Positions 1 to 64,000 of a stretch of 64,000 nt of DNA are shown here, piece after piece. The stretch is from NCBI RefSeq assembly GCF_017876755.1, contig NZ_JAGIOO010000001.1:5069786-5133785 (forward strand). Direction: 5' to 3'. Numbering within the stretch: the first letter of the stretch is position 1; every line of letters starts with the position of its first letter. The stretch is from Crossiella equi (lineage in GTDB: Bacteria > Actinomycetota > Actinomycetes > Mycobacteriales > Pseudonocardiaceae). The position numbers and the translations under genes are program-made. The notes beneath the pieces are model-generated. The model saw only the letters and a program-made list of their open reading frames with translations. It was not told the DNA's origin and made no database searches.

Positions 1-1086
1 TCCGATGTGGACGATGCTCCGGTGGACGTGGTGAACCCGGGCATCACCGTCGAGAAGTCGGTCAGCCCGGCCACCGCGCGGCCCGGGGACGAGGTCACGT
101 ACACGATCGTCGTGCGCAACGCCGGTGACGTGCCGCTGACCGACGTGCGGGTGACCGACGACCGCGAGCCGCGCTGCGGGTTCACGCTGCCGGTGCTGGC
201 CGCCGGTGCCTCGGTGGAGCGGACCTGCGTGGTCACCGCGGCCCAGGACGTCACCAACACCGCCACCGCGACCGGTACCGACCCGACCGGGCGGCCGGTG
301 ACCGACACCGACGACGCGGTGCTGGACGTGATCGGGCCGGGTCTGCGGGTGGTGAAGACCGGACCGGCGAAACCGCTGCTGAGCGGCCAGGAGGCCCAGT
401 TCACCGTGGTCGTGACGAACACCGGTGACGTGCCGCTCACCGGTGTGGTGCTCAGCGACCCGGTGGCTCCCGGCTGCTCGGTGACCGTCGGGGACCTCGC
501 GCCGGGGCAGTCGAGCCAACCGGTGCGGTGCGCGGTGACCATGCGCGAGGGCGATGTGGTGAACACGGTCCGCGCCACGGGCACCGACCCGACCGGGCGC
601 CCGGTCACCGACACGGACACCGCGACCGCCGTGCTGGGCCGGGCGGGCATCGACCTGGTGAAGACGGCCGACCAGGAGGAGGCCGCGCCGGGCCGAACGG
701 TGACGTGGAAATTGACCGTGCGCAACACCGGGAATGTGGATCTGGTCCCGGTGGTCGTCGACGACCCGGCTTCGTCCAAGTGCAGTCGGGCGTTCGACCG
801 CTTGCGGGCCAATGAAACGCAGACCTGGACGTGCACGGGCATCGCGCCGAGCAGTGGGACCCTGGTGAACACCGCGACCGCGACCGGGCAGCCGGACACC
901 GCGGAACCGAGCGGTCCGGTCACCGACACCGACTCGGCGAGCGTGCGCGTCCCAGGTCCCGGACCAGGGCCGACACCGCCGCTGGCGAAGACCGGTGCGT
1001 CCCCGGCGGTGTTCCTGTGGGCCGGCCTGGCCATGGTGCTTGTCGGCCTCGTGGCGGTCTTCGGCGCACGGCGCAGGAGGAGCTAG
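1..1086 (+). CDS. Surface protein with DUF11/DUF7507-type repeats and LAKTG sorting signal (5' partial)
   Basis: The reading frame is already open at base 1, so the N-terminus and any signal peptide lie outside the window. The visible 361 residues contain three repeats of about 100 residues. Each has a beta-sandwich signature (for example TYTIVVRNAGDVPLTDVRVT), paired cysteines and a TDTD-type end, as in DUF11/DUF7507 repeats of bacterial surface proteins. After a Pro/Gly linker the C-terminus carries LAKTG, a hydrophobic helix (VFLWAGLAMVLVGLVAVFG) and an RRRRS tail, which is a sortase-type cell-wall sorting signal. The likely role is a wall-anchored stalk or adhesin; no catalytic domain is visible. 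Confidence 0.85.
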   Translation, partial: SDVDDAPVDVVNPGITVEKSVSPATARPGDEVTYTIVVRNAGDVPLTDVRVTDDREPRCGFTLPVLAAGASVERTCVVTAAQDVTNTATATGTDPTGRPVTDTDDAVLDVIGPGLRVVKTGPAKPLLSGQEAQFTVVVTNTGDVPLTGVVLSDPVAPGCSVTVGDLAPGQSSQPVRCAVTMREGDVVNTVRATGTDPTGRPVTDTDTATAVLGRAGIDLVKTADQEEAAPGRTVTWKLTVRNTGNVDLVPVVVDDPASSKCSRAFDRLRANETQTWTCTGIAPSSGTLVNTATATGQPDTAEPSGPVTDTDSASVRVPGPGPGPTPPLAKTGASPAVFLWAGLAMVLVGLVAVFGARRRRS

Positions 1087-1110
1087 GAAAAGTCTGAGTG
1101 CTGTGGTGCA

Positions 1111-1326
1111 ACCCTCTCGGCCGCCTCCCCGTTGGCGTCGGCGGGAATCGCTGCCGCGGACACCACGCACACCATCCAGGGCGCGGTCACCGGGCAGCAC
1201 GCCACCGGGGGCCCGACCCGGGACTCGGACTTCACCGAGAGGGCAGGCTCGGGGAACGGGATCCGGCTGGACCGGACCTCCTCCGGGCACGTGGACGTGA
1301 TCAGCCATATCGGCATCGGCTACCGG
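1111..1326 (+). pseudogene. Possible remnant of a small secreted protein
   Basis: Immediately after the sorting-signal gene, the same frame reads as the end of a signal peptide (ATLSAASPLASAGIAAAD) followed by a polar stretch (TTHTIQGAVTGQHATGG). There is no start codon or hydrophobic N-terminus upstream. The frame then runs into the 3' end of the opposing transporter gene. I read this as a 5'-truncated gene fragment. It is weakly supported and could instead be non-coding. Confidence 0.25.
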
Positions 1327-1357
1327 CCGCTGGGGTGCTGGAGGGCTACGCCCCCGG

Positions 1358-2368
1358 TCACGGCTGGCCGGGGGCCGCGGGCCGGTTCAGCAGGTCGCCG
1401 TAACGGGCGAGGACCCGTGCCCGCAGTTCGGGGTCGGCTCGGGGGACCGGTTCCAGGAACACCTCGTCCAGCTCGGCGAACTCGGCGCGCAGGGCGGCCA
1501 CGATGCGCACGGTGGCGCGTTCGAGGTCGGCCGCGCCGAGGTTGTCGTCGAAGTCCAGGCGGGCGCAGAGCAGCACGCGGTCGGTGCCGGTGACCATGGA
1601 CAGGATGTCCACCACCGCCTCGACCTCGGGCTGCTCGTGCAGCCGCCCGGCCACCGCCCGCACCAGCACCGGGTCGGCCTGGCGGCCGATGAGCAGGCCC
1701 AGGTTCGTGCGGCCGAGCAGGTAGGCCACCACCGCCAGCAGCACGCCGATCGCCAGCGAGGCCACGCCGTCCCACACCGAGGAGCCGGTGAGCTGGTGCA
1801 GCAGCACCCCCAGGAAGGCCACCACCAGGCCGACCAGGGCCGCGCTGTCCTCGAAGAACACCGTCTTCACGGTCGGGTCGTCGGAGTGCCGCAGGTAGGC
1901 CAGCAGTGTGCGGTTCTCCGCCCGGGCCTCGCGCGCCACTTGGCGGCTGGCCTGCACGAACGACACCGACTCCAGGACGAAGGCCAGGCCGAGGACCAGG
2001 TAGGCCACCCAGGGCCGGGTCTGAGCCTCCTCCTCGCCGACCAGGGTGCGCACGCCCTCGATGCCCGCGAACACCGCGCCCGAGGTGAAGATCGCCACCG
2101 CGGCCATCAGCGACCAGAAGAACCGCTCCTTGCCGTACCCGAACGGGTGGCGCACGTCGGCCGGTTTGCCGGACCGGCGCAGCGCGGTGAGCAGCAGGCC
2201 CTCGGTGAAGGTGTCCGCGACCGAGTGCGCGGCCTCGGCCAGCAGGGCCGCCGAGCCGGTGAGTGCTCCGGCAACCGCTTTCATGACGCCGATCGCGAAG
2301 TTGACCGTCAGCGCGAGCACGACGGTGAGGGTGGACTCGCCGCCACCGTCCTTGTCCTGGGAAGCCAC
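1358..2368 (-). CDS. Cation diffusion facilitator (CDF) family transporter
   Basis: A 336-residue membrane protein of the CDF/SLC30 family, which exports divalent metals such as Zn2+, Fe2+ or Co2+ in exchange for protons. After a short polar N-terminus (SQDKDGGGEST) come about six hydrophobic segments. The first contains ALLAEAAHSVADTFTEG and a later one VFFEDSAALVGLVVAFLG, carrying the Asp/His-type metal-binding positions of the family. A cytoplasmic C-terminal domain follows (EVEAVVDILSMVTGTDRVLL). The GTG at 2368 was chosen because the frame upstream is Pro/His/Arg-rich and non-membranous. The metal specificity cannot be read from the sequence. Confidence 0.88.
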   Translation of the reverse strand: MASQDKDGGGESTLTVVLALTVNFAIGVMKAVAGALTGSAALLAEAAHSVADTFTEGLLLTALRRSGKPADVRHPFGYGKERFFWSLMAAVAIFTSGAVFAGIEGVRTLVGEEEAQTRPWVAYLVLGLAFVLESVSFVQASRQVAREARAENRTLLAYLRHSDDPTVKTVFFEDSAALVGLVVAFLGVLLHQLTGSSVWDGVASLAIGVLLAVVAYLLGRTNLGLLIGRQADPVLVRAVAGRLHEQPEVEAVVDILSMVTGTDRVLLCARLDFDDNLGAADLERATVRIVAALRAEFAELDEVFLEPVPRADPELRARVLARYGDLLNRPAAPGQP

Positions 2369-2509
2369 GGGCCCATCCTGCTCCCGGTGGCGGCGTCCGG
2401 CAGAGCAGCGGTGCCGCCGGTGGGGTGAATTCGGGAGAGGTGGACAACCAACGGGCATGGCCGCACGTGTGTGGGAAGTCAACCATTCTCCACGAGTAGG
2501 GGAGCAGAG

Positions 2510-3595
2510 ATGAACCTGCGGCAAGGCGCCGTTGTCCTGGCCGGGGTGAGTGCGCTGTCACTGGCCGGGCCGGTGGCGGTGGCCGAGGAGGCGGCGCCGA
2601 CGGGGGTGTTCGGGGGCGCGGTGTGGTTCGACCGCGACGCCGACGGGACGCGCGATGCGGGCGAGCCCGGTCGGTGGGAGGCGGAGGTGAGCTTCTTCGA
2701 CGTGCTGCGCGGCAAGCCCGCGGGCAAGGCCGTCACCGACACCGAGGGCCGCTACACCTCACCCAAGCTGCCGTTCGGGCTCTACCGGATCGGCCACCGC
2801 CTGACCGAGTACGCGGCCACCACGGTGCCGGTGCGCTTCGCCCTGCTCGGTGAGGACGGGCAGCGGACCGTGGACTTCGGCGTGCGGGGCGCGAGCGTGT
2901 CCGGGGCGGTCTGGCACGACGCGGACCGGGACGGCCGCCAGGACGCCGCTGAGGGCCCGCTGGCCGACGTCACGGTGGCCGCGGTCCAGCCGGTGACCCG
3001 CTACACCACCTCCGGCGCGGACGGCCAGTACCGCATCGAGGACCTGCCCGCGGGCCGGGTGCGGCTGCGGGCCAGCTCCACGGCCACCCCGCAGTGGCTG
3101 ACGCTGACCAGGCCGGGCCGCGACTCGGCCTTCGCCTGGGGCAGCTACACCACCCGTGAGCTGCGGGTACGCCCGGGCCAGGACGTGCGCGGCGTCAACG
3201 CGGGCTACGCCGAGTCCCACTACGACGGCACGCTGGCGGTCACCACCGACCGCGACCCGGCCTCGGTGCGGGTCGGCGAGACGCTCGACGTCACCGTGTA
3301 CCTGGCCAACAAGGGCGACACCGGCCAGCGCGTGGCGGTCTCCCTGTTCCTGCCCGCCGGGGTGCGCGTCCAGGGCGTGGGCGGCGACTGGACCGTGGTC
3401 TCCACCGGCCCGAACGTCGTGGTCAACTCCGAACACGCGGTCGAACCCGGCCGCCGGGAACGCGCGCTGCACTTCACGCTGGTCCTGGACGCACCGCTGA
3501 CCGAGCCGCTGCAGTTCCACCAGCGCCCGGACGCGGGCCGGGACCTGGACCCGAGCAACGACGGCGGGTTCCTGTGGGTGGGCTCGCGGCCGTAG
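2510..3595 (+). CDS. Secreted SdrD B-like repeat protein
   Basis: A 361-residue protein with a signal peptide (MNLRQGAVVLAGVSALSLAG, then cleavage near AVAEEA). It has two SdrD B-like domains with Ca-binding-type loops (WFDRDADGTRDAGEPG and WHDADRDGRQDAAEGP). A C-terminal domain resembling DUF11 (LDVTVYLANKGDTGQRVAV) follows. No sorting signal or transmembrane anchor is seen, so it is probably released or loosely held at the wall. The ATG at 2510 follows a good ribosome-binding site (AGGGGAG). It is divergent from the CDF transporter gene. Confidence 0.8.
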   Translation: MNLRQGAVVLAGVSALSLAGPVAVAEEAAPTGVFGGAVWFDRDADGTRDAGEPGRWEAEVSFFDVLRGKPAGKAVTDTEGRYTSPKLPFGLYRIGHRLTEYAATTVPVRFALLGEDGQRTVDFGVRGASVSGAVWHDADRDGRQDAAEGPLADVTVAAVQPVTRYTTSGADGQYRIEDLPAGRVRLRASSTATPQWLTLTRPGRDSAFAWGSYTTRELRVRPGQDVRGVNAGYAESHYDGTLAVTTDRDPASVRVGETLDVTVYLANKGDTGQRVAVSLFLPAGVRVQGVGGDWTVVSTGPNVVVNSEHAVEPGRRERALHFTLVLDAPLTEPLQFHQRPDAGRDLDPSNDGGFLWVGSRP

Positions 3596-3601
3596 GAATG
3601 A

Positions 3602-3624
3602 CGCTGCCCCGGCCGGGGCTAGCG
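3602..3624. terminator. GC-rich hairpin after the SdrD-like gene
   Basis: An inverted repeat with CGCTGCCCCGG facing CCGGGGCTAGCG (one bulge) lies just behind the stop at 3595. It overlaps the end of the Uma2 fragment. No T-run follows, as is usual in these genomes. Confidence 0.5.
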
Positions 3625-3840
3625 GCCGAGCAGGTCGACCGAGGCGGCGGTCAGGTAGAAGATCAGCTGCGACTTGGCGTAGGAGTGTTGCGAGGACTGG
3701 TGGGGACTCATGACCAACCTGCCGTCCAGGCACTCGTACTTGCCCGCCGGGACGTGTGGCAGTGGCAGGTAGCGTTCGGCCAGCGTGGTTGTCCACATCC
3801 CGTCGAAGTCGATGAGCGGGTCGAACGGCTGGGTGACCAT
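3619..3840 (-). pseudogene. Truncated Uma2-family endonuclease-like gene
   Basis: A short frame (73 residues from the ATG at 3840, or 97 from an upstream ATG at 3912) ends with KYECLDGRLVMSPHQSSQHS. This matches the N-terminal Y..LDG.L..SP....H pattern of Uma2 (DUF820) proteins, which are restriction-like nuclease folds of about 190 residues. The catalytic core further C-terminal is absent because the frame stops at 3619. It is therefore most likely a truncated remnant. It sits between two similar GC-rich hairpins (3602-3624 and 3927-3965). Confidence 0.55.
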
Positions 3841-3926
3841 GAGCGCGAAGGTACTGGGTTCGGGCGTGGTCACCGCCTCTGAAGTGGCCAAATCCGGGGT
3901 TGGCAAACCCACTGACCCCGGATACG

Positions 3927-3965
3927 GCGCTGCCCCGGCCGGAACGCGTCCGGCCGGGGCAGCGC
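3927..3965. terminator. Strong bidirectional-type hairpin
   Basis: A perfect 17-bp stem (3927-3943 with 3949-3965) encloses a 5-nt loop. It lies just downstream of the Fe-S oxidoreductase gene, which ends at 3985 on the minus strand, and would terminate it. Confidence 0.75.
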
Positions 3966-3984
3966 CCGGGTACCGCGGTGCTGG

Positions 3985-6240
3985 TCAGCCGACCTTGTCC
4001 TGCTCCGTGGCCGGGGTGCCGCTGGGGACCTCGTCGGTCGGCACGTCCTCCGACTCGGCGGGCTTGCCGCGCTTGACCGCGCTCAGCAGCAGCTGCGAGA
4101 CGTCCACGACCTCCACGTTGGCCGCCTGGCCGTCGCTCTGGCGCTGGGTCACGCCGTCGGTGAGCATCACGCGGCAGAAGGGGCAGCCGGTGGCGATCTT
4201 GGTGGGGGCGGTGCCCAGGGCCTCGTCGACGCGGTCCACGTTGATGCGCTTGCCGATGCGCTCCTCCATCCACATGCGGGCGCCACCGGCGCCGCAGCAC
4301 ATGGAGCGGTCGCCGTGGCGCGGCATCTCGCGGAAGGCGGAGCCGGTGGCGCCGATGAGCTCGCGCGGCGGGGTGTAGACCTTGTTGTGGCGGCCCAGGT
4401 AACACGGGTCGTGGTAGGTGACGTCCTCGGCCAGCGGGGCGACCGGGACCAGGCGGCGTTCGCGGACCAGGCGGTTCAGCAGCTGGGTGTGGTGCACGAC
4501 CTCGAACTCACCACCCAGCTGCGGGTACTCGTTGGCCAGCGAGTTGAAGCAGTGCGCGCAGGTGGCCACGATCTTGCGCTTGCCCTTGGGGCGGTCCTCG
4601 AAGACCGAGTTCAGCACCTCGACGTTCTGCTGCGCCAGCATCTGGAACAGGAACTCGTTGCCCGCGCGGCGCGCCGGGTCACCGGTGCAGGTCTCCTCCG
4701 GGCCGAGCACCGTGTAGCTCACGCCCGCCAGGTGCAGCAGCTCGGCCACCGCGCGCGTGGTCTTCTTCGCCCGGTCCTCGAACGCGCCCGCGCAGCCGAC
4801 CCAGAACAGGTACTCGGTGTCGCCCAGCTCGCCGTCGAAGACCGGCACCTCGAAGTCCAGGCCCTCGGTCCAGGCCAGGCGGTCCTTGGCGTTCTGGCCC
4901 CAGGGGTTGCCCTTGTTCTCGAGGTTCTTGAACATCCCGCCCAGCTCGGTCGGGAAGTTCGACTCGATCAGCACCTGGTACCGGCGCATGTCGACGATGT
5001 GGTCCACGTGCTCGATGTCGACCGGGCACTGCTCCACGCACGCGCCGCAGGTGGTGCAGGACCACAGCACCTCGGGGTCGATGACGCCCAGCTCGTCCGG
5101 GCCGCCGATCAGCGGGCGCTCGGACTCGGCCAGCGCCAGTACGTCGATCTTGGCAAGGCGTGCCTCGGCGTCGTCACCGGTGATGCCGACCTCGTCGCCG
5201 CCCATGTCCTTGCGGCCACCGGCCAGCAGGTACGGGGCCTTGGCGTAGGCGTGGTCGCGCAGCTGCGTGATGACCAGCTTCGGGGACAGTGGCTTGCCCG
5301 TGTTCCAGGCGGGGCACTGCGACTGGCAGCGGCCGCACTCGGTGCACGTGGTGAAGTCCAGCCAGCCCTTCCAGGTGAAGTCCTCGACCTTGCCCGCGCC
5401 GAAGACGTCCTTCTCCGGGTCGGCCTCCTCGAAGTCGAGGGGCTTGCCGCCGCTCATCATCGGCTTGGCCGCGCCCAGCGCCACGCCGCCCTCGGCCTCG
5501 CGCTTGAAGTAGATGTTGAAGAACGCGGTGAACCGGTGCCAGGCGACGCCCATGTTCAGGTTGCGCGAGATGGTGATGGCCCACGCGGCGGAGATGAAGA
5601 TCTTCAGCACCGCGGCGACCGACACCATGATCGGCGCACTGGGCAGCAGCGCGCCCAGGCCGTAGGAGATCGGCGTGGCCCAGACCGGGTAGTGGAACAG
5701 GCCGCTGGAGGCCTTGAACGCGCGGATGGCGAAGATGCACAGGCCGACGCCGAGGATGACGCCCTCGACGAAGTAGGCCTGCCAGAAGTTGGAGCCCTGG
5801 AAGCGGGACTGGCGGTCCGCGCGGCGCGGGTGGTTGCGCTGGCGGATGCCGATCAGCACCAGGATGCCGATGACCGTGGTCAGGCCGATCAGCTCGACGA
5901 ACAGGCCCCACGGCGCCCAGCCGCCGATGATCGGCAGCTCGAAGGCGGGGTCGAAGACCTCACCGTGCGCCTCGACCAGGGTCAGCACCAGCGAGCCGAA
6001 GCCGACCATGACGAACCAGTGCGCCACGCCGACCGTGCCCCACTTGAGCATCCTGGTGTGGCCCAGGATCTCCTTGAGCATGGTCTTGAGGCGGGCGACG
6101 ACCGGCCCGTTGCGCGTCCCGTCGGGTTGGCCCAGCCGGACCGTGCGCACCATCCGGACCACGGCCGCGGTCAGCAGCACGATCCAGGTCAGTGTCGCGG
6201 CCAGCGAAATCAGGCCCAACACGATATGCACAGCACTCAT
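3985..6240 (-). CDS. Membrane (Fe-S)-binding oxidoreductase with CCG domains (Rv0338c-like)
   Basis: A 751-residue protein. The first ~240 residues carry several transmembrane helices of cytochrome b/NarI-like type with histidines. Two 4Fe-4S motifs follow: Cys299-302-305-309 (CTECGRCQSQCP) and Cys395-398-401-405 (CTTCGACVEQCP). The C-terminal half has two cysteine-rich CCG domains, with CCGAGG and GCPFC near the end, as in HdrD/GlpC/LutA-type electron-transfer subunits. The closest match I know is M. tuberculosis Rv0338c. It probably moves electrons between a cytosolic donor and membrane quinone; the substrate is unknown. The ATG at 6240 begins directly with a membrane helix (VHIVLGLISLAATLTWIVLL). 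Confidence 0.9.
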   Translation of the reverse strand: MSAVHIVLGLISLAATLTWIVLLTAAVVRMVRTVRLGQPDGTRNGPVVARLKTMLKEILGHTRMLKWGTVGVAHWFVMVGFGSLVLTLVEAHGEVFDPAFELPIIGGWAPWGLFVELIGLTTVIGILVLIGIRQRNHPRRADRQSRFQGSNFWQAYFVEGVILGVGLCIFAIRAFKASSGLFHYPVWATPISYGLGALLPSAPIMVSVAAVLKIFISAAWAITISRNLNMGVAWHRFTAFFNIYFKREAEGGVALGAAKPMMSGGKPLDFEEADPEKDVFGAGKVEDFTWKGWLDFTTCTECGRCQSQCPAWNTGKPLSPKLVITQLRDHAYAKAPYLLAGGRKDMGGDEVGITGDDAEARLAKIDVLALAESERPLIGGPDELGVIDPEVLWSCTTCGACVEQCPVDIEHVDHIVDMRRYQVLIESNFPTELGGMFKNLENKGNPWGQNAKDRLAWTEGLDFEVPVFDGELGDTEYLFWVGCAGAFEDRAKKTTRAVAELLHLAGVSYTVLGPEETCTGDPARRAGNEFLFQMLAQQNVEVLNSVFEDRPKGKRKIVATCAHCFNSLANEYPQLGGEFEVVHHTQLLNRLVRERRLVPVAPLAEDVTYHDPCYLGRHNKVYTPPRELIGATGSAFREMPRHGDRSMCCGAGGARMWMEERIGKRINVDRVDEALGTAPTKIATGCPFCRVMLTDGVTQRQSDGQAANVEVVDVSQLLLSAVKRGKPAESEDVPTDEVPSGTPATEQDKVG

Positions 6241-6352
6241 GCGCGGCGGCCCTCCCGGTGAATAGCAGCGTCGGTATCCTGCCGTGCCCGGGAGACTACG
6301 CCATATTACTCGCCAGTAACCACTTGGCGTGTCCGGTATCGCACCGGACGGC

Positions 6353-7111
6353 TCAGTTGACCGAGATCAGCAGCTGGGACAGATTCTCAACCAGGCTCGT
6401 CGTATCCGCCGGGGCGACCGTCGTGAACTCGCCGATCGCGCGCACCGAGTAGCGGCCCGCGATGTTGTCCACGACGGAAACCACGTGCTCAGCACGGTTG
6501 CGCTCGCCCCAGTGGTCCCAGCCGGTGGCGCCGAACTGGCCGCCGCGCAGCCGCTCCGCGCTCACCGTCTGCGCCAGCGCGCGGGCCGGTCCGGCGGGCA
6601 TGCCGCCGAGCTCCAGCTCCTGGGCGAAGGCGTCGTAGGACTTGCCCGCGCGGGCGGCGGCGTACTGGAGCAGGTCGTTGGGCACGGTGATCGCCTGGCC
6701 CGAGCCGGGCGGGTGCGGGGGCAGCAGCTCCACCGCGGCCTCGGCCATCGTGGTCGGGCCGAACTCGGAGATGCGCACCTGGTTGTCGACTACGCTGCCG
6801 CTGGCCACGAACTCGCCGGAGCCGGTGACCATGGCGCGCAGCAGGCGCTCCTGGTCGAGCTGGAAGCGCAGGTCGATGGCCGTGCGCGGGCGGGCGAACT
6901 GCCGCAGCAGGTCCGTGTACCAGGAGTTCAGGCGGCCGGGCCAGCCCAGGCCCTTGTCCGCCAAGCCCACCCAGGCCATGCGCTCCTGCTGCTCGTACTC
7001 CTCATCGGAGACGTCGTCCGGGACGACGTCGAGCACCAGCGGCCGCGGGCCGGGGTCGAAGTCCTCCCAGCTCACGTAGAACTCCATGGGCGTGAGCGCG
7101 ACCGAGGCCAT
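6353..7111 (-). CDS. EspG-family ESX secretion-associated chaperone
   Basis: A 252-residue protein resembling EspG, the cytosolic chaperone that binds ESX (type VII) substrates such as PE/PPE-like pairs. Visible family traits are the N-terminal LTPMEFYVSWEDFDPG segment, central ERLLRAMVTGSGEFVASGSV, and the C-terminal RYSVRAIGEFTTVAPADTTS strand region. The ATG at 7111 is preceded by GGGGGAGGAAAGCG, a strong ribosome-binding site, so I reject the longer N-terminal extension. No ESX core genes are adjacent; an EspC-like/WXG100-type pair lies far away at 40.5 kb. Confidence 0.75.
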   Translation of the reverse strand: MASVALTPMEFYVSWEDFDPGPRPLVLDVVPDDVSDEEYEQQERMAWVGLADKGLGWPGRLNSWYTDLLRQFARPRTAIDLRFQLDQERLLRAMVTGSGEFVASGSVVDNQVRISEFGPTTMAEAAVELLPPHPPGSGQAITVPNDLLQYAAARAGKSYDAFAQELELGGMPAGPARALAQTVSAERLRGGQFGATGWDHWGERNRAEHVVSVVDNIAGRYSVRAIGEFTTVAPADTTSLVENLSQLLISVN

Positions 7112-7190
7112 CGCTTTCCTCCCCCGTGCTCCCACCAGGTCTTGGCCGCCCACGGTACCCCCGAACGGGGGGCAGGGGCCGCGCAACCCG

Positions 7191-9176
7191 TCAATCGTTG
7201 CCGAGGCGTCCCCGGAACCGGCGCACCAGCCACACCGCGAGCAGCACGAGCAGCCCGGTGCCCAGCCCGATCGCGACCCCGACCGGGTGGCCGCCGCTCT
7301 TCAGCTCGGCCGCCGCCGAGTTCGCGTCCCCGGTGCCGGTGTCCCGCTCCCCGGCGACGACGGGCGCGCCGCCGACGTCGTAGCGCACCACGGCCTCGGC
7401 GGAGTCCACCCTGGTCACGGTCTGGCGCGCGGTGATCGTGCGCTGGCCGGGCGAGAGGTCGCGGTCCGGGCGCAGCCGCCACTGCCCGTCCTGGCCGACC
7501 GCCGTGGAGGCCACCGGGACCCCGTCGACGAACACCGTGACCAGCGCCTTCGGCCGTCCGGTGCCCGCGATCTCGGGCCGGGCCAGCCGCGAGCGGTCGC
7601 TGCCCGAGGGCGTGGTGATCGTGGGCGTCGGCGGGATGACCGTGAAGGCCACCACCGACTCGGCGGAGTCCTGACCGGCGACGTTCTGCTTGAGCGTCAC
7701 CTCGTGCCCGCCCAGGCACAGCTTGTCCGCCAGCTCCAGCCGCCAGTTGCCCTGCGCGTCCGCGGTGATCTCCGGCTGCGGGTTGCCGTCCAGCTTGAGC
7801 ACCACCTTGGCGCCCGGCCGGGCGGTGCCGTGCAGGACCGGCGTGGTGTCGGTCTCCTTCGCGCCGTTGGCCGGGGAGACCAGGGACGGCGCGCGGGTCT
7901 TCGGCTCGTCCGGGTCCAGGTAGGCGGCCACGCCGTCGTTGTTGGTGTCGCGGACCTGGGTGCGGTCGGCGGCCAGCTCGTCGACATCGCGCACGCCGTC
8001 GGTGTCCGCGTCGCCCTCGGCGCTCAGCAGCCGCACGCCGTCGAAGGCGGGCAGCACGTCGGTCTCCAGCGACTCGGCGAGTGAGACCTGGGTCGGCCCG
8101 TTCGGACCGGGGACCTGGCGGCAGCGGCCGCCCGCGCCGTCCAGGTAGGCGGCCGAGGTCCAGCCGAGCGCCGCGCCGCCCGCGAGCAGCGCGCCGCCGC
8201 CGTTGACGCACAGGCCGTGCACCTCGAAGCCGCGCAAGGCCATCGCGCCGGACTCACCGAAGCGCCAGACCGCGTGCCGGGCGAACACCGTGCCGCAGGA
8301 GTAGCCGCCGCGGGCGGCGGAGCAGACCTGGGTGCCGGGCAGCGCGGAACCGACCCGCTCCACCCGCTGCGCGCCACCGGGGCCGGCAACCTTGGGCTCG
8401 GGCCGGGCTCTGGGGTCGGTGACGCGGGCCGAGGCCAGGTCGTCACCGGGACCGTTGTTGTCCAGCGAGGTCAGCACGAACTTGTCGGTGTCGGCGAGCG
8501 AGGCGCAGTGCGCCGGGCTGAGCGAGACCGCCGTGCCCGCGCGGTCGATCGCGTTGAGCCCGAAGCCGCAGCCCTGGGCGCGCGCGGCGGGCGGTGCGGG
8601 GGCGTGGTCGGTGCGCTCGACCCGCAGCGGCACCTCGACCTTGGGCAGCCGGGCGGCCAGCGCCTGCCCGGCCGGGGAGTCGGCCAGCACCAGGCGCAGC
8701 CAGCCGCTGCGCGCGTCCGGCGTGATGCCGTAGACGAGGGCGCGGTCGGCGACCGGGAGCTCGGCCACCCACTTGATCATGGCGACCACGGCCTTGGCGG
8801 TCTGGTCGGCGGTACCGGGCCGGATCTCGGTGAGCGCACCGTGCGCCTTGGCCTTGTCCGCGGCGGCCTGGTCGGTCACCGCGACCCGCAGCTTGCCGCT
8901 GGGCGCCTCGAACCAGGCGCCGCCGAAGGACCCACCGAGCTCGCCGCGCAACCGGTCGGCCAGCGCGGCGGCCTGTTGCGCGGCCCGGCCGTTGCCCAGG
9001 TAGGCCACGGGTTCGATGCCGAGGTCCCGGCGGACCGCGTCCTTGAGCTGTGCGGGCAGCACTTCGGCCTGCGCGGCCAGCGCGCCCTGGTCACCCGGTT
9101 GGCGGGACGCGTACGCGGGGAGCGTGCCGAGGACGAGCAGGCACGCCGCACCTGCCAGCCCGAGCGCCCTGCGCAT
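7191..9176 (-). CDS. Secreted membrane-anchored S1-protease-like protein lacking the catalytic serine
   Basis: A 661-residue protein with a signal peptide, a prodomain resembling that of alpha-lytic protease (GAWFEAPSGKLRVAVTD near 87-102), and a trypsin-like domain. His223 (LSPAHC) and Asp245/246 (GPGDDLASA) are present. The Ser motif GDSGGP of its neighbour is replaced by VNGGGA (about 324-329), so the nucleophile is Gly326. A Ca-binding type-3-like segment (DADTDGVRDVDEL), two Ig-like beta domains, and a C-terminal transmembrane helix with an Arg-rich tail follow. It is a paralogue of the gene just upstream. It is probably a pseudoprotease; a binding or decoy role is inference. Confidence 0.82.
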   Translation of the reverse strand: MRRALGLAGAACLLVLGTLPAYASRQPGDQGALAAQAEVLPAQLKDAVRRDLGIEPVAYLGNGRAAQQAAALADRLRGELGGSFGGAWFEAPSGKLRVAVTDQAAADKAKAHGALTEIRPGTADQTAKAVVAMIKWVAELPVADRALVYGITPDARSGWLRLVLADSPAGQALAARLPKVEVPLRVERTDHAPAPPAARAQGCGFGLNAIDRAGTAVSLSPAHCASLADTDKFVLTSLDNNGPGDDLASARVTDPRARPEPKVAGPGGAQRVERVGSALPGTQVCSAARGGYSCGTVFARHAVWRFGESGAMALRGFEVHGLCVNGGGALLAGGAALGWTSAAYLDGAGGRCRQVPGPNGPTQVSLAESLETDVLPAFDGVRLLSAEGDADTDGVRDVDELAADRTQVRDTNNDGVAAYLDPDEPKTRAPSLVSPANGAKETDTTPVLHGTARPGAKVVLKLDGNPQPEITADAQGNWRLELADKLCLGGHEVTLKQNVAGQDSAESVVAFTVIPPTPTITTPSGSDRSRLARPEIAGTGRPKALVTVFVDGVPVASTAVGQDGQWRLRPDRDLSPGQRTITARQTVTRVDSAEAVVRYDVGGAPVVAGERDTGTGDANSAAAELKSGGHPVGVAIGLGTGLLVLLAVWLVRRFRGRLGND

Positions 9177-9316
9177 TCCGCACCTTCTTCGCGAGAACAG
9201 CCGTCCGCGACAACCGGGACGTGGGCTGACGCTAGCCGCCCAAAGGGGCAGAACGACCGCTCGCTGCCGGGTTCGTTACCAAGGTCGCGGTACGGCAAAG
9301 AAATCCGCAGATACTC

Positions 9317-11185
9317 TCAACGGCCGTGGAATGACCGGCGTCGAGAGCGCCGCAGCAGCACCCCGCCGCCGAGCACGGCGAGCGCCCCGACCCCCGCCAG
9401 CCAGAGCCCGCCGGACGTGCCGGTGCGCGCGAGCCCGCCCGTGCCGGACGGCGCGCTCGACGGCGGAACCGGTTGCTCCGCATGGCCGAACGCCACCTCG
9501 GTCGGGTCGGAGGTGGCCCCGGACAGCGTCTGCGCCGCCCGCACCCGCGTGGCGGTCGGCGGCAGCGGCACGCTCCACCAGCCGTTCGCGGCCGCGGTGC
9601 TCTCACCGAGCGGGGTCTCGCCCGCGTGCACGGTGACCAGCGCGCCGGGCAGCGCGGTGCCCGCGACGGCGGGGCCCCGGGTGCCCGGCCTCGGCTCGGT
9701 GACCTCCGGCGGCGGTGGTACCAGGGCGAAGCGGAAGACGGCCGCGCGCGAGGTCGCGCCGCCCTGCCGCTGGCGCAGGGTGATCTCGTGCGTGCCGAAG
9801 GGCTCGTCCCCGGTGGCGGGCCGCAGCCACTTGCCCGCGCTGTCCACGCGCAGCTCGGTCGTGCGGCCCCGGAAGGTCAGCAGCACGGTCGAGTTCGGCT
9901 TGGCGGTGCCGGAGAGCACCGCGCGGCGGACGGTGGTGCGCGCGCCGTCGGCCGGGGAGGTCAACCTGGGTGCGGCCAGCTCGGGCTCATCCGCGTCCCG
10001 GTAGGCGGCCACGCCGTTGCCGTTGGTGTCCCTGGGTTCGCTCAGGTTCGGGCCCAGCTCGGCCAGGTCGGGCAGGCCGTCGCCGTCGGCGTCGCCGTTC
10101 TCGGTCAGCAGGGTCAGCGCGGCATCACCCCGGAAGTCCGGCAGCACGTCCCGGGCCAGCGGTTCGGCGTAGGAGACGTCGCCCGCGCAGGCACTGCCCC
10201 GGTTCGGCGCCCCGCCGGTGGTGATGCCCAGCGCGAGGCGCCCGGACAGCAGCGGACCGCCGGAGTCGCCGGGCCGCCCGCAAGCGGTGTGCGCCAGCAC
10301 GGTCAGCGCCCGGCCCTCCAGGCTCACCCGGACCTGCGCGCTGGTCACGCGTCCGCACTGCCAGCCGGTGGTGCGCCCGGACTTGCAGACCTCCTGTCCC
10401 GCCAAGGGTTCGGTGACCCCGGTCAGCCGCAGCCCGCCCACACCGGGCCGCAGCCGGTGCCCCTCGCCGACCCGAACGACCACCGCGTCGTCCCCGCCCG
10501 GCCCGTCCTCGTCGGCCAGGCCGAGCGGTTCGCCACCGGGCAGCAGCGCACGGCGGTCGGCGGCGAAGCAGTGCCGCGCGGTCAGCACGCGGCCCCGGCC
10601 GAGCCGGTCCACCGCGGTGAAGCCCAGCGTGCAGGCCCGCACACCCGCCTGGACCCCGTCCCCGCCCTGGAGGTCGCGCTCCAGCTGCGGGAGCTCCTCG
10701 CGCAGCACGGTCACCACCGGCACGGCCACCGGGGGCAGGTCCACCGGCCCGGTGCGCGTCACCAGCAGCCGGCCGCCGCGCGCGTCCACGGCGATCGCGG
10801 GCACCAGGTGGGCACGGGTGCGCGCCCACCGGCCCAGCAGCACGACCGCGCGGTCCAGGGCGGCGGCGCTGACCGGGCGCTGGTGTGCCTGCCCACCCGC
10901 GGCCCGGACCCTGGCGGCCGAGGCGGCGTCGGTCACCGCGACGTGCAGGCCGTCCTCGAACCAGGCCCCGCCGAAGCGCTCGCCCAGCTCCCTGCGCAGC
11001 CGCAGGGCGGTGCGGGCGGCGGAGTCGGCGGCCCGGGCCGCGTCGAGGTGGGCCGCCACGTCCTTGCCGAGGTCCCGGCGCACCGCCTCGGCCAGCCCCG
11101 GCGGCACGTCCTCCTCGGCCCGTGCCGCCGCCGGTAACAACGCCACCAGCAGTGCCGCCACCGCCAGCACCGCGCCGATCCTCAT
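9317..11185 (-). CDS. Secreted trypsin-like serine protease with Ig-like repeats and LARTG sorting signal
   Basis: A 622-residue protein with a signal peptide (MRIGAVLAVAALLVALLPAA) and an alpha-lytic-type prodomain (GAWFEDGLHVAVTD). It has a full S1 triad: His205 (TARHC), Asp232/233 (GGDDAVVV) and Ser308 (RPGDSGGPLL). A Ca-binding DADGDGLPDLAEL segment and two Ig-like domains follow. The C-terminus has LARTG, a hydrophobic helix and an RRSRRRS tail, that is, a sortase anchor. The ATG at 11185 follows GGAGGAGCGGG. It probably works as a wall-anchored protease. The downstream paralogue (7191-9176) has lost its nucleophile, so the pair may be co-expressed. Confidence 0.87.
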   Translation of the reverse strand: MRIGAVLAVAALLVALLPAAARAEEDVPPGLAEAVRRDLGKDVAAHLDAARAADSAARTALRLRRELGERFGGAWFEDGLHVAVTDAASAARVRAAGGQAHQRPVSAAALDRAVVLLGRWARTRAHLVPAIAVDARGGRLLVTRTGPVDLPPVAVPVVTVLREELPQLERDLQGGDGVQAGVRACTLGFTAVDRLGRGRVLTARHCFAADRRALLPGGEPLGLADEDGPGGDDAVVVRVGEGHRLRPGVGGLRLTGVTEPLAGQEVCKSGRTTGWQCGRVTSAQVRVSLEGRALTVLAHTACGRPGDSGGPLLSGRLALGITTGGAPNRGSACAGDVSYAEPLARDVLPDFRGDAALTLLTENGDADGDGLPDLAELGPNLSEPRDTNGNGVAAYRDADEPELAAPRLTSPADGARTTVRRAVLSGTAKPNSTVLLTFRGRTTELRVDSAGKWLRPATGDEPFGTHEITLRQRQGGATSRAAVFRFALVPPPPEVTEPRPGTRGPAVAGTALPGALVTVHAGETPLGESTAAANGWWSVPLPPTATRVRAAQTLSGATSDPTEVAFGHAEQPVPPSSAPSGTGGLARTGTSGGLWLAGVGALAVLGGGVLLRRSRRRSFHGR

Positions 11186-11358
11186 CCCGCTCCTCCGTAC
11201 CCACCCCTGACCCGGGTGATCCACGGGAAGTTATTGCACCGGCGGGGCCACCAGCGTCGCGGCCACCCGCACCGAACCGTCCGGCTCGGCCCGCACGTGC
11301 ACCGCGATCCGCACCTCGGTACCCGGGGCCACGGTCACCGGCACCTGGCACGTGCCCG

Positions 11359-13518
11359 TTACGGGGTACCGGCGCGCCAGCGGGGTTCGGTGAAGGCGGC
11401 GGCCAGCTCGTCCGGGCTGCCGGGCAGGCCGAAGTGGTCGCCGGAGGCGAGGTCGGCCTCGGCGGCGAGCCAGAACTCGGCCTGTTCGGCGGTGCTGACC
11501 CCGTCCACGATCACCGAGATGCCCGCGCGGTGCGCCAGGGTCGGCAGCTCGCGCAGCGCCTCGGTGACCGGCGAGCCGTCGACCAGCTCCCGGCCCACCA
11601 GCCGGTGGTCGAGCCGGACCGAGTTCACCGACAGGTCGGTGGCCGCGGCCAGCGCGCCGGTGCCCAGCCCGAAGCCGCGGAGCACCGTGTGCACCCCGAG
11701 ATCGCCCAGCGTGCGCAGGTTGTCGTGGCTCTCGCCGTGGTTGAGCGCGAGCGCGGTGGCCGGGACCTCCAGCAGCAGCGAGCCCGCCGGGAACGAGGTC
11801 TCCGCCAGTACCGCGACCAGCCTGGTCAGCAGGTCACCGTCGGCGGCCTGCTGGGGGCTCAGACTCATCGCGAGCACCAGCTCGCGGCCCAGCCGCTGCC
11901 GCCACCAGCCCGTCTGGCCGCAGCCGGTGCGCAGCAGCCACTCGCCCACGTGCACCATCTGCCCGGTGCTCTCGGCCAGCTCACGGCAGCGCTCGTCCGC
12001 CAGCCGCCCGGCCTCGGGGTGCTCCCAGCACACCAGGACCTCCACCCCGGCCACCACGCCGTCGGCCAGCCGCACCAGCGGGCGGTACCGCGCCTGGATC
12101 GCGCCGTTCTCGAACGCGCCGGGCATCGTGGCGGCCAGCACGTCCCGCTCCCGGTCGAGCGCGTCCTGCTCGGGGTGGGACAGCTCCCACTGCCCGCCGC
12201 CACCGGCCCTGGCCCGGCGCAACGCCTGCCGAGCGCGCAGCAGCAACGCCGAGGGCGGGGTGTCCAGCGGCGGGCGGTGCACCACGCCGATGCTGGCCGC
12301 GGTCGTGGTGCCGTGACCGTCCACATAGGTCGGTTCAGCCAGCTCCTCCCGCACCGACCGCACCAGTGACACCAGGTCCGGCACGGCCGCGTGTTCCACC
12401 AGCACCGCGAACTCGCCGCCGGTGAGGCGGGCGAGCAGCACCTTGTGCCCGGTCAGCGCCGCCCGGAGCCGCTGGGCCGCGGCCACCAGCAGCTGCTCGG
12501 CCACCCGGTCGCCCAGCCCGTCGCGCACCGCCACGAAGGCGTCCAGCTCCAGGTGCAGCAGCGTCACGCCGAGCTTCGGGTCGGCCCGGCGCAGCAGGGT
12601 CTCCAGCTGGGTGCCGAAGTACTGGCCGTTCGGCAGGCCGGTGGACACATCGTGCAGCGCCTGCCGGTTGAGCTCGTTGCGCAGCAGGGTCAGCTCGGTG
12701 CCGTCCTCGACCACGGTGACGATGTGGGTGGGCACCTCGTCGGCGCCGCGCAGCAGGGACGCGGTGAGGGAGACCATGACCTGGTCGCCGTCGCGCTTGA
12801 GCAGCCGCTGCGACCGCTTGACCCTCGGCAGCCTGCCCTCGGCCAGCGCGGTGTAGTCCTCGCGCAGCACCGGCGCGTGCCCGGGCGCCATCAGGTCGAA
12901 CAGGTTGTGCCCGGTCAGCTCCGCCGGGGACCGGTCGAGGATGGCGCCGACCGAGGCGTTCACCGTGACCAGCGTGCCGGTCAGGTCGGTGATCATGATG
13001 CCGCTCGCGGTGGCGGTGGCGACCTCCTCGAACCGGGTCTCCGCCGCCCGCAGGTTCCACCGCGCGTCGCGCACGGCCTTGAGCAGGGAGAGCTTCAGGT
13101 TCTCCTGCTGAGCCAGCGTGGCCTGCTGCGTGGCCGAGGCCACCGCGGCGGCCAGCGCGCCCAGCGTGGCCACCACCCGGGAGGCGGAGTCCTGCACCGG
13201 CTGGCACTCCGGCAGCGCGAGCAGGCCCCGGCCGAGGATCTCCATGGTGCGCGTCAGGGCTTCCTCGCCACCGCTGTTCAGCTCGACCAGCCGCGCGGCG
13301 ACCGGCTTGACCGAGGCGTTGCGCGGCGGGTCGGCCCGGACCAGCTCGCAGAGCAGGTCCAGCATCCCGCCCACCTCGGCCTCCAGCTCGGCCTGGGACA
13401 GCGGCACGTAGTTCGTCTCGGCCAGCACGTACGCCCACTTGCGGGCCAGGGTGTGCCGCTTGCGCTGGCCGCTCCGCCGCGGTGTCGGCTGTCGGACCTG
13501 GCGGCTGGCTTCAGCCAT
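11359..13518 (-). CDS. PAS-GGDEF-EAL protein with degenerate catalytic motifs
   Basis: A 719-residue cytosolic protein. Residues 20-110 form a helical N-terminal domain shared with the protein at 61736-63904, followed by a PAS domain (about 160-280), GGDEF-type (280-440) and EAL-type (460-715) domains. The cyclase motif reads TGGEF (366-370) instead of GGDEF. In the EAL domain the motif reads EVL (493-495) and the DDFGTG signature has become RGFGLG (614-619). The VNL asparagine is replaced (MSL, 551-553) and the ELTE glutamate is lost (EVPA). Cyclase and phosphodiesterase activity are therefore unlikely; it may bind c-di-GMP or act as a protein scaffold. It starts 6 bp after the stop of an upstream PF04672 methyltransferase gene, so the two are probably co-transcribed. 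Confidence 0.88.
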   Translation of the reverse strand: MAEASRQVRQPTPRRSGQRKRHTLARKWAYVLAETNYVPLSQAELEAEVGGMLDLLCELVRADPPRNASVKPVAARLVELNSGGEEALTRTMEILGRGLLALPECQPVQDSASRVVATLGALAAAVASATQQATLAQQENLKLSLLKAVRDARWNLRAAETRFEEVATATASGIMITDLTGTLVTVNASVGAILDRSPAELTGHNLFDLMAPGHAPVLREDYTALAEGRLPRVKRSQRLLKRDGDQVMVSLTASLLRGADEVPTHIVTVVEDGTELTLLRNELNRQALHDVSTGLPNGQYFGTQLETLLRRADPKLGVTLLHLELDAFVAVRDGLGDRVAEQLLVAAAQRLRAALTGHKVLLARLTGGEFAVLVEHAAVPDLVSLVRSVREELAEPTYVDGHGTTTAASIGVVHRPPLDTPPSALLLRARQALRRARAGGGGQWELSHPEQDALDRERDVLAATMPGAFENGAIQARYRPLVRLADGVVAGVEVLVCWEHPEAGRLADERCRELAESTGQMVHVGEWLLRTGCGQTGWWRQRLGRELVLAMSLSPQQAADGDLLTRLVAVLAETSFPAGSLLLEVPATALALNHGESHDNLRTLGDLGVHTVLRGFGLGTGALAAATDLSVNSVRLDHRLVGRELVDGSPVTEALRELPTLAHRAGISVIVDGVSTAEQAEFWLAAEADLASGDHFGLPGSPDELAAAFTEPRWRAGTP

Positions 13519-13524
13519 GGCGGG

Positions 13525-14340
13525 TCAGGCCTTCCGGGCGACGCCGACGTACATGTAGGTGTTGCTGTCGGCGTCGGCGATGTCGCCGGGACCGTCCGCC
13601 CGCCAGTTGGCGCAGCCGACCACACCCGGCTCGACCAGCTCGAAGTCGCCGAACATGGCCTTGATCTCGTCGTAGGTGCGCGGGGTGACCTGGTCGGCGC
13701 TGCGCGAGGCGCGGATGGCGCCGGAGAGCTCGTCCAGGTCTTCCTTCTGCTGGTCGTCGGTGGCGTGGCTCAGCGCCAGGTAGCTGCCCGGGGCGAGCAG
13801 GTCGCGGTAGCCGCGCACGAGCTCGGCCGGACCGGCCTCGTCGGGCAGCCAGTGCAGCATCAGCATGAACAGCAGGCCGACCGGCTCGTCGAAGTCGATC
13901 AGCTGCCGCACCGGGGCGCTGGAGACGATCGCGTCCAGGTCGCGCATGTCCGCGTGCACCACGCCGGTGCCGGAGGTGCTCATCAGCATGAGCTCGCTGT
14001 GTGCCACCGCGACCGGGTCCCGGTCGACGTAGACCACGCGGCAGCGCGGGTCGACGCGGTGCGCGATCTCGTGCACGTTGCCGACGGTCGGGATGCCCGA
14101 GCCGATGTCCAGGAACTGCCGAACCCCTTGTGCCATCAGGTATCGGATGACGCGGCCCAGGAAGGCGCGGTTGAGCCGCGCGACCGCGCGCAGGTTCGGC
14201 GTGATGTGCTTGAGCGTCTCGGCGGTGTCGCGGTCGACGGCGAAGTTGTGGTTGCCGCCCAGAATGTAGTCGTAGATCCGCGCGCTGCTCGGCACTGTCG
14301 TGTCGACGCCGACCGGGATCCAGTCCTGCGTCTGCGCCAT
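13525..14340 (-). CDS. SAM-dependent methyltransferase, PF04672 (DUF574) family, copy 1
   Basis: A 271-residue protein with the SAM-binding motif FLDIGSGIPTVGNVHE and the family N-terminal signature SARIYDYILGGNHNFAVDR. An acidic RVVYVDRDPVAVAHSE strand follows. The family is nearly confined to actinobacteria; its physiological substrate is unknown to me. The ATG at 14340 gives exactly the length of copy 2 (271 residues). It is the first gene of an operon with the degenerate PAS-GGDEF-EAL gene. It is divergent from the P450 gene across about 110 bp. Confidence 0.87.
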   Translation of the reverse strand: MAQTQDWIPVGVDTTVPSSARIYDYILGGNHNFAVDRDTAETLKHITPNLRAVARLNRAFLGRVIRYLMAQGVRQFLDIGSGIPTVGNVHEIAHRVDPRCRVVYVDRDPVAVAHSELMLMSTSGTGVVHADMRDLDAIVSSAPVRQLIDFDEPVGLLFMLMLHWLPDEAGPAELVRGYRDLLAPGSYLALSHATDDQQKEDLDELSGAIRASRSADQVTPRTYDEIKAMFGDFELVEPGVVGCANWRADGPGDIADADSNTYMYVGVARKA

Positions 14341-14452
14341 GGCGAAAACACCTCTGTTCTTGATATTGGTGGCCCACCCGGTCGGGTACTGTTCCCCGGC
14401 GTTCAACCGGGCCTAGTGTGGCCATCTCGCTTTCCCGGCGCAAGGAGTGCGA

Positions 14453-15766
14453 ATGCCCATTCGGGTGGCACCGGGCCGGTGGCCGTTACTCGGGCACACC
14501 CCGGCTCTGCTGCGAAAAAGCTACCGGTTCACCGCCGGTCTCCGTGAACACGGCGACGCTGTCAAGCTGTATCTGGGGCCACTCCAGGCATATTTCCTCA
14601 CAAGTCCGGAACTGGTTCATCGCGTGCTGGTAACGGACGGCGCGAGTTTCGGAAAAGGCGCGATGTTCGACAAGTTCCGACCTTATATGGGTAATGGCCT
14701 GGCCATGTCGGACGGAGCTTTCCACCGGCGGCAGCGCAAGCTGATCCGCCCCGCGTTCCGCCAGGGCCGCATCGAGCACTACGCCGGGCAGATGGCGCGG
14801 GCCGCGGCCGAGCTGACCGGCTCGTGGCGACCGGGCGAGGTCCGCCTGGTGGACGCCGACATGCAGGGCCTCGCGGTCACCATCGTCGGCACCGCGCTGT
14901 TCTCCACCGAGCTGGGCCGTACCGCGGTCGAGGAGTCCCGGCGCTCGATCCCGGTCATCGTCAAGCAGGGGATGATCCGGTCGTTGTCCCCGTCGTTCGT
15001 GGAACGCCTGCCCATCCCGGGGAACCGGGCCTTCGACACCGCGATCGAGCGGATGCGCGAGGTGGTCACCCGGGTCATCGAGAGCTGGGACGGCACCGAC
15101 CACGGCGACCTGCTGTCCCTGCTGCTGCGGGCCCGCGACGAGGACGGCGAGGGCATGACGCAGCGGCAGGTCTTCGACGAGGTCATCAACCTGCTCACCG
15201 CGGGCATCGAGACCAGCGCGCTGGCCCTGGGCTGGATCTTCCACGAGCTGGGCCGCAACCCGGGGGTCGAGGCGCGGGTGCACGCCGAGGTGGACGAGGT
15301 GCTGGGCGGTCGCCCGGTCACCTTCGCCGACCTGTCCCGGCTGGTGTACACCCGGCAGGTGGCAGCCGAGGCGCTGCGCATGTACTCGCTCTGGCTGCTG
15401 ATGCGGCGGGCCACCGAGGAGGTCGACCTCGGCGGCCTGCACCTGCGGCCGGGCGACGAGGTGATCGTCAGCCCGTACACCATGCATTTCGACCCGAGGT
15501 CCTTCCCGGACCCGGACCGGTTCGACCCGGACCGCTGGTCCCCCGATCGAGTGGAATCCTTGCCAGAAGGGTCGTACATCCCATTCGGGGCCGGTATTCG
15601 GCAGTGCATCGGAAACTCGTTCGCGATGGCCGAGCTGCTCACCGTGATGGCGACCGTTGCCGCGCGGTGGCGACTCGTCCCGGTGCCGGACCGGCCGGTG
15701 CGGGTGAAGTTCACCAACGCCCCGTACCCGAACGCCCTGCCGATGACCGCAGTCCTTCGTCATTAG
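14453..15766 (+). CDS. Cytochrome P450
   Basis: A 437-residue soluble P450. It shows the I-helix motif AGIETSALALGW, the K-helix EALR (ExxR), and the haem-ligand loop FGAGIRQCIGNSF with the axial Cys. The ATG at 14453 follows AAGGAG with 5-nt spacing; a -10-like TAGTGT lies at 14415-14420. Its substrate cannot be inferred. A secreted hydrolase gene follows after 39 bp, so the pair is probably an operon. No ferredoxin or reductase gene is adjacent. Confidence 0.93.
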   Translation: MPIRVAPGRWPLLGHTPALLRKSYRFTAGLREHGDAVKLYLGPLQAYFLTSPELVHRVLVTDGASFGKGAMFDKFRPYMGNGLAMSDGAFHRRQRKLIRPAFRQGRIEHYAGQMARAAAELTGSWRPGEVRLVDADMQGLAVTIVGTALFSTELGRTAVEESRRSIPVIVKQGMIRSLSPSFVERLPIPGNRAFDTAIERMREVVTRVIESWDGTDHGDLLSLLLRARDEDGEGMTQRQVFDEVINLLTAGIETSALALGWIFHELGRNPGVEARVHAEVDEVLGGRPVTFADLSRLVYTRQVAAEALRMYSLWLLMRRATEEVDLGGLHLRPGDEVIVSPYTMHFDPRSFPDPDRFDPDRWSPDRVESLPEGSYIPFGAGIRQCIGNSFAMAELLTVMATVAARWRLVPVPDRPVRVKFTNAPYPNALPMTAVLRH

Positions 15767-15805
15767 TCGTTCCGCACCATCATCCACCCATCGGAGGTTT
15801 TTCCC

Positions 15806-16858
15806 GTGCGTTTGTTCTGGCGCCGGATCGGCGCGGCCACGGCCGCCTGCCTGGGGTTGAGCACCCTCCTCGCGCCTGTCCAGGCCGGTGCCGCCGAGGC
15901 GACCTGCCGGGACCTGTCCATCCCCGTCTCCCTGCTCGACCTGCCCGTGCTCAGCCTGGACCAGACCATGTACGGCCGCCTGTGCACCCCGGCCGGCGGC
16001 AGCAACACCGTGCAGGTCCTCATCCCGGGCGGTACGTACAACAGCTCGTACTGGGACATCGCCCAGGCGCCGGAGGCCCACTCGTACCGGAAGGTGCTGA
16101 ACGAGGCCGGGTTCGCCACGCTCGCGGTGGACCGGATCGGCAGCGGCCGCAGCTCCAAGCCGCTCAGCGTGCTGCTCACCGCCTTCACCCAGGCCAACGC
16201 CGTCAGCCACGTGGTCAAGGCGATGAAGTCGGGCTCGCTCGGCCCGAAGTTCCAGAAGGTCATCGTCGGCGGGCACTCGCTGGGCTCGGCGATCTCCGTC
16301 GTGGTCGGGGCCAACCCCGCCAACGACGTCGACGGCGTGTTCATCGCGGGCCAGGTGCACCGGCTGAACCTGACCGGCATCCTGCCCACGCTGCCGACGC
16401 TGACCTCGGTGCTGCTCGACGGCAACCCGCGGTTCAGCGGCCTGGACCCGGCGTTCCTGACCACGACTGCCGGGCAGCGCTACACCGCGTTCCACCGCGG
16501 CGGACCGCTGGACGAGGCGGCCGTGGCCGAGGACGAGCGGACCAAGGACTCGCTGGCGCCCGGCGAGGTCGTCGACGGCATCCTGCTCGGCACGATCCTG
16601 CCGTACAGCAAGAAGATCAAGGTTCCGGTCCTGCTCGCCATGGGGGAGAAGGACCAGGTGTTCTGCGACGGGCTGCTCGGCAGCGACTGCTCCTCGGCCG
16701 AGGCGCTGAAGCAGGTCGAGGGCGGCAACTTCGCGCCCGAGGCCCAGCTGCGGACCTACGTGCTGCCCAACTACGGCCACTCGTTCAACTACGCGCCGAA
16801 CGCGCGGGAGTTCTACGAGGCCGTCGCGCAGTGGTCGGAGCAGATGGTCGGCCGCTGA
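15806..16858 (+). CDS. Secreted alpha/beta hydrolase
   Basis: A 350-residue protein with a signal peptide (RLFWRRIGAATAACLGLSTL, cleavage near QAGAAEA). It has an alpha/beta hydrolase core: the oxyanion region LIPGGTYNSSYWD, nucleophile elbow GGHSLGSAIS, acid candidate in GEKDQVFC and catalytic His in NYGHSFNY. Cysteine pairs (CRDLS, GRLC, FCDG, SDCSS) fit an exported enzyme. The GTG start at 15806 follows CGGAGGTTTTT. It is probably an esterase or lipase-like enzyme, translated from the P450 transcript. Confidence 0.85.
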   Translation: MRLFWRRIGAATAACLGLSTLLAPVQAGAAEATCRDLSIPVSLLDLPVLSLDQTMYGRLCTPAGGSNTVQVLIPGGTYNSSYWDIAQAPEAHSYRKVLNEAGFATLAVDRIGSGRSSKPLSVLLTAFTQANAVSHVVKAMKSGSLGPKFQKVIVGGHSLGSAISVVVGANPANDVDGVFIAGQVHRLNLTGILPTLPTLTSVLLDGNPRFSGLDPAFLTTTAGQRYTAFHRGGPLDEAAVAEDERTKDSLAPGEVVDGILLGTILPYSKKIKVPVLLAMGEKDQVFCDGLLGSDCSSAEALKQVEGGNFAPEAQLRTYVLPNYGHSFNYAPNAREFYEAVAQWSEQMVGR

Positions 16859-16872
16859 CCAGGTTCTCCCGG

Positions 16873-16907
16873 ACGGGGTCGTGCCAGCACCGGTGGCGCG
16901 GCCCCGT
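16873..16907. terminator. Hairpin between convergent genes
   Basis: A 14-bp stem (16873-16886 with 16894-16907, two G-U-compatible mismatches) with a 7-nt loop separates the hydrolase gene from the opposing methyltransferase gene. Confidence 0.6.
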
Positions 16908-16919
16908 TCCGCTCGCGGC

Positions 16920-17735
16920 TCAACGCTTCCGGGCCACGCCCCCGTGCACGATGTTGGCGACCTTGGTGTCGTCGGTCAGCTGGGGGCCGTCCGGGTGCCA
17001 GACGGCGCTGCTGACCAGGCCGGGCTCGACCAGTTCCAGGTCGCCGAAGAGGGAGAGGATCTCGTCGCGCTCGCGCGGGACCAGTGAGTCCGCCCGGGCG
17101 TTCCGCAGGATGTCGGTGACCGGTTCCAGGCGCCGCTGCTCCGCGAGCGTGTGGTTGAGCCCGAGGTAGCTGCCGGGGGCGAGCCGGTCGGTGTAGTCGC
17201 GCACCAGCGCGGCCACCTCCTCGGCGCTCGCCGGGATCCAGTGCAGCACCATCATGAACAGCAGGCCCACCGGCTGGTCGAGGTCGAGCAGCTCCCGGAC
17301 CGGTGCGCTCTTGAAGATCTTGTCCACCTCGCGCGCGTCCGCCTCGACGACACCCGCGGTGGGCGTGCCCGCCAGCAGCAGCTCGCTGTGCGCGACCGCC
17401 ACGGCGTCGCGGTCGACGTAGACCACCCGGGCGTCCGGGTCGGCCTGGTGGGCGATCTCGTGCACGTTGCCGACGGTGGGGATGCCGGAGCCGATGTCCA
17501 GGAACTGCCGGACGCCCTGCGCCAGCAGGTGGCGGACGACCCTGGCCATGAAGGCGCGGTTGAGCCGGGCGGACAGCCGGGCGTCCGGCTCGATCTGCTC
17601 GATCTTCGCCACGGTCGCCCGGTCGACGGCGAAGTTGTGGTGGCCGCCGAGCAGGTAGTCGTACATCCGGGCCGAGCTTGGGGTGGCCTCGTCCACGTTC
17701 GGGGGAATCCAGGCCTGGTCCGGCAGCTGCGTCAC
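16920..17735 (-). CDS. SAM-dependent methyltransferase, PF04672 (DUF574) family, copy 2
   Basis: A 271-residue paralogue of copy 1, with SARMYDYLLGGHHNFAVDR at the N-terminus and FLDIGSGIPTVGNVHE in the SAM-binding core. The GTG at 17735 is preceded by GAGGT and gives the same length as copy 1; a longer version starting at 17798 lacks family similarity. It is divergent from dnaK across a 250-bp region holding two HAIR operators, so heat-shock influence is possible but unproven. Confidence 0.85.
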   Translation of the reverse strand: MTQLPDQAWIPPNVDEATPSSARMYDYLLGGHHNFAVDRATVAKIEQIEPDARLSARLNRAFMARVVRHLLAQGVRQFLDIGSGIPTVGNVHEIAHQADPDARVVYVDRDAVAVAHSELLLAGTPTAGVVEADAREVDKIFKSAPVRELLDLDQPVGLLFMMVLHWIPASAEEVAALVRDYTDRLAPGSYLGLNHTLAEQRRLEPVTDILRNARADSLVPRERDEILSLFGDLELVEPGLVSSAVWHPDGPQLTDDTKVANIVHGGVARKR

Positions 17736-17854
17736 GCGGGCACACCTCGATCCGTCGGCGGGCGGCCAGACTACCGCTTCCCCTGTGGGCTGGGACACAG
17801 CCGGGAACGCCTCCGGAACAAAGCCCGGGACCCGTCCGTTGGGTCAGTTGGAAG

Positions 17855-17875
17855 CTTGAGCGTGCTGGGCTCAAC
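17855..17875. promoter_or_regulatory. HAIR element 1 (HspR operator)
   Basis: CTTGAGC-N7-GCTCAAC matches the HspR-associated inverted repeat (consensus CTTGAGT-N7-ACTCAAG) with complementary changes in both halves. It lies 112 bp upstream of dnaK. The distal gene of the same operon encodes HspR, giving autoregulation. Confidence 0.88.
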
Positions 17876-17910
17876 CCCCCGTTTGACGAGGGGCATCCAA
17901 CACGTTCAGA

Positions 17911-17931
17911 CTTGAGCCGGGACCGCTCAAC
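17911..17931. promoter_or_regulatory. HAIR element 2 (HspR operator), with candidate -35
   Basis: A second CTTGAGC-N7-GCTCAAC copy lies 56 bp downstream of the first. A TTGACG hexamer at 17883-17888 with TTCAGA at 17905-17910 could form the dnaK promoter directly abutting this operator, so HspR binding would block it. The operator is well supported; the promoter assignment is tentative. Confidence 0.85.
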
Positions 17932-17987
17932 GCGAGAGTTGGGTGATCCGCCTACGTACAGCGTGACCAGCAGTGGAGGGAAACACC

Positions 17988-19831
<1,844 letters not shown>

Positions 19832-19835
<4 letters not shown>

Positions 19836-20497
19836 CCGAACAGCAGCCTGAATCCGAGCGCGTGGTGGTGAACGACCGCCGCCGCATCGACCCGGAGACC
19901 GGCCAGGTTCGTTCCGAGGCGGCCAGCGAGCAGCTGGCCGCCGCGGAGGCGGCCGCCGAGGCCACCCCGGCCCCGGAGGCGGACGCCGGTGCCCTCGCCG
20001 AGGTGCGCAAGCAGCTCGAGGAGCGCACCGCCGACCTGCAGCGGCTCCAGGCCGAGTACGCCAACTACCGCAAGCGCGTCGACCGCGACCGCGAGGTCGT
20101 GGTGCACAACGCCAAGGCCACCGTGGTCACCGAGCTGCTCTCGGTGCTCGACGACTTCGAGCGCGCCGAGCGGCACGGCGACCTCACCGGCGCCTTCAAG
20201 GCGGTGGCCGACAAGGTCGTGGCCACGCTGCAGAAGGCGGGCCTCGAGGCGTTCGGGCACCACGGCGAGGAGTTCGACCCGTCGGTGCACGAGGCCGTGC
20301 AGCACGACACCTCCCCCGAGGTGTCCGGGCCCACGGTCACCGCGGTGCTGCGGCGGGGCTTCCGCTTCGGCGAGCGCGTGCTGCGGCCCGCCATGGTCGG
20401 GGTCACCGACCACGAGCCGGGTGCGGCATCCGCCGAGGAGGCCACCGGCAGGCACGCGGCGCCCGAGCCGCAGGCCAACGGCGAGTCCCAGCAGTAA
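19832..20497 (+). CDS. grpE: Nucleotide exchange factor GrpE
   Basis: A 221-residue protein. It has an acidic, alanine-rich N-terminus, a coiled-coil segment ([20 protein letters not shown]) and the C-terminal beta-wing region containing ALRRGF-like [18 protein letters not shown]. It releases ADP from DnaK. The GTG start overlaps the dnaK stop (GTGA), indicating translational coupling. Confidence 0.97.
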
Positions 20498-20530
20498 CTT
20501 GGAGAACAGCGTGAAGGGAGGGGCGTCCGG

Positions 20531-21715
20531 ATGAGCGCGAGGGACTGGATCGAGAAGGACTTCTACGCCGAGCTGGGTGTCCCTCCCGAGGCACCGGCCG
20601 AGGACATCAAGAAGGCCTACCGCAAGCTGGCCCGCGAGCTGCACCCGGACGCCAACCCGGGGGACGCCAAGGCCGAGGCCCGGTTCAAGGCCGTCTCCGA
20701 GGCGTACGGCGTGCTGTCGGACACCGACAAGCGCAAGCAGTACGACGAGGCCAGGCGGCTGTTCGGCTCCGGCGGGTTCCGGCCCGGCGGCGCGGGCGGG
20801 TTCGGCGGTGGCTCCGGCGGTTTCGACTTCAGCGACCTGTTCGGCGGCGGCAACGCCGGTGCGGCGGGTGGCGGCAGCGGTGGCATCGGCGACATCCTCG
20901 GCGGCCTGTTCGGCCGCCGGGGCGGTCCGGCCGCCTCGGCCACCCGCGCGCAGCGGGGCAAGGACGTCGAGACCGAGGTCCGCATCGACTTCACCGAGGC
21001 GGTCCGGGGGGCCACCGTGTCGCTCCGCCTGTCCAGCCCCGCCACGTGCGGCACCTGTGGTGGCAGCGGCGCCCGGCCGGGCACCTCGCCGCGCACCTGC
21101 GGCAACTGCTCGGGTGCCGGTGTGGTCAGCCGCAGCCAGGGTGCGTTCGCCTTCAGCGAGCCGTGCCGCGACTGCCGGGGCACCGGCCGCATCGTCGACG
21201 ACCCGTGCGTGGAGTGCGGTGGCGAGGGGGTCAGCACCAGGACCCGGTCGCTCACCGTGCGCGTGCCCGCGGGGGTCGACGACGGCCAGCGCATCCGCCT
21301 GGCGGGCCAGGGCGAGCCGGGCCGCAACGGGGCGCCGGCGGGCGACCTGTTCGTGCGGGTCCACGTGGCGCCACATGAGGTCTTCGGGCGCAGCGGCGAC
21401 GACATCACGGTCACCATCCCGTGCACCTTCCCGGAACTGGCACTCGGCACGACGTTGACCGTGCCGACGCTGGAGGGCAAGGTGTCTGTGAGGGTGCAGC
21501 CCGGCACGGCCAGTGGCCGCACGCTCCGCGTCCGGGGCAAGGGCGTGGCGCGCAAGGACGGCACGTTCGGCGACCTGCTGGTCACCCTGCAGGTGGCTGT
21601 GCCGTCCACAATGGACGAAACGGCCAAGGCCGCCCTGGAGGCGTACGCGGCCGCGACCGCGGATTTCGACCCACGACCGGCACTGACCGCACAGTTGGGA
21701 CGGGATGAGCCATGA
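20531..21715 (+). CDS. dnaJ: Co-chaperone DnaJ (Hsp40, type I)
   Basis: A 394-residue type I J-protein. It has a J domain with the HPD motif (ELHPDANPG), a long Gly/Phe-rich linker (FGGGSGGFDFSDLFGGG), four CxxCxGxG zinc-binding repeats (CGTCGGSG, CGNCSGAG, CRDCRGTG, CVECGGEG) and a C-terminal substrate-binding domain. It stimulates DnaK ATPase. The next gene, hspR, overlaps the stop by 4 bp. Confidence 0.98.
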   Translation: MSARDWIEKDFYAELGVPPEAPAEDIKKAYRKLARELHPDANPGDAKAEARFKAVSEAYGVLSDTDKRKQYDEARRLFGSGGFRPGGAGGFGGGSGGFDFSDLFGGGNAGAAGGGSGGIGDILGGLFGRRGGPAASATRAQRGKDVETEVRIDFTEAVRGATVSLRLSSPATCGTCGGSGARPGTSPRTCGNCSGAGVVSRSQGAFAFSEPCRDCRGTGRIVDDPCVECGGEGVSTRTRSLTVRVPAGVDDGQRIRLAGQGEPGRNGAPAGDLFVRVHVAPHEVFGRSGDDITVTIPCTFPELALGTTLTVPTLEGKVSVRVQPGTASGRTLRVRGKGVARKDGTFGDLLVTLQVAVPSTMDETAKAALEAYAAATADFDPRPALTAQLGRDEP

Positions 21716-22167
21716 ACCCCTTAGGTGACCGGGGCGGCAGCGGGATCCCCTTCCCGCCGGGAGCCACCGAGGACAGTCCGGTCTTCGTGATCTCCGTGGC
21801 GGCGCAGCTCTCCGGCCTGCACGCCCAGACCCTGCGCACCTACGACCGCCTGGGCCTGGTCTCCCCGGGCCGCACCGCGGGCGGCGGCCGCCGCTACTCC
21901 GCCCGCGACATCGCCCTCCTCAAAGAGGTCCAACGCCTCAGCCAGGAAGAGGGCGTGAACCTGGCGGGCATCAAACGCATCATCGAGCTCGCCACCGAGG
22001 CCGAACGCCTCCGCGCCGAACTCGACGACCTGCACCGCCAGCTGGCCGTGGCCCACGCCGCGGCCGACCACGCGGCCGCCGCGGTCCACGCGAGCTACCG
22101 CCGAGACCTGGTCCCCCTGCGACCGCAACAGACCGCCCTGGTGGTCTGGAAGCCGCCGAAGCGCTGA
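21712..22167 (+). CDS. hspR: Heat-shock repressor HspR (MerR family)
   Basis: A 151-residue MerR-type regulator. The helix-turn-helix reads VISVAAQLSGLHAQTLRTYD with the wing GGRRYSARDIALL, followed by a coiled coil (ATEAERLRAELDDLHRQLAV). In actinobacteria HspR represses dnaK and clpB with DnaK as co-repressor. Matching HAIR operators lie upstream of dnaK and clpB in this window. The ATG start overlaps the dnaJ stop (ATGA). Confidence 0.96.
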   Translation: MNPLGDRGGSGIPFPPGATEDSPVFVISVAAQLSGLHAQTLRTYDRLGLVSPGRTAGGGRRYSARDIALLKEVQRLSQEEGVNLAGIKRIIELATEAERLRAELDDLHRQLAVAHAAADHAAAAVHASYRRDLVPLRPQQTALVVWKPPKR

Positions 22168-22197
22168 CGCGGGGACGACCACCGAGCACGGGCACAG

Positions 22198-22238
22198 CAC
22201 CGCGGGCCCGGCCAGGACCACTGGCCGGGCCCGCGGTG
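22198..22238. terminator. Strong terminator of the dnaK operon
   Basis: A perfect 17-bp GC-rich stem (22198-22214 with 22222-22238) with a 7-nt loop lies 30 bp after the hspR stop. There is no T-run. Confidence 0.85.
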
Positions 22239-22294
22239 TGTCCGGGGAACCCCGCCCCAGCAGCGCCGGACCCAAACCCCTTCACCCCCGGGTG

Positions 22295-22300
22295 TACGCT
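22295..22300 (+). promoter_or_regulatory. Candidate -10 element for the metG leader
   Basis: TACGCT (TAnnnT) ends 6 nt before the ATG of the Met-rich leader, so transcription could start at or next to that ATG and give a leaderless leader peptide. No good -35 is evident. Confidence 0.4.
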
Positions 22301-22306
22301 CTTCCC

Positions 22307-22381
22307 ATGCTGAGGACGTGCGACAGCATGACCATGCGCAGCCGGATGATGATGGTCTCCGGCCTCCTCCGCATGTCCTGA
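22307..22381 (+). CDS. Met-rich leader peptide upstream of metG (putative)
   Basis: A 24-codon frame between the dnaK-operon terminator and metG. Seven of its 24 residues are Met, at positions 1, 8, 10, 14, 15, 16 and 23, including a run of three consecutive ATG codons. It precedes the gene that charges tRNA-Met, exactly the arrangement expected of a translational-attenuation leader. Its 3' end (22361-22369, GGCCTCCTC) is perfectly complementary to GAGGAGGCC at 22391-22399. The peptide itself probably has no function; ribosome pausing on it would be the signal. Confidence 0.6.
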   Translation: MLRTCDSMTMRSRMMMVSGLLRMS

Positions 22382-22449
22382 TCCATTGCTGAGGAGGCCC
22401 CCACCGGCGGCCCCTCACCGGGGCCGAGGCGAACAACCGGCCCGGGGCC
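22361..22449 (+). promoter_or_regulatory. Candidate attenuator structures between leader and metG
   Basis: A 9-bp perfect stem (22361-22369 with 22391-22399) overlaps the end of the leader frame. A 7-bp GC stem (22408-22414 with 22420-22426) follows. Two GGCCCC copies (22396-22401, 22409-22414) and two GGGGCC copies (22420-22425, 22444-22449) allow alternative pairings. The last GGGGCC directly abuts the metG ribosome-binding site (AGGAAGG, 22450-22456). Control could act on translation or Rho access, since no U-run is present. Confidence 0.45.
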
Positions 22450-22461
22450 AGGAAGGTAGCG

Positions 22462-23979
22462 ATGAGCCGCTACAACGTCATGACATCCATCCCGTACGTC
22501 AACGGGAAGCCGCACGTGGGGCACGCGCTGGAGCTCATCCAGGCCGATGTGCTCGGGCGGTACCGGCGGCAGCGGGGGGATGAGGTCCGGGCCCAGACCG
22601 GCACGGATGACAACGCCCTCAAGAACGTCCAGGCCGCGGAGGCCGAGGGGATCACGGCCGCGGAGTACGTCGAGCGGGTGGCGCAGAACTTCCTCAAGCT
22701 CGGGGAAGCCTTGGAGCTGTCCTTCGACGACTTCATCAAGACCAGCTCCGACCCGCGGCACAAGCCCGGCGTCGACAAGCTGTGGGCGGCCTGCGCGGCA
22801 CAGGGCGACTTCTACCGGAAGTCCTACTCCGGCCTGTACTGCGTCGGGTGCGAGCTGTACTACAGCCCCGACGAGCTGGTGAACGGCAAGTGCCCCGAGC
22901 ACGGGACCGTGCCGGAGATGGTGGAGGAGAGCAACTGGTTCTTCCGCCTGTCCAAGTACCAGGACCAGCTCATCGAGCTGATCAGCTCGGACAAGCTGCG
23001 CATCGAGCCGCCGCACCGCAAGCGCGAGGTGCTGGCCTTCATCGAGTCCGGGCTCGAGGACTTCTCCGCCTCGCGCAGCATGGCGCGGGCCCGCGGCTGG
23101 GGCATCCCGGTGCCGGAGGACCCCGAGCAGGTCATCTACGTGTGGTTCGACGCGCTGGCCAACTACATCACCGCGCCCGGCTACGGCACCGACGAGGCGG
23201 GCTACCAGCAGTGGTGGAACCCCGACGTCGAGCAGGTGCACGTCATCGGCAAGGGCATCATCCGGTTCCACGCCGTGTACTGGCCCGCCATGCTGATCTC
23301 CGCCGGGCTGCCGCTGCCGTCGACGATCTTCGTGCACGAGTACCTGACCGCCGGTGGGCAGAAGATCAGCAAGTCCCTGGGCAACGCAGAGGACCCCGCC
23401 GACATCGTCGCCGCCTACGGCAGTGACGCGGTGCGCTGGTGGATGCTGCGCGACGTGGCCAAGGCGGGCGACACCGACTACACCGCCGAGCGCCTGGTGG
23501 CCCGGGCCAACGAGGACCTGGCCAACAACATGGGCAACCTGGTCAACCGGGCCGTGTCCATGGTGCGCAAGTACCGCGACGGCGTCATCCCGCCGGTGGC
23601 CCAGGACAACCCGGCCGCCGAGGCGCTGCGCGCCGCGCGGAACGAGGCCGCCGCCGCCATCGACGAGGCGCTGGCCAACTTCGACTTCCGCCGCGCGGTC
23701 GAGGCCGTCGCCCGCATCGGCGACGAGGCCAACCGCTACGTCGAGGCCACCACCCCGTGGGCGCTGGCCAAGGCGGAGAAGAAGGAGGACGCGCCCCCGG
23801 CCGCCCTGGACGCGGTGCTGGCCGAGCTGGTCGCCACTGTCCGGGACCTGGCCGAGCACCTCACGCCGTTCCTGCCCGCGGCCGCCCGGCGCATCGCCGA
23901 GCAGGCGGGCGACGGCGGTGACGTGGTCGCCGAGCCCAAGCCGGTGTTCCCGCGCCTGGAGCTGGCCCCGGCCGAGTGA
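22462..23979 (+). CDS. metG: Methionyl-tRNA synthetase
   Basis: A 505-residue class I synthetase. It has a HIGH-type motif (KPHVGHAL), a zinc-knuckle region (YCVGCELYY ... GKCPEH), a tryptophan-rich core and a KMSKS-type loop (GGQKISKSLGN). The C-terminal tRNA-binding helical domain ends without the extra dimerisation domain found in E. coli. It charges tRNA-Met for initiation and elongation. The ATG at 22462 follows AGGAAGG. It is preceded by a Met-rich leader frame and faces a flavohemoprotein gene. Confidence 0.97.
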   Translation: MSRYNVMTSIPYVNGKPHVGHALELIQADVLGRYRRQRGDEVRAQTGTDDNALKNVQAAEAEGITAAEYVERVAQNFLKLGEALELSFDDFIKTSSDPRHKPGVDKLWAACAAQGDFYRKSYSGLYCVGCELYYSPDELVNGKCPEHGTVPEMVEESNWFFRLSKYQDQLIELISSDKLRIEPPHRKREVLAFIESGLEDFSASRSMARARGWGIPVPEDPEQVIYVWFDALANYITAPGYGTDEAGYQQWWNPDVEQVHVIGKGIIRFHAVYWPAMLISAGLPLPSTIFVHEYLTAGGQKISKSLGNAEDPADIVAAYGSDAVRWWMLRDVAKAGDTDYTAERLVARANEDLANNMGNLVNRAVSMVRKYRDGVIPPVAQDNPAAEALRAARNEAAAAIDEALANFDFRRAVEAVARIGDEANRYVEATTPWALAKAEKKEDAPPAALDAVLAELVATVRDLAEHLTPFLPAAARRIAEQAGDGGDVVAEPKPVFPRLELAPAE

Positions 23980-23986
23980 GCCGAGC

Positions 23987-24015
23987 GCCCGGCGTCGCCG
24001 CGAGCGGCGCCGGGC
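23987..24015. terminator. Hairpin between metG and the opposing gene
   Basis: GCCCGG pairs with CCGGGC, with an inner CGCCG/CGGCG stem and a CGAG tetraloop. It lies within the 40 bp separating the two convergent genes, so it can serve both. Confidence 0.7.
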
Positions 24016-24019
24016 AGGC

Positions 24020-25192
24020 TCAGTCCAGGGTGAACGGGTCGTACCGGATGCGGTCCAGCGGCGTGCCCGCCACGAGCATGCGGGAGACCGTCGCGCGGAT
24101 CATCGCGGGCGAACCGCAGACCAGCACGTCCCGGTCGTTCCAGGCCCCGTAGCGGGTGACCACGTCGGCCAGCGTGCCGTGCTCGACCCCCCGTGCGCCC
24201 GGGTCGCTCTCCAGCACCGGGACCACGGTCAGCCAGGGGTTGCCCATGGCCAGGCGCTGCAGGGTGTCCAGGTCGTACAGGTCGCCGCGGGTGCGGCCGC
24301 CGACGAACAGGTGCACCTTCGGGTTCTCGCCGTAGGCGGCCATCTCGTCGAGCATCGCGCGCATCGGCGCCACGCCGGTGCCACCCGCGACCATGAGGAT
24401 GTCGCGCTTGCTGGAGCGGTCGATGCCCATCCGGCCCATCGGCGGGCCGATGCGCCAGGTGTCGCCGATCTGGGTGTGGCCGACCACGGACCGGCTCACC
24501 CAGCCGTTGTTCACGGCGCGGATGTGGAACTCCATCACGCCGTCCGGGCTCGGCGCGTTGGCGGGCGAGTAGTACCGCCACAGCCTCGGGCGCTGCGGGG
24601 TCTCCACGCTCAGGTACTGGCCGGCGCGGTAGGGCACCGGGTGGTCCGGCTTGACCCGGACCACGGCGAGGTCCCAGCTCAGGCGCTGGTGGTCGATCAC
24701 GCTCGCGGTCCAGAAGGCAGGGTTGTCGTCGGCCGCGGCGGCCTCGAGCATGGTCTGGGCCATGATCGTGTAGGCCTCGGCCCAGGCCCGTTCCACGGCC
24801 GGGGTCCAGGCGTCCCCGGCGAAGCGCTTGATCGCGGCCAGCAGGGCGGTGCCGACGGCCTCGTAGTGCGCCGAGACCACACCGAACTTGCGGTGGTCGC
24901 GACCGAGCTGCTTGAGGAAGGGCACCAGGTCGTCCGGGCGGTCCACCATCTGCACGACGTGGACGAGGGCGCGCAGAAGCCGGCTGCGCTGCACCTCCAT
25001 GTTGGCCGGGAACAGCTCGCGGGTCTGCGGAGCGAGGCTGAAGAGCATCCCGTAGAAGAACTGGGCTACTTCCTCGCTCCGCGGCTCGACGACCGCGAAG
25101 CTCTCGCGGATCAGGCGCACCATCGCGGTGACACCAGGCGGCGGCTCCCGGTGAGGGGGCGGGGTCGGGTTGAGCACGGCGTTCGCGGTCAT
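24020..25192 (-). CDS. Flavohemoprotein-like globin/FAD/NAD(P)-binding protein
   Basis: A 390-residue protein. Residues about 20-160 form a globin domain (the proximal-His region is KFGVVSAHYEAVG). It is followed by an FAD-binding module (RLWRYYSPANAP, matching RxYS) and an NAD-binding module (AGGTGVAPMRAML, C-terminal CGSPAMI). The architecture is that of flavohemoglobins, which are NO dioxygenases; M. tuberculosis Rv0385, next to clpB, is a likely counterpart. The start was set at the ATG of MTANAVLNPTPPP because the upstream frame has no similarity. The Shine-Dalgarno signal is weak and distant. Confidence 0.87.
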   Translation of the reverse strand: MTANAVLNPTPPPHREPPPGVTAMVRLIRESFAVVEPRSEEVAQFFYGMLFSLAPQTRELFPANMEVQRSRLLRALVHVVQMVDRPDDLVPFLKQLGRDHRKFGVVSAHYEAVGTALLAAIKRFAGDAWTPAVERAWAEAYTIMAQTMLEAAAADDNPAFWTASVIDHQRLSWDLAVVRVKPDHPVPYRAGQYLSVETPQRPRLWRYYSPANAPSPDGVMEFHIRAVNNGWVSRSVVGHTQIGDTWRIGPPMGRMGIDRSSKRDILMVAGGTGVAPMRAMLDEMAAYGENPKVHLFVGGRTRGDLYDLDTLQRLAMGNPWLTVVPVLESDPGARGVEHGTLADVVTRYGAWNDRDVLVCGSPAMIRATVSRMLVAGTPLDRIRYDPFTLD

Positions 25193-25425
25193 AGTCCGGG
25201 CGCAGTCTTCTCCACGTTGTTCGATACGCCCATGCGACGTACCGATGGTGACCAGCATCCCCCGACAGAGTGCGACATTAACCCCTCCCTCGGGCCTGCG
25301 GTCACTTGATGCCACGTTCGAGTGCAAATTGCTTACTGCGTGTGTACATGTGCCCCGTCCGTGAATCCACCATAGGCGGGGCGATGTGCGAGACCACACC
25401 TCCTCGTGACACGGTGGGCAGCGTG

Positions 25426-26430
25426 ATGCCCGACACTCCCGTCCCGACCGGCACCGCCGATCCTGACTTGCTGCTACTGGAGCTGTCCGATTCACCGGCC
25501 CGTGTCACTTCGGTGGCGGCGGTCGTACCCGGTGATCACACACGGCAGCAGGCCGTCACGTCCAGTGCGCCGCACGAGCAATCCGCAGGCGTGATACGCA
25601 GCGCGACGAACGGTCCGGACAATTCAGCCGCGCTTACCCGCCAGTTGGACGCTCCGACCAGGCTGATTGCCCGTCCGGCGCAGCCGGGACCGCTCGGCGC
25701 CGATACCACGAGGCGCATCGAGCTGCCGCCGAGGGACCTGGTCGGACCGGCCGAACCGCTGCCCCTGCCGGACGCGTCGCCGCTGCCCCAGATGGATCCG
25801 CTGCCCCAGACCGCCGGTATGCCCGGCTCCCAGGGCGAGCACCTGTTGCAGCAGGCCTACGGCACCGAGACCCGTGCCGCCCGCTTCTACTCCGACCAGG
25901 TCCTGGACCACCTGAACCCGGAGATGCGCGAGTTCACGGCCCGGATGGAGATGCTGTTCGTGGCCACCGCGGACGGCCACGGTGAGTGCGACTCCTCCCT
26001 GCGCGCGGGCCCCAAGGGCTTCGTCCAGGTGCTCGACGACAAGCACGTGGCCTACCCCGAGTACCGGGGCAACGGCGTGCTGGCCAGCCTCGGCAACATC
26101 AGTGAGAACCCGCACGTGGGCCTGCTGATGATCGACTTCGTCAGCGACCTGATCGGCCTGCACGTCAACGGCCGGGCGCGCATCGTCGAGGACTCCGACC
26201 TGCGCGAGGAGCACCCGGACCTGCCCAGCGACTTCGAGCGCGGGCGCACCCCGGAGCGCTGGGTGGTGGTCGAGGTCGAGGAGGCCTACATCCACTGCCG
26301 CAAGCACATCCCGCGCATGATGCCGGTGCTGCGCGACCGCGACTGGGGCACCGACGACGTCAAGCGCAAGGGCGGCGACTACTTCGAGGCCAAGGCCATG
26401 CCGAAGCCCTGGCGGGAAACCGACGGCTGA
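25426..26430 (+). CDS. Pyridoxamine 5'-phosphate oxidase-related (PPOX) FMN-binding protein
   Basis: The conserved part (from about residue 135) begins HLLQQAYGTETRAARFYSDQ. It contains the PPOX split-barrel signature FVATADGHGECDSSLRAGPK, VLDDKHVAYPEYRGNG and GLLMIDF, and ends with CRKHIPRM. Such proteins bind FMN or F420/haem and act on small redox substrates. The N-terminal ~130 residues are Pro/Thr-rich, probably disordered, with looser codon bias. The true start is uncertain: ATG 25384 or 25819 are alternatives. It is divergent from the flavohemoprotein gene, so a shared redox or NO response is possible (inference). Confidence 0.72.
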   Translation: MPDTPVPTGTADPDLLLLELSDSPARVTSVAAVVPGDHTRQQAVTSSAPHEQSAGVIRSATNGPDNSAALTRQLDAPTRLIARPAQPGPLGADTTRRIELPPRDLVGPAEPLPLPDASPLPQMDPLPQTAGMPGSQGEHLLQQAYGTETRAARFYSDQVLDHLNPEMREFTARMEMLFVATADGHGECDSSLRAGPKGFVQVLDDKHVAYPEYRGNGVLASLGNISENPHVGLLMIDFVSDLIGLHVNGRARIVEDSDLREEHPDLPSDFERGRTPERWVVVEVEEAYIHCRKHIPRMMPVLRDRDWGTDDVKRKGGDYFEAKAMPKPWRETDG

Positions 26431-26495
26431 AGTCCGCGCCGGGGGTCCCGAACAGTACGGTATGCCCAGTTTTCGCATGCCGTGGAGGATGAAGC

Positions 26496-26942
26496 GTGAC
26501 CAGCGACGATCCCGACCGCCGGACGGCGGCCGAGGCGGTCGAGCGCGAGCTGGCGCTGCTGATGCGCCGGGCGAGGAGCATGTCCATGTCCCTCGCCGCG
26601 CGCATCCACCCCGAGCTGGACGCGGCGGCCTACGCGCTGCTGCTGCTCATCGACGACCGCGAGGCGGTGCGCGCCACCGACCTGGTCGACCAGCTCGGCC
26701 TGGACAAGTCCACGCTGAGCAGGCAGATCGCCCAGTTGCAGCGTCTGGACCTGGTCGAACGGGTGGCCGATCCGAACGACGGCCGGGCCCGGCTGGTGCA
26801 GCTGACCGCCTCCGGCCGCCAGCGGCTGGGCGAGGTGCGGCACGAGCGGCGCAACAAGATGCGCGAGCACTTCGCCAGCTGGAGCACCGGAGACCTCCAG
26901 GAGCTCTCCCGCTCGTTGGGCCGCCTCAACCGCGATCTGTAG
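26496..26942 (+). CDS. MarR-family transcriptional regulator
   Basis: A 148-residue winged-helix protein. Its helix-turn-helix is ATDLVDQLGLDKSTLSRQIA and the wing is RVADPNDGRARLVQLT. The GTG at 26496 follows GGAGGATGAAGC. It precedes a second MarR gene and an MFS exporter, but 112 bp with a separate promoter/operator intervene, so it may be an independent unit. The ligand is unknown. Confidence 0.9.
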   Translation: MTSDDPDRRTAAEAVERELALLMRRARSMSMSLAARIHPELDAAAYALLLLIDDREAVRATDLVDQLGLDKSTLSRQIAQLQRLDLVERVADPNDGRARLVQLTASGRQRLGEVRHERRNKMREHFASWSTGDLQELSRSLGRLNRDL

Positions 26943-26996
26943 GACGCATCCCCTGATCGTGTGACCCACACCTCATCGGCTACCGCCCGTAAAAAG

Positions 26997-27038
26997 GTTG
27001 CTATCAGCAACTAACGAGATATAGTTGCATCAAGCAAC
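26997..27038 (+). promoter_or_regulatory. Promoter with twin palindromic operators for the marR-MFS operon
   Basis: Two inverted repeats lie 27 bp apart: GTTGCT-ATC-AGCAAC (26997-27011) and GTTGC-ATCAA-GCAAC (27024-27038). A -35-like TTGCTA (26998-27003) lies in the first, and a -10-like TATAGT (27020-27025) touches the second, with a 16-bp spacer. The regulator encoded just downstream is the obvious candidate to bind here and repress itself and the exporter. Confidence 0.75.
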
Positions 27039-27054
27039 CTTGGGGGTGGTCAGT

Positions 27055-27525
27055 GTGGACCCGCGACCCGATGCCTTCTTTGAACTGCTCCGGCAGCTCA
27101 AGAACCTCGTGCAGATCCGCAACGCCATCGCGCAGCGGGTCTGGCGCGACCACGGCGAGCTGCACCTCACGGCCGTCGGCATGCTCGCCGACCTGGTCGT
27201 CCGGGGCCCCCGCCGGTCGAGCGACCTCGCGCAGGAGCGCCAGGTCGACCCCTCCGTGGTGAGCAGGCAGGTGGCCCAGCTGATGCGGGCCGGTCTGGTC
27301 GAACGGCGGATCGCGCCCGAGGACGGGCGGGCGATGTTGCTCAGCGCGAGCCCAGCCGGGATCGCGCTGGTCGAGCAGTGGAAACAGGAGCAGATCGAGT
27401 GGATGCGGAGCGCGCTGTCGGGGTGGCGGGACGAGGACCTGGAACTGGTGACCGGCCTGATCGAGCGGTTGACGGACGACCTGAGGGGGGAGCTGTGCGC
27501 ACAGAAGAAGGAAGCGCTCACGTGA
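27055..27525 (+). CDS. MarR-family regulator of the adjacent exporter
   Basis: A 156-residue winged-helix protein: helix-turn-helix RSSDLAQERQVDPSVVSRQV, wing RRIAPEDGRAMLLSAS. I prefer the GTG at 27055, which is preceded by a GGGGGTGG ribosome-binding site, over the ATG at 27025 that lies inside the operator. The MFS gene overlaps its stop by 4 bp (GTGA), so repressor and efflux pump are translationally coupled, a common drug-responsive arrangement. Confidence 0.88.
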   Translation: MDPRPDAFFELLRQLKNLVQIRNAIAQRVWRDHGELHLTAVGMLADLVVRGPRRSSDLAQERQVDPSVVSRQVAQLMRAGLVERRIAPEDGRAMLLSASPAGIALVEQWKQEQIEWMRSALSGWRDEDLELVTGLIERLTDDLRGELCAQKKEALT

Positions 27526-29123
27526 GCGTGCCCGAGCCGAGAGACCCGGCGGCGCTGGCCCCGATGTCGCACCGCGAGATCCTGCGCGCCCTGACCGGGC
27601 TGTTGCTCTCGCTGCTGGTGGCCATCCTCAGCTCGACGATCGTCGCCAACGCGCTCCCGACCATCCTCAAGGACCTTTCCGGCACACAGGGCCAGTACAC
27701 CTGGGTGGTCACCGCGACGCTGCTCGCCGCCACCGCGACCACCCCGATCTGGGGCAAGCTCGCCGACCTGTTCAGCAAGAAGACGCTCTACCAGATCGCG
27801 ATCGGCCTGTTCGCCGTCGGCTCGGTGCTGGCGGGTTTCGCCACCTCGATGCCCGAGCTCATCGCCTACCGCGTGGTGCAGGGCCTGGGCGTGGGCGGCC
27901 TCCAAGCGCTGGCCCAGGTGGTCATCGCCGCCATGGTCAGCCCGCGCGAGCGCGGCCGCTACGCCGGGTACACCGGCGCGGTGATCGCGGTCGCCACGGT
28001 CAGCGGCCCGCTCGCGGGCGGCTTCATCGTGGACACCCCCGGTCTCGGCTGGCGGTTCTGCTTCTTCCTGGTCGTGCCGCTCGCGCTGATCGCCATGGCG
28101 GTCATCCACAAGACGCTGCACCTGCCCGTGGTACGCCGCAAGGTCAAGATCGACTGGCTGGGCGCGACCCTGGTCGTCACCGGCGTCAGCCTGCTGATGC
28201 TGTGGGTCTCCTTCGCGGGCAAGGACTTCGGCTGGATCTCCCCGACCAGCGGCTTCTACCTGCTGGGCGCGCTGCTGGCGCTGGGCGTGGCCATGTTCGT
28301 GGAGTCCCGGCACCCGGAGCCGGTGGTGCCGCTGCGCCTGTTCCGCGACCGCACCGTGGTGCTGTCCGTGCTGGCCAGCCTCGGCATCGGCACCGCGATG
28401 TTCGGCGCCTCGGTGTTCATCGGCCAGTACTTCCAGCAGGCCAGGGGCTTCTCCCCGACCGTGGCCGGGCTGCTCGGCATGCCACTGGCGCTGGGCTACG
28501 TGGTCAGCTCGACCTGGTCCGGCCGGGCCATCACCCGCACCGGCAAGTGGAAGATCTTCCTGACCACCGGCGCCGGCGCGCTGTTCGCGGGCCTGGCCCT
28601 GCTGGCCACCATCTCGCACACCACGCCGGTGTGGCTGATCGCCTCCTACCTGCTGCTGGTCGGCATCGGCATGGGTCTGACCATGCAGAACCTGGTGGTC
28701 GCGGTGCAGAACGCGGTGCCCACGCACGACCTGGGCGTGGCCAGCTCCTCGGTGATGTTCTTCCGTTCGCTGGGCGGTGCGGCCGGGGTCTCCGTGCTCG
28801 GCGCGGTGCTGGCCGGACGGGTCGGCACCCTGGTCCAGCACGGCGAGCCGGTGCGGGACGCGCAGGGCGACGCCAGCGGCCTGATCTTCCTCATCGCCGC
28901 CGCGCTGGCCCTGGTCGCCCTGGTCGCGATCTTCCTGATCAAGGAGGTCCCGCTCCGGGACAAGGACACGGACTCCACAGGTCGCCCCACAACCCAGCCA
29001 ATTCCTGTGGACAACCCTGGGGATGGTGTGGACAACCGGGCTTCGGCGGTGGACAGGCTGTTGAGTCCTGCGCAGGCCATCAGTGCAGTTGGGGGTAGGT
29101 TCCCCCGACCTGTGGAGGGCTGA
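27522..29123 (+). CDS. MFS multidrug exporter, DHA2 (EmrB/QacA) type
   Basis: A 533-residue protein with about 14 transmembrane helices. It opens with LLSLLVAILSSTIVANALPT and contains the motif WGKLADLFSKKTLYQIA and the motif-C-like YTGAVIAVATVSGPLAGGFI. It is a drug:H+ antiporter family. The GTG at 27522 overlaps the marR stop and follows GAAGGAAG. The last ~50 residues (from about DSTGRPTTQPIPVDNPG) are polar and unlike the family. They are encoded by DNA containing DnaA-box 9-mers, so the C-terminal tail may be a read-through extension. Confidence 0.92.
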   Translation: MSVPEPRDPAALAPMSHREILRALTGLLLSLLVAILSSTIVANALPTILKDLSGTQGQYTWVVTATLLAATATTPIWGKLADLFSKKTLYQIAIGLFAVGSVLAGFATSMPELIAYRVVQGLGVGGLQALAQVVIAAMVSPRERGRYAGYTGAVIAVATVSGPLAGGFIVDTPGLGWRFCFFLVVPLALIAMAVIHKTLHLPVVRRKVKIDWLGATLVVTGVSLLMLWVSFAGKDFGWISPTSGFYLLGALLALGVAMFVESRHPEPVVPLRLFRDRTVVLSVLASLGIGTAMFGASVFIGQYFQQARGFSPTVAGLLGMPLALGYVVSSTWSGRAITRTGKWKIFLTTGAGALFAGLALLATISHTTPVWLIASYLLLVGIGMGLTMQNLVVAVQNAVPTHDLGVASSSVMFFRSLGGAAGVSVLGAVLAGRVGTLVQHGEPVRDAQGDASGLIFLIAAALALVALVAIFLIKEVPLRDKDTDSTGRPTTQPIPVDNPGDGVDNRASAVDRLLSPAQAISAVGGRFPRPVEG

Positions 29124-29199
29124 CACCGGACGGTGGACAAGCCTGTGGACAACCTTGTGTAGAACCGCTCTGAGCTGGGGATGAGCCGCCTGTGGATGG
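29006..29199. other. Cluster of DnaA boxes
   Basis: Three perfect TGTGGACAA 9-mers (the complement of TTGTCCACA, the high-GC actinobacterial DnaA box) occur in the same orientation at 29006-29014, 29027-29035 and 29144-29152. Near matches lie at 29048-29056 (7/9), 29132-29140 (8/9), 29111-29119 and 29191-29199. They span the last codons of the exporter and the intergenic DNA behind it. No dnaA or dnaN is nearby, so this is not the standard oriC; a DnaA-titration or reactivation site is possible. Confidence 0.65.
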
Positions 29200-29202
29200 T
29201 TT

Positions 29203-29799
29203 TTAAACCCTCAGCTCGTCCGGGAACTCGGTACCGCGCAGCTCCGGCGGGAGATGGCCGACGTCGTTGTAGCTGACCACCACCGCGGGCCGGTCCGGGC
29301 GGTACAGGAGGACGGTGAGCCCGCAGTTGTAGTCGGCCAGGTTCAGCCAGGCATGGCTCGGCGCGCCCATCGCGTCCGCCGTGAAGGCCCGGATCAGGTT
29401 GCCGTGCGTCACCACCAGTTCGCGCCGGTCGTCCTCGGACGGCCCGCCGTACCGGCGGAGCGCCTCGGCGGCCTGGGCCGGGCCTTCGTCCGCGAGCACC
29501 TGGGGAGGCAGCCCGGCGAAGAAAGCCTGCTGCGCCTCGGTGAGCACGGCCGGGCCGGGCACGCTCGGGATGCACTCGCGCAGCAGGTCCGACGGGTAGA
29601 CCGGGGCGCCGCGCAACGACTCCAGCAGGATCTTCACCGTCTCGGCGGCCCTCGGCGCGGTGCTGTGGTGCACGGCCGCGAACGGCACCCCGGCCAGGCG
29701 GGCGGCGGTCAGCCGAGCCTGCGTGCGCCCGCGCCCGGTGAGCGAGTCGTCCTCGCCCGCCTCGCCGTGCCGGACCAGGTAGAGCAGTCGGTTCGCCAT
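29203..29799 (-). CDS. Histidine phosphatase superfamily (phosphoglycerate-mutase-like) protein
   Basis: A 198-residue protein with the phospho-acceptor motif YLVRHGEAGEDDSLTGRG, the second basic cluster APRAAETVKI and the second catalytic His in VVTHGNLIRAF. It probably acts as a broad phosphatase rather than a glycolytic mutase. The ATG at 29799 starts right at the core; the Shine-Dalgarno signal is weak. It is divergent from clpB, sharing a 118-bp region with a HAIR operator. Confidence 0.88.
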   Translation of the reverse strand: MANRLLYLVRHGEAGEDDSLTGRGRTQARLTAARLAGVPFAAVHHSTAPRAAETVKILLESLRGAPVYPSDLLRECIPSVPGPAVLTEAQQAFFAGLPPQVLADEGPAQAAEALRRYGGPSEDDRRELVVTHGNLIRAFTADAMGAPSHAWLNLADYNCGLTVLLYRPDRPAVVVSYNDVGHLPPELRGTEFPDELRV

Positions 29800-29843
29800 A
29801 TCTTGTGAGACGCCGTAGTTCTGGCCGGGTTGCACGAGCTGGA

Positions 29844-29864
29844 CTTGAGCGGAACAAGCTCAAC
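29844..29864. promoter_or_regulatory. HAIR element (HspR operator) upstream of clpB
   Basis: CTTGAGC-N7-GCTCAAC uses the same half-sites as the two copies before dnaK. It lies 53 bp before the clpB start, so HspR should repress clpB along with the dnaK operon. It is also 44 bp upstream of the divergent phosphatase gene. Confidence 0.9.
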
Positions 29865-29917
29865 TTTTCTGACGTTGTGCTTGATGAGGACCACAGAGTT
29901 TGCCGATGAGGTGAGGG

Positions 29918-32503
<2,586 letters not shown>

Positions 32504-32508
32504 AAAGA

Positions 32509-32546
32509 GTGGCAAATGGCCAGCTACCCGGCTGGCCATTTGCCAC
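32509..32546. terminator. clpB terminator hairpin
   Basis: A perfect 16-bp stem (32509-32524 with 32531-32546) with a 6-nt loop begins 5 bp behind the clpB stop. Its arms are less GC-rich than the usual hairpins here, with ATTTGCC in the stem. Confidence 0.85.
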
Positions 32547-32660
32547 ACTCCGCCAGAAGGGTGGGATTGGGCCATTCCGTGTCCGACTTTGGGGCCAATT
32601 GGTGCCTACTGGACCGAATGTGATCTCGGCTGTGCGCGCTCGCACCGCTAGGCTGCAACC

Positions 32661-33359
32661 GTGGGCACACCTGCGTGGATCTGGTTCTCGGTGGCCGTCG
32701 TGGCGGCCATCGCCGGCGCGGTCCTGCTCGGCACCGACCGTGCTCAACGCACCGCGCGCAATCGCGAGCGGCGGCGCTGGGCGGCGTTGCGCGGGTGGCG
32801 CTTCACCGACGAGGACCAGGTGCTGCTCTCGCAGTGGCGCCACGGCGGGCTCGCCTACTCCAAGCAGGGCGTGGCCGTCGACGTGGTGACCGGCTCGATG
32901 TTCACCGCCGACGGCCGCCGCCTGGTGCAGGTGCTCGACCACCAGCAGTCCAACAAGGTCACCATGGTCATCGCCGCGGTCCGCATGCGCCGCACCGTGC
33001 CCACGATCCTGGAGCTGTGGGAGCCGAGCGTGCCGTTCGCGCGCGAGCGCGAGGCCGAGCTCGACCTGTACGGCCCGGTGGGCAACCGCTACGGCTTCAC
33101 CACCGACATGGCCATCGTGCACCCGCTCATCACGCCCGACTTCGTCGACACCATCGACGAGATCGGCGACGACGTGATGGTGGTCTGGTTGGAGGGCTCC
33201 TGGGTGCTCGCGGCCGCGCCGCCGAACGCCGACCCGGCCCGCCTGGAGCGCCTGCTCAGCGATCTCGGCGAGGTGGCCGACTTCGTCGACCCGTTCGACG
33301 TGGACGCCGACGAGGCGCCGCAGCCCTCCGGCGACGGTTCACAGCACACCGCCAGCTGA
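32661..33359 (+). CDS. Conserved membrane-anchored protein of unknown function (Rv0383c-like position)
   Basis: A 232-residue protein with one N-terminal transmembrane helix (WIWFSVAVVAAIAGAVLLG). A soluble domain contains RWAALRGWRFTDEDQVLL, GFTTDMAIVHPLITPDFVD and a C-terminal VVWLEGSWVLAAAPPNADP. It resembles the protein at 35455-36102 in layout (helix, then a W/A..GW motif), so the two may be distant paralogues. A secreted protein occupies the same place between clpB and pyrE in M. tuberculosis. No function can be assigned. Confidence 0.75.
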   Translation: MGTPAWIWFSVAVVAAIAGAVLLGTDRAQRTARNRERRRWAALRGWRFTDEDQVLLSQWRHGGLAYSKQGVAVDVVTGSMFTADGRRLVQVLDHQQSNKVTMVIAAVRMRRTVPTILELWEPSVPFAREREAELDLYGPVGNRYGFTTDMAIVHPLITPDFVDTIDEIGDDVMVVWLEGSWVLAAAPPNADPARLERLLSDLGEVADFVDPFDVDADEAPQPSGDGSQHTAS

Positions 33360-33386
33360 GGCGCCCCGTGGTGGCTCCGGCGAGGG

Positions 33387-33923
33387 TCAGACCTCGCCGG
33401 AGAACGTCACGTCCTGGTACTTGATGCCGAGGTCCGGCGAGGTCCGCACGAGCAGCGTGCCCGGCTGCGCGCCCACCGCGAAGGCGATGCGCAGCCGCTG
33501 GGTGGCGCCCGGGGCCACGTCGGGGGTGTCGGGGCCGATGCCGATGCCCAGCGGCCGGTTCACCAGCGGTTCGGCCTGGGTGACCGCACCGGAGCCGAGC
33601 TCGGTGTAGGTGCCGTTGAGCCGGGCCAGCGCGGTGCGCAGCGGCTGCCGGGTGCCGTTGGTGATGACCAGCGTGAGCTGCACCGCCCGCTGGCCCGCGA
33701 GCACCGGCACCCCGGTCAGCGGGGACGGTGTGGACAGCTCCACGCGCATGCCGTCGTGCCACTGGTGGCCCTGCCCGAGCCGGGCCGCGGCCGCCGCGGT
33801 CGCGATGTAGGTCCCCCCGTCGGCCACCGGGCCCGGATCCTCCGCCGCCAGTGACGGCAGGCATCCGGCCGTGCCCAGGGCCAACGCGCAGACCGTGGAC
33901 GCGAGCAGCACTCGCCTCATCAT
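33387..33923 (-). CDS. Lipoprotein, paralogue of the neighbouring lipoprotein
   Basis: A 178-residue protein with a lipoprotein signal peptide (MRRVLLASTVCALALGTAGC; lipobox LGTAGC). The mature part is a beta-sandwich-like domain (VQLTLVITNGTRQPLRTALA, TPDVAPGATQRLRIAFAV). This fits telokin/DUF4352-like extracellular domains, and its layout matches the lipoprotein at 34047-34577. The ATG at 33923 (or 33920) follows GAGGGGGATCGG. The role is unknown. Confidence 0.75.
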   Translation of the reverse strand: MMRRVLLASTVCALALGTAGCLPSLAAEDPGPVADGGTYIATAAAAARLGQGHQWHDGMRVELSTPSPLTGVPVLAGQRAVQLTLVITNGTRQPLRTALARLNGTYTELGSGAVTQAEPLVNRPLGIGIGPDTPDVAPGATQRLRIAFAVGAQPGTLLVRTSPDLGIKYQDVTFSGEV

Positions 33924-34046
33924 CCGATCCCCCTCGATCGTCCGATCGCCCCCGGGGAATGGTCCCAAATGATCAACTTGCTGGTCACGCAACTCAGCCC
34001 GAACGGGCAGACCGCGACCGCTCCTCTTGACGCCTGCCGGGGCTGG

Positions 34047-34577
34047 TCAGGCCTGCCCCTCGAACACTGCCCGGGGCTGGGCGCCGACGAGATCGGGGGC
34101 CACCTCGACCACCAGCTTGCCCGGCTCGACGGGCACGCCGAAGGCCACCGTGCCCTGGAAGGTCTGGCCGGGCGGGAGGTCGGGCGTGTCCAGACCTATG
34201 CCGATCTTGGCGGGCGCGTCGCGGATGCTCGGCGCCTTGGCCGCGTCGGGGTCGGCCGCCTGCGCCAGCCGGGCGGCGAACACCATGATCGCGGGCTTCA
34301 CCGGCGCGTTCGTGCGGTTGACCAGGGTGACCGGGAAGGACACCACCCGGGCCACGTCCGGGTAGAGCCCCTTGGCCTGCTCGGAGAGCACGTGCGGCGC
34401 GGGCGCCCCGAGCGTGACCTCCAGACCGCTCGGCCAGGTGAACTTCGCGCCGAAGGTCGGGGTCGGCGGGGGTGTCGAGGTGGACGGGGTCGGCTTCGGC
34501 GGTGCGGGCAGCGTGAACCCGCAGCCCCCCAGCAGCCCCACCGCGACCAGAACCAGAGCCGCCACCGCGCCCCGCAT
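34047..34577 (-). CDS. Lipoprotein with beta-sandwich domain
   Basis: A 176-residue protein. The signal peptide ends in the lipobox LLGGCG and is followed by a Pro/Thr linker ([18 protein letters not shown]). The globular domain contains [20 protein letters not shown] and [18 protein letters not shown]. The tandem arrangement and shared end (Gly-x-Gly-x-DTPD) with the next lipoprotein indicate gene duplication. The ATG at 34577 is preceded by GGGGGGCGTGG. Confidence 0.75.
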
Positions 34578-34680
34578 CCACGCCCCCCTGCGCCGATCAC
34601 CTCTACGGATGACTTCGTCCTGGAACATCACCTTTGTTACCAGTTCAGTACGCCGCAAGTGGCCCGGTAGGTTGCCGGAC

Positions 34681-35445
34681 ATGCCCACCGCGCTCGTAAC
34701 CGGCCCGACCTCGGGCATCGGTGCCGCCTTCGCCCGCCGCCTCGCCGCCGAGGGGCACGACCTCGTGCTGGTCGCCCGCAACCCGGACCGGCTGCGCGAC
34801 CTGGCCACCGAGCTGGCCGACCGGCACGGCGTGAAGACCGAGGTGCTGCGCGCCGACCTGGCCGACCCGGCGCAGCGCGAGGCGGTCGAGGCGCGGCTCG
34901 CCGACGAGGCCAACCCGGTGGACCTGCTGGTCAACAACGCCGGGTTCGGCACCGGCCGCGCCTTCCTGGACACCTCTCTCGAGGACCTGGTCAGCCAGCA
35001 CGAGGTCAACGTGACCAGCGTGCTCCGCCTGACCCACGCGGCCCTGCCCGGCATGCGCCGCCGGGGCCGCGGCGCCGTGGTCAACGTGGCCAGCGTGGCC
35101 GCCTTCTACCCGGGCCACTCGACGTACAACGCGGGCAAGTCCTACGGCGTGCTGCTCTCGGAGGGCCTGGCCGCGTCGCTGAAGGGCACCGGCGTGCACG
35201 TGCTGGCGCTCTGCCCCGGCCTGACCCGCACCGAGTTCCACGAGCGCGCGGACATGGACCTCTCGCGCACCCCGGAGCTCTTCTGGCTGCGCGCCGACCG
35301 CGTGGTGCACGAGTGCCTGGCCGACCTGCGGGCGGGCAAGGCGGTGTCCGTGCCGGGCCAGCAGTACAAGGTGCTGGTCGGGCTCATGCGGCTGCTGCCC
35401 CGGCGCGTGCTGGTCTTCGTGACCTCCCGCCTCCTCAACCGCTGA
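34681..35445 (+). CDS. Short-chain dehydrogenase/reductase (SDR)
   Basis: A 254-residue classical SDR. The cofactor-binding motif is [14 protein letters not shown], with NNAGFGTG and the catalytic Ser/Tyr/Lys set ([16 protein letters not shown]). RNPDRL after strand 2 suggests NADP preference. The C-terminus is basic and hydrophobic ([20 protein letters not shown]), suggesting membrane association. The substrate is unknown. It is divergent from the two lipoprotein genes. Confidence 0.9.
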
Positions 35446-35454
35446 GGCGGCGGC

Positions 35455-36102
35455 GTGCTCTCCGGCCTGTTCGCGCTCGCGGTCCTCGCGCTGCCCGTCC
35501 TCGGGCTGACGGGCCTGGTCGTGGGGCTGGTCGTGGTGGCGCGGAAGCAGCAGGTGCGCCGGGACGAGGAATGGGCAGCCGCGAGCGCCCACTTCGGCTG
35601 GCAGTGGGTGCCCGCCGACCACCACCTGCTGGTCACGCGCTTCCTCGGTCGGCACACCAGGTTGCGGCGGACCGGCAACCGGATGGTGCGCGGGGAGCAC
35701 CGTGGGCGGCCGTTCCTGGCCTTCCCCGCCCTCCGGCCGGACGGCGACAGCTCGAACCTGGTCGTCGTGCTGACCCTGCCGCTGCCGCGGCCGTGCCCGG
35801 AGCTGTACGTGGTGCGCACCCGGCTCCGGCTGTTCAGCTTCGGCTCCCGGCCCCAGGTGGGCGACCCGCAGTTCGACCACGCGTTCGCCCTGCGCTGCGA
35901 CGTGCCGGGGTTCGCCCAGCACTTCCTCACCCCGGCCGTGCGCGGCCACATGATGGCGCACTCGCAGACCCGCGAGCTGGTGCACCGGATCGGGCCCACC
36001 GACATCGTGGTGTGGCACCTGGGGCGGTTCGAGGTGAACTCGGTGCGCTGGCTGCTGGAGTACACCAACGACCTGTACGAGGCGGCCCTCAGCGGGCGTT
36101 GA
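35455..36102 (+). CDS. Membrane-anchored protein of unknown function
   Basis: A 215-residue protein. One N-terminal transmembrane segment (LFALAVLALPVLGLTGLVVG) is followed by a soluble domain with AAASAHFGWQWVPADHHLL, GRPFLAFPALRPDG and a C-terminal IVVWHLGRFEVNSVRWLLEY. It begins 10 bp after the SDR stop and ends 16 bp before pyrE, so it is probably co-transcribed with both. It is similar in layout to 32661-33359. I do not recognise a function. Confidence 0.7.
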   Translation: MLSGLFALAVLALPVLGLTGLVVGLVVVARKQQVRRDEEWAAASAHFGWQWVPADHHLLVTRFLGRHTRLRRTGNRMVRGEHRGRPFLAFPALRPDGDSSNLVVVLTLPLPRPCPELYVVRTRLRLFSFGSRPQVGDPQFDHAFALRCDVPGFAQHFLTPAVRGHMMAHSQTRELVHRIGPTDIVVWHLGRFEVNSVRWLLEYTNDLYEAALSGR

Positions 36103-36117
36103 TTAGGCTCTGGGCTC

Positions 36118-36681
36118 GTGACCTCCACCGTTGATGCCACCGCCAAGGCCGAGCTGGCCCGTCTCGTCCGTGAGCTCGCCGTTGTGCACGGCCGGGTGAC
36201 GCTGTCCTCCGGCAAGGAGGCCGACTACTACGTCGACCTGCGGCGGGCCACCCTGCACCACGCCGCGTCCCCGCTGATCGGCCGCCTGCTCGCGCAGCTG
36301 ACCGCCGACTGGGACTACGTGGCCGTGGGCGGGCTGACCCTGGGCGCCGACCCGGTGGCCACCGCGATCATGCACGCCAGCGCCGCCGACCCGGACCTGC
36401 GCACGGTCGACGCGTTCGTGGTGCGCAAGGAGAAGAAGGCGCACGGCATGCAGCGCGCCGTCGAGGGCCCGGACGTGGTGGGCAAGCGCGTGCTGGCCGT
36501 GGAGGACACCTCCACCACCGGCGGCAGCGTGCTGACCGCGGTCAACACGCTGCGAGAGGTCGGCGCCGAGGTCGTCGGCGTGGCCACCGTGGTGGACCGG
36601 GGCACCACCGCCCGGGAGGTCATCGAGGCGGAGGGCCTGCCCTACCGCTACCTGCTCGACCTGGCCGACCTGGGCCTCTGA
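36118..36681 (+). CDS. pyrE: Orotate phosphoribosyltransferase
   Basis: A 187-residue PRTase. The PRPP-binding loop is VEDTSTTGGSVLTAV, the flexible basic segment is VVRKEKKAHGMQRA, and the N-terminus has LSSGKEADYYVDLRRA. It converts orotate and PRPP to OMP in pyrimidine synthesis. The GTG at 36118 begins 16 bp after the previous gene. The next gene starts 6 bp after its stop, as in M. tuberculosis, where a SpoU gene is close by. Confidence 0.96.
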   Translation: MTSTVDATAKAELARLVRELAVVHGRVTLSSGKEADYYVDLRRATLHHAASPLIGRLLAQLTADWDYVAVGGLTLGADPVATAIMHASAADPDLRTVDAFVVRKEKKAHGMQRAVEGPDVVGKRVLAVEDTSTTGGSVLTAVNTLREVGAEVVGVATVVDRGTTAREVIEAEGLPYRYLLDLADLGL

Positions 36682-36686
36682 CCGCG

Positions 36687-37337
36687 GTGCACGCCGACGA
36701 ACCCGGCCCCACCGAGTGGGGCGCCGAGCAGGTCGGGGTCGGGCCCTGGGCTGGTCCCGTCCCGGCCGAGCCGCACTACGACCCGGACCTGCTCGCCGAG
36801 GGTGACCGCCGCAACGTCGTGGACGCCTACCGGTACTGGCGGCGCGAGGCGATCGTGGCCGACCTGGACCTGCGGCGGCACTCCTTCCACGTGGCCATCG
36901 AGAACTTCCAGCACGACCACAACATCGGCACCGTGGTCCGCACCGCCAACGCCTTCGCCGCCCGCGCCGTGCACATCGTGGGCCGCAAGCGCTGGAACCG
37001 CCGAGGCGCCATGGTCACCGACCGCTACCAGCACGTGCACCACCACGAGTCCGTCACGGCCCTGGCCGCCTACGCCCGCACCCAGGGCCTGACCGTGGTC
37101 GGCGTGGACAACACCCCGGGCGCCCAGCCCCTCGAAACCGTCTCCCTGCCCAAGGACTGCGTCCTGCTCTTCGGCCAGGAAGGCCCGGGGCTGACCCCCG
37201 AGGCGGCCGAGGCCGCCGAGCTGACCGTCTCCATCGCCCAGTTCGGCTCCACCCGCTCCATCAACGCGGGCGTGGCGGCCGGGATCGTCATGCACGCCTG
37301 GGTGCGCGAGCACGCGGATCTCCACACGGCCTGGTGA
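36687..37337 (+). CDS. SpoU (TrmH) family RNA 2'-O-methyltransferase
   Basis: A 216-residue SPOUT protein with all three family motifs: NFQHDHNIGTVVRTANAF, LLFGQEGPGLTPEAAE and STRSINAGVAAGIVMHAW. It should methylate a ribose in tRNA or rRNA using SAM; the target cannot be told. The GTG start lies 6 bp after pyrE. Its last four codons and stop lie inside a 36-bp sequence that is repeated after the following toxin-antitoxin pair. Confidence 0.93.
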   Translation: MHADEPGPTEWGAEQVGVGPWAGPVPAEPHYDPDLLAEGDRRNVVDAYRYWRREAIVADLDLRRHSFHVAIENFQHDHNIGTVVRTANAFAARAVHIVGRKRWNRRGAMVTDRYQHVHHHESVTALAAYARTQGLTVVGVDNTPGAQPLETVSLPKDCVLLFGQEGPGLTPEAAEAAELTVSIAQFGSTRSINAGVAAGIVMHAWVREHADLHTAW

Positions 37338-37357
37338 GTTTCGCGGTGCGTCGCCGA
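37322..37357 (+). repeat. 36-bp direct repeat, left copy
   Basis: Identical over 36 bp to 37987-38022. It contains the final codons (H-T-A-W) and stop of the SpoU gene plus 20 bp beyond. Together the two copies bracket the toxin-antitoxin pair. Confidence 0.92.
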
Positions 37358-37384
37358 GCGTGCCGAGGCGCTATCTTGGCTGAT

Positions 37385-37735
37385 GTGAGTGAAGCGGCCT
37401 GGGTGCCGGAGTCGCCCGTGCCGGAGCTGCCCCCGAAGGCATCCCCGGCCGCGATCCGTGCTGCCCTGGTCGAGCAGGACCGCGTCGAGTTCACCGCCCA
37501 GTACCAGGCGGCTCTCGCGGAGGCGGCCACGACGTTCGACCTCACGCCGGTGCTGGCCGTGCTGAGGGACTACCACCGCATCGCCGTGCTGACCCGGCGG
37601 GCGGGGGCCGCGCGCTGGCAACGGATGCTGGCCACGGCGGATGAGATCCAGCGCACCGGGACAAGCCCCACGGCCCGGTCGCGCGACGCCATGGACGAGG
37701 TCCTCCGCCGTCGGCTGGGCAACGAGGCTCCCTAG
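37385..37735 (+). CDS. Putative antitoxin (DUF6247-like)
   Basis: A 116-residue protein with a Pro-rich start (VPESPVPELPPKASPAAIRA) and a helical core (ALVEQDRVEFTAQYQAALAE, LRDYHRIAVLTRRAG). Its gene ends one base into the start of a ParE-like toxin gene, so I read it as the cognate antitoxin. The GTG at 37385 was preferred because the upstream frame overlaps the direct repeat. The family assignment is from memory of actinobacterial TA pairs. Confidence 0.65.
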   Translation: MSEAAWVPESPVPELPPKASPAAIRAALVEQDRVEFTAQYQAALAEAATTFDLTPVLAVLRDYHRIAVLTRRAGAARWQRMLATADEIQRTGTSPTARSRDAMDEVLRRRLGNEAP

Positions 37736-37986
37736 TGGCGTACACGATCGTCTTGCACGATGAGGTGATCGCGGCACTGGAAACCCTGCCCAAGGCGGCA
37801 CTTCTCTCCTACGCGGAGGCAATAACCGTGCTGGAGCTGACTCCGCACGTGGGTCGTCCGTTGAACCCGGCCCGTCCGGACGGCATCAAGGAGCTGCTGT
37901 TCGCCGACGGCCGGGGAGCGATCCTCTACCTCGTCCTCGAGCACGTGGTCGAAGCACACATGCTGGAGCTGCAGTTCCTCGGTTGA
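37735..37986 (+). CDS. RelE/ParE-superfamily toxin
   Basis: An 83-residue protein with the compact layout of RelE/ParE toxins: N-terminal YTIVLHDEVIAALETLP, a helix pair, then a central strand with basic residues (VGRPLNPARPDGIKELLF) and a final beta-hairpin (GAILYLVLEHVVEAHMLEL). Toxins of this superfamily are mRNA interferases or gyrase poisons; which applies is unclear. Its start overlaps the antitoxin stop by 1 bp and its stop directly abuts the right-hand direct repeat. Confidence 0.72.
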   Translation: MAYTIVLHDEVIAALETLPKAALLSYAEAITVLELTPHVGRPLNPARPDGIKELLFADGRGAILYLVLEHVVEAHMLELQFLG

Positions 37987-38022
37987 CCACACGGCCTGGT
38001 GAGTTTCGCGGTGCGTCGCCGA
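37987..38022 (+). repeat. 36-bp direct repeat, right copy
   Basis: Begins immediately after the toxin stop codon and repeats 37322-37357 without a mismatch, including the codons and stop that end the SpoU gene. The unit between repeat starts is 665 bp. Confidence 0.92.
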
Positions 38023-38064
38023 CGAGTTCCCCCGAACTGAGGCGACAGCCCGCACGATGGGCCG

Positions 38065-39213
38065 ATGACTGGCAGGCGCTCGGCGGAGCGGCCCGAGCTG
38101 TGGGCGGCGCGGGCGGCGGTGGCCGAGCGCGCGGTGTGCGCCCGGCACCTGCGCCGCACGCACTTCGGCCGCGCGCTGGCCGAGCTCGACGCCTGGCCGC
38201 TGGGGCGGTTCGCCCGGGCCCGGCGCGGGCGGTCGCGGTGGCGGGCGCAGCTGCTGGACTGCGCCGTGGACTCGTGGCTGCGGGCGCCCACCGCCGACCG
38301 GCAGCTGCGGCTGACCCGGCTGGTGCGTGGGATCGGCGGGTCCGGGCAGGCGGACAACACCGAGCTGGCCTCGCTCGCCCTGGCCCTGCACCGGGCGCGC
38401 AGCCGCGCCGGGGCGCGGGCCGGGCGCTGGGGCGGGGCGGCCGACCGGTTGCGCGCGGAGTGGAGCGACCACGCCGGGGGCGGGTTGTGGAGCGAGCCCG
38501 GCGTGCGCAAGGGCGCGGTGGCCAACGGGGTGGCCGCGCTGCTGTTCGCGCACCTGGCCAACGAGGGCGGGGAGCGCTCGGACCTGCACCGCGCCCGGTG
38601 CGCCGTGGACTGGCTGTTCGAGCAGCTGATGGACGGCGACCTCGTGGTCACCGGGCTGACCGTGGCCGCGGACGGGCGGGTCGGCGCGGTGGACCGCACG
38701 GTCTCGCTCGCGGGCAACGCCTACGTGCTCGGCGCGTGCGCCCGGCTCTCGGTGAGCACCGGGGAACGGGCCTGGCCGAAGGCCACCGCGCAGCTGGCCA
38801 CCGCCGTCGCGGACCGGCTCGCCGACGCCGACCACGTGCTGCGCGGTTCGGGCGGCGGTGCCGAGGGGCCCGCGCTCGGGCTGCTGGCCCGCAACCTGGC
38901 CTCGGCCGCGCTCGCCCTGCGCGAAGACCCGGCGGCGGAGCGTGCCGCCGAGGTGGTGTTCGCCTCGGCTGAGGCGGCCTGGCGCAACCGGGCGGTGGCC
39001 AGGGGCGGGCCGCTGTTCGGTCCGGAGTGGACGGTCCCGGCCATCTCGCCGACCGAGCGGCCGCTGGCCGGGGAGAACGTTTCGCCTGGTCCCCGGGTCG
39101 AGCGGGAGCTGTCTGTCCAGCTGGCGGGCTGGTTGGCCCTGGAGTCGGCGGCCCTGCTGGAACGTGCCGGTTTCGCCGACCGGGGTTCTCCCCGCCGACC
39201 GAGGACCCTCTAA
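38065..39213 (+). CDS. Possible GH76-like (alpha/alpha)6 protein
   Basis: A 382-residue, Ala/Arg-rich soluble protein with repeated helical segments of the (alpha/alpha)6-barrel kind ([53 protein letters not shown]). The pattern recalls glycoside hydrolase family 76 (alpha-1,6-mannanases), but I cannot identify the catalytic Asp-Asp pair and there is no signal peptide. A cytosolic relative of unknown function is equally likely. It lies between the repeat-flanked TA pair and purD. Confidence 0.45.
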
Positions 39214-39224
39214 GCTCCCGCAGC

Positions 39225-40472
39225 GTGCGCGTCCTGGTTATTGGCTCCGGTGCCCGTGAGCACGCCCTGCTGCTTGGCCTCTCCCGCGATCCCGCGGTGA
39301 CCGCCCTGGCCTGTGCCCCCGGCAACGCGGGTACCGCCGCCGTCGCGGAGAACTACGGCGTCGAGGCGAACAGCCCCGCCGCGGTGTCCGCGCTGGCCAC
39401 CGAGTGGAAGGCCGACCTCGTGGTGGTCGGCCCGGAGGCCCCGCTGGTGGCCGGGGTCGCCGACGCCGTGCGCGCCGCGGGCATCCCGTGCTTCGGGCCG
39501 TCCAAGGAGGCCGCCCGCATCGAGGGCTCCAAGGCCTTCGCCAAGGAGATCATGACCGCCGCCGGGGTGCCGACCGCGCACAGCGAGGTCGTGGACAACC
39601 CGGCCCGCCTGGACGCCGCGCTCGCCCGCTTCGGCCCGACCTGGGTGGTCAAGGACGACGGCCTGGCCGCGGGCAAGGGCGTTGTGGTCACCACCGACCT
39701 GGACGCGGCCCGCGCGCACGCCATGCGCCTGCTCGACGGCGGCCACCCGGTGCTGCTGGAGTCCTTCCTCGACGGCCCCGAGGTCTCCCTGTTCTGCCTC
39801 ACCGACGGCAAGACCGTGCGGGCGCTGCTGCCCGCGCAGGACTTCAAGCGCGTCGGCGACGGCGACAGCGGTCCGAACACCGGCGGCATGGGCGCCTACA
39901 GCCCGCTGCCCTGGGCGGCCCCGGACCTGGTCGAGACCATCGTGCGCACCGTGGCCCAGCCCGTGGTGGACGAGCTGGCCGGGCGCGGCACCCCGTTCCA
40001 GGGCGTGCTGTACTGCGGCCTCGCGGTCACCGCCGAGGGCCCGTCGGTGATCGAGTTCAACTGCCGCTTCGGTGACCCGGAGACCCAGGCCGTGCTGGCG
40101 CTGCTGCGCACCCCGCTGGCCGGGCTGCTGCTGGCCACCGCCCGGGGCGAGCTGGCCGAGCACCCGGAGCTGGACTGGGCCGAGGGCTCCGCGGTCACCG
40201 TGGTGATCGCCGCCGAGGGCTACCCGAGCCTGCCGCGCACCGGCGACGTGATCACCGGCTCGGACGCCGAAGGCGTGCTGCACGCCGGCACCCGCCGCCG
40301 CGACGACGGCGCGGTGGTCTCCTCCGGCGGCCGCGTGCTGGCCGTGGTGGGCACCGGGGCCGACCTCGAGGGCGCCCGCGAGGAGGCGTACCGCCGGGTC
40401 AAGGGCGTGCACCTCACCGGTTCACACCACCGAACGGACATTGCGCTGAAGGCCGCACAGGGCACCCTCTGA
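39225..40472 (+). CDS. purD: Phosphoribosylamine-glycine ligase
   Basis: A 415-residue ATP-grasp enzyme beginning [20 protein letters not shown]. It contains [38 protein letters not shown] and [17 protein letters not shown]. It joins glycine to phosphoribosylamine, step 2 of purine synthesis. The GTG at 39225 sits at the conserved start of the fold; longer upstream frames lie inside the preceding gene. Confidence 0.97.
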
Positions 40473-40490
40473 CGGCCTACCCTCCCCCTC

Positions 40491-40793
40491 GTGGGGATGG
40501 TCAGGTTCAACCGGGAGGCGCTGGAGGGCTGCCGCACCACGGTGGCAAGCCAGGCCGGTCAGTTCGGCGCGGTCGGTGACCGCTTCCCGAAGACGGCGGT
40601 CAACGCGGCCGCGTTCGGGAAGCTCGCCGACTCGGCGGCCATGGCACAGGCGGTGGGCGTCCTCGACGCGGCCATGAACGACGAGTTCAACGCGGCCGAG
40701 ACCCTGCTGGGCAAGGTCGACCGGGCCTTGGACGCGGTGCAGCGCACGGTCGAGGACACCGAGCGCGCCAACGCGGACGGGGTGCGCCGGTGA
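40491..40793 (+). CDS. EspC-like ESX (type VII) secretion target
   Basis: A 100-residue helical protein (EALEGCRTTVASQAGQFGAV ... MAQAVGVLDAAMNDEFNAAE) with the helix-turn-helix hairpin layout of ESX-associated EspC/WXG100-like proteins. It is followed by a C-terminal VDRALDAVQRTVEDTERANA helix. It overlaps the next gene by 4 bp, and that gene encodes a WXG-type hydrolase, so the two are probably a co-secreted heterodimer. The start could be GTG 40491 or ATG 40497; no Shine-Dalgarno signal is visible. Confidence 0.72.
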   Translation: MGMVRFNREALEGCRTTVASQAGQFGAVGDRFPKTAVNAAAFGKLADSAAMAQAVGVLDAAMNDEFNAAETLLGKVDRALDAVQRTVEDTERANADGVRR

Positions 40794-41908
40794 GCGCCCG
40801 CGACGCGGTGGCCTCGCTGCCCGGCGGGCAGGCGCTGGCCGAGCTGTGCGACAAGGTCGACGGCGACCCGGACGCCATCCGCGCGATCGCCCAGCGCTGG
40901 ACCGACGCGGCCACCCGTGCGGGCGAGTGCGCGGGCGCGGTGCGGAAGTCGGTGGCGGGCCTGGACGCGGCCTGGCAGGGCAGCTCGGCGGACGGCTTCG
41001 TCGGCTACATGGGCCGCTTCGGCGCGGCGGCGGGCTCCGCGCAGACCACGCTGACCAGCGCGGCCGGTGACCTGCGCGCGGCCGCCGACGCCCTCTCCGG
41101 CGCGGAGCAGGCGCTCGGCACGATCTGCGAGAACCTGCTGACCCGCGTGCGCGCCTTCCGGCAGCAGGCCAAGAACCAGCCGGAGGAGGACGTGCGCCCG
41201 GTCATCGAGGGCTACGTGCGCGAGGCCGTCGAGGACGCCAAGCCCAAGGTCACCGAGGCGGAGAACGCGCTGCGCGGTGCCCTGGGCGCCCTCAAGGGCC
41301 GCACCCCCGAGCCGAGGTTCTCCAAGCTGGACGCCCCGGACGGCCAGGCGTTCACCCCGGCCCCGGGCAAGCAGGTCGACTGGCAGCCCACCCCGGAACC
41401 GCCGAAGCAGGAACCCCCGGCCGAACGCCCCCGGGACGGCGGCGGCCACGGCGGCTCCGGCGGTGGAAGCGGCACGGGTGGCGGCGGTGGCGGCGGCGGT
41501 GGCCTGGGCCCGAGCGGCGCCCCGCCACCCGGCGGCGGCCCGGCCCCGCAGGGCCAGGTGGCCGAGTGGATCAACCAGGCCATCGAGATCCTCAAGGCCC
41601 AGGGCTACCCGGTGGACAAGATGAACCCGAACGACATCTGGATGATCATCCAGAAGGAGTCCGGCGGGAACCCGCACGCGATCAACAACTGGGACTCCAA
41701 CGCGGCCAAGGGCACCCCGTCCAAGGGCCTCATGCAGACCATCGACCCCACGTTCAACCGCTGGTCGCTGCCGGGGCACAAGGACATCTGGAACCCGGTG
41801 GACAACATCATCGCGGGCATCCGGTACTCGGTGGAGCGGTACGGCTCGGTGTCGAACGTGCCGGGCGTGGTGGGGATGAAGACGGGCAGCGGCTACCGGG
41901 GCTATTAG
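40790..41908 (+). CDS. WXG100-like protein with C-terminal lytic transglycosylase domain
   Basis: A 372-residue fusion. Residues 1-140 form a helical hairpin with a WxG turn (DAAWQGSSADGFVG), as in ESX substrates. A Pro/Gly linker (about 190-255, glycine runs) leads to a C-terminal SLT-type domain with catalytic Glu in IIQKESGGNPHAIN, the SKGLMQTIDPTFN motif and YSVERYGSVSNVPG. It should cleave peptidoglycan after export by a type VII system. No signal peptide is present, consistent with ESX export. The GTG start overlaps the upstream stop. Confidence 0.85.
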   Translation: MSARDAVASLPGGQALAELCDKVDGDPDAIRAIAQRWTDAATRAGECAGAVRKSVAGLDAAWQGSSADGFVGYMGRFGAAAGSAQTTLTSAAGDLRAAADALSGAEQALGTICENLLTRVRAFRQQAKNQPEEDVRPVIEGYVREAVEDAKPKVTEAENALRGALGALKGRTPEPRFSKLDAPDGQAFTPAPGKQVDWQPTPEPPKQEPPAERPRDGGGHGGSGGGSGTGGGGGGGGGLGPSGAPPPGGGPAPQGQVAEWINQAIEILKAQGYPVDKMNPNDIWMIIQKESGGNPHAINNWDSNAAKGTPSKGLMQTIDPTFNRWSLPGHKDIWNPVDNIIAGIRYSVERYGSVSNVPGVVGMKTGSGYRGY

Positions 41909-41918
41909 AGTCCCGGGC

Positions 41919-43085
41919 ATGGCCCTGCCGACCTCTGCGTTCACCGTCGCCGCCCGTGCCGACGTCCCGCCCTTCCACGTCATGGACGTGGTCTCCGCGG
42001 CGGCGAAGCGGCAGCGCGAGCTGGGCGACGTGCTCTCCCTCGCCGCCGGGCAGCCGTCCAGCCCGGCGCCCGCCCCGGTGCGCGAGGCGGCGGCGCGGGC
42101 GCTGGCCCAGGAGACCCTCGGTTACACCGAGCAGCTGGGCATCCTGGAGCTGCGCGAGGCCATCGCGGGTCACTACGGGCGCCAGTACGACCTGGACGTC
42201 AGCCCGGAGGACGTCGTGGTCACCACCGGCTCCTCCGGCGGCTTCCTGCTGGCCTTCCTGGCCGCGTTCGACGCCGGGGACCGGATCGCGCTCACCCGGC
42301 CCGGCTACCCCGCCTACCGCAACATCCTGCGGTCCCTGGGCAACGAGGTGGTCGAGCTGCCGTGTGAGCACGAGACCCGGTTCCAGCCGACGGTGGAGAT
42401 GCTGGAGGCGCTGGACAAGCCGATCCAGGGCTTGATCGTGGCCAGCCCGGCGAACCCCACCGGCACCGTCCTGGACGCCGCCGAGCTCGCCCGCATCGCG
42501 TCCTGGTGCGCGGCCAACGGGGTGCGGCTGATCAGCGACGAGATCTACCACGGCATCAGCTACGGGCAGCCGCCCGGCTGCGCCTGGTCCACCTCGCGCG
42601 AGGCCATCGTGGCCAACAGCTTCTCGAAGTACTTCGCCATGACCGGGTGGCGCCTGGGCTGGCTGCTGCTGCCCGCCCAGCTGCGGCGCGCGGTCGACTG
42701 CCTGACCGGCAACCTCACCCTGTGCCCGCCCGCGCTGTCCCAGTACGCGGCGGTGGCGGCGTTCACCGAGGAGTCCTACGCCGAGGCGGACGCGCACGTG
42801 GCCCGCTACCGCACCAACCGCGACCTGCTGCTGGGCGGGCTCGCGGACCTGGGCATCACCCGGGTGGCCCCGGCCGACGGTGCGTTCTACGTCTACGCCG
42901 ACATCGGCCACCTCACCGACGACTCGATGGCCTTCTGCCGCGGGCTGCTCGACGACACCGGCGTCGCGGTCGTCCCGGGCATCGACTTCGACCCGGTGCA
43001 CGGCAACCGGTTCATCCGGCTGTCCTTCGCCTCCTCGACCGCGCACATCCAGGAAGCGGTGCAGCGCCTCGGTGCCTGGCTGTGA
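41919..43085 (+). CDS. PLP-dependent aminotransferase class I/II
   Basis: A 388-residue fold-type I enzyme. It has the small-domain start LSLAAGQPSSPAPAPVREAA, a phosphate-binding TTGSSGGF, the cofactor Asp/Tyr in LISDEIYHGI and the PLP lysine in NSFSKYFAMTGWRLGW. It is related to aspartate/aromatic aminotransferases; the substrate is not clear. It begins 10 bp after the transglycosylase gene but is probably functionally unrelated. Confidence 0.93.
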   Translation: MALPTSAFTVAARADVPPFHVMDVVSAAAKRQRELGDVLSLAAGQPSSPAPAPVREAAARALAQETLGYTEQLGILELREAIAGHYGRQYDLDVSPEDVVVTTGSSGGFLLAFLAAFDAGDRIALTRPGYPAYRNILRSLGNEVVELPCEHETRFQPTVEMLEALDKPIQGLIVASPANPTGTVLDAAELARIASWCAANGVRLISDEIYHGISYGQPPGCAWSTSREAIVANSFSKYFAMTGWRLGWLLLPAQLRRAVDCLTGNLTLCPPALSQYAAVAAFTEESYAEADAHVARYRTNRDLLLGGLADLGITRVAPADGAFYVYADIGHLTDDSMAFCRGLLDDTGVAVVPGIDFDPVHGNRFIRLSFASSTAHIQEAVQRLGAWL

Positions 43086-43184
43086 CCCGGGCTACAGCGG
43101 ATACCCGACGAACGGCGCGGCAGCCGCGGAACCGCCGCGCCTAACGTCCGACGCGTCCCCTCACCGTCCAGAAAGGACGAACGG

Positions 43185-43568
43185 ATGCGTGCCACCCTCC
43201 GCCGCCTCGGCGCCACCGCTCTGGTCACCGCTGTCGCCGGGTTCGGCCTGGCCGTCCCGGCCAACGCCGCCCCGGCCCTGACCCTGTCCGCCGACGAGCT
43301 CGCCGTCGCCGAACAGGGCATCCGGCACACCTTCTCCAAGGAGGAGACCCAGTTCCTCTTCGACGCCGCCCGCACCGGCGGCGAGACCCTGGTCTCGCTG
43401 GGCTGCACGGCCCTGGTGCCGCCGCCCGCGAACGCGGTGTGCGGCCCGGTGGCGAAGTTCCTGGTCACCCTGGTCAGCTCGCCGTTCAACCCCAACGGCC
43501 GCTGCGCGCAGGTCTACGCCGACCTCAACGAGTTCCCGCCGATCGGCGCCAAGTACGTGACCTGCTGA
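43185..43568 (+). CDS. Small secreted cysteine-containing protein
   Basis: A 127-residue protein. The signal peptide (LRRLGATALVTAVAGFGLAV) ends near ANAAPA. The mature part has four cysteines (LGCTAL, AVCGP, GRCAQ, VTC), probably two disulphides, and no recognised domain. The ATG follows AAAGGACGAACGG. Its stop directly abuts the stop of the opposing MarR gene. Confidence 0.75.
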   Translation: MRATLRRLGATALVTAVAGFGLAVPANAAPALTLSADELAVAEQGIRHTFSKEETQFLFDAARTGGETLVSLGCTALVPPPANAVCGPVAKFLVTLVSSPFNPNGRCAQVYADLNEFPPIGAKYVTC

Positions 43569-44081
43569 TCACCCGGTGTTCTTGCCGCGGGCCGCGCCGG
43601 ACGGCCAGCCGCAGCCGCCCTCGCGGTCCGCGCGCAGCTTCACCGACAGGTGGGACATGATGTCGCCGAGCTGGGCGATCTGCTCCGGCGTGAGCTGGTC
43701 GATCAGCGAGGCGCGCACGGTGTCCACGTGCCCGGGCGCGGCGCCCTCCAGCGCGGCGAAGCCCTCGTCGGTCAGCGCCGCGAAGTAGCCCCGCGCGTCG
43801 TCCGGCACCGCCTCCCGGCGCACCCAGCCGCGCTGCTGGAGCCGGTCGATGACGTGGGTGAGCCGGGGCCGCGCGGCCACCACCTGCGCGGCCAGGTCCG
43901 CGAGCCGGATGCGCCGCTCCGGCGTCGCGGACAGGCGCACCAGCACCTCGTACTCGAAGTGCGTGATGCCGTGGTCCCGGCGCAGCTGCTGTGCCACGCG
44001 CTCCTCGACCAGCCTGCTCGCGTCCAGGAAGTGCACCCAGGCGCGCATCTGCGTGTCATCCAGCCAGCGGGGTTCGCTCAC
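43569..44081 (-). CDS. MarR-family transcriptional regulator
   Basis: A 170-residue winged-helix protein with HFEYEVLVRLSATPERRIRL, the recognition-helix region VVAARPRLTHVIDRL and the wing RREAVPDDARGYFAAL. A C-terminal tail of about 25 residues (EGGCGWPSGAARGKNTG) is not typical of the family. The GTG at 44081 was chosen over ATG 44120 because it starts at the family N-terminus (SEPRWLDDTQ). The target is unknown. Confidence 0.87.
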   Translation of the reverse strand: MSEPRWLDDTQMRAWVHFLDASRLVEERVAQQLRRDHGITHFEYEVLVRLSATPERRIRLADLAAQVVAARPRLTHVIDRLQQRGWVRREAVPDDARGYFAALTDEGFAALEGAAPGHVDTVRASLIDQLTPEQIAQLGDIMSHLSVKLRADREGGCGWPSGAARGKNTG

Positions 44082-44169
44082 CAGCCCATTATCGGCACGC
44101 GGGGCGCACCGGAACTCCATGACCTGGACAATCGTTCATCTCCTGAGAGGTTCGGGAGGGGAGAACGTC

Positions 44170-44328
44170 ATGTTGCAGATCCTCGGCTTGATCCTGCTGG
44201 TGTGGATCGCCCTGTCCGTGGTCGGCTTCCTGGTCAAGGGGCTGTTCTGGCTGGTGGTCGTGGGCGGTGTGGCCTTCGCCGCGGTCTCCGCGTGGGCCTG
44301 GGTCAAGAAGCAGAACCAGATCCGCTGA
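44170..44328 (+). CDS. Small two-helix membrane protein
   Basis: A 52-residue protein consisting almost entirely of two hydrophobic helices (LQILGLILLVWIALSVVGFL and FWLVVVGGVAFAAVSAWAW) and a KKQNQIR tail. The ATG at 44170 follows GGGAGGGGAG, a strong ribosome-binding site that supports this small gene. Its 3' end overlaps the opposing HAD gene by 26 bp. Confidence 0.72.
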   Translation: MLQILGLILLVWIALSVVGFLVKGLFWLVVVGGVAFAAVSAWAWVKKQNQIR

Positions 44329-44908
44329 GCCCGGCCAGGAAGGTGCGGGCGTCCTCGGCGCCGCGCCACAGCCTGGCGTTGATCCCGGCGGCCAGCGCGC
44401 CGTCGACGTTGACCTGCCGGTCGTCGAAGAACACGTGGTCACCGGCCGGGGCCCCGGTGCGCCGGAGCAGCTCGGCCCAGATCTCCGCATCCGGCTTGGC
44501 GCAGCCCAGGTCGCCGGAGAACAGCATCGTGCGGAAGTTCGCCGACCAGGGCCGTGCCTCGACCGCGCGGCCGAACTCCGAGGGTGCGTTGGACAGCAGC
44601 GCCAGCGGTACGCCCTGGCCGTGCAGCTCCTCGAACAGGGCGAACGCGGCCGGGTCGAACTCCAGCCAGCCCTCCCAGTCGGCCTTGGACAGCGCGGCCG
44701 CGGTCTCCTGGTCCACCTCGACGCCGAGCCGGGTGCCCAGCCGCCGCCAGTAGTCCTCGGCGGGCAGGCCCCGGTCATAGGCCTCGCGCTCGGCCCAGTA
44801 GGCCGCCTCGAAGTCCACTGTGGACACACCGTAGTGCGTGGCCAGGCCAGGCAGGGCCCGGGTCTTCACGCTGAGGACCTCGCCGAAGTCGAAGACCACC
44901 CAGTGCAC
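44303..44908 (-). CDS. HAD-superfamily hydrolase
   Basis: A 201-residue HAD-IA-like phosphatase. Motif I is FDFGEVL (nucleophile Asp followed by F-G rather than x-D, as in the YihX group), motif II LLSNAPSEFG, motif III around GCAKPDAEIW and motif IV FFDDRQVNVDGA. The alpha-helical cap lies between motifs I and II. It is likely a sugar-phosphate or nucleotide phosphatase. It lies 3 bp downstream of the PLP aldolase gene on the same strand, so the two are probably co-transcribed. Confidence 0.87.
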   Translation of the reverse strand: MHWVVFDFGEVLSVKTRALPGLATHYGVSTVDFEAAYWAEREAYDRGLPAEDYWRRLGTRLGVEVDQETAAALSKADWEGWLEFDPAAFALFEELHGQGVPLALLSNAPSEFGRAVEARPWSANFRTMLFSGDLGCAKPDAEIWAELLRRTGAPAGDHVFFDDRQVNVDGALAAGINARLWRGAEDARTFLAGLSGSGSAS

Positions 44909-44911
44909 GGA

Positions 44912-45964
44912 TCACCCCTGTCGAGTCGTCGAGCCGGTGCGCAGCACGTCTTCCTTCTCGACGCGGCGCAGCACCTCCACGATGCCCGAACGGTCGACGT
45001 CGCGGTGGGTCACGAAGCGGACGTGCCCGGCCATCGGCCCGGCCAGCACCCCGGCGGCGGTCAGCCGGTCCAGGGCCACGGACAGGTCCGGCACCCGGGC
45101 CAGCACGATGTTGGTCTGCGGGGTGAGGACCTGCCAGCCCAGCTCGGTCAGGCCCTCGGCCAGCGCGGTGGCGTTGCGGTGGTCCTCGGCCAGGTCGGCG
45201 ACCCGGTCCAGCGCGAGCAGGCCCGCCGCGGCCAGCACGCCGCCCTGGCGCACGCCGCCGCCGAGCATCTTGCGCACCCGCCTGGCCTCGGCCACGAACT
45301 CCTCGGAGCCCGCGACCACCGAGCCGACCGGCGCGCCCAGGCCCTTGCTCAGGCAGGACTGCACCGAGTCCACGCCCACGGTCAGCGCGGCCGGTGGCAC
45401 CTCCAGAGCCACCGACGCGTTCCACAGCCGGGCGCCGTCCAGGTGCACGCGCAGGCCCGCCTGCCGGGCCGCGGTCACCAGGCGCACGTGCTCGTCCGGC
45501 GGCACCACCGCGCCACCGGCGGCGTTGTGCGTGTTCTCCAGGCAGAGCAGCGAGGTGCGCAGCGCGTAGTACGGACCGGGGCTGCCCGCGGCCTGGCGGA
45601 CCGCGTCCGGGGACACCCGGCCGGGGCCGAGCTCCCAGGGCAGCTCGGCGGGCATGCCACCGGCCAGCCACGCCGGGGCGCCCAGCTCGTTCTGCAGCAC
45701 GTGCGCGTCCTTGGACGCCAGGAAGCGGTCTCCGCGCCGGAGGTGCACCATGAGCGCGATGATGTTGCCCATGGTGCCGCTCGGCACCCACAGCGCGGCC
45801 CGGGTGCCGAGGAGCGCCGCGGCGCGTTCCTCCAGCTCGGCCATGGTGGGGTCACGGTCCAGGACGTCGTCACCGACCTCGGCCGCGGCCATGGCCGCGC
45901 GCATCCGGTCATCGGGCTTGGTGACGGTGTCCGACCGGAGGTCGATCGGCTCTGCGTAGGTCAC
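44912..45964 (-). CDS. Threonine-aldolase/beta-eliminating lyase family PLP enzyme
   Basis: A 350-residue fold-type I PLP enzyme starting IDLRSDTVTKPDDRMRAAMA, typical of low-specificity threonine aldolases. It has FVPSGTMGN-like WVPSGTMGNIIA, LENTHN, RVHLDGARLWNAS and the PLP lysine in SCLSKGLGAPVGS. It cleaves threonine or allo-threonine to glycine and acetaldehyde. The GTG at 45964 begins at the family N-terminus with no Shine-Dalgarno signal, so it may be leaderless. It is divergent from the sigma-factor gene. Confidence 0.92.
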   Translation of the reverse strand: MTYAEPIDLRSDTVTKPDDRMRAAMAAAEVGDDVLDRDPTMAELEERAAALLGTRAALWVPSGTMGNIIALMVHLRRGDRFLASKDAHVLQNELGAPAWLAGGMPAELPWELGPGRVSPDAVRQAAGSPGPYYALRTSLLCLENTHNAAGGAVVPPDEHVRLVTAARQAGLRVHLDGARLWNASVALEVPPAALTVGVDSVQSCLSKGLGAPVGSVVAGSEEFVAEARRVRKMLGGGVRQGGVLAAAGLLALDRVADLAEDHRNATALAEGLTELGWQVLTPQTNIVLARVPDLSVALDRLTAAGVLAGPMAGHVRFVTHRDVDRSGIVEVLRRVEKEDVLRTGSTTRQG

Positions 45965-46127
45965 GATACGATCACACCACACTCGCGGCTTGGTATCGAG
46001 AGAAGAAGCCGCAGGTTGCGGGCTCGGGCACGCCGGGGGTGACGTGGATCTCCTCCAAGACACGTGCAACCGTTGTCCGCAGTTGTTTCGTCCAGTAAGT
46101 GCAAGCACGACGAGCGGAGAGTTCCGC

Positions 46128-46646
46128 GTGGACCATCACGAGGAGCAGGAGTTCGCCGAGTACTTCATCGCCAGGCGCGATGCGGTGCGACGGACGGCCT
46201 ACCTGCTCTGCGGCGACTGGCACCGGGCGGATGACCTGGCCCAGACCGCGTTCGTCGCGTTGCACCGGCGCTGGCGCAAGGTCCGGGACAAGGGTGCCCT
46301 GGACGCCTATGTCAGACGCACGCTGGTGCGCGCGTCGATCGACGAGTCCCGGCGGCCCTGGCGGCGCGAACGCGCGGTCGAGGAGCTGCCGGAGACCCCG
46401 GTGTCCGCACCGGAGGTCGGCGACTCGGTGGCCACCAGGTCGGCTCTGCTCGACGGCCTGCGGCGGGTTCCGCCGCGCCAGCGCGCGGTGCTCGTCCTGA
46501 GGTTCCTCGAAGGCTTGGACGTCACGGCCACGGCCGCGGCGCTCAAGTGCACCGAGGGCACCGTGAAGAGCCAGACCGCCCGGGGGCTGGACGCCCTCCG
46601 GGACGCACTGGGTGACGCACTGGACGACCTGAGGTCGGCCACATGA
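46128..46646 (+). CDS. SigE-family ECF RNA polymerase sigma factor
   Basis: A 172-residue ECF sigma. Region 2 reads EYFIARRDAVRRTAYLLCGD followed by ADDLAQTAFVALHRRW. Region 4 reads RVPPRQRAVLVLRFLEGLDV with the recognition helix in KCTEGTVKSQTARGLDALR. The GTG at 46128 follows GCGGAGAGTT. The gene 32 bp downstream encodes a membrane protein that is a plausible partner. A truncated relative lies at 48155. Confidence 0.92.
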   Translation: MDHHEEQEFAEYFIARRDAVRRTAYLLCGDWHRADDLAQTAFVALHRRWRKVRDKGALDAYVRRTLVRASIDESRRPWRRERAVEELPETPVSAPEVGDSVATRSALLDGLRRVPPRQRAVLVLRFLEGLDVTATAAALKCTEGTVKSQTARGLDALRDALGDALDDLRSAT

Positions 46647-46678
46647 GCGCGACCGACTGGTCGAGGAGGTGGATGTAG

Positions 46679-47434
46679 GTGGACGAGCACAAGCTCGCGG
46701 ACGCATTCCGCGATGCCGTGCGCGAGGTGCCACCGCCGTCCTTCGGTGAGCAGGACGTGGTCCAGGCCTCGCACCGGGCGAGCGCACGGCAGCGGCGGCT
46801 GGTCCTGAGCGGATCGGCCTTCGGTGTGGTGCTGCTGGCCGGGGGCACGCTGGCCGTGTCCACGCTGTTCGGCCCGAGCTCCGACCCGCAGATCGCCTCC
46901 GGCGCCAGCACGACGGCGCAGGAGGGCACGGTCCTGGGCGGCGAGGCCACACCGTTCTCCGACCAGCAGGACGAGCCGAGGTCGCCCCAGGGCTCCGGCA
47001 GCGCCAAACCCCCCATTCCTCCCAGTACCTCCAAGCAGGGGGAGGTACCGGGCGGCGGCGGTCCATCGACCGCCGGCACCGAAGGGTGCGGACTGGCGGA
47101 CCGGGATCTCGCAGCCGCCCTCGCCGCTGAGATCCCGGCCGCCAGGACCCTGACCGCCGAGCAGGTGCCCGCCGGGTACTGCACCTCGGGGGCCCGCGGT
47201 GCCGCGGTGAGCACGCCGGAAGGCAAGCTCATGGTGGTGCTGGCCCCGTCGGCCGGTGCCCCGCTGGACCGCGACGTGCACACCTTCGAGCAGGACGGGC
47301 TGCGCGGGGTCACCATGAACACCCCGAAGGGCGCTCCGCTCACCGTGTACAGCCTGGCCGCCAAGCCGGGGAAGGCCGGTCCCTTCGGCGACGACCTGGC
47401 CCGACTGGTGAAGGCGCTGTCGGACAAGTTCTAG
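46679..47434 (+). CDS. Membrane protein downstream of the sigma factor, possible anti-sigma partner
   Basis: A 251-residue type II membrane protein. It has a cytosolic segment of ~40 residues (KLADAFRDAVREVPPPSFGE), one transmembrane helix (LVLSGSAFGVVLLAGGTLAV), a long Ser/Gly/Pro linker and an extracellular domain with two Cys (GCGLADRDL, GYCTSG). It lacks the HxxxCxxC zinc motif of ZAS anti-sigmas, so an anti-sigma role rests only on gene order. The GTG at 46679 follows GAGGAGGTGG. Confidence 0.7.
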   Translation: MDEHKLADAFRDAVREVPPPSFGEQDVVQASHRASARQRRLVLSGSAFGVVLLAGGTLAVSTLFGPSSDPQIASGASTTAQEGTVLGGEATPFSDQQDEPRSPQGSGSAKPPIPPSTSKQGEVPGGGGPSTAGTEGCGLADRDLAAALAAEIPAARTLTAEQVPAGYCTSGARGAAVSTPEGKLMVVLAPSAGAPLDRDVHTFEQDGLRGVTMNTPKGAPLTVYSLAAKPGKAGPFGDDLARLVKALSDKF

Positions 47435-47462
47435 CCGTCCGGTTCTGGCACCATGGGCGGCT

Positions 47463-48083
47463 ATGTCCGAGACCACCGGCAGGCACCCGGCGAGCACGCC
47501 CAAGGGTGAGCGGCGGCGGCAGCTGCTGACCGAGGCCGCCGCGGCCCTGCTGGCCGAGGGCGGCTTCGACGCCGTCCGGCACCGTTCGGTCGCCGAACGC
47601 GCCGAGCTGCCGCTGGCCTCCACCACCTACTACTTCGCCTCGCTGGACGAGCTGGTCAGCGCGGCGATCGAGCACGGCTCGCGCGCCGAGCTGGCCTTCG
47701 GCCGGGAGTGCCTGGCCGAGGTCTCCGAACGGCAGGGCGTGCTGCCCACCGAGGACCTGGTCGAGCTGATGCTGGACCTGCTGCTGGGCAGGTCCTCCCG
47801 GGACGGTGGCCTGGAGCCGGTGCTGCTGCGGTACGAGCGCCTGGTGGGCAGCGCGCGGCGGCCCTTCCTCACCGACCTGATGCGCGGGCTGGGCGAGGAG
47901 CTGATCGGCTTGCTGCTCCAGCTGTTCGAGCACTCCGGCACCCCGGTCGACCGCGACCGCCTGGACGAGCTGATCGCGCTGGTGGACGGCGCGGTGGTGA
48001 ACGCCCTGATCGAGAGCAACCCGGACCCCCGGGACGCGGCCCGGCGGATGCTGCGGCGGAACCTCCCCGGACGGCCCGGCTGA
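47463..48083 (+). CDS. TetR-family transcriptional regulator
   Basis: A 206-residue protein. Its N-terminal helix-turn-helix is RRRQLLTEAAAALLAEGGFD with VAERAELPLASTTYYFASLD, and the ligand-binding helical domain contains LLLGRSSRDGGLEPVLLRYE. The ATG start has only a weak Shine-Dalgarno signal. No obvious divergent target is adjacent, so the regulon is unclear. Confidence 0.9.
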   Translation: MSETTGRHPASTPKGERRRQLLTEAAAALLAEGGFDAVRHRSVAERAELPLASTTYYFASLDELVSAAIEHGSRAELAFGRECLAEVSERQGVLPTEDLVELMLDLLLGRSSRDGGLEPVLLRYERLVGSARRPFLTDLMRGLGEELIGLLLQLFEHSGTPVDRDRLDELIALVDGAVVNALIESNPDPRDAARRMLRRNLPGRPG

Positions 48084-48154
48084 CCCTCGTGCAACCTTTC
48101 CCAGACCCGGTCCGTGGGTAAGGACGGATCTGGGTGAAGGGAAGGCACTGGGGG

Positions 48155-48247
48155 ATGAAGGCTGAGGACGAGCGGACCTGTCGCGAGTTCGCCCGCCAGG
48201 AGGCGCTGCCGCTGCGACGGCTGGCGTACCTGCTGTGTTCGGACTGA
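48155..48247 (+). pseudogene. Truncated SigE-family sigma-factor remnant
   Basis: A 30-residue frame preceded by CTGGGGG. It reads FARQEALPLRRLAYLLCSD and then stops. This aligns with the region 2.1 segment of the intact sigma at 46128 (IARRDAVRRTAYLLCGD), and everything downstream is missing. It is best explained as the 5' end of a deleted or decayed ECF sigma gene. Confidence 0.6.
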
Positions 48248-48248
48248 A

Positions 48249-48491
48249 GTGGATCTTCCGGCCGGGGCCCCGCTGACGCGGGAGGAGGCCGTCCGGCTGG
48301 TCACCGACGCCGGGTTCACCCGTGAAGCAGTCCGCCTGAACCCGAGCAACGGCCGGTCCGTCAAGCAGACGTCGGACGAGCTCGGCGGAAGCGGGAACCG
48401 GATGGACCTGATCGACATCCCATGGTGGCTGGCGCTGTTCACCGCGCTGGCCATGGCCTCGGTCGTGTTCGCCGATCCCGGCGGGCATTGA
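48249..48491 (+). CDS. Hypothetical small protein with C-terminal hydrophobic helix
   Basis: An 80-residue frame starting GTG. It contains LTREEAVRLVTDAGFTREAV and a C-terminal hydrophobic stretch (WWLALFTALAMASVVF). It begins 1 bp after the sigma remnant's stop, so it may be part of the same decayed locus. No family is recognised, and it may not be translated. Confidence 0.35.
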   Translation: MDLPAGAPLTREEAVRLVTDAGFTREAVRLNPSNGRSVKQTSDELGGSGNRMDLIDIPWWLALFTALAMASVVFADPGGH

Positions 48492-48577
48492 CCGGGGGCC
48501 TCGCCGGTGGCGGTCGGCACTGGGGGTGCCGACCGCCACGTAGGGCGGTTCGCCCTGGTCAGTTAGGGTGTGTGAAC

Positions 48578-50008
48578 GTGACTTCCAAGCCGCGCATCCC
48601 GAACGTACTGGCCTCCCGCTACGCCTCGCTGGACCTCGCGCGGCTGTGGTCGCCCGAGCACAAGGTGGTGCTGGAGCGGCAGCTGTGGCTGGCCGTGCTC
48701 CGGGCCCAGGTGGAGCTGGGCATCGAGGTGCCCGCGCAGGCCCTCGCCGACTACGAGCGGGTGCTCGAACAGGTCGACCTGGCCTCGATCGCCGAGCGCG
48801 AGCGGGTCACCCGGCACGACGTGAAGGCGCGCATCGAGGAGTTCAACGCCCTGGCCGGGCACGAGCACGTGCACAAGGGCATGACCTCGCGCGACCTCAC
48901 CGAGAACGTCGAGCAGCTCCAGGTGCGGCTCAGCCTGGAGCACGTGCGCGACCGCGTGGTGGCCGTGCTGGCCCGCCTGGCCGCCCTGTCCGCCGAGCAC
49001 GGTGAGCTGGTGCTGGCCGGGCGTTCGCACAACGTCGCCGCCCAGGCCACCACGCTGGGCAAGCGGTTCGCCACCGCCGCCGACGAGCTGCTCACCGGCT
49101 TCGGCCGCCTGGAGGACCTGCTCGGCCGGTACCCGCTGCGCGGCATCAAGGGCCCGGTCGGCACCGCCCAGGACATGCTCGACCTGCTCGGCGGCGACGC
49201 CGACCGGCTGGCCCAGCTGGAGCAGGCGGTGGCCCGGCACCTCGGGTTCGCCAAGGTGCTCACCAGCGTCGGCCAGGTCTACCCGCGCTCGCTGGACTTC
49301 GAGGTGGTCACCGCGCTGGTGCAGCTGGCCGCGGGCCCGTCCAGCCTGGCCAAGACCATCCGGCTGATGGCCGGGCACGAGCTGGTCACCGAGGGCTTCA
49401 AGGCGGGCCAGGTCGGCTCCTCGGCCATGCCGCACAAGATGAACACCCGCTCCTGCGAGCGCGTCAACGGCTTCGCGGTCATCCTGCGCGGGCACGCCTC
49501 GATGGTCGGCGAGCTGGCCGGTGACCAGTGGAACGAGGGCGACGTGTCCTGCTCGGTGGTGCGCCGGGTCGCGCTGCCGGACGCGTTCTTCGCCTTCGAC
49601 GGCCTGCTGGAGACCTTCCTGACCGTGCTCGACGAGTTCGGCGCGTTCCCGGCCGTGATCAACCGCGAGCTCGACCGGTACCTGCCGTTCCTGGCCACCA
49701 CCAAGGTGCTCATGGCTGCGGTGCGCGCCGGGGTGGGCCGGGAGACCGCGCACGAGGCGATCAAGGAGAACGCCGTGGCCACCGCGCTGGAGCTGCGCGA
49801 AGGCCTGGAGCGCAACAACCTGTTGGACCGTCTGGCCGCCGACGAACGGCTGCCCCTGGACCGCGCCGCGCTGGACGCGCTGCTGGCCGACCGCCTGCCC
49901 TTCACCGGGGCGGCGTCCGCGCAGGTCAACGCCGTCGTCTCGGCGGTGGAAGAGGTTGTTGCGCGGTATCCGGAAGCCGCCAAGTACTCGCCGGGGTCGA
50001 TCCTCTGA
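48578..50008 (+). CDS. purB: Adenylosuccinate lyase
   Basis: A 476-residue fumarase/aspartase-superfamily enzyme. It has HDVKARIEEFNALAG, the second conserved region (MTSRDLTENVEQLQ) and the signature loop VGSSAMPHKMNTRSCE carrying the catalytic Ser. It cleaves SAICAR and adenylosuccinate, acting in both AICAR and AMP branches. The GTG at 48578 (alternative 48572) starts at the family N-terminus. purC follows after an intervening TetR gene. Confidence 0.96.
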   Translation: MTSKPRIPNVLASRYASLDLARLWSPEHKVVLERQLWLAVLRAQVELGIEVPAQALADYERVLEQVDLASIAERERVTRHDVKARIEEFNALAGHEHVHKGMTSRDLTENVEQLQVRLSLEHVRDRVVAVLARLAALSAEHGELVLAGRSHNVAAQATTLGKRFATAADELLTGFGRLEDLLGRYPLRGIKGPVGTAQDMLDLLGGDADRLAQLEQAVARHLGFAKVLTSVGQVYPRSLDFEVVTALVQLAAGPSSLAKTIRLMAGHELVTEGFKAGQVGSSAMPHKMNTRSCERVNGFAVILRGHASMVGELAGDQWNEGDVSCSVVRRVALPDAFFAFDGLLETFLTVLDEFGAFPAVINRELDRYLPFLATTKVLMAAVRAGVGRETAHEAIKENAVATALELREGLERNNLLDRLAADERLPLDRAALDALLADRLPFTGAASAQVNAVVSAVEEVVARYPEAAKYSPGSIL

Positions 50009-50043
50009 CCAGCTCGAATCTGGTAAACCGGCAGAACTGAGAC

Positions 50044-50079
50044 GTCTCGGGTACTTCGGAACCCTCTAAGTACCGAGAC
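50044..50079. promoter_or_regulatory. Near-perfect inverted repeat, candidate TetR operator or purB terminator
   Basis: GTCTCGGGTACTT faces AAGTACCGAGAC across an 11-nt centre, with one extra G in the left arm. It lies 35 bp behind purB and about 65 bp before the TetR gene. Its moderate GC content suits an operator better than the GC-rich terminators seen here. Confidence 0.5.
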
Positions 50080-50145
50080 CGCTCCCAGATTCCACCCCGA
50101 GAATGACTCGTGAGACAACACGTCGGGGTCACTGGGGAGTGAACT

Positions 50146-50739
50146 TTGGTCGCACGGATGGAGGGGAAGGCGCGAAACCGCACAGCTCTCTTGGCAGCCG
50201 CCAGGGAAGTCATCGTCGAGGAAGGGCATCGAGGTGCCTCCCTCGGCGTGATCGCGGGTCGCGCCGGCCTCACCACGGGTGCGATTTATTCGATTTTCGG
50301 CAGCAAGCGGGACCTGCTCATTGCCGTCATCGAGGACATTCACCGCAGGGCGATAACCGAGCTCGCGCAACTGAGCGATCCGCGTCTGTCGCTGGAACAG
50401 GTCATCGCGGTCTACGTGGCCGGTCGGCTGCGGGCGGCCGACACCAAGGAGGCCGCGCCGCTGCTGGCCTTCGAGACCGAGCTGGCCGGGCTCGCGCAGA
50501 GCGACCCGGTGGTCAGCACCCGGCTGCGCGAGATCTCGGTGCGCTCGGACGGTGAGTTCGCGCAGGCCCTGCTCGGCCGCCGGGACGAGCGCGGCCTGGC
50601 GGTGGACCAGGCGCGCGCCGACTACCTGGCCCTGGGCATCCGGGCCTTGGTGCTCGGCTTCGAGCAGCGCAGGCTGCGCGGGGAGAGCGTGCCCGAGGCA
50701 CTGGTGCTGGACCTGGCCGTCGCGCTCGTCCGCCAGTAG
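50146..50739 (+). CDS. TetR-family transcriptional regulator
   Basis: A 197-residue protein with a helix-turn-helix (NRTALLAAAREVIVEEGHRG; VIAGRAGLTTGAIYSIFGSK) and a helical ligand domain. The TTG at 50146 is 6 bp from GGGGAG; an ATG at 50158 is the alternative and lacks a spaced Shine-Dalgarno signal. A palindrome upstream (50044-50079) may be its operator. It lies between purB and purC, so it could influence purC, though nothing shows it. Confidence 0.87.
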   Translation: MVARMEGKARNRTALLAAAREVIVEEGHRGASLGVIAGRAGLTTGAIYSIFGSKRDLLIAVIEDIHRRAITELAQLSDPRLSLEQVIAVYVAGRLRAADTKEAAPLLAFETELAGLAQSDPVVSTRLREISVRSDGEFAQALLGRRDERGLAVDQARADYLALGIRALVLGFEQRRLRGESVPEALVLDLAVALVRQ

Positions 50740-50788
50740 CGGGCGGTGCGACGCAGGTCACGACTGGTGCGCGGCCTAGGGTGTGCGC

Positions 50789-51682
50789 GTGACCTCCCTC
50801 GCTGACTATGGCCAGCCCATCGCCGTGGGCAAGGTTCGTGAGCTCTACGCCGTCGACGACGACCACCTGCTGTTCGTCGCCTCCGACCGCATGTCGGCCT
50901 ACGACTTCGTGCTGCCCAACGCCATCCCGGACAAGGGCCGCGTGCTCACCGCGATGAGCGTGTTCTGGTTCGAGCTGCTCGCCGACCTGGTGCCCAACCA
51001 CGTGGTGGCCTGGGACGACGAGCGCATCCCGGACGAGGTCCGCGGCCGTGCGCTGCTCGTGCGCCGCCTGGAGATGGCGCAGGTGGAGTGCGTGGCGCGC
51101 GGTTACCTGACCGGCTCCGGCCTGCTCGACTACCAGGCCACCGGCTCGGTGTGTGGCATCGAGCTGCCCACCGGCCTGGTCGAGGCCTCGCGGCTGCCCG
51201 AACCGATCTTCACCCCGGCCACCAAGGCCGCGATCGGCGAGCACGACGAGAACGTCTCCTTCGCCGCGGTGGTCGACACCGTGGGCATCAAGGTGGCCGA
51301 GGAGCTGCGCGCGATGACCCTGGAGGTCTATCGCCGGGCCGCCGCGCACGCCGAGACCAGGGGTGTCATCCTCGCCGACACCAAGCTCGAGTTCGGCGTG
51401 GACGTCGAGGGCAAGCTCGTGCTGGCCGACGAGGTGCTCACCCCGGACTCCTCCCGGTACTGGCCGCGCGAGGGCTACGAGTCCGGGCGTGTGCAGCCCT
51501 CCTTCGACAAGCAGTACGTGCGCGACTGGCTGACCAAGGAGTCCGGCTGGGACCGCAAGTCCGACACCCCGCCGCCCGCGCTGCCCGAGCACGTGGTGGC
51601 CGCGACCCGGGACCGCTACGTCGAGGCCTACGAGCTCATCTCCGGCCGCTCGCTGGCGGACTGGCCCGCGCCGCGCGACTGA
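50789..51682 (+). CDS. purC: SAICAR synthetase
   Basis: A 297-residue enzyme beginning [20 protein letters not shown]. It carries the signatures [20 protein letters not shown] and [14 protein letters not shown] and the terminal [12 protein letters not shown]. It ligates aspartate to CAIR using ATP. The GTG at 50789 (alternative 50783) is at the family N-terminus. A hairpin terminator begins 33 bp after the stop. Confidence 0.97.
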
Positions 51683-51714
51683 CCTGGGCGACTGACCTCA
51701 CACAGGCTTCACCC

Positions 51715-51754
51715 GGCCCGCACCTGCCGTCCACCTCGGTGGCAGGTGCGGGCC
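51715..51754. terminator. purC terminator hairpin
   Basis: A perfect 14-bp outer stem (51715-51728 with 51741-51754) with an inner CCACC/GGTGG stem lies 33 bp behind purC and 25 bp before the next gene. Confidence 0.8.
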
Positions 51755-51779
51755 ATTCACGTCTGGCCTGATTACCGGC

Positions 51780-52697
51780 ATGCGCACCAGACTGCTGGTC
51801 TCGCTGTCCGGCATCGGCAGGCACAACCTCGCCGACTGCGTCGCGTTCGCCGCCGCGCTCGACCGGCGTGGCGTCCCGCTGTCCCTGCTGCTCACGCCAA
51901 AACCTGGCAGTGAGCACAGGCCGCGTCCCGGGGATCTCGCACGCGCTCTCCGGACCCAGGCCGCCCCTGGCGGCGTTGCCGGGGCAACCACATACGACCC
52001 GGTATGCGGCCGCCCCGACGCCTTGCCAGGAACGACCTGGGCCGCGAAGCCCGCGCGCGACATCCCCGGGACGCGGCCTGCCCACGACTCCCCGGTGCTG
52101 GACTGGATCCGCACCAGGGAGCGCGCGGGGGACGCGCTGGTGCTGCACGGTTTCGACCACAGCGCCCGGCCCAGCGGGGACCGGCTGCCGCTGCCCCGGC
52201 TGGCACCCGCCACGAGCTGGGCGGGCGGCGGCCGGATCTGGCGCCGGGCCGAGTTCGCCGACCTGCCCGCGCACGAGGCCGGGCTGCGCCTGCTGGGCGC
52301 GGTGGCGGTCCTGGAACGCCTGGACCTGGCCACCACCTGCTTCGCCCCGCCGAGCTGGCTGGCCTCGCCAGGCACCCTGGTCGCGCTGCGGCGCAGGGGG
52401 TTCGAGGTGTGCGCGGACGCGCTCGGGGTGCACGAGCTCGGCAGCGGCAGGCTGCACCGGGGCCGGGTGTACGAGGTCGGCCGCGGTGAGCTGTGGGCCA
52501 GGGCCGCGCTGCGCGCGGTGCGCCGGGGCGGGCTGGTGCGGCTCGCGGTCAAGGCCGGTGAGCTGTCCCGGCCGCAGGCGCTGCGCGGGGTGCTCGGCAC
52601 GGTCGGTGCCGCCCTGCGCCTGGGCGCGTCCGGGGGTACGTACGCCGACTTCGGGCTGGGCCGTCCCGCCGAACGCCGTGGGCTGAACGCCGGGTAA
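51780..52697 (+). CDS. DUF2334/polysaccharide deacetylase-like protein with an in-frame insertion
   Basis: A 305-residue protein whose ends fit the DUF2334 deacetylase-like fold: RTRLLVSLSGIGRHNLADC at the N-terminus, then DALVLHGFDHSARP with the metal-type HGxDH motif, and WLASPGTLVALRRRGFEVCA. Residues about 46-100 interrupt the expected link between SLLLTPKPG and DSPVLDWIRTRE. That stretch is encoded by a 164-bp palindromic element and has no family similarity. The frame is kept, so a longer loop may be tolerated. It follows purC as a separate unit. Confidence 0.72.
   Translation: MRTRLLVSLSGIGRHNLADCVAFAAALDRRGVPLSLLLTPKPGSEHRPRPGDLARALRTQAAPGGVAGATTYDPVCGRPDALPGTTWAAKPARDIPGTRPAHDSPVLDWIRTRERAGDALVLHGFDHSARPSGDRLPLPRLAPATSWAGGGRIWRRAEFADLPAHEAGLRLLGAVAVLERLDLATTCFAPPSWLASPGTLVALRRRGFEVCADALGVHELGSGRLHRGRVYEVGRGELWARAALRAVRRGGLVRLAVKAGELSRPQALRGVLGTVGAALRLGASGGTYADFGLGRPAERRGLNAG
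51917..52080. repeat. 164-bp imperfect palindromic element inside a coding region
   Basis: The two halves are reverse complements about a centre at 51998/51999. The outer 20 bases match 19/20 (left CAGGCCGCGTCCCGGGGATC), the inner parts are more diverged with small indels, and an ATAC/GTAT stem sits at the centre. The base pairing ends exactly at 51917 and 52080. No target-site duplication is clear. It looks like a MITE or palindromic insertion that has stayed in frame. Confidence 0.75.
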
Positions 52698-52781
52698 TTA
52701 CGGCGGTTGAACGAGTGACGGCACTTTTACCCTCGCGGAACCATGAGGGGACGTCCTTGCAACCCTGCAGCGAGGTGTCCC

Positions 52782-53927
52782 ATGAACAGAATTGCCAAAT
52801 TGATGGTCGTGGCCACGATGTCGATACCGGCGGCCGGTTCGTTCGGATTTGTGCCGCCGAACGCACCCGAGGCCGTCGCGAGCGTGCCCCAGGACGAGAA
52901 GGTCGGAACCGAGGAAATCACCGCGCACACAATTGGTGGCGGTGACAGCACGCTCACGCTGCGTCGAGCGGAATCCGGGTACGTCAAGGCGCACGTGACC
53001 GGTCTGAAACTGGCCGAGGGCGATGTGCTGCGCATTTCCGACCCGGCGGGCAAGGAGAGCTACACCTACACCGGCAAGGACGACCTGACCGCGAGCCCGG
53101 ACGCCACCGGGTTCTGGGCCATGTCGGTCACCGGCGACACCGCCGTGCTCACCCTGCGCGGCAAGGACGGCGGCGCGCCGTCGGCCGCGAGCACGGCCAC
53201 CGTGGACAAGCTGACCAGGGGCTTCACCCCGGCCGAGTTCTCCGCCCAGGAGCAGCGGCAGACCCGCAGCATCTGCGGCTCGAACAACTACCAGGACGTG
53301 GCCTGCTACCAGACGTCCAGCCCGACCGAGTTCGCCAAGACCAAGCCGGTGGCGAAGCTGCTGCGCAACGGCTCCTCGCTGTGCACCGCGTGGCGGGTCG
53401 GTGCCAAGAACCGCATGCTGACCAACAACCACTGCTTCACCAGCACCACCGGCATCGAGGTGTGGTTCAACTACCAGTGCCCGACCTGCAACGGCACCAC
53501 CAGCACCCCCACCAAGGTGCTGGCCTCCAAGGTGCTGAGCACCGACGCGGGCCTGGACTACACGCTGTACGAGGTCAACGACTTCAACGCCATCTCGGGC
53601 TTCGGCTACCTGGAGCTGGACGCACGGGTGCCGAACGTCGGTGAGCGGATGTACGTGATCGGCCACCCGGCGGGCAAGCTCAAGAAGCTCTCGCTGAAGG
53701 ACGACCAGAGCCCGAGCGGCAACTGCCAGGTGCGCGCGGTGCGCGTCAACGGCAGCAGCTCGCAGAGCGACATCTCCTACATGTGCGACACCGAGGGCGG
53801 CTCCTCCGGCTCGCCGGTGCTCTCCGGCGACACGCACAAGGTCATCGCGCTGCACCACTTCGGCGGCTGCCCGAACCAGGGCGTGCGCATCGACCTGGTG
53901 GCGCAGAAGATCGGCTCCCTGCTCTGA
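52782..53927 (+). CDS. Secreted trypsin-like serine protease
   Basis: A 381-residue protein. The signal peptide (RIAKLMVVATMSIPAAGSFG) is followed by a ~140-residue prodomain-like beta region and a chymotrypsin-fold domain. The catalytic His is in MLTNNHCF, Asp in GLDYTLYEV and Ser in EGGSSGSPVLSG. Disulphide cysteines (SICGSN, DVACYQ, SLCTAW, QCPTCNG) fit an exported enzyme. GSSGSP rather than GDSGGP places it with V8/lysyl-endopeptidase-type proteases. The ATG at 52782 follows CGAGGTG. Confidence 0.88.
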   Translation: MNRIAKLMVVATMSIPAAGSFGFVPPNAPEAVASVPQDEKVGTEEITAHTIGGGDSTLTLRRAESGYVKAHVTGLKLAEGDVLRISDPAGKESYTYTGKDDLTASPDATGFWAMSVTGDTAVLTLRGKDGGAPSAASTATVDKLTRGFTPAEFSAQEQRQTRSICGSNNYQDVACYQTSSPTEFAKTKPVAKLLRNGSSLCTAWRVGAKNRMLTNNHCFTSTTGIEVWFNYQCPTCNGTTSTPTKVLASKVLSTDAGLDYTLYEVNDFNAISGFGYLELDARVPNVGERMYVIGHPAGKLKKLSLKDDQSPSGNCQVRAVRVNGSSSQSDISYMCDTEGGSSGSPVLSGDTHKVIALHHFGGCPNQGVRIDLVAQKIGSLL

Positions 53928-53934
53928 CCTGATC

Positions 53935-53977
53935 ACGGCTGTGCCCGCCCGGACCCCCTCCGGGCGGGCACAGCCGT
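53935..53977. terminator. Bidirectional terminator
   Basis: A perfect 19-bp stem (53935-53953 with 53959-53977) and 5-nt loop lie between the convergent protease and epimerase genes. Confidence 0.88.
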
Positions 53978-53986
53978 ACCCCCCGG

Positions 53987-54955
53987 TCAGAGCCCGGCCA
54001 GCACCTCCGCCTCCTCCGCCGCGCTCAGCCCGGCCTTCCGCACCCGGTCCAGCCCCAGCTCCCGCTCCCAGGCCAGCGCGTCCCGCGCGGTCTCCGCCGT
54101 GTCCCGGATGGTCAGCCCGGCGGCCAGCGCGGCCCCGGCGTCGCGGTTGGCCATGGCGTGGTCCCCGGGCAGCCACAGCGGCAGCGAGCGCGGCCCGCCC
54201 CACGGGTTCACCCCGGCCGCGGTGAGCACCTGCTCGCTCACCGGCACGACCTCGGCTTCCGGCCCGACCGCCGCCTGCACCCGCGCCAACAGCTCGAGCA
54301 GCGGCACCGGCGCCCCGATCGCGTCGTAGCTGCCACCCAGCCGCTGCTCGGCCCCGGTGACGATCCAGGCGGCGAAGTCGCGCACGTCGACGTGCTGCGC
54401 GGGCTGGTCCGGGGCGTCCGGCACCAGTACCCGGCCACCGCGGGCGAACCGGGCGGGCCAGTAGCCGAACCGGTCGGACATGTCCCCCGGACCGGTGATC
54501 AGACCGGGCCTCGGGATGAACGCGGCCTCACCGAACACCTCGCGCACCGCGTTCTCCGAGGCCACCTTGACCCCGCCGTAGATGTCGGCCATCTCCGCGG
54601 TAGGGCGGCCCTCGCCGTCGGCCTCCAGCGGGTCGTGCAGCGTGTCGCCCTCCCGGTAGGCGCTGATCGAGGACACGAACGTCCAGTGCGCCGCGGTCCC
54701 GGCGAGCACCGCCAGGGCGTCCCGGACCCACGGGAACGAGATCCTCGCCACGTCCACGACCGCGTCGAAGCGCTCACCGGCCAGGGGCGCGAGCCCCTCG
54801 GGAGTGCTCCGGTCGACGGTCACGGAGATCGCTCCGGCGGGGGCCCGGCCGGTGACCCCCCGGTGCGCGCAGACCACTTCGTGCCCACGTCGCAAGGCTT
54901 CTTCGGCGACGGCCTTCGAGACGAAGAGCGTCCCACCCAGTACCAGCATCCGCAT
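53987..54955 (-). CDS. NAD-dependent epimerase/dehydratase-like (extended SDR) protein
   Basis: A 322-residue Rossmann protein with an atypical GGTLFVS glycine motif (MLVLGGTLFVSKAVAEEALR), FVSSISAYREGD, YGGVKVASENAV (YxxxK) and RPGLITGPGDMSDRF. It resembles RNA-binding/reductase members of the extended SDR family (CSP41-like) more than sugar epimerases. The ATG at 54955 follows AGGGTGGGG. It is divergent from purS. The substrate is unknown. Confidence 0.85.
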   Translation of the reverse strand: MRMLVLGGTLFVSKAVAEEALRRGHEVVCAHRGVTGRAPAGAISVTVDRSTPEGLAPLAGERFDAVVDVARISFPWVRDALAVLAGTAAHWTFVSSISAYREGDTLHDPLEADGEGRPTAEMADIYGGVKVASENAVREVFGEAAFIPRPGLITGPGDMSDRFGYWPARFARGGRVLVPDAPDQPAQHVDVRDFAAWIVTGAEQRLGGSYDAIGAPVPLLELLARVQAAVGPEAEVVPVSEQVLTAAGVNPWGGPRSLPLWLPGDHAMANRDAGAALAAGLTIRDTAETARDALAWERELGLDRVRKAGLSAAEEAEVLAGL

Positions 54956-55109
54956 GACCCCACCCTGACCCACGCGACAGACGCCCGCGAGCGATCTCGC
55001 GCAGGGCGAACAGGGGTGGGAGCGGTAACGCCTTGACGCCGCTGAGTGAACACACAGGTCAGGTACTCTCCCCCTGTCCTCGCAACCTGCCAATTCCAGG
55101 AGCATTCGC

Positions 55110-55349
55110 GTGGCCCGAGTCGTCGTCGACGTCATGCCCAAGCAGGAGATCCTCGACCCGCAAGGACAGGCGGTGGCGAATGCGCTGCCCCGTCTCGGGT
55201 TCGAGGGCATCGCCTCCGTCCGACAGGGGAAGCACTTCGAGCTGGAGGTCGCCGACGACGTCGACGACGAAGCCCTCGCCAAGATCGCGGAAACCTTCCT
55301 CGCCAACCCGGTGATCGAGGACTGGACCGTCCGCCGGATCGAGTCATGA
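55110..55349 (+). CDS. purS: FGAM synthase subunit PurS
   Basis: A 79-residue protein ([20 protein letters not shown] ... [22 protein letters not shown]), the small dimeric subunit that bridges PurQ and PurL in the multi-subunit FGAM synthase. The GTG at 55110 follows CAGGAGCATT. purQ overlaps its stop by 4 bp. Confidence 0.96.
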
Positions 55350-56023
55350 GCGCCCGAATCGGCGTCATCACCTTCCCGGGCACCCTCGACGACGTCGACG
55401 CGCAGCGCGCGGTGACGTACGCCAAGGCCGAGGCGGTGCCGCTCTGGCACGCCGACGCCGACCTGCGCGGGGTGGACGCGGTGGTCGTGCCCGGTGGGTT
55501 CTCCTACGGCGACTACCTCCGCTGCGGCGCGATCGCCCGCTTCGCCCCGGTGATGGGCGAGGTCGTGGCGGCCGCGGCCAAGGGCATGCCGGTGCTCGGC
55601 ATCTGCAACGGCTTCCAGATCCTGTGCGAGGCCGGGCTGCTGCCCGGGGCCCTGGTGCGCAACGCCGGGCTGCACTTCGTCTGCCGCGACCAGTGGCTGA
55701 AGGTGGAGAACAACACCTCCGCCTGGACCACCCGCTACGACAAGGGCGCCGAGATCCTGGTGCCGCTCAAGTCCGGCGAGGGCCGCTACGTCGCTGAGAA
55801 GTCCACTGTGGACGAACTCGAGGGCGAGGGCCGCGTGGTGTTCCGCTACGTCGGTGGCAACCCGAACGGGTCGCTCAACGACATCGCGGGCATCACCTCC
55901 GCCAACGGCCGGGTGGTCGGCCTGATGCCGCACCCCGAGCACGCGATCGAGGCCCTCACCGGCCCGACCGACGACGGCCTCGGCCTGTTCCTATCCGTTC
56001 TCGACTCGCTGGTGGCGGCGTGA
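55346..56023 (+). CDS. purQ: FGAM synthase glutaminase subunit PurQ
   Basis: A 225-residue class I glutamine amidotransferase. The nucleophile Cys is in [17 protein letters not shown], the His/Glu pair in [10 protein letters not shown], and the N-terminus reads [19 protein letters not shown]. It supplies ammonia to PurL. ATG and GTG overlaps with purS and purL show tight coupling. Confidence 0.97.
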
Positions 56024-58311
56024 CCACGACTGAGCACAAGACCGACACGGTCGAGCTGGCCAAGGCCACGCCGGACCTGGCGCAGCCGTACCGCGAGCTC
56101 GGCCTCAAGGACGACGAGTACGCGCGCATCCGGGAGATCCTCGGCCGCCGCCCCACCGACGCCGAGCTGGCGATGTACTCGGTGATGTGGAGCGAGCACT
56201 GCTCCTACAAGTCCTCCAAGGTGCACCTGTCCTACTTCGGCAAGACCACCACGCCGGAGATGAAGCAGCACATGCTCGCCGGTATCGGTGAGAACGCCGG
56301 TGTGGTCGACATCGGCGACGGCTGGGCGGTCACGTTCAAGGCGGAGAGCCACAACCACCCGTCCTACGTGGAGCCCTACCAGGGCGCGGCCACCGGCGTC
56401 GGCGGCATCGTCCGCGACATCCTCGCCATGGGCGCCCGCCCGCTGGCCGTGATGGACCCGCTGCGCTTCGGCCCGGCCGACGCGCCGGACACCCGCCGCG
56501 TGCTGCCGGGCATCGTCGCGGGCGTGGGTGGCTACGGCAACTGCCTCGGCCTGCCCAACATCGGCGGCGAGGTCGTCTTCGACCAGACCTACGCGGGCAA
56601 CCCGCTGGTCAACGCGCTGTGCGTGGGTGCGATGCGGGTCGAGGACCTGCACCTGGCGCACGCCTCCGGCGCGGGCAACAAGATCATGCTCTTCGGTGCG
56701 CGCACCGGCCTGGACGGCATCGGCGGGGTGTCCGTGCTGGCCTCGGACACCTTCTCCGGTGACGAGTCCGGCGGCAAGCGCAAGAAGCTGCCGAGCGTGC
56801 AGGTGGGCGACCCGTTCACCGAGAAGGTGCTCATCGAGTGCTGCCTGGAGCTGTTCCGCGAGGGCATCGTGGTCGGCATCCAGGACCTCGGCGGCGCGGG
56901 CCTGTCCTGCGCCACCTCGGAGCTGGCCAGCGCCGGCGACGGCGGCATGCACGTCAACCTGGAGACCGTCCCCCTGCGCGCGGCGAACATGTCGCCCGCC
57001 GAGATCCTCTCCAGCGAGTCGCAGGAGCGCATGTGCGCGGTCGTGCGGCCCGAGGACGTGGACGCGTTCCTGCGCGTGTGCGCGAAGTGGGACGTCATCG
57101 CCACCGAGATCGGCGAGGTCACCGACGGCGACCGCCTGGTCATCACCTGGCACGGCGAGACCGTGGTGGACGTGCCGCCGCGCACCGTCGCGCACGAGGG
57201 CCCGGTGTACAACCGGCCGATCGAGCGGCCCGCCAGCCAGGACGCGCTGATCGCGGACGTGCCGGACTCGCTGCCGCGACCGGGCACCGCTGAAGAGCTG
57301 CGTTCGACCCTGCTGACCATGCTGGCCTCGCCGAACCTGTGCAGCCGCAAGTGGGTCACCGAGCAGTACGACCGGTACGTGCGCGGCAACACCGTGCTGG
57401 CCCAGCCCGCCGACTCCGGCATGATCCGGATCGACGAGCAGACCGGCCGCGGTGTGGCCATCTCCACCGACTGCAACGGCCGGTACGTGCAGCTCGACCC
57501 GTACACCGGCACGCAGCTGGCGCTGGCCGAGGCCTACCGGAACGTGGCCGCCACCGGCGCCACCCCGTACGCGGTCACCAACTGCCTGAACTTCGGCTCG
57601 CCGGAGGACCCGGGCGTGATGTGGCAGTTCAGCGAGGCCGTGCGCGGCCTGGCCGACGGCTGCAAGCAGCTGGGCATCCCGGTCACCGGCGGCAACGTCT
57701 CCTTCTACAACCAGACCGGCACGGTGGCGATCCTGCCCACCCCGGTGGTCGGTGTGCTCGGCGTCATCGACGACGTGTCCCGCCGCACCCCCACCGGCCT
57801 TGGTGTGGAGGACGGGGAGACGCTGCTGCTGCTCGGCGACACCCGGGACGAGTTCGGCGGCTCGGAGTGGGCCAACCACGTGCACGGCCACCTGGGCGGC
57901 AAGCCCCCGGCCGTGGACCTGGAGCGCGAGCGCGTGCTGGCCGAGGTGCTGGTCGCGGGCTCCCGCGACGGCATGCTGTCCGCCGCGCACGACCTGTCCG
58001 AGGGCGGTCTGATCCAGGCCGTCGTCGAGGCCGCAATCGTCGGCGAGACCGGCTGCCGCGTGGTCCTGCCCGAGGGCGCGGACCCGTTCACCTGGCTGTT
58101 CTCCGAGTCCGCGGGCCGGGCGCTGGTCGCCGTGCCGCGCAGCGAGGAGCTGCGGTTCACCGAGATGTGCAAGGCGCGCGAGCTGCCCGTCACGCGCATC
58201 GGCGTCGTCGACTCCGCGTCGAAGGCGGTCGAGGTGCAGGGCCAGTTCAGCGTCGGCCTGGCCGAGCTGCGCACCGCCTGGGAGGGCACGCTGCACGCGC
58301 TGTTCGACTGA
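56020..58311 (+). CDS. purL: FGAM synthase synthetase subunit PurL
   Basis: A 763-residue small-type PurL. It has [43 protein letters not shown]-type [20 protein letters not shown], an auxiliary nucleotide site ([20 protein letters not shown]) and [10 protein letters not shown]. It converts FGAR to FGAM with ATP. The GTG start overlaps purQ; a hairpin terminator follows. Confidence 0.98.
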
Positions 58312-58326
58312 GCGCCGCTGGTCGCA

Positions 58327-58360
58327 CGAGGGGCGGTACCCACCCGGGTGCCGCCCCTCG
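58327..58360. terminator. Terminator between convergent genes
   Basis: A 15-bp stem (58327-58341 with 58346-58360, one G-U-compatible mismatch) with a 4-nt loop separates purL from the opposing small membrane-protein gene. Confidence 0.82.
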
Positions 58361-58365
58361 GCGCG

Positions 58366-58569
58366 TCAGCTGGCGGTCTTGCGCCTGCCGGTGCGGCTGG
58401 TGGCCATGACCAGGAGCACGAGGCCGAGCAGGCCGAGTGTGATCCCGGTGAGCAACTGGAGATGCGGCGGGACCATGTGCATCAACAACCAGCTCTCACC
58501 GCCGACCACCTTGGCGAGGAGCCCGCCGAAGCCCTGGATCATCATGACGATCCCGAACACTTCGAGCAT
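58366..58569 (-). CDS. Small membrane protein
   Basis: A 67-residue protein with two hydrophobic helices (EVFGIVMMIQGFGGLLAKVV and LLTGITLGLLGLVLLVMATS) and a basic tail (RTGRRKTAS). The ATG at 58569 follows AAGGACAGCAAC. No domain is recognised. It lies between purL and a pentapeptide-like membrane protein gene on the same strand. Confidence 0.7.
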   Translation of the reverse strand: MLEVFGIVMMIQGFGGLLAKVVGGESWLLMHMVPPHLQLLTGITLGLLGLVLLVMATSRTGRRKTAS

Positions 58570-58654
58570 GGTTGCTGTCCTTCTTTCCCTAGGGTGGTCC
58601 ACCCGACACGCACTGTCGTGACGCGACTGTAGTGAAAACTCACCTGTGTCGGCG

Positions 58655-59566
58655 TCAGCCACAGGGCTGGTCGCCTTGGCGGAACGTCGCCTCCGCCGGG
58701 TCCGGGCGCTCGGTCCAGGTGACCGAGCCGAGGCCGCAGCGGCGGTGGAACACCGTTCCGCGCCAGTTCACGGGGCCTCTGAACTCGGCGCGGGTGAAGT
58801 AGACGTTGCCGTGGAAGACCGCGCCCTCCAGGTGCGTCATCCGGTGCAGGGTGGCGTCCTGGATGCGCAGCCCGCCCAGCTCCCGGCCGGAGAGGTCCAG
58901 CCGGTTGAGGGTCGCGCCCATCAGGTCCAGGTTGTAGCGGGGAGCGTCCTTGCCCACCTTGGGGAGGAGGTCGCGGAGGAGCTGCTGCGCACTGCGGCGG
59001 ACCTCGCCCTCCTGCGTGTACTTGATGCGGCGGGTGTCCTCGACGAGGTCGTGCACGAACGGCCTGCGCAGGTAGGCGCACAGCACGTCCAGCACGGTCT
59101 GCGTGTACTCCGGGCGGCTGCGCGCGATGCCCGCGAGCGCGTGCAGCGCGCCCACCCGCACCTGGTCGGCGTCGTGCCCGAGCAGCTCCACCGCCTTGGC
59201 GAACCGCTCGTCGCCGACCCGCTCGCGGTCGTGCTCGGCGCGGTCGGTGTCCAGGCGCTGGCGCCGCTCCTCGACCTGCCTGCGCCGGTCGTTGAGCCAC
59301 AGCGCGTACAGCGCGACCACCGAGGCCGAGGCCAGGCCGCCGGTCTTGAGCGCCTCTACCAGCCCGGCCTTCGGGTCGGCCAGCAGCAGAGCCCCGCCGA
59401 CCAGCGCCAACGCGCTCATCGCGAGCAGCACGGTGCCGGTCAGCACCAGCCCCTGCCGCCGTCGCCACATGCCCCAGGCCAGCACCCCCAGTGCTGCCGC
59501 GGTCCCGCCGATACCGGGGCCGAGCAGCCACCACCCGTTGTCCACGAGCGGAGATCGTGCCGCCAT
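58655..59566 (-). CDS. Pentapeptide-repeat-like membrane protein
   Basis: A 303-residue protein. Three hydrophobic segments occupy the first ~85 residues, then a charged coiled coil (NDRRRQVEERRQRLDTDRAE). A HEAT-like helical part follows (KAVELLGHDADQVRVGALHA), and a pentapeptide-like end (ATLNRLDLSGRELGGLRIQD, GAVFHGNVYFTRAEFRG). The combination occurs in actinobacterial pentapeptide-repeat membrane proteins of unknown role. The ATG at 59566 is preferred to 59608 by hydrophobicity; the Shine-Dalgarno signal is weak. Confidence 0.78.
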   Translation of the reverse strand: MAARSPLVDNGWWLLGPGIGGTAAALGVLAWGMWRRRQGLVLTGTVLLAMSALALVGGALLLADPKAGLVEALKTGGLASASVVALYALWLNDRRRQVEERRQRLDTDRAEHDRERVGDERFAKAVELLGHDADQVRVGALHALAGIARSRPEYTQTVLDVLCAYLRRPFVHDLVEDTRRIKYTQEGEVRRSAQQLLRDLLPKVGKDAPRYNLDLMGATLNRLDLSGRELGGLRIQDATLHRMTHLEGAVFHGNVYFTRAEFRGPVNWRGTVFHRRCGLGSVTWTERPDPAEATFRQGDQPCG

Positions 59567-59678
59567 TCGAGTGGTCGTACAACGGTCTGTGGTCAATCCG
59601 TCGCGCAACCGGCACCGGCGGGTTCCGCTGGTCGTATGCTCGCTGGTCAGCCGACCGGCGGGGATGGAGAGGTCAACG

Positions 59679-60488
59679 GTGGAACGGCCGAACTGGGTAC
59701 CGGGCGAAGTCGACCTGGCAGTGCCGAGCGCGGCCCGGGTCTATGACTACTACCTGGGTGGCTCGCACAACTTCGCCGTCGACCGCGCGCAGGCGCGGCA
59801 GGCCATCGAGCAGTGGCCGATGCTGCCCGCGATCATGCGCGCCAACCGCGGCTTCCTGCGCCGGGCGGTGCGGTACTGCCTGGACCAGGGCATCCGGCAG
59901 TTCCTGGACATCGGCTCGGGCGTGCCGACCGTGGGCAACGTGCACGAGGTCGCACAGGGCATCGACCCGGGCGCCCGCGTGGTCTACGTCGACATCGACC
60001 CGGTCGCGGTCGCGCACAGCCGGGCCATCCTCACCGGCAACACCCGCACCGCGGTCATCCAGGCGGACATGCGCAAACCGGACGAGGTGCTGGGCGACCC
60101 GGCGCTGACCGGGCTGCTGGACCTGTCCCAGCCCACCGCCGTGCTGTTCGTGGCGCTGCTGCACTTCGTGGCCGACGCCGACCAGCCCGCCGCGCTGGTG
60201 CGGCAGTACCTGGACGCGGTGCCCTCCGGCAGCCACGTGGTGATCTCCCACGGCAGCAGCGAGGCGACCCCGGACAAGGCCTCCGCGCACGAGGACCTGT
60301 ACGAGCGCACCGGCACGCGGATCTGGATGCGCTCGCACCAGCGCGTGCTCACCTACTTCGGCGACTGCGAGCTGGTCGACCCCGGGCTGGTCTACCTCAC
60401 GCAGTGGCGGCCGGAGACCGGGGACGGGGACGAGTGGAACAACCCGGAGCTGATGGCCGGGTACGCGGGAGTCGGTCGCAAGGCGTAG
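59679..60488 (+). CDS. SAM-dependent methyltransferase, PF04672 (DUF574) family, copy 3
   Basis: A 269-residue protein with PSAARVYDYYLGGSHNFAVD, FLDIGSGVPTVGNVHE and RVVYVDIDPVAVAHSR, as in the other copies. The GTG at 59679 follows GGAGAGG. It is 9 bp upstream of copy 4, to which it is closely similar, so it is a tandem duplication. The pair precedes an intact PAS-GGDEF-EAL gene. Confidence 0.87.
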   Translation: MERPNWVPGEVDLAVPSAARVYDYYLGGSHNFAVDRAQARQAIEQWPMLPAIMRANRGFLRRAVRYCLDQGIRQFLDIGSGVPTVGNVHEVAQGIDPGARVVYVDIDPVAVAHSRAILTGNTRTAVIQADMRKPDEVLGDPALTGLLDLSQPTAVLFVALLHFVADADQPAALVRQYLDAVPSGSHVVISHGSSEATPDKASAHEDLYERTGTRIWMRSHQRVLTYFGDCELVDPGLVYLTQWRPETGDGDEWNNPELMAGYAGVGRKA

Positions 60489-60497
60489 GGGGACGGT

Positions 60498-61307
60498 GTG
60501 CGCCAGGAGCACGGGTGGGTGCCGGACGGGGTCGACCTGTCCAAGCCGAGCGCGGCCCGGGTCTACGACTACTACCTGGGCGGTTCGCACAACTTCGCCG
60601 TCGACCGGGAGATGGCCAGGGTCGCGATCGAGGACTGGCCGGACCTGCCCAGGATCATGCAGGCGAACCGGGCGTTCCTCCGGCGCGCGGTGAAGTTCTG
60701 CGTACAAGTGGGCATCCGCCAGTTTCTGGACATCGGCTCCGGAATACCCACCGTGGGCAATGTGCACGAGGTGGCCCAGGAACTCGTGCCCGACTGCCGG
60801 GTGGTCTATGTCGATATTGACCCGGTGGCCGTGGCGCACAGCCGAATCATGCTCGGTGGTAACGATTTCTCGGAGATCGTCCAGGCGGACTTGAGACAAC
60901 CCGATCGGGTGCTGGACGCGCCCGAGGTTCGTGCGCTGCTGGATTTGACCCAGCCGGTGGCGGTCATGATGGTCGCGGTGCTGCACTTCGTGCCCGACGC
61001 CGACGATCCGGCCGGTCTGGTCCGCGGCTACCTGGACGCGGTCGCGCCGGGCAGCCACCTGGTGCTCTCCCATGCGTGCACGGACGGGATGGCCGAGCAG
61101 GCGGAGTTCCACCAGAAGCTCTACCGCCGGGCGGGCAGTGCGTTGACCATGCGCACCCGTGACCAGGTGGCGGGCCTGCTGGCGGGTACCGAGCTGGTCA
61201 GTCCGGGCCTGGTGCGGCTGCCCCTGTGGCGACCGGATCCGGCCGCGCCGCCCGAGGGCGATCCGACGGTCTTCGCCGGGTTCGCGGCGGTCGGCCAGAA
61301 GGTCTAG
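60498..61307 (+). CDS. SAM-dependent methyltransferase, PF04672 (DUF574) family, copy 4
   Basis: A 269-residue tandem paralogue of copy 3 with PSAARVYDYYLGGSHNFAVD, FLDIGSGIPTVGNVHE and VVYVDIDPVAVAHSRIML. The GTG at 60498 follows TAGGGGGACG. Codon use in its second half is less GC-biased than copy 3 (GGAATACCCACC, TCGGAGATC). The substrate is unknown. A 430-bp region without clear genes separates it from the GGDEF-EAL gene. Confidence 0.87.
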   Translation: MRQEHGWVPDGVDLSKPSAARVYDYYLGGSHNFAVDREMARVAIEDWPDLPRIMQANRAFLRRAVKFCVQVGIRQFLDIGSGIPTVGNVHEVAQELVPDCRVVYVDIDPVAVAHSRIMLGGNDFSEIVQADLRQPDRVLDAPEVRALLDLTQPVAVMMVAVLHFVPDADDPAGLVRGYLDAVAPGSHLVLSHACTDGMAEQAEFHQKLYRRAGSALTMRTRDQVAGLLAGTELVSPGLVRLPLWRPDPAAPPEGDPTVFAGFAAVGQKV

Positions 61308-61735
61308 ACCATGTGGCCAGCGGAAACGTTCAGGTGGAAATGGTTCTCATTGATTCGGGGTTTCTGCGGGCCCCGGACACCGCTACCCTCCGTGGAGTCG
61401 TACCGATAGAAGGGCTGCTCCGGGTCACGCGTCAGGGGAACTTGACCCGTTCTTTTCCGGCGTTGGGCGCCGAGGGTCGTCGCAGGTCACGTTATCCTGG
61501 AGATATTGTCCCATCAGCGCTGATCCGCGCAGGTGACGAGTGAGAGGATCAGGACGATGTGCCGACCCGCTCCCACTTCGCCGATCTTCCTGAGTGTGCG
61601 CCACGTCATGGAATTGTGTCCGGTCATCGGATTTGTTGAAGCGGGGCTCGTCTTCCGGGCGTTGACCCCGTCAAACTGGACACAGGAGGACAGCGGGCGA
61701 CCCGGACGGTCTGGTTTGTGTGCCGCGGTCGGGCG
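61308..61735. other. Intergenic region, no firm gene
   Basis: About 430 bp that is less GC-rich than its surroundings. Frames here show poor codon bias and no recognisable domain. An inverted AATG-N5-CATT lies inside TGGAAATGGTTCTCATT (61335-61351), weakly like a Zur/Fur box. A TTGACC at 61452-61457 and TTATCC near 61491 could belong to promoters. I see nothing firmer. It probably serves as the control region or long leader of the GGDEF-EAL gene. Confidence 0.35.
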
Positions 61736-63904
61736 ATGGGTATGAGTGCGACGAACCCTGACACTTTCCGTACGGGAAGGCTGCTGGTGACCGACGGCGC
61801 CGACCGATCCCACCAGGCGTGCGCGCGGTTCGCCCGCAGCTGGGTCCGCGCGATCGCGGGCACGAGCTATGTCTCGCTCGGGCTGGCCGAGACCGAGCAG
61901 CTCCTCCTCTCGCACACCGAACGCCTGGTCAAGGCGTTGTTCGCCGAGCCCTTCCGCGCCACCCCGGCCCGTGAGATCGGGTTCCAGCTGGTGCAGGCGC
62001 ACTTCACCGGCATCGAGACGCTCAGCCGTACCGTCGCCCTCCTGGGTGATGAGTTCCTGGGCGAGCTCCAGGTCGAGCCGGACGAGCGGCTCCAGGCCCG
62101 CATCGCCGCGCTGCAGGGCGCGCTGGCCGCCGGGTACGCCCAGGCGCTGCGCGAGCGCACGCTCGACGAGCAGGAGGCCATCCGGCAGGCCGTGCTGGAC
62201 GCCCGCGACGCCGCCGAGCACGCCCGGCGCGCGAGCGAGGCCCGGTTCCGCGCGGTGTTCACCGAGGCCGCGATCGGCATCGGCATCCTCGACACCGACG
62301 GCCGCATCCTGGACGCGAACGCCTCGCTGCAGCACATGCTCGACTACAGCCTCGAGGAGCTGTGCCAGCGGCGCAGCCAGGACGTGCTGTACCCGCAGGA
62401 CCGCTTCGACCTGCGCGAGCTGTGCACCTCGGTGCTCACCGGCGCGCGCGACCACGTGCGGCTGGACTCGCGGCTCACCCGCCGGGACGGCCAGGAGATC
62501 TGGACGCACATCACCGTCTCGCTGATCCGCGACGAGCAGGGCTCGCCCCGGTACGTGGTGGCCATGGTCGAGGACGTCACCGACCGCCACCTGCTCCAGA
62601 CCCGGCTGCGCCACCAGGCGCTGCACGACCCGCTCACCGGGCTGTCCAACCGCGCGCTGTTCCTGGACGAGCTGGCCGCGGCGTTCGCGCGCAAGCACCC
62701 GGACGACCGCATCGGCCTGTGCTACCTGGACCTCGACGGGTTCAAGGTGATCAACGACAGCCTGGGCCACGACATCGGCGACCAGCTGCTGGTCGCGGTG
62801 GCCAAGCGCCTGGACGCGTGCGTGTCCGGCCCGGGCCGCCTGGTCGCGCGCATGGGCGGCGACGAGTTCGTCATCCTGCTCGACCGCACCGAGGGCACCG
62901 ACGAGGTGGTCCAGGTCGCCGAGCAGGTGCTGGACGCCCTGGTCGAGCCGATCAAGGTGGCCGGTCACGAGCTGTCCATCTCGGCCAGCATCGGCATCGT
63001 GGAGCGCCCGACCAGCGTGGCCTGCCCGGCCGACCTGATGCGGGACGCGGACATCACGCTGTACTGGGCGAAGGCCGACGGCAAGAGCCGCTGGGCGCTG
63101 TTCGACTCCGAGCGCAACGCCAAGGAGGTCGCGCGGTTCACGCTGTCCGCGACCATGCCCGCGGCGCTGGAGCGGGGCGAGTTCTACGTCGACTACCAGC
63201 CGCTGGTGCGCCTGACCGACACCGCGGTGGTCGGTGTGGAGGCCCTGGTCCGCTGGCAGCACCCGGAGTTCGGCCGCCTGGGCCCGGACCGCTTCATCGA
63301 ACTGGCCGAGGAGACCGGCCTGATCGTCTCCCTGGGCCGCTGGGTCCTGGAGCAGGCCTGCCGACAGGCGCGGTCGTGGATCGACGAGTTCGGCAGCGCG
63401 GCCCCGTTCGTCAGCGTGAACCTGGCCGTCCGCCAGCTCCGGGACGCGGGCCTGGTCGGCGACGTGGCCAGGATCCTGGCGGACACCGGCCTGCCGCCGG
63501 GCAAGCTCCAGCTGGAGCTCACCGAGAGCGCCATCATGGGCAACGCCGCGGAGCCACTGGACGCCCTGTGCGCGCTGTCCGACATGGGCGTGCGCATCGC
63601 GATCGACGACTTCGGCACGGGCTACTCGAACCTGGCCTACCTCCGCCACCTGCCGGTCCACGAGCTCAAGATCGCGGGCAGCTTCGTCGAAGGCCTCCGG
63701 GCCGCCGCCGCGGGCGACGAGGTCGACCAGCAGATCGTCGCCACCCTGGTCAGCCTGGCCCACGCCCTGGGCCTCACGGTCACCGCCGAGGGCGTCGAGA
63801 CCACCACCCAGGCCGAACGCCTGAGGGCCATTGGCTGCGACTCCGGCCAGGGCTGGCTTTTCGCCAAACCAGGCCCGCCGGCCAGCATCGACGGCCTCTT
63901 GTAG
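61736..63904 (+). CDS. PAS-GGDEF-EAL protein with intact motifs
   Basis: A 722-residue cytosolic protein. Residues 33-120 are the helical N-terminal domain shared with 11359-13518, then PAS (about 165-285), GGDEF and EAL. The cyclase motif is intact (ARMGGDEFVILL, 374-378) and no RxxD inhibitory site precedes it. EAL residues are intact: EAL 502-504, VNLAVRQL, ELTES, DDFGTGYSNL (624-), K645 and TAEGVETT. It may make or degrade c-di-GMP; which activity dominates is unclear. The start is ATG 61736 or 61742; no Shine-Dalgarno signal is evident. Confidence 0.9.
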   Translation: MGMSATNPDTFRTGRLLVTDGADRSHQACARFARSWVRAIAGTSYVSLGLAETEQLLLSHTERLVKALFAEPFRATPAREIGFQLVQAHFTGIETLSRTVALLGDEFLGELQVEPDERLQARIAALQGALAAGYAQALRERTLDEQEAIRQAVLDARDAAEHARRASEARFRAVFTEAAIGIGILDTDGRILDANASLQHMLDYSLEELCQRRSQDVLYPQDRFDLRELCTSVLTGARDHVRLDSRLTRRDGQEIWTHITVSLIRDEQGSPRYVVAMVEDVTDRHLLQTRLRHQALHDPLTGLSNRALFLDELAAAFARKHPDDRIGLCYLDLDGFKVINDSLGHDIGDQLLVAVAKRLDACVSGPGRLVARMGGDEFVILLDRTEGTDEVVQVAEQVLDALVEPIKVAGHELSISASIGIVERPTSVACPADLMRDADITLYWAKADGKSRWALFDSERNAKEVARFTLSATMPAALERGEFYVDYQPLVRLTDTAVVGVEALVRWQHPEFGRLGPDRFIELAEETGLIVSLGRWVLEQACRQARSWIDEFGSAAPFVSVNLAVRQLRDAGLVGDVARILADTGLPPGKLQLELTESAIMGNAAEPLDALCALSDMGVRIAIDDFGTGYSNLAYLRHLPVHELKIAGSFVEGLRAAAAGDEVDQQIVATLVSLAHALGLTVTAEGVETTTQAERLRAIGCDSGQGWLFAKPGPPASIDGLL

Positions 63905-63987
63905 GGCGTACTTCCCCACCTCGCGGAACCACCCGTGCGTGCACTGCGTCGTTGGTACGGTGGCCGTGGACGCGCACTGCGTGATGC

Positions 63988-63996
63988 GAGGGGAAG
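63988..63996 (+). promoter_or_regulatory. Ribosome-binding site of a gene starting beyond the window
   Basis: GAGGGGAAG lies 4 bases before the window edge at the right spacing for a start codon at about 64001. A -10-like TACGGT is at 63956-63961. Nothing else is visible in the last 96 bases. Confidence 0.45.
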
Positions 63997-64000
63997 CACA

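What the first reader, a model, noticed from the sequence alone, without database searches (positions are those of the whole stretch)
22307..22461. Met-rich leader reading frame in front of methionyl-tRNA synthetase
A 24-codon frame with 7 Met codons, three of them consecutive, sits between a strong terminator and metG. Its end pairs perfectly over 9 bp with sequence just after its stop (22361-22369 with 22391-22399). Two GGCCCC and two GGGGCC tracts allow alternative folds, the last one touching the metG ribosome-binding site. Charged tRNA-Met shortage would stall ribosomes on the Met run. Leader-peptide attenuation is established for amino-acid genes; a Met-coded leader on metG in actinobacteria is one I do not know to be described.
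Basis: partly seen in the sequence, partly recalled or inferred. Interest (0 to 1): 0.85.

Follow-up and report, generated by a model that had tools for sequence, protein, structure and literature searches.

The report
Methionine-codon attenuator before metG
Just before the gene for the enzyme that loads methionine onto tRNA lies a tiny methionine-rich reading frame, conserved in many actinobacteria, that most likely lets the cell make more enzyme when ribosomes run short of charged methionine tRNA.

Summary
In detail: 22307-22381 encodes 24 residues with 7 Met, and 22361-22369 pairs over 9 bp with 22391-22399. Comparison makes it much stronger. Of 99 non-redundant actinobacterial loci of this MetRS type, 85 carry a frame of 9-28 codons that starts 6-7 nt after a TAnnnT box; all 85 hold an internal Met, 69 Met-Met. 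None of 28 loci of other MetRS types has one. So the leader is probably leaderless, its transcript starting at 22307. Met codons sit about 12-18 nt before pairing segment 2 in 74 of 77 leaders. Members of the wider MetRS clade in Alphaproteobacteria and Chloroflexota have Met-rich leaders before U-tract terminators; other Chloroflexota members have a T-box there. Best reading: a ribosome-mediated attenuator sensing Met-tRNA charging, on what is the only MetRS in Crossiella. Weak points: in the window there is no U tract, the 3:4 hairpin is no better than shuffles, and covariation is only moderate. Transcriptional or translational output is open. A new member of a known kind.

The parts
22295..22300 (+). 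-10 box TACGCT, 6 nt before the leader ATG
   Evidence: same spacing of 6-7 nt in 72 of 77 Met-Met leaders; no -35 box recognised
22307..22381 (+). leader frame MLRTCDSMTMRSRMMMVSGLLRMS, probably leaderless
22313..22322 (+). outer 5' arm of the protector hairpin 1:2, pairs with 22370-22379
   Evidence: fold of 22307-22416
22341..22345 (+). segment 1 core GCCGG, just before the Met run, pairs with CCGGC 22359-22363
22346..22354 (+). three Met codons (14-16), proposed stall site; 15, 12 and 9 nt before segment 2
22361..22369 (+). segment 2 GGCCTCCTC
22391..22399 (+). segment 3 GAGGAGGCC, pairs with segment 2 or segment 4
22409..22416 (+). segment 4 GGCCCCTC, pairs with segment 3 with one bulge; also able to pair with GGGGCC 22420-22425
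   Evidence: no U tract
22444..22456 (+). GGGGCC next to the metG ribosome-binding site AGGAAGG
   Evidence: role not shown
22462..23979 (+). metG, methionyl-tRNA synthetase, 505 aa, the only one in the genome over the TIGR00398 cut-off

Best explanation
A ribosome-mediated attenuator with Met codons as the sensor. Transcription starts at or next to the leader start codon (22307) and a ribosome begins on the leaderless frame. If elongator Met-tRNA is scarce, the ribosome waits at Met codons 14-16 and covers segment 1; segment 2 can then pair with segment 3, the 3:4 hairpin cannot form, and metG is expressed. If Met-tRNA is plentiful, the ribosome runs to the stop codon and covers segment 2; 3:4 forms and metG output falls. 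Without translation 1:2 and 3:4 form and metG stays low. MetRS thus sets its own level by the charging of tRNA-Met. Shown from sequence: the frame, its conservation, the promoter spacing, the possible stems, the spacing of Met codons to segment 2. Inferred: stalling, switching, induction, and whether 3:4 acts by ending transcription or by limiting translation in Crossiella.
For: 85 of 99 non-redundant actinobacterial loci have the frame behind a TAnnnT box, all 85 with an internal Met, 0 of 28 other MetRS loci; wrong spacings 0-2 of 99. 72 of 77 Met-Met leaders fit the leaderless spacing. A Met codon 12-18 nt before segment 2 in 74 of 77. 2:3 pairs in 99.2% of cells of A2 and 87.7% of A1; 3:4 in 84-94%, with 11, 6 and 15 doubly changed cells in A1, A2, A3, each reached by 0 of 500 shuffles. 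In the window the whole leader folds as 1:2 plus 3:4, the part from segment 2 as 2:3. U-tract terminators behind Met-rich leaders in L056, L069, L073, L193, L201. T-boxes before other members of the clade. T content 34% in the 10 nt after the stem against 16% background in 45 leaders.
Against: No U tract after 3:4 and no terminator by the scan in the window. The window's 3:4 hairpin is no better than shuffles (-21.4 against -20.9). For 3:4 the stricter counts, pairs with a double change and further pair types, do not exceed shuffles, so the cell counts may partly reflect relatedness. 2:3 does not covary beyond shuffles and its energy is unremarkable in many Frankia and Nonomuraea rows. Folding 22341-22416 alone keeps the 1:2 core and a shortened 2:3 together, so exclusion of the two depends on the outer arms. 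Kutzneria (L010, L011, L012, L088), L014 and L026 have no leader that I found. No expression data.
Confidence: 0.8

Rival explanations
1. Same sensor, but in Crossiella and its leader group the output is translational: alternative folds hide or free the metG ribosome-binding site and transcription is not stopped.
For: No U tract. GGGGC just before the ribosome-binding site is nearly invariant in this leader group and complementary to GCCCC in segment 3. Weak 3:4 hairpin.
Against: The fold of 22380-22461 pairs the last GG of GGGGCC-AGGAAGG only in short stems and is not better than shuffles (z -0.93). Relatives with U-tract terminators exist. Leaders called attenuators in S. lividans often lack a U tract (PMC8079986, passages).
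Confidence: 0.35
2. A structured RNA that binds tRNA, SAM or a protein; the Met codons are a by-product of the stems.
For: T-boxes take this place in some Chloroflexota relatives; stems are conserved.
Against: No Rfam match near gathering score at the window and none at 15 leader loci. The start codon keeps its spacing to the -10 box and the frame stays open to a stop. Length changes among Frankia leaders are multiples of three.
Confidence: 0.06
3. Chance: GC-rich DNA with an ATG-rich stretch and no regulatory role.
For: One frame in one genome would not exclude it; a looser scan (Met-Met or five Met within 400 nt) rang in 4 of 45 control MetRS loci of Alphaproteobacteria and Chloroflexota (L164, L166, L179, L208).
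Against:: controls near zero against 70-90% in this MetRS type.
Confidence: 0.02

Closest known systems
Attenuator of the auxiliary TrpRS gene of Streptomyces coelicolor (Vecchione and Sello 2010)
   Same: Leader peptide with the cognate codon before a synthetase gene, often a second copy. Only its citation was seen, in PMC4787780; the rest is recalled.
   Different: Met instead of Trp; in Crossiella and Frankia canadensis the gene is the only MetRS over the cut-off.
Leaderless leader peptides of S. lividans TK24: leuL, trpL, alaL, thrL, metL (PMC8079986, passages)
   Same: Short frames with cognate codons before synthetase or amino-acid genes, most of them leaderless, several without a clear U-tract terminator. 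metL, before metNIQ, is called methionine-dependent.
   Different: metL has two internal Met and lies before a transporter; no metG leader in the passages seen.
Candidate attenuators of leuS and trpS in Streptomyces (PMC1262725, passages)
   Same: Leader peptide, antiterminator and terminator before a synthetase gene.
   Different: The paper reports no conserved RNA structure upstream of methionine operons in Actinobacteria.
T-box leader (RF00230)
   Same: Senses tRNA charging before synthetase genes; present before other members of this MetRS clade.
   Different: Binds tRNA directly, no leader peptide; no match at the window.

Membership tests
Ribosome-mediated (leader-peptide) attenuator | short frame rich in codons of the amino acid handled by the downstream gene | tested here: met
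Ribosome-mediated (leader-peptide) attenuator | mutually exclusive stems 1:2, 2:3, 3:4, segment 2 in the end of the frame | tested here: inconclusive
   stems possible and conserved; 2:3 and 3:4 exclude each other; 1:2 core and a shorter 2:3 can coexist in a truncated fold; strict covariation counts not above shuffles
Ribosome-mediated (leader-peptide) attenuator | control codons placed so that a waiting ribosome covers segment 1 and leaves segment 2 free | tested here: met
   74 of 77 leaders; footprint size recalled
Ribosome-mediated (leader-peptide) attenuator | frame translated; output rises on shortage of the charged tRNA | not testable with these tools
   no expression data
Transcription attenuator with intrinsic terminator | 3:4 hairpin followed by a U tract | tested here: not met
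   not met in the window, so it is not filed as this here; met in L056, L069, L073, L193, L201; partial T enrichment in other actinobacteria
T-box leader (RF00230) | match to the T-box covariance model | tested here: not met
Other Rfam cis-regulatory families | match at gathering score | tested here: not met

The most novel reading that the evidence does not exclude
A Met-tRNA-charging attenuator travels with one mobile MetRS clade, has exchanged places with T-boxes, and has become the control of an essential sole MetRS in Crossiella and Frankia. Because the leader is leaderless and itself needs initiator Met-tRNA, it would act as a band-pass switch: moderate shortage induces metG, severe shortage stops initiation on the leader and shuts metG off.
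Probability: 0.3. Interest if true: 0.8.

Novelty: new member of a known kind. Interest (0 to 1): 0.6.

Why it matters
Leader-peptide attenuators are textbook for several amino acids, but Met is the awkward case because its codon also starts proteins. A wide and testable Met attenuator on metG would show that charging of tRNA-Met can be read by a ribosome, give a natural reporter for Met-tRNA shortage or MetRS inhibition in actinobacteria, and offer a gene family in which T-box and leader-peptide sensors replace each other.

Tried and rejected
Rfam search of the window region and of 15 leader loci gave no family. The promoter and terminator scan found neither in the window; it looks for sigma-70 hexamers and U-tract terminators, so it does not bear on the TAnnnT box.

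Single-sequence shuffling was a blunt test: 3:4 stood out on average in each leader group (mean z -1.6 to -3.5) but not in the window's own row; 2:3 stood out only in some rows.

A covariance model of the MMPR type (R1) searched in 394 genomes of the class gave matches in 192, mostly weak. Of the 30 loci fetched, 5 held ATGATG followed by the CCCC/GGGG stem: four lie at this metG (places compared), one, L240, elsewhere and not followed. No listed match lies at the window's own leader (G000 has 4 matches, not all of them listed). So there is no evidence for other genes under this control, but the test was unspecific and insensitive.

I misread whole-genome loci on the minus strand at first, because they are not oriented; corrected. 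The position limits missed L017 and L049, which do have the leader; the tree labels them none. The control group of 28 was set; six of its members (L072, L075, L078, L079, L097, L099; 46-50% identity) were put there when no leader had been seen in them. Without them it is 0 of 22. Five housekeeping copies from leader-bearing genomes (L220-L224) also showed no Met-Met frame.

Rows dropped: L100 (truncated metG) and L137 (wrong frame picked); L056 and L073. L197 and L141 were too short for the tree. In one search only 45 leaders whose stem fitted a pattern entered the T count. Three leaders were not fitted (L046, L050, L144).

Full report
What is in the window. The frame 22307-22381 reads MLRTCDSMTMRSRMMMVSGLLRMS. 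It ends 80 nt before metG (22462-23979), which scores 447 bits on TIGR00398 against a cut-off of 336. Upstream lie dnaJ and hspR and a long hairpin at 22198-22238. The nearest named genomes with this metG are Crossiella sp. (L001, L002). In each of five genomes of the genus (G000-G004) one place passes the TIGR00398 cut-off, so this is their only MetRS in that search. Of the other 16 genomes, 11 have two or more places over the cut-off (G022, G030, G034, G059, G062, G067, G073, G089, G099, G113, G139) and five have one (G025, G033, G037, G070, G112). In one search, Frankia canadensis (G537) and G535 have one; G532, G533, G534, G536 and G538 have two.

Relatives. Met-rich frames ending roughly 65-115 nt before the gene appear in most actinobacterial loci of this type. 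By the wide scan, 91 of 128 loci of this MetRS type have a Met-Met frame, against 0 of 28 of other types and 2.1% of 2560 shuffles. The 128 include duplicates and 15 non-actinobacterial loci.

Leaderless start. Of 77 Met-Met leaders, 72 have TAnnnT 6 or 7 nt before an in-frame ATG or GTG; at other distances the counts are 2, 9, 12, 7, 3 and 3 of 77. A search that did not ask for Met found a frame of 7-40 codons behind such a box in 85 of 99 non-redundant actinobacterial loci of this type; all 85 had an internal Met and 69 had Met-Met. The 28 other MetRS loci gave 0. Wrong spacings gave 0, 0, 1, 0 and 2 of 99 (counting frames with an internal Met). Loci without Met-Met often keep one Met at the same place, for example MTTCLVMTSP (L064), MISPTRRMIPRLRGC (L066) and MTQRTLPTMRPSAGLTGVR (L134). 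The 14 of 99 without a hit are L006, L092, L095, L101, L128 (Met-Met frame, no box at that spacing), L017 and L049 (leader outside the position limits), L100 (truncated gene), and L010, L011, L012, L088, L014, L026 (none found). These are counts of sequences, not of independent events; several genera contribute near-copies. Among four Crossiella copies the leader is 97-100% identical, the spacer 85-100%, and the DNA before the promoter 53-80%.

Stems. Alignment A1 (SGL type, 19 distinct rows): 1:2 pairs in 82% of cells, 2:3 in 88% (no covariation beyond shuffles), 3:4 in 84% with 11 doubly changed cells, 0 of 500 shuffles. A2 (25 rows, MMPR and similar): 1:2 94% and 2:3 99%, nearly invariant, 3:4 94% with 6 doubly changed cells, 0 of 500. 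A3 (14 rows, MMRP and similar): 3:4 87% with 15 doubly changed cells, 0 of 500. Against this, the counts of pairs with a double change and of further pair types, which depend less on relatedness, do not exceed shuffles for 3:4 in any of the three (for pairs: 183, 92 and 149 of 500), and in A2 a slide of one column gives 5 such cells against 6. Covariation is therefore moderate. In the window the whole leader folds as 1:2 plus 3:4 (-48.3 kcal/mol, z -2.7), and the part from segment 2 on as 2:3 (-35.6, z -3.5); the fold of 22341-22416 keeps the 1:2 core with a shorter 2:3, and the fold of 22380-22461 is not better than shuffles (z -0.9). The 3:4 hairpin of the window is no better than its shuffles.

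Geometry. Segment 2 begins 13-18 nt after the first base of the Met pair in 55 of 58 leaders of the other types (3 not fitted), and each of 19 SGL-type leaders has a Met codon 12 or 15 nt before it; in the window the run lies 15, 12 and 9 nt before it. A ribosome waiting there would just leave segment 2 free (footprint size recalled).

Other phyla. In the alphaproteobacterial loci L073 and L069 the leaders end in AMMMPLSIPEAEFFGM and STMVMSLSTQEAEPVGM and are followed by a GC stem with a T tract; GGAAGCGG in the leader matches CCGCTTCC of that stem. In Chloroflexota L056, L193 and L201, Met-rich frames precede U-tract stems. Other Chloroflexota members carry a T-box: L196 (107.5 bits) and L198 (101.1) over the gathering score of 93, L191 (88.8, E 5e-20) and L199 (80.5, E 7e-18) under it. 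In one search, 13 of 149 further genomes of that class had a relative of 45% identity or more; I looked at all 13 but two (L194, L200) were cut or misplaced, and of the other 11 two showed a Met-rich leader. In one search, of 190 genomes only the query's own had a match above 46% identity. The looser scan rang in 4 of 45 control loci (L164, L166, L179, L208), by eye partly ends of upstream genes.

Tree. On a quick tree of 102 MetRS the label leader needs 8 changes, against a shuffled mean of 28.7 (two rows mislabelled, see Tried and rejected). Crossiella stands with Frankia, Actinorugispora and two MAGs (97, starred). Kutzneria, where no leader was found, comes next (91, not starred); other copies from the same family (L014, L026, L016) stand elsewhere. 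This fits horizontal spread of gene plus leader but does not prove it.

Print. Ten searches of the held library (listings) showed no Met leader on metG. The nearest is PMC8079986 (passages): leaders before leuS, trpS, alaS and thrS, and a Met-dependent metL before metNIQ. PMC1262725 (passages) reports no conserved structure for methionine operons. Word searches in PMC4833913, PMC2965389 and PMC13236596 found no metG. Most subscription papers are not held, so a description elsewhere is possible.

Judgement. The finding is real: known in kind, new in place as far as these searches go, a ribosome-mediated attenuator reading Met codons before a MetRS gene. The sensing half is well supported by comparison; the switching half rests on conserved but only moderately covarying stems; the output in Crossiella is open.

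Noticed in passing
L191 1103-1458; L196 2970-3253 minus; L198 3182-3487 minus; L199 2977-3269 minus: T-box leaders before members of the wider MetRS clade in Chloroflexota, where relatives (L056, L193, L201) have Met leaders: a swap of charging sensors.
   Followed up: partly
L069 1291-1430; L073 1310-1445: Alphaproteobacterial second MetRS genes with a Met-rich leader, matching stem segments and a clear U-tract terminator: the cleanest transcriptional form.
   Followed up: partly
   Followed up: no
window 22444-22449 and alignment A1: GGGGC just before the metG ribosome-binding site is nearly invariant in the SGL leader group and complementary to segment 3; role unknown.
   Followed up: no
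   Followed up: no
window 24020-25495 minus: Flavohemoprotein-like protein next to metG, well below the family cut-off.
   Followed up: no
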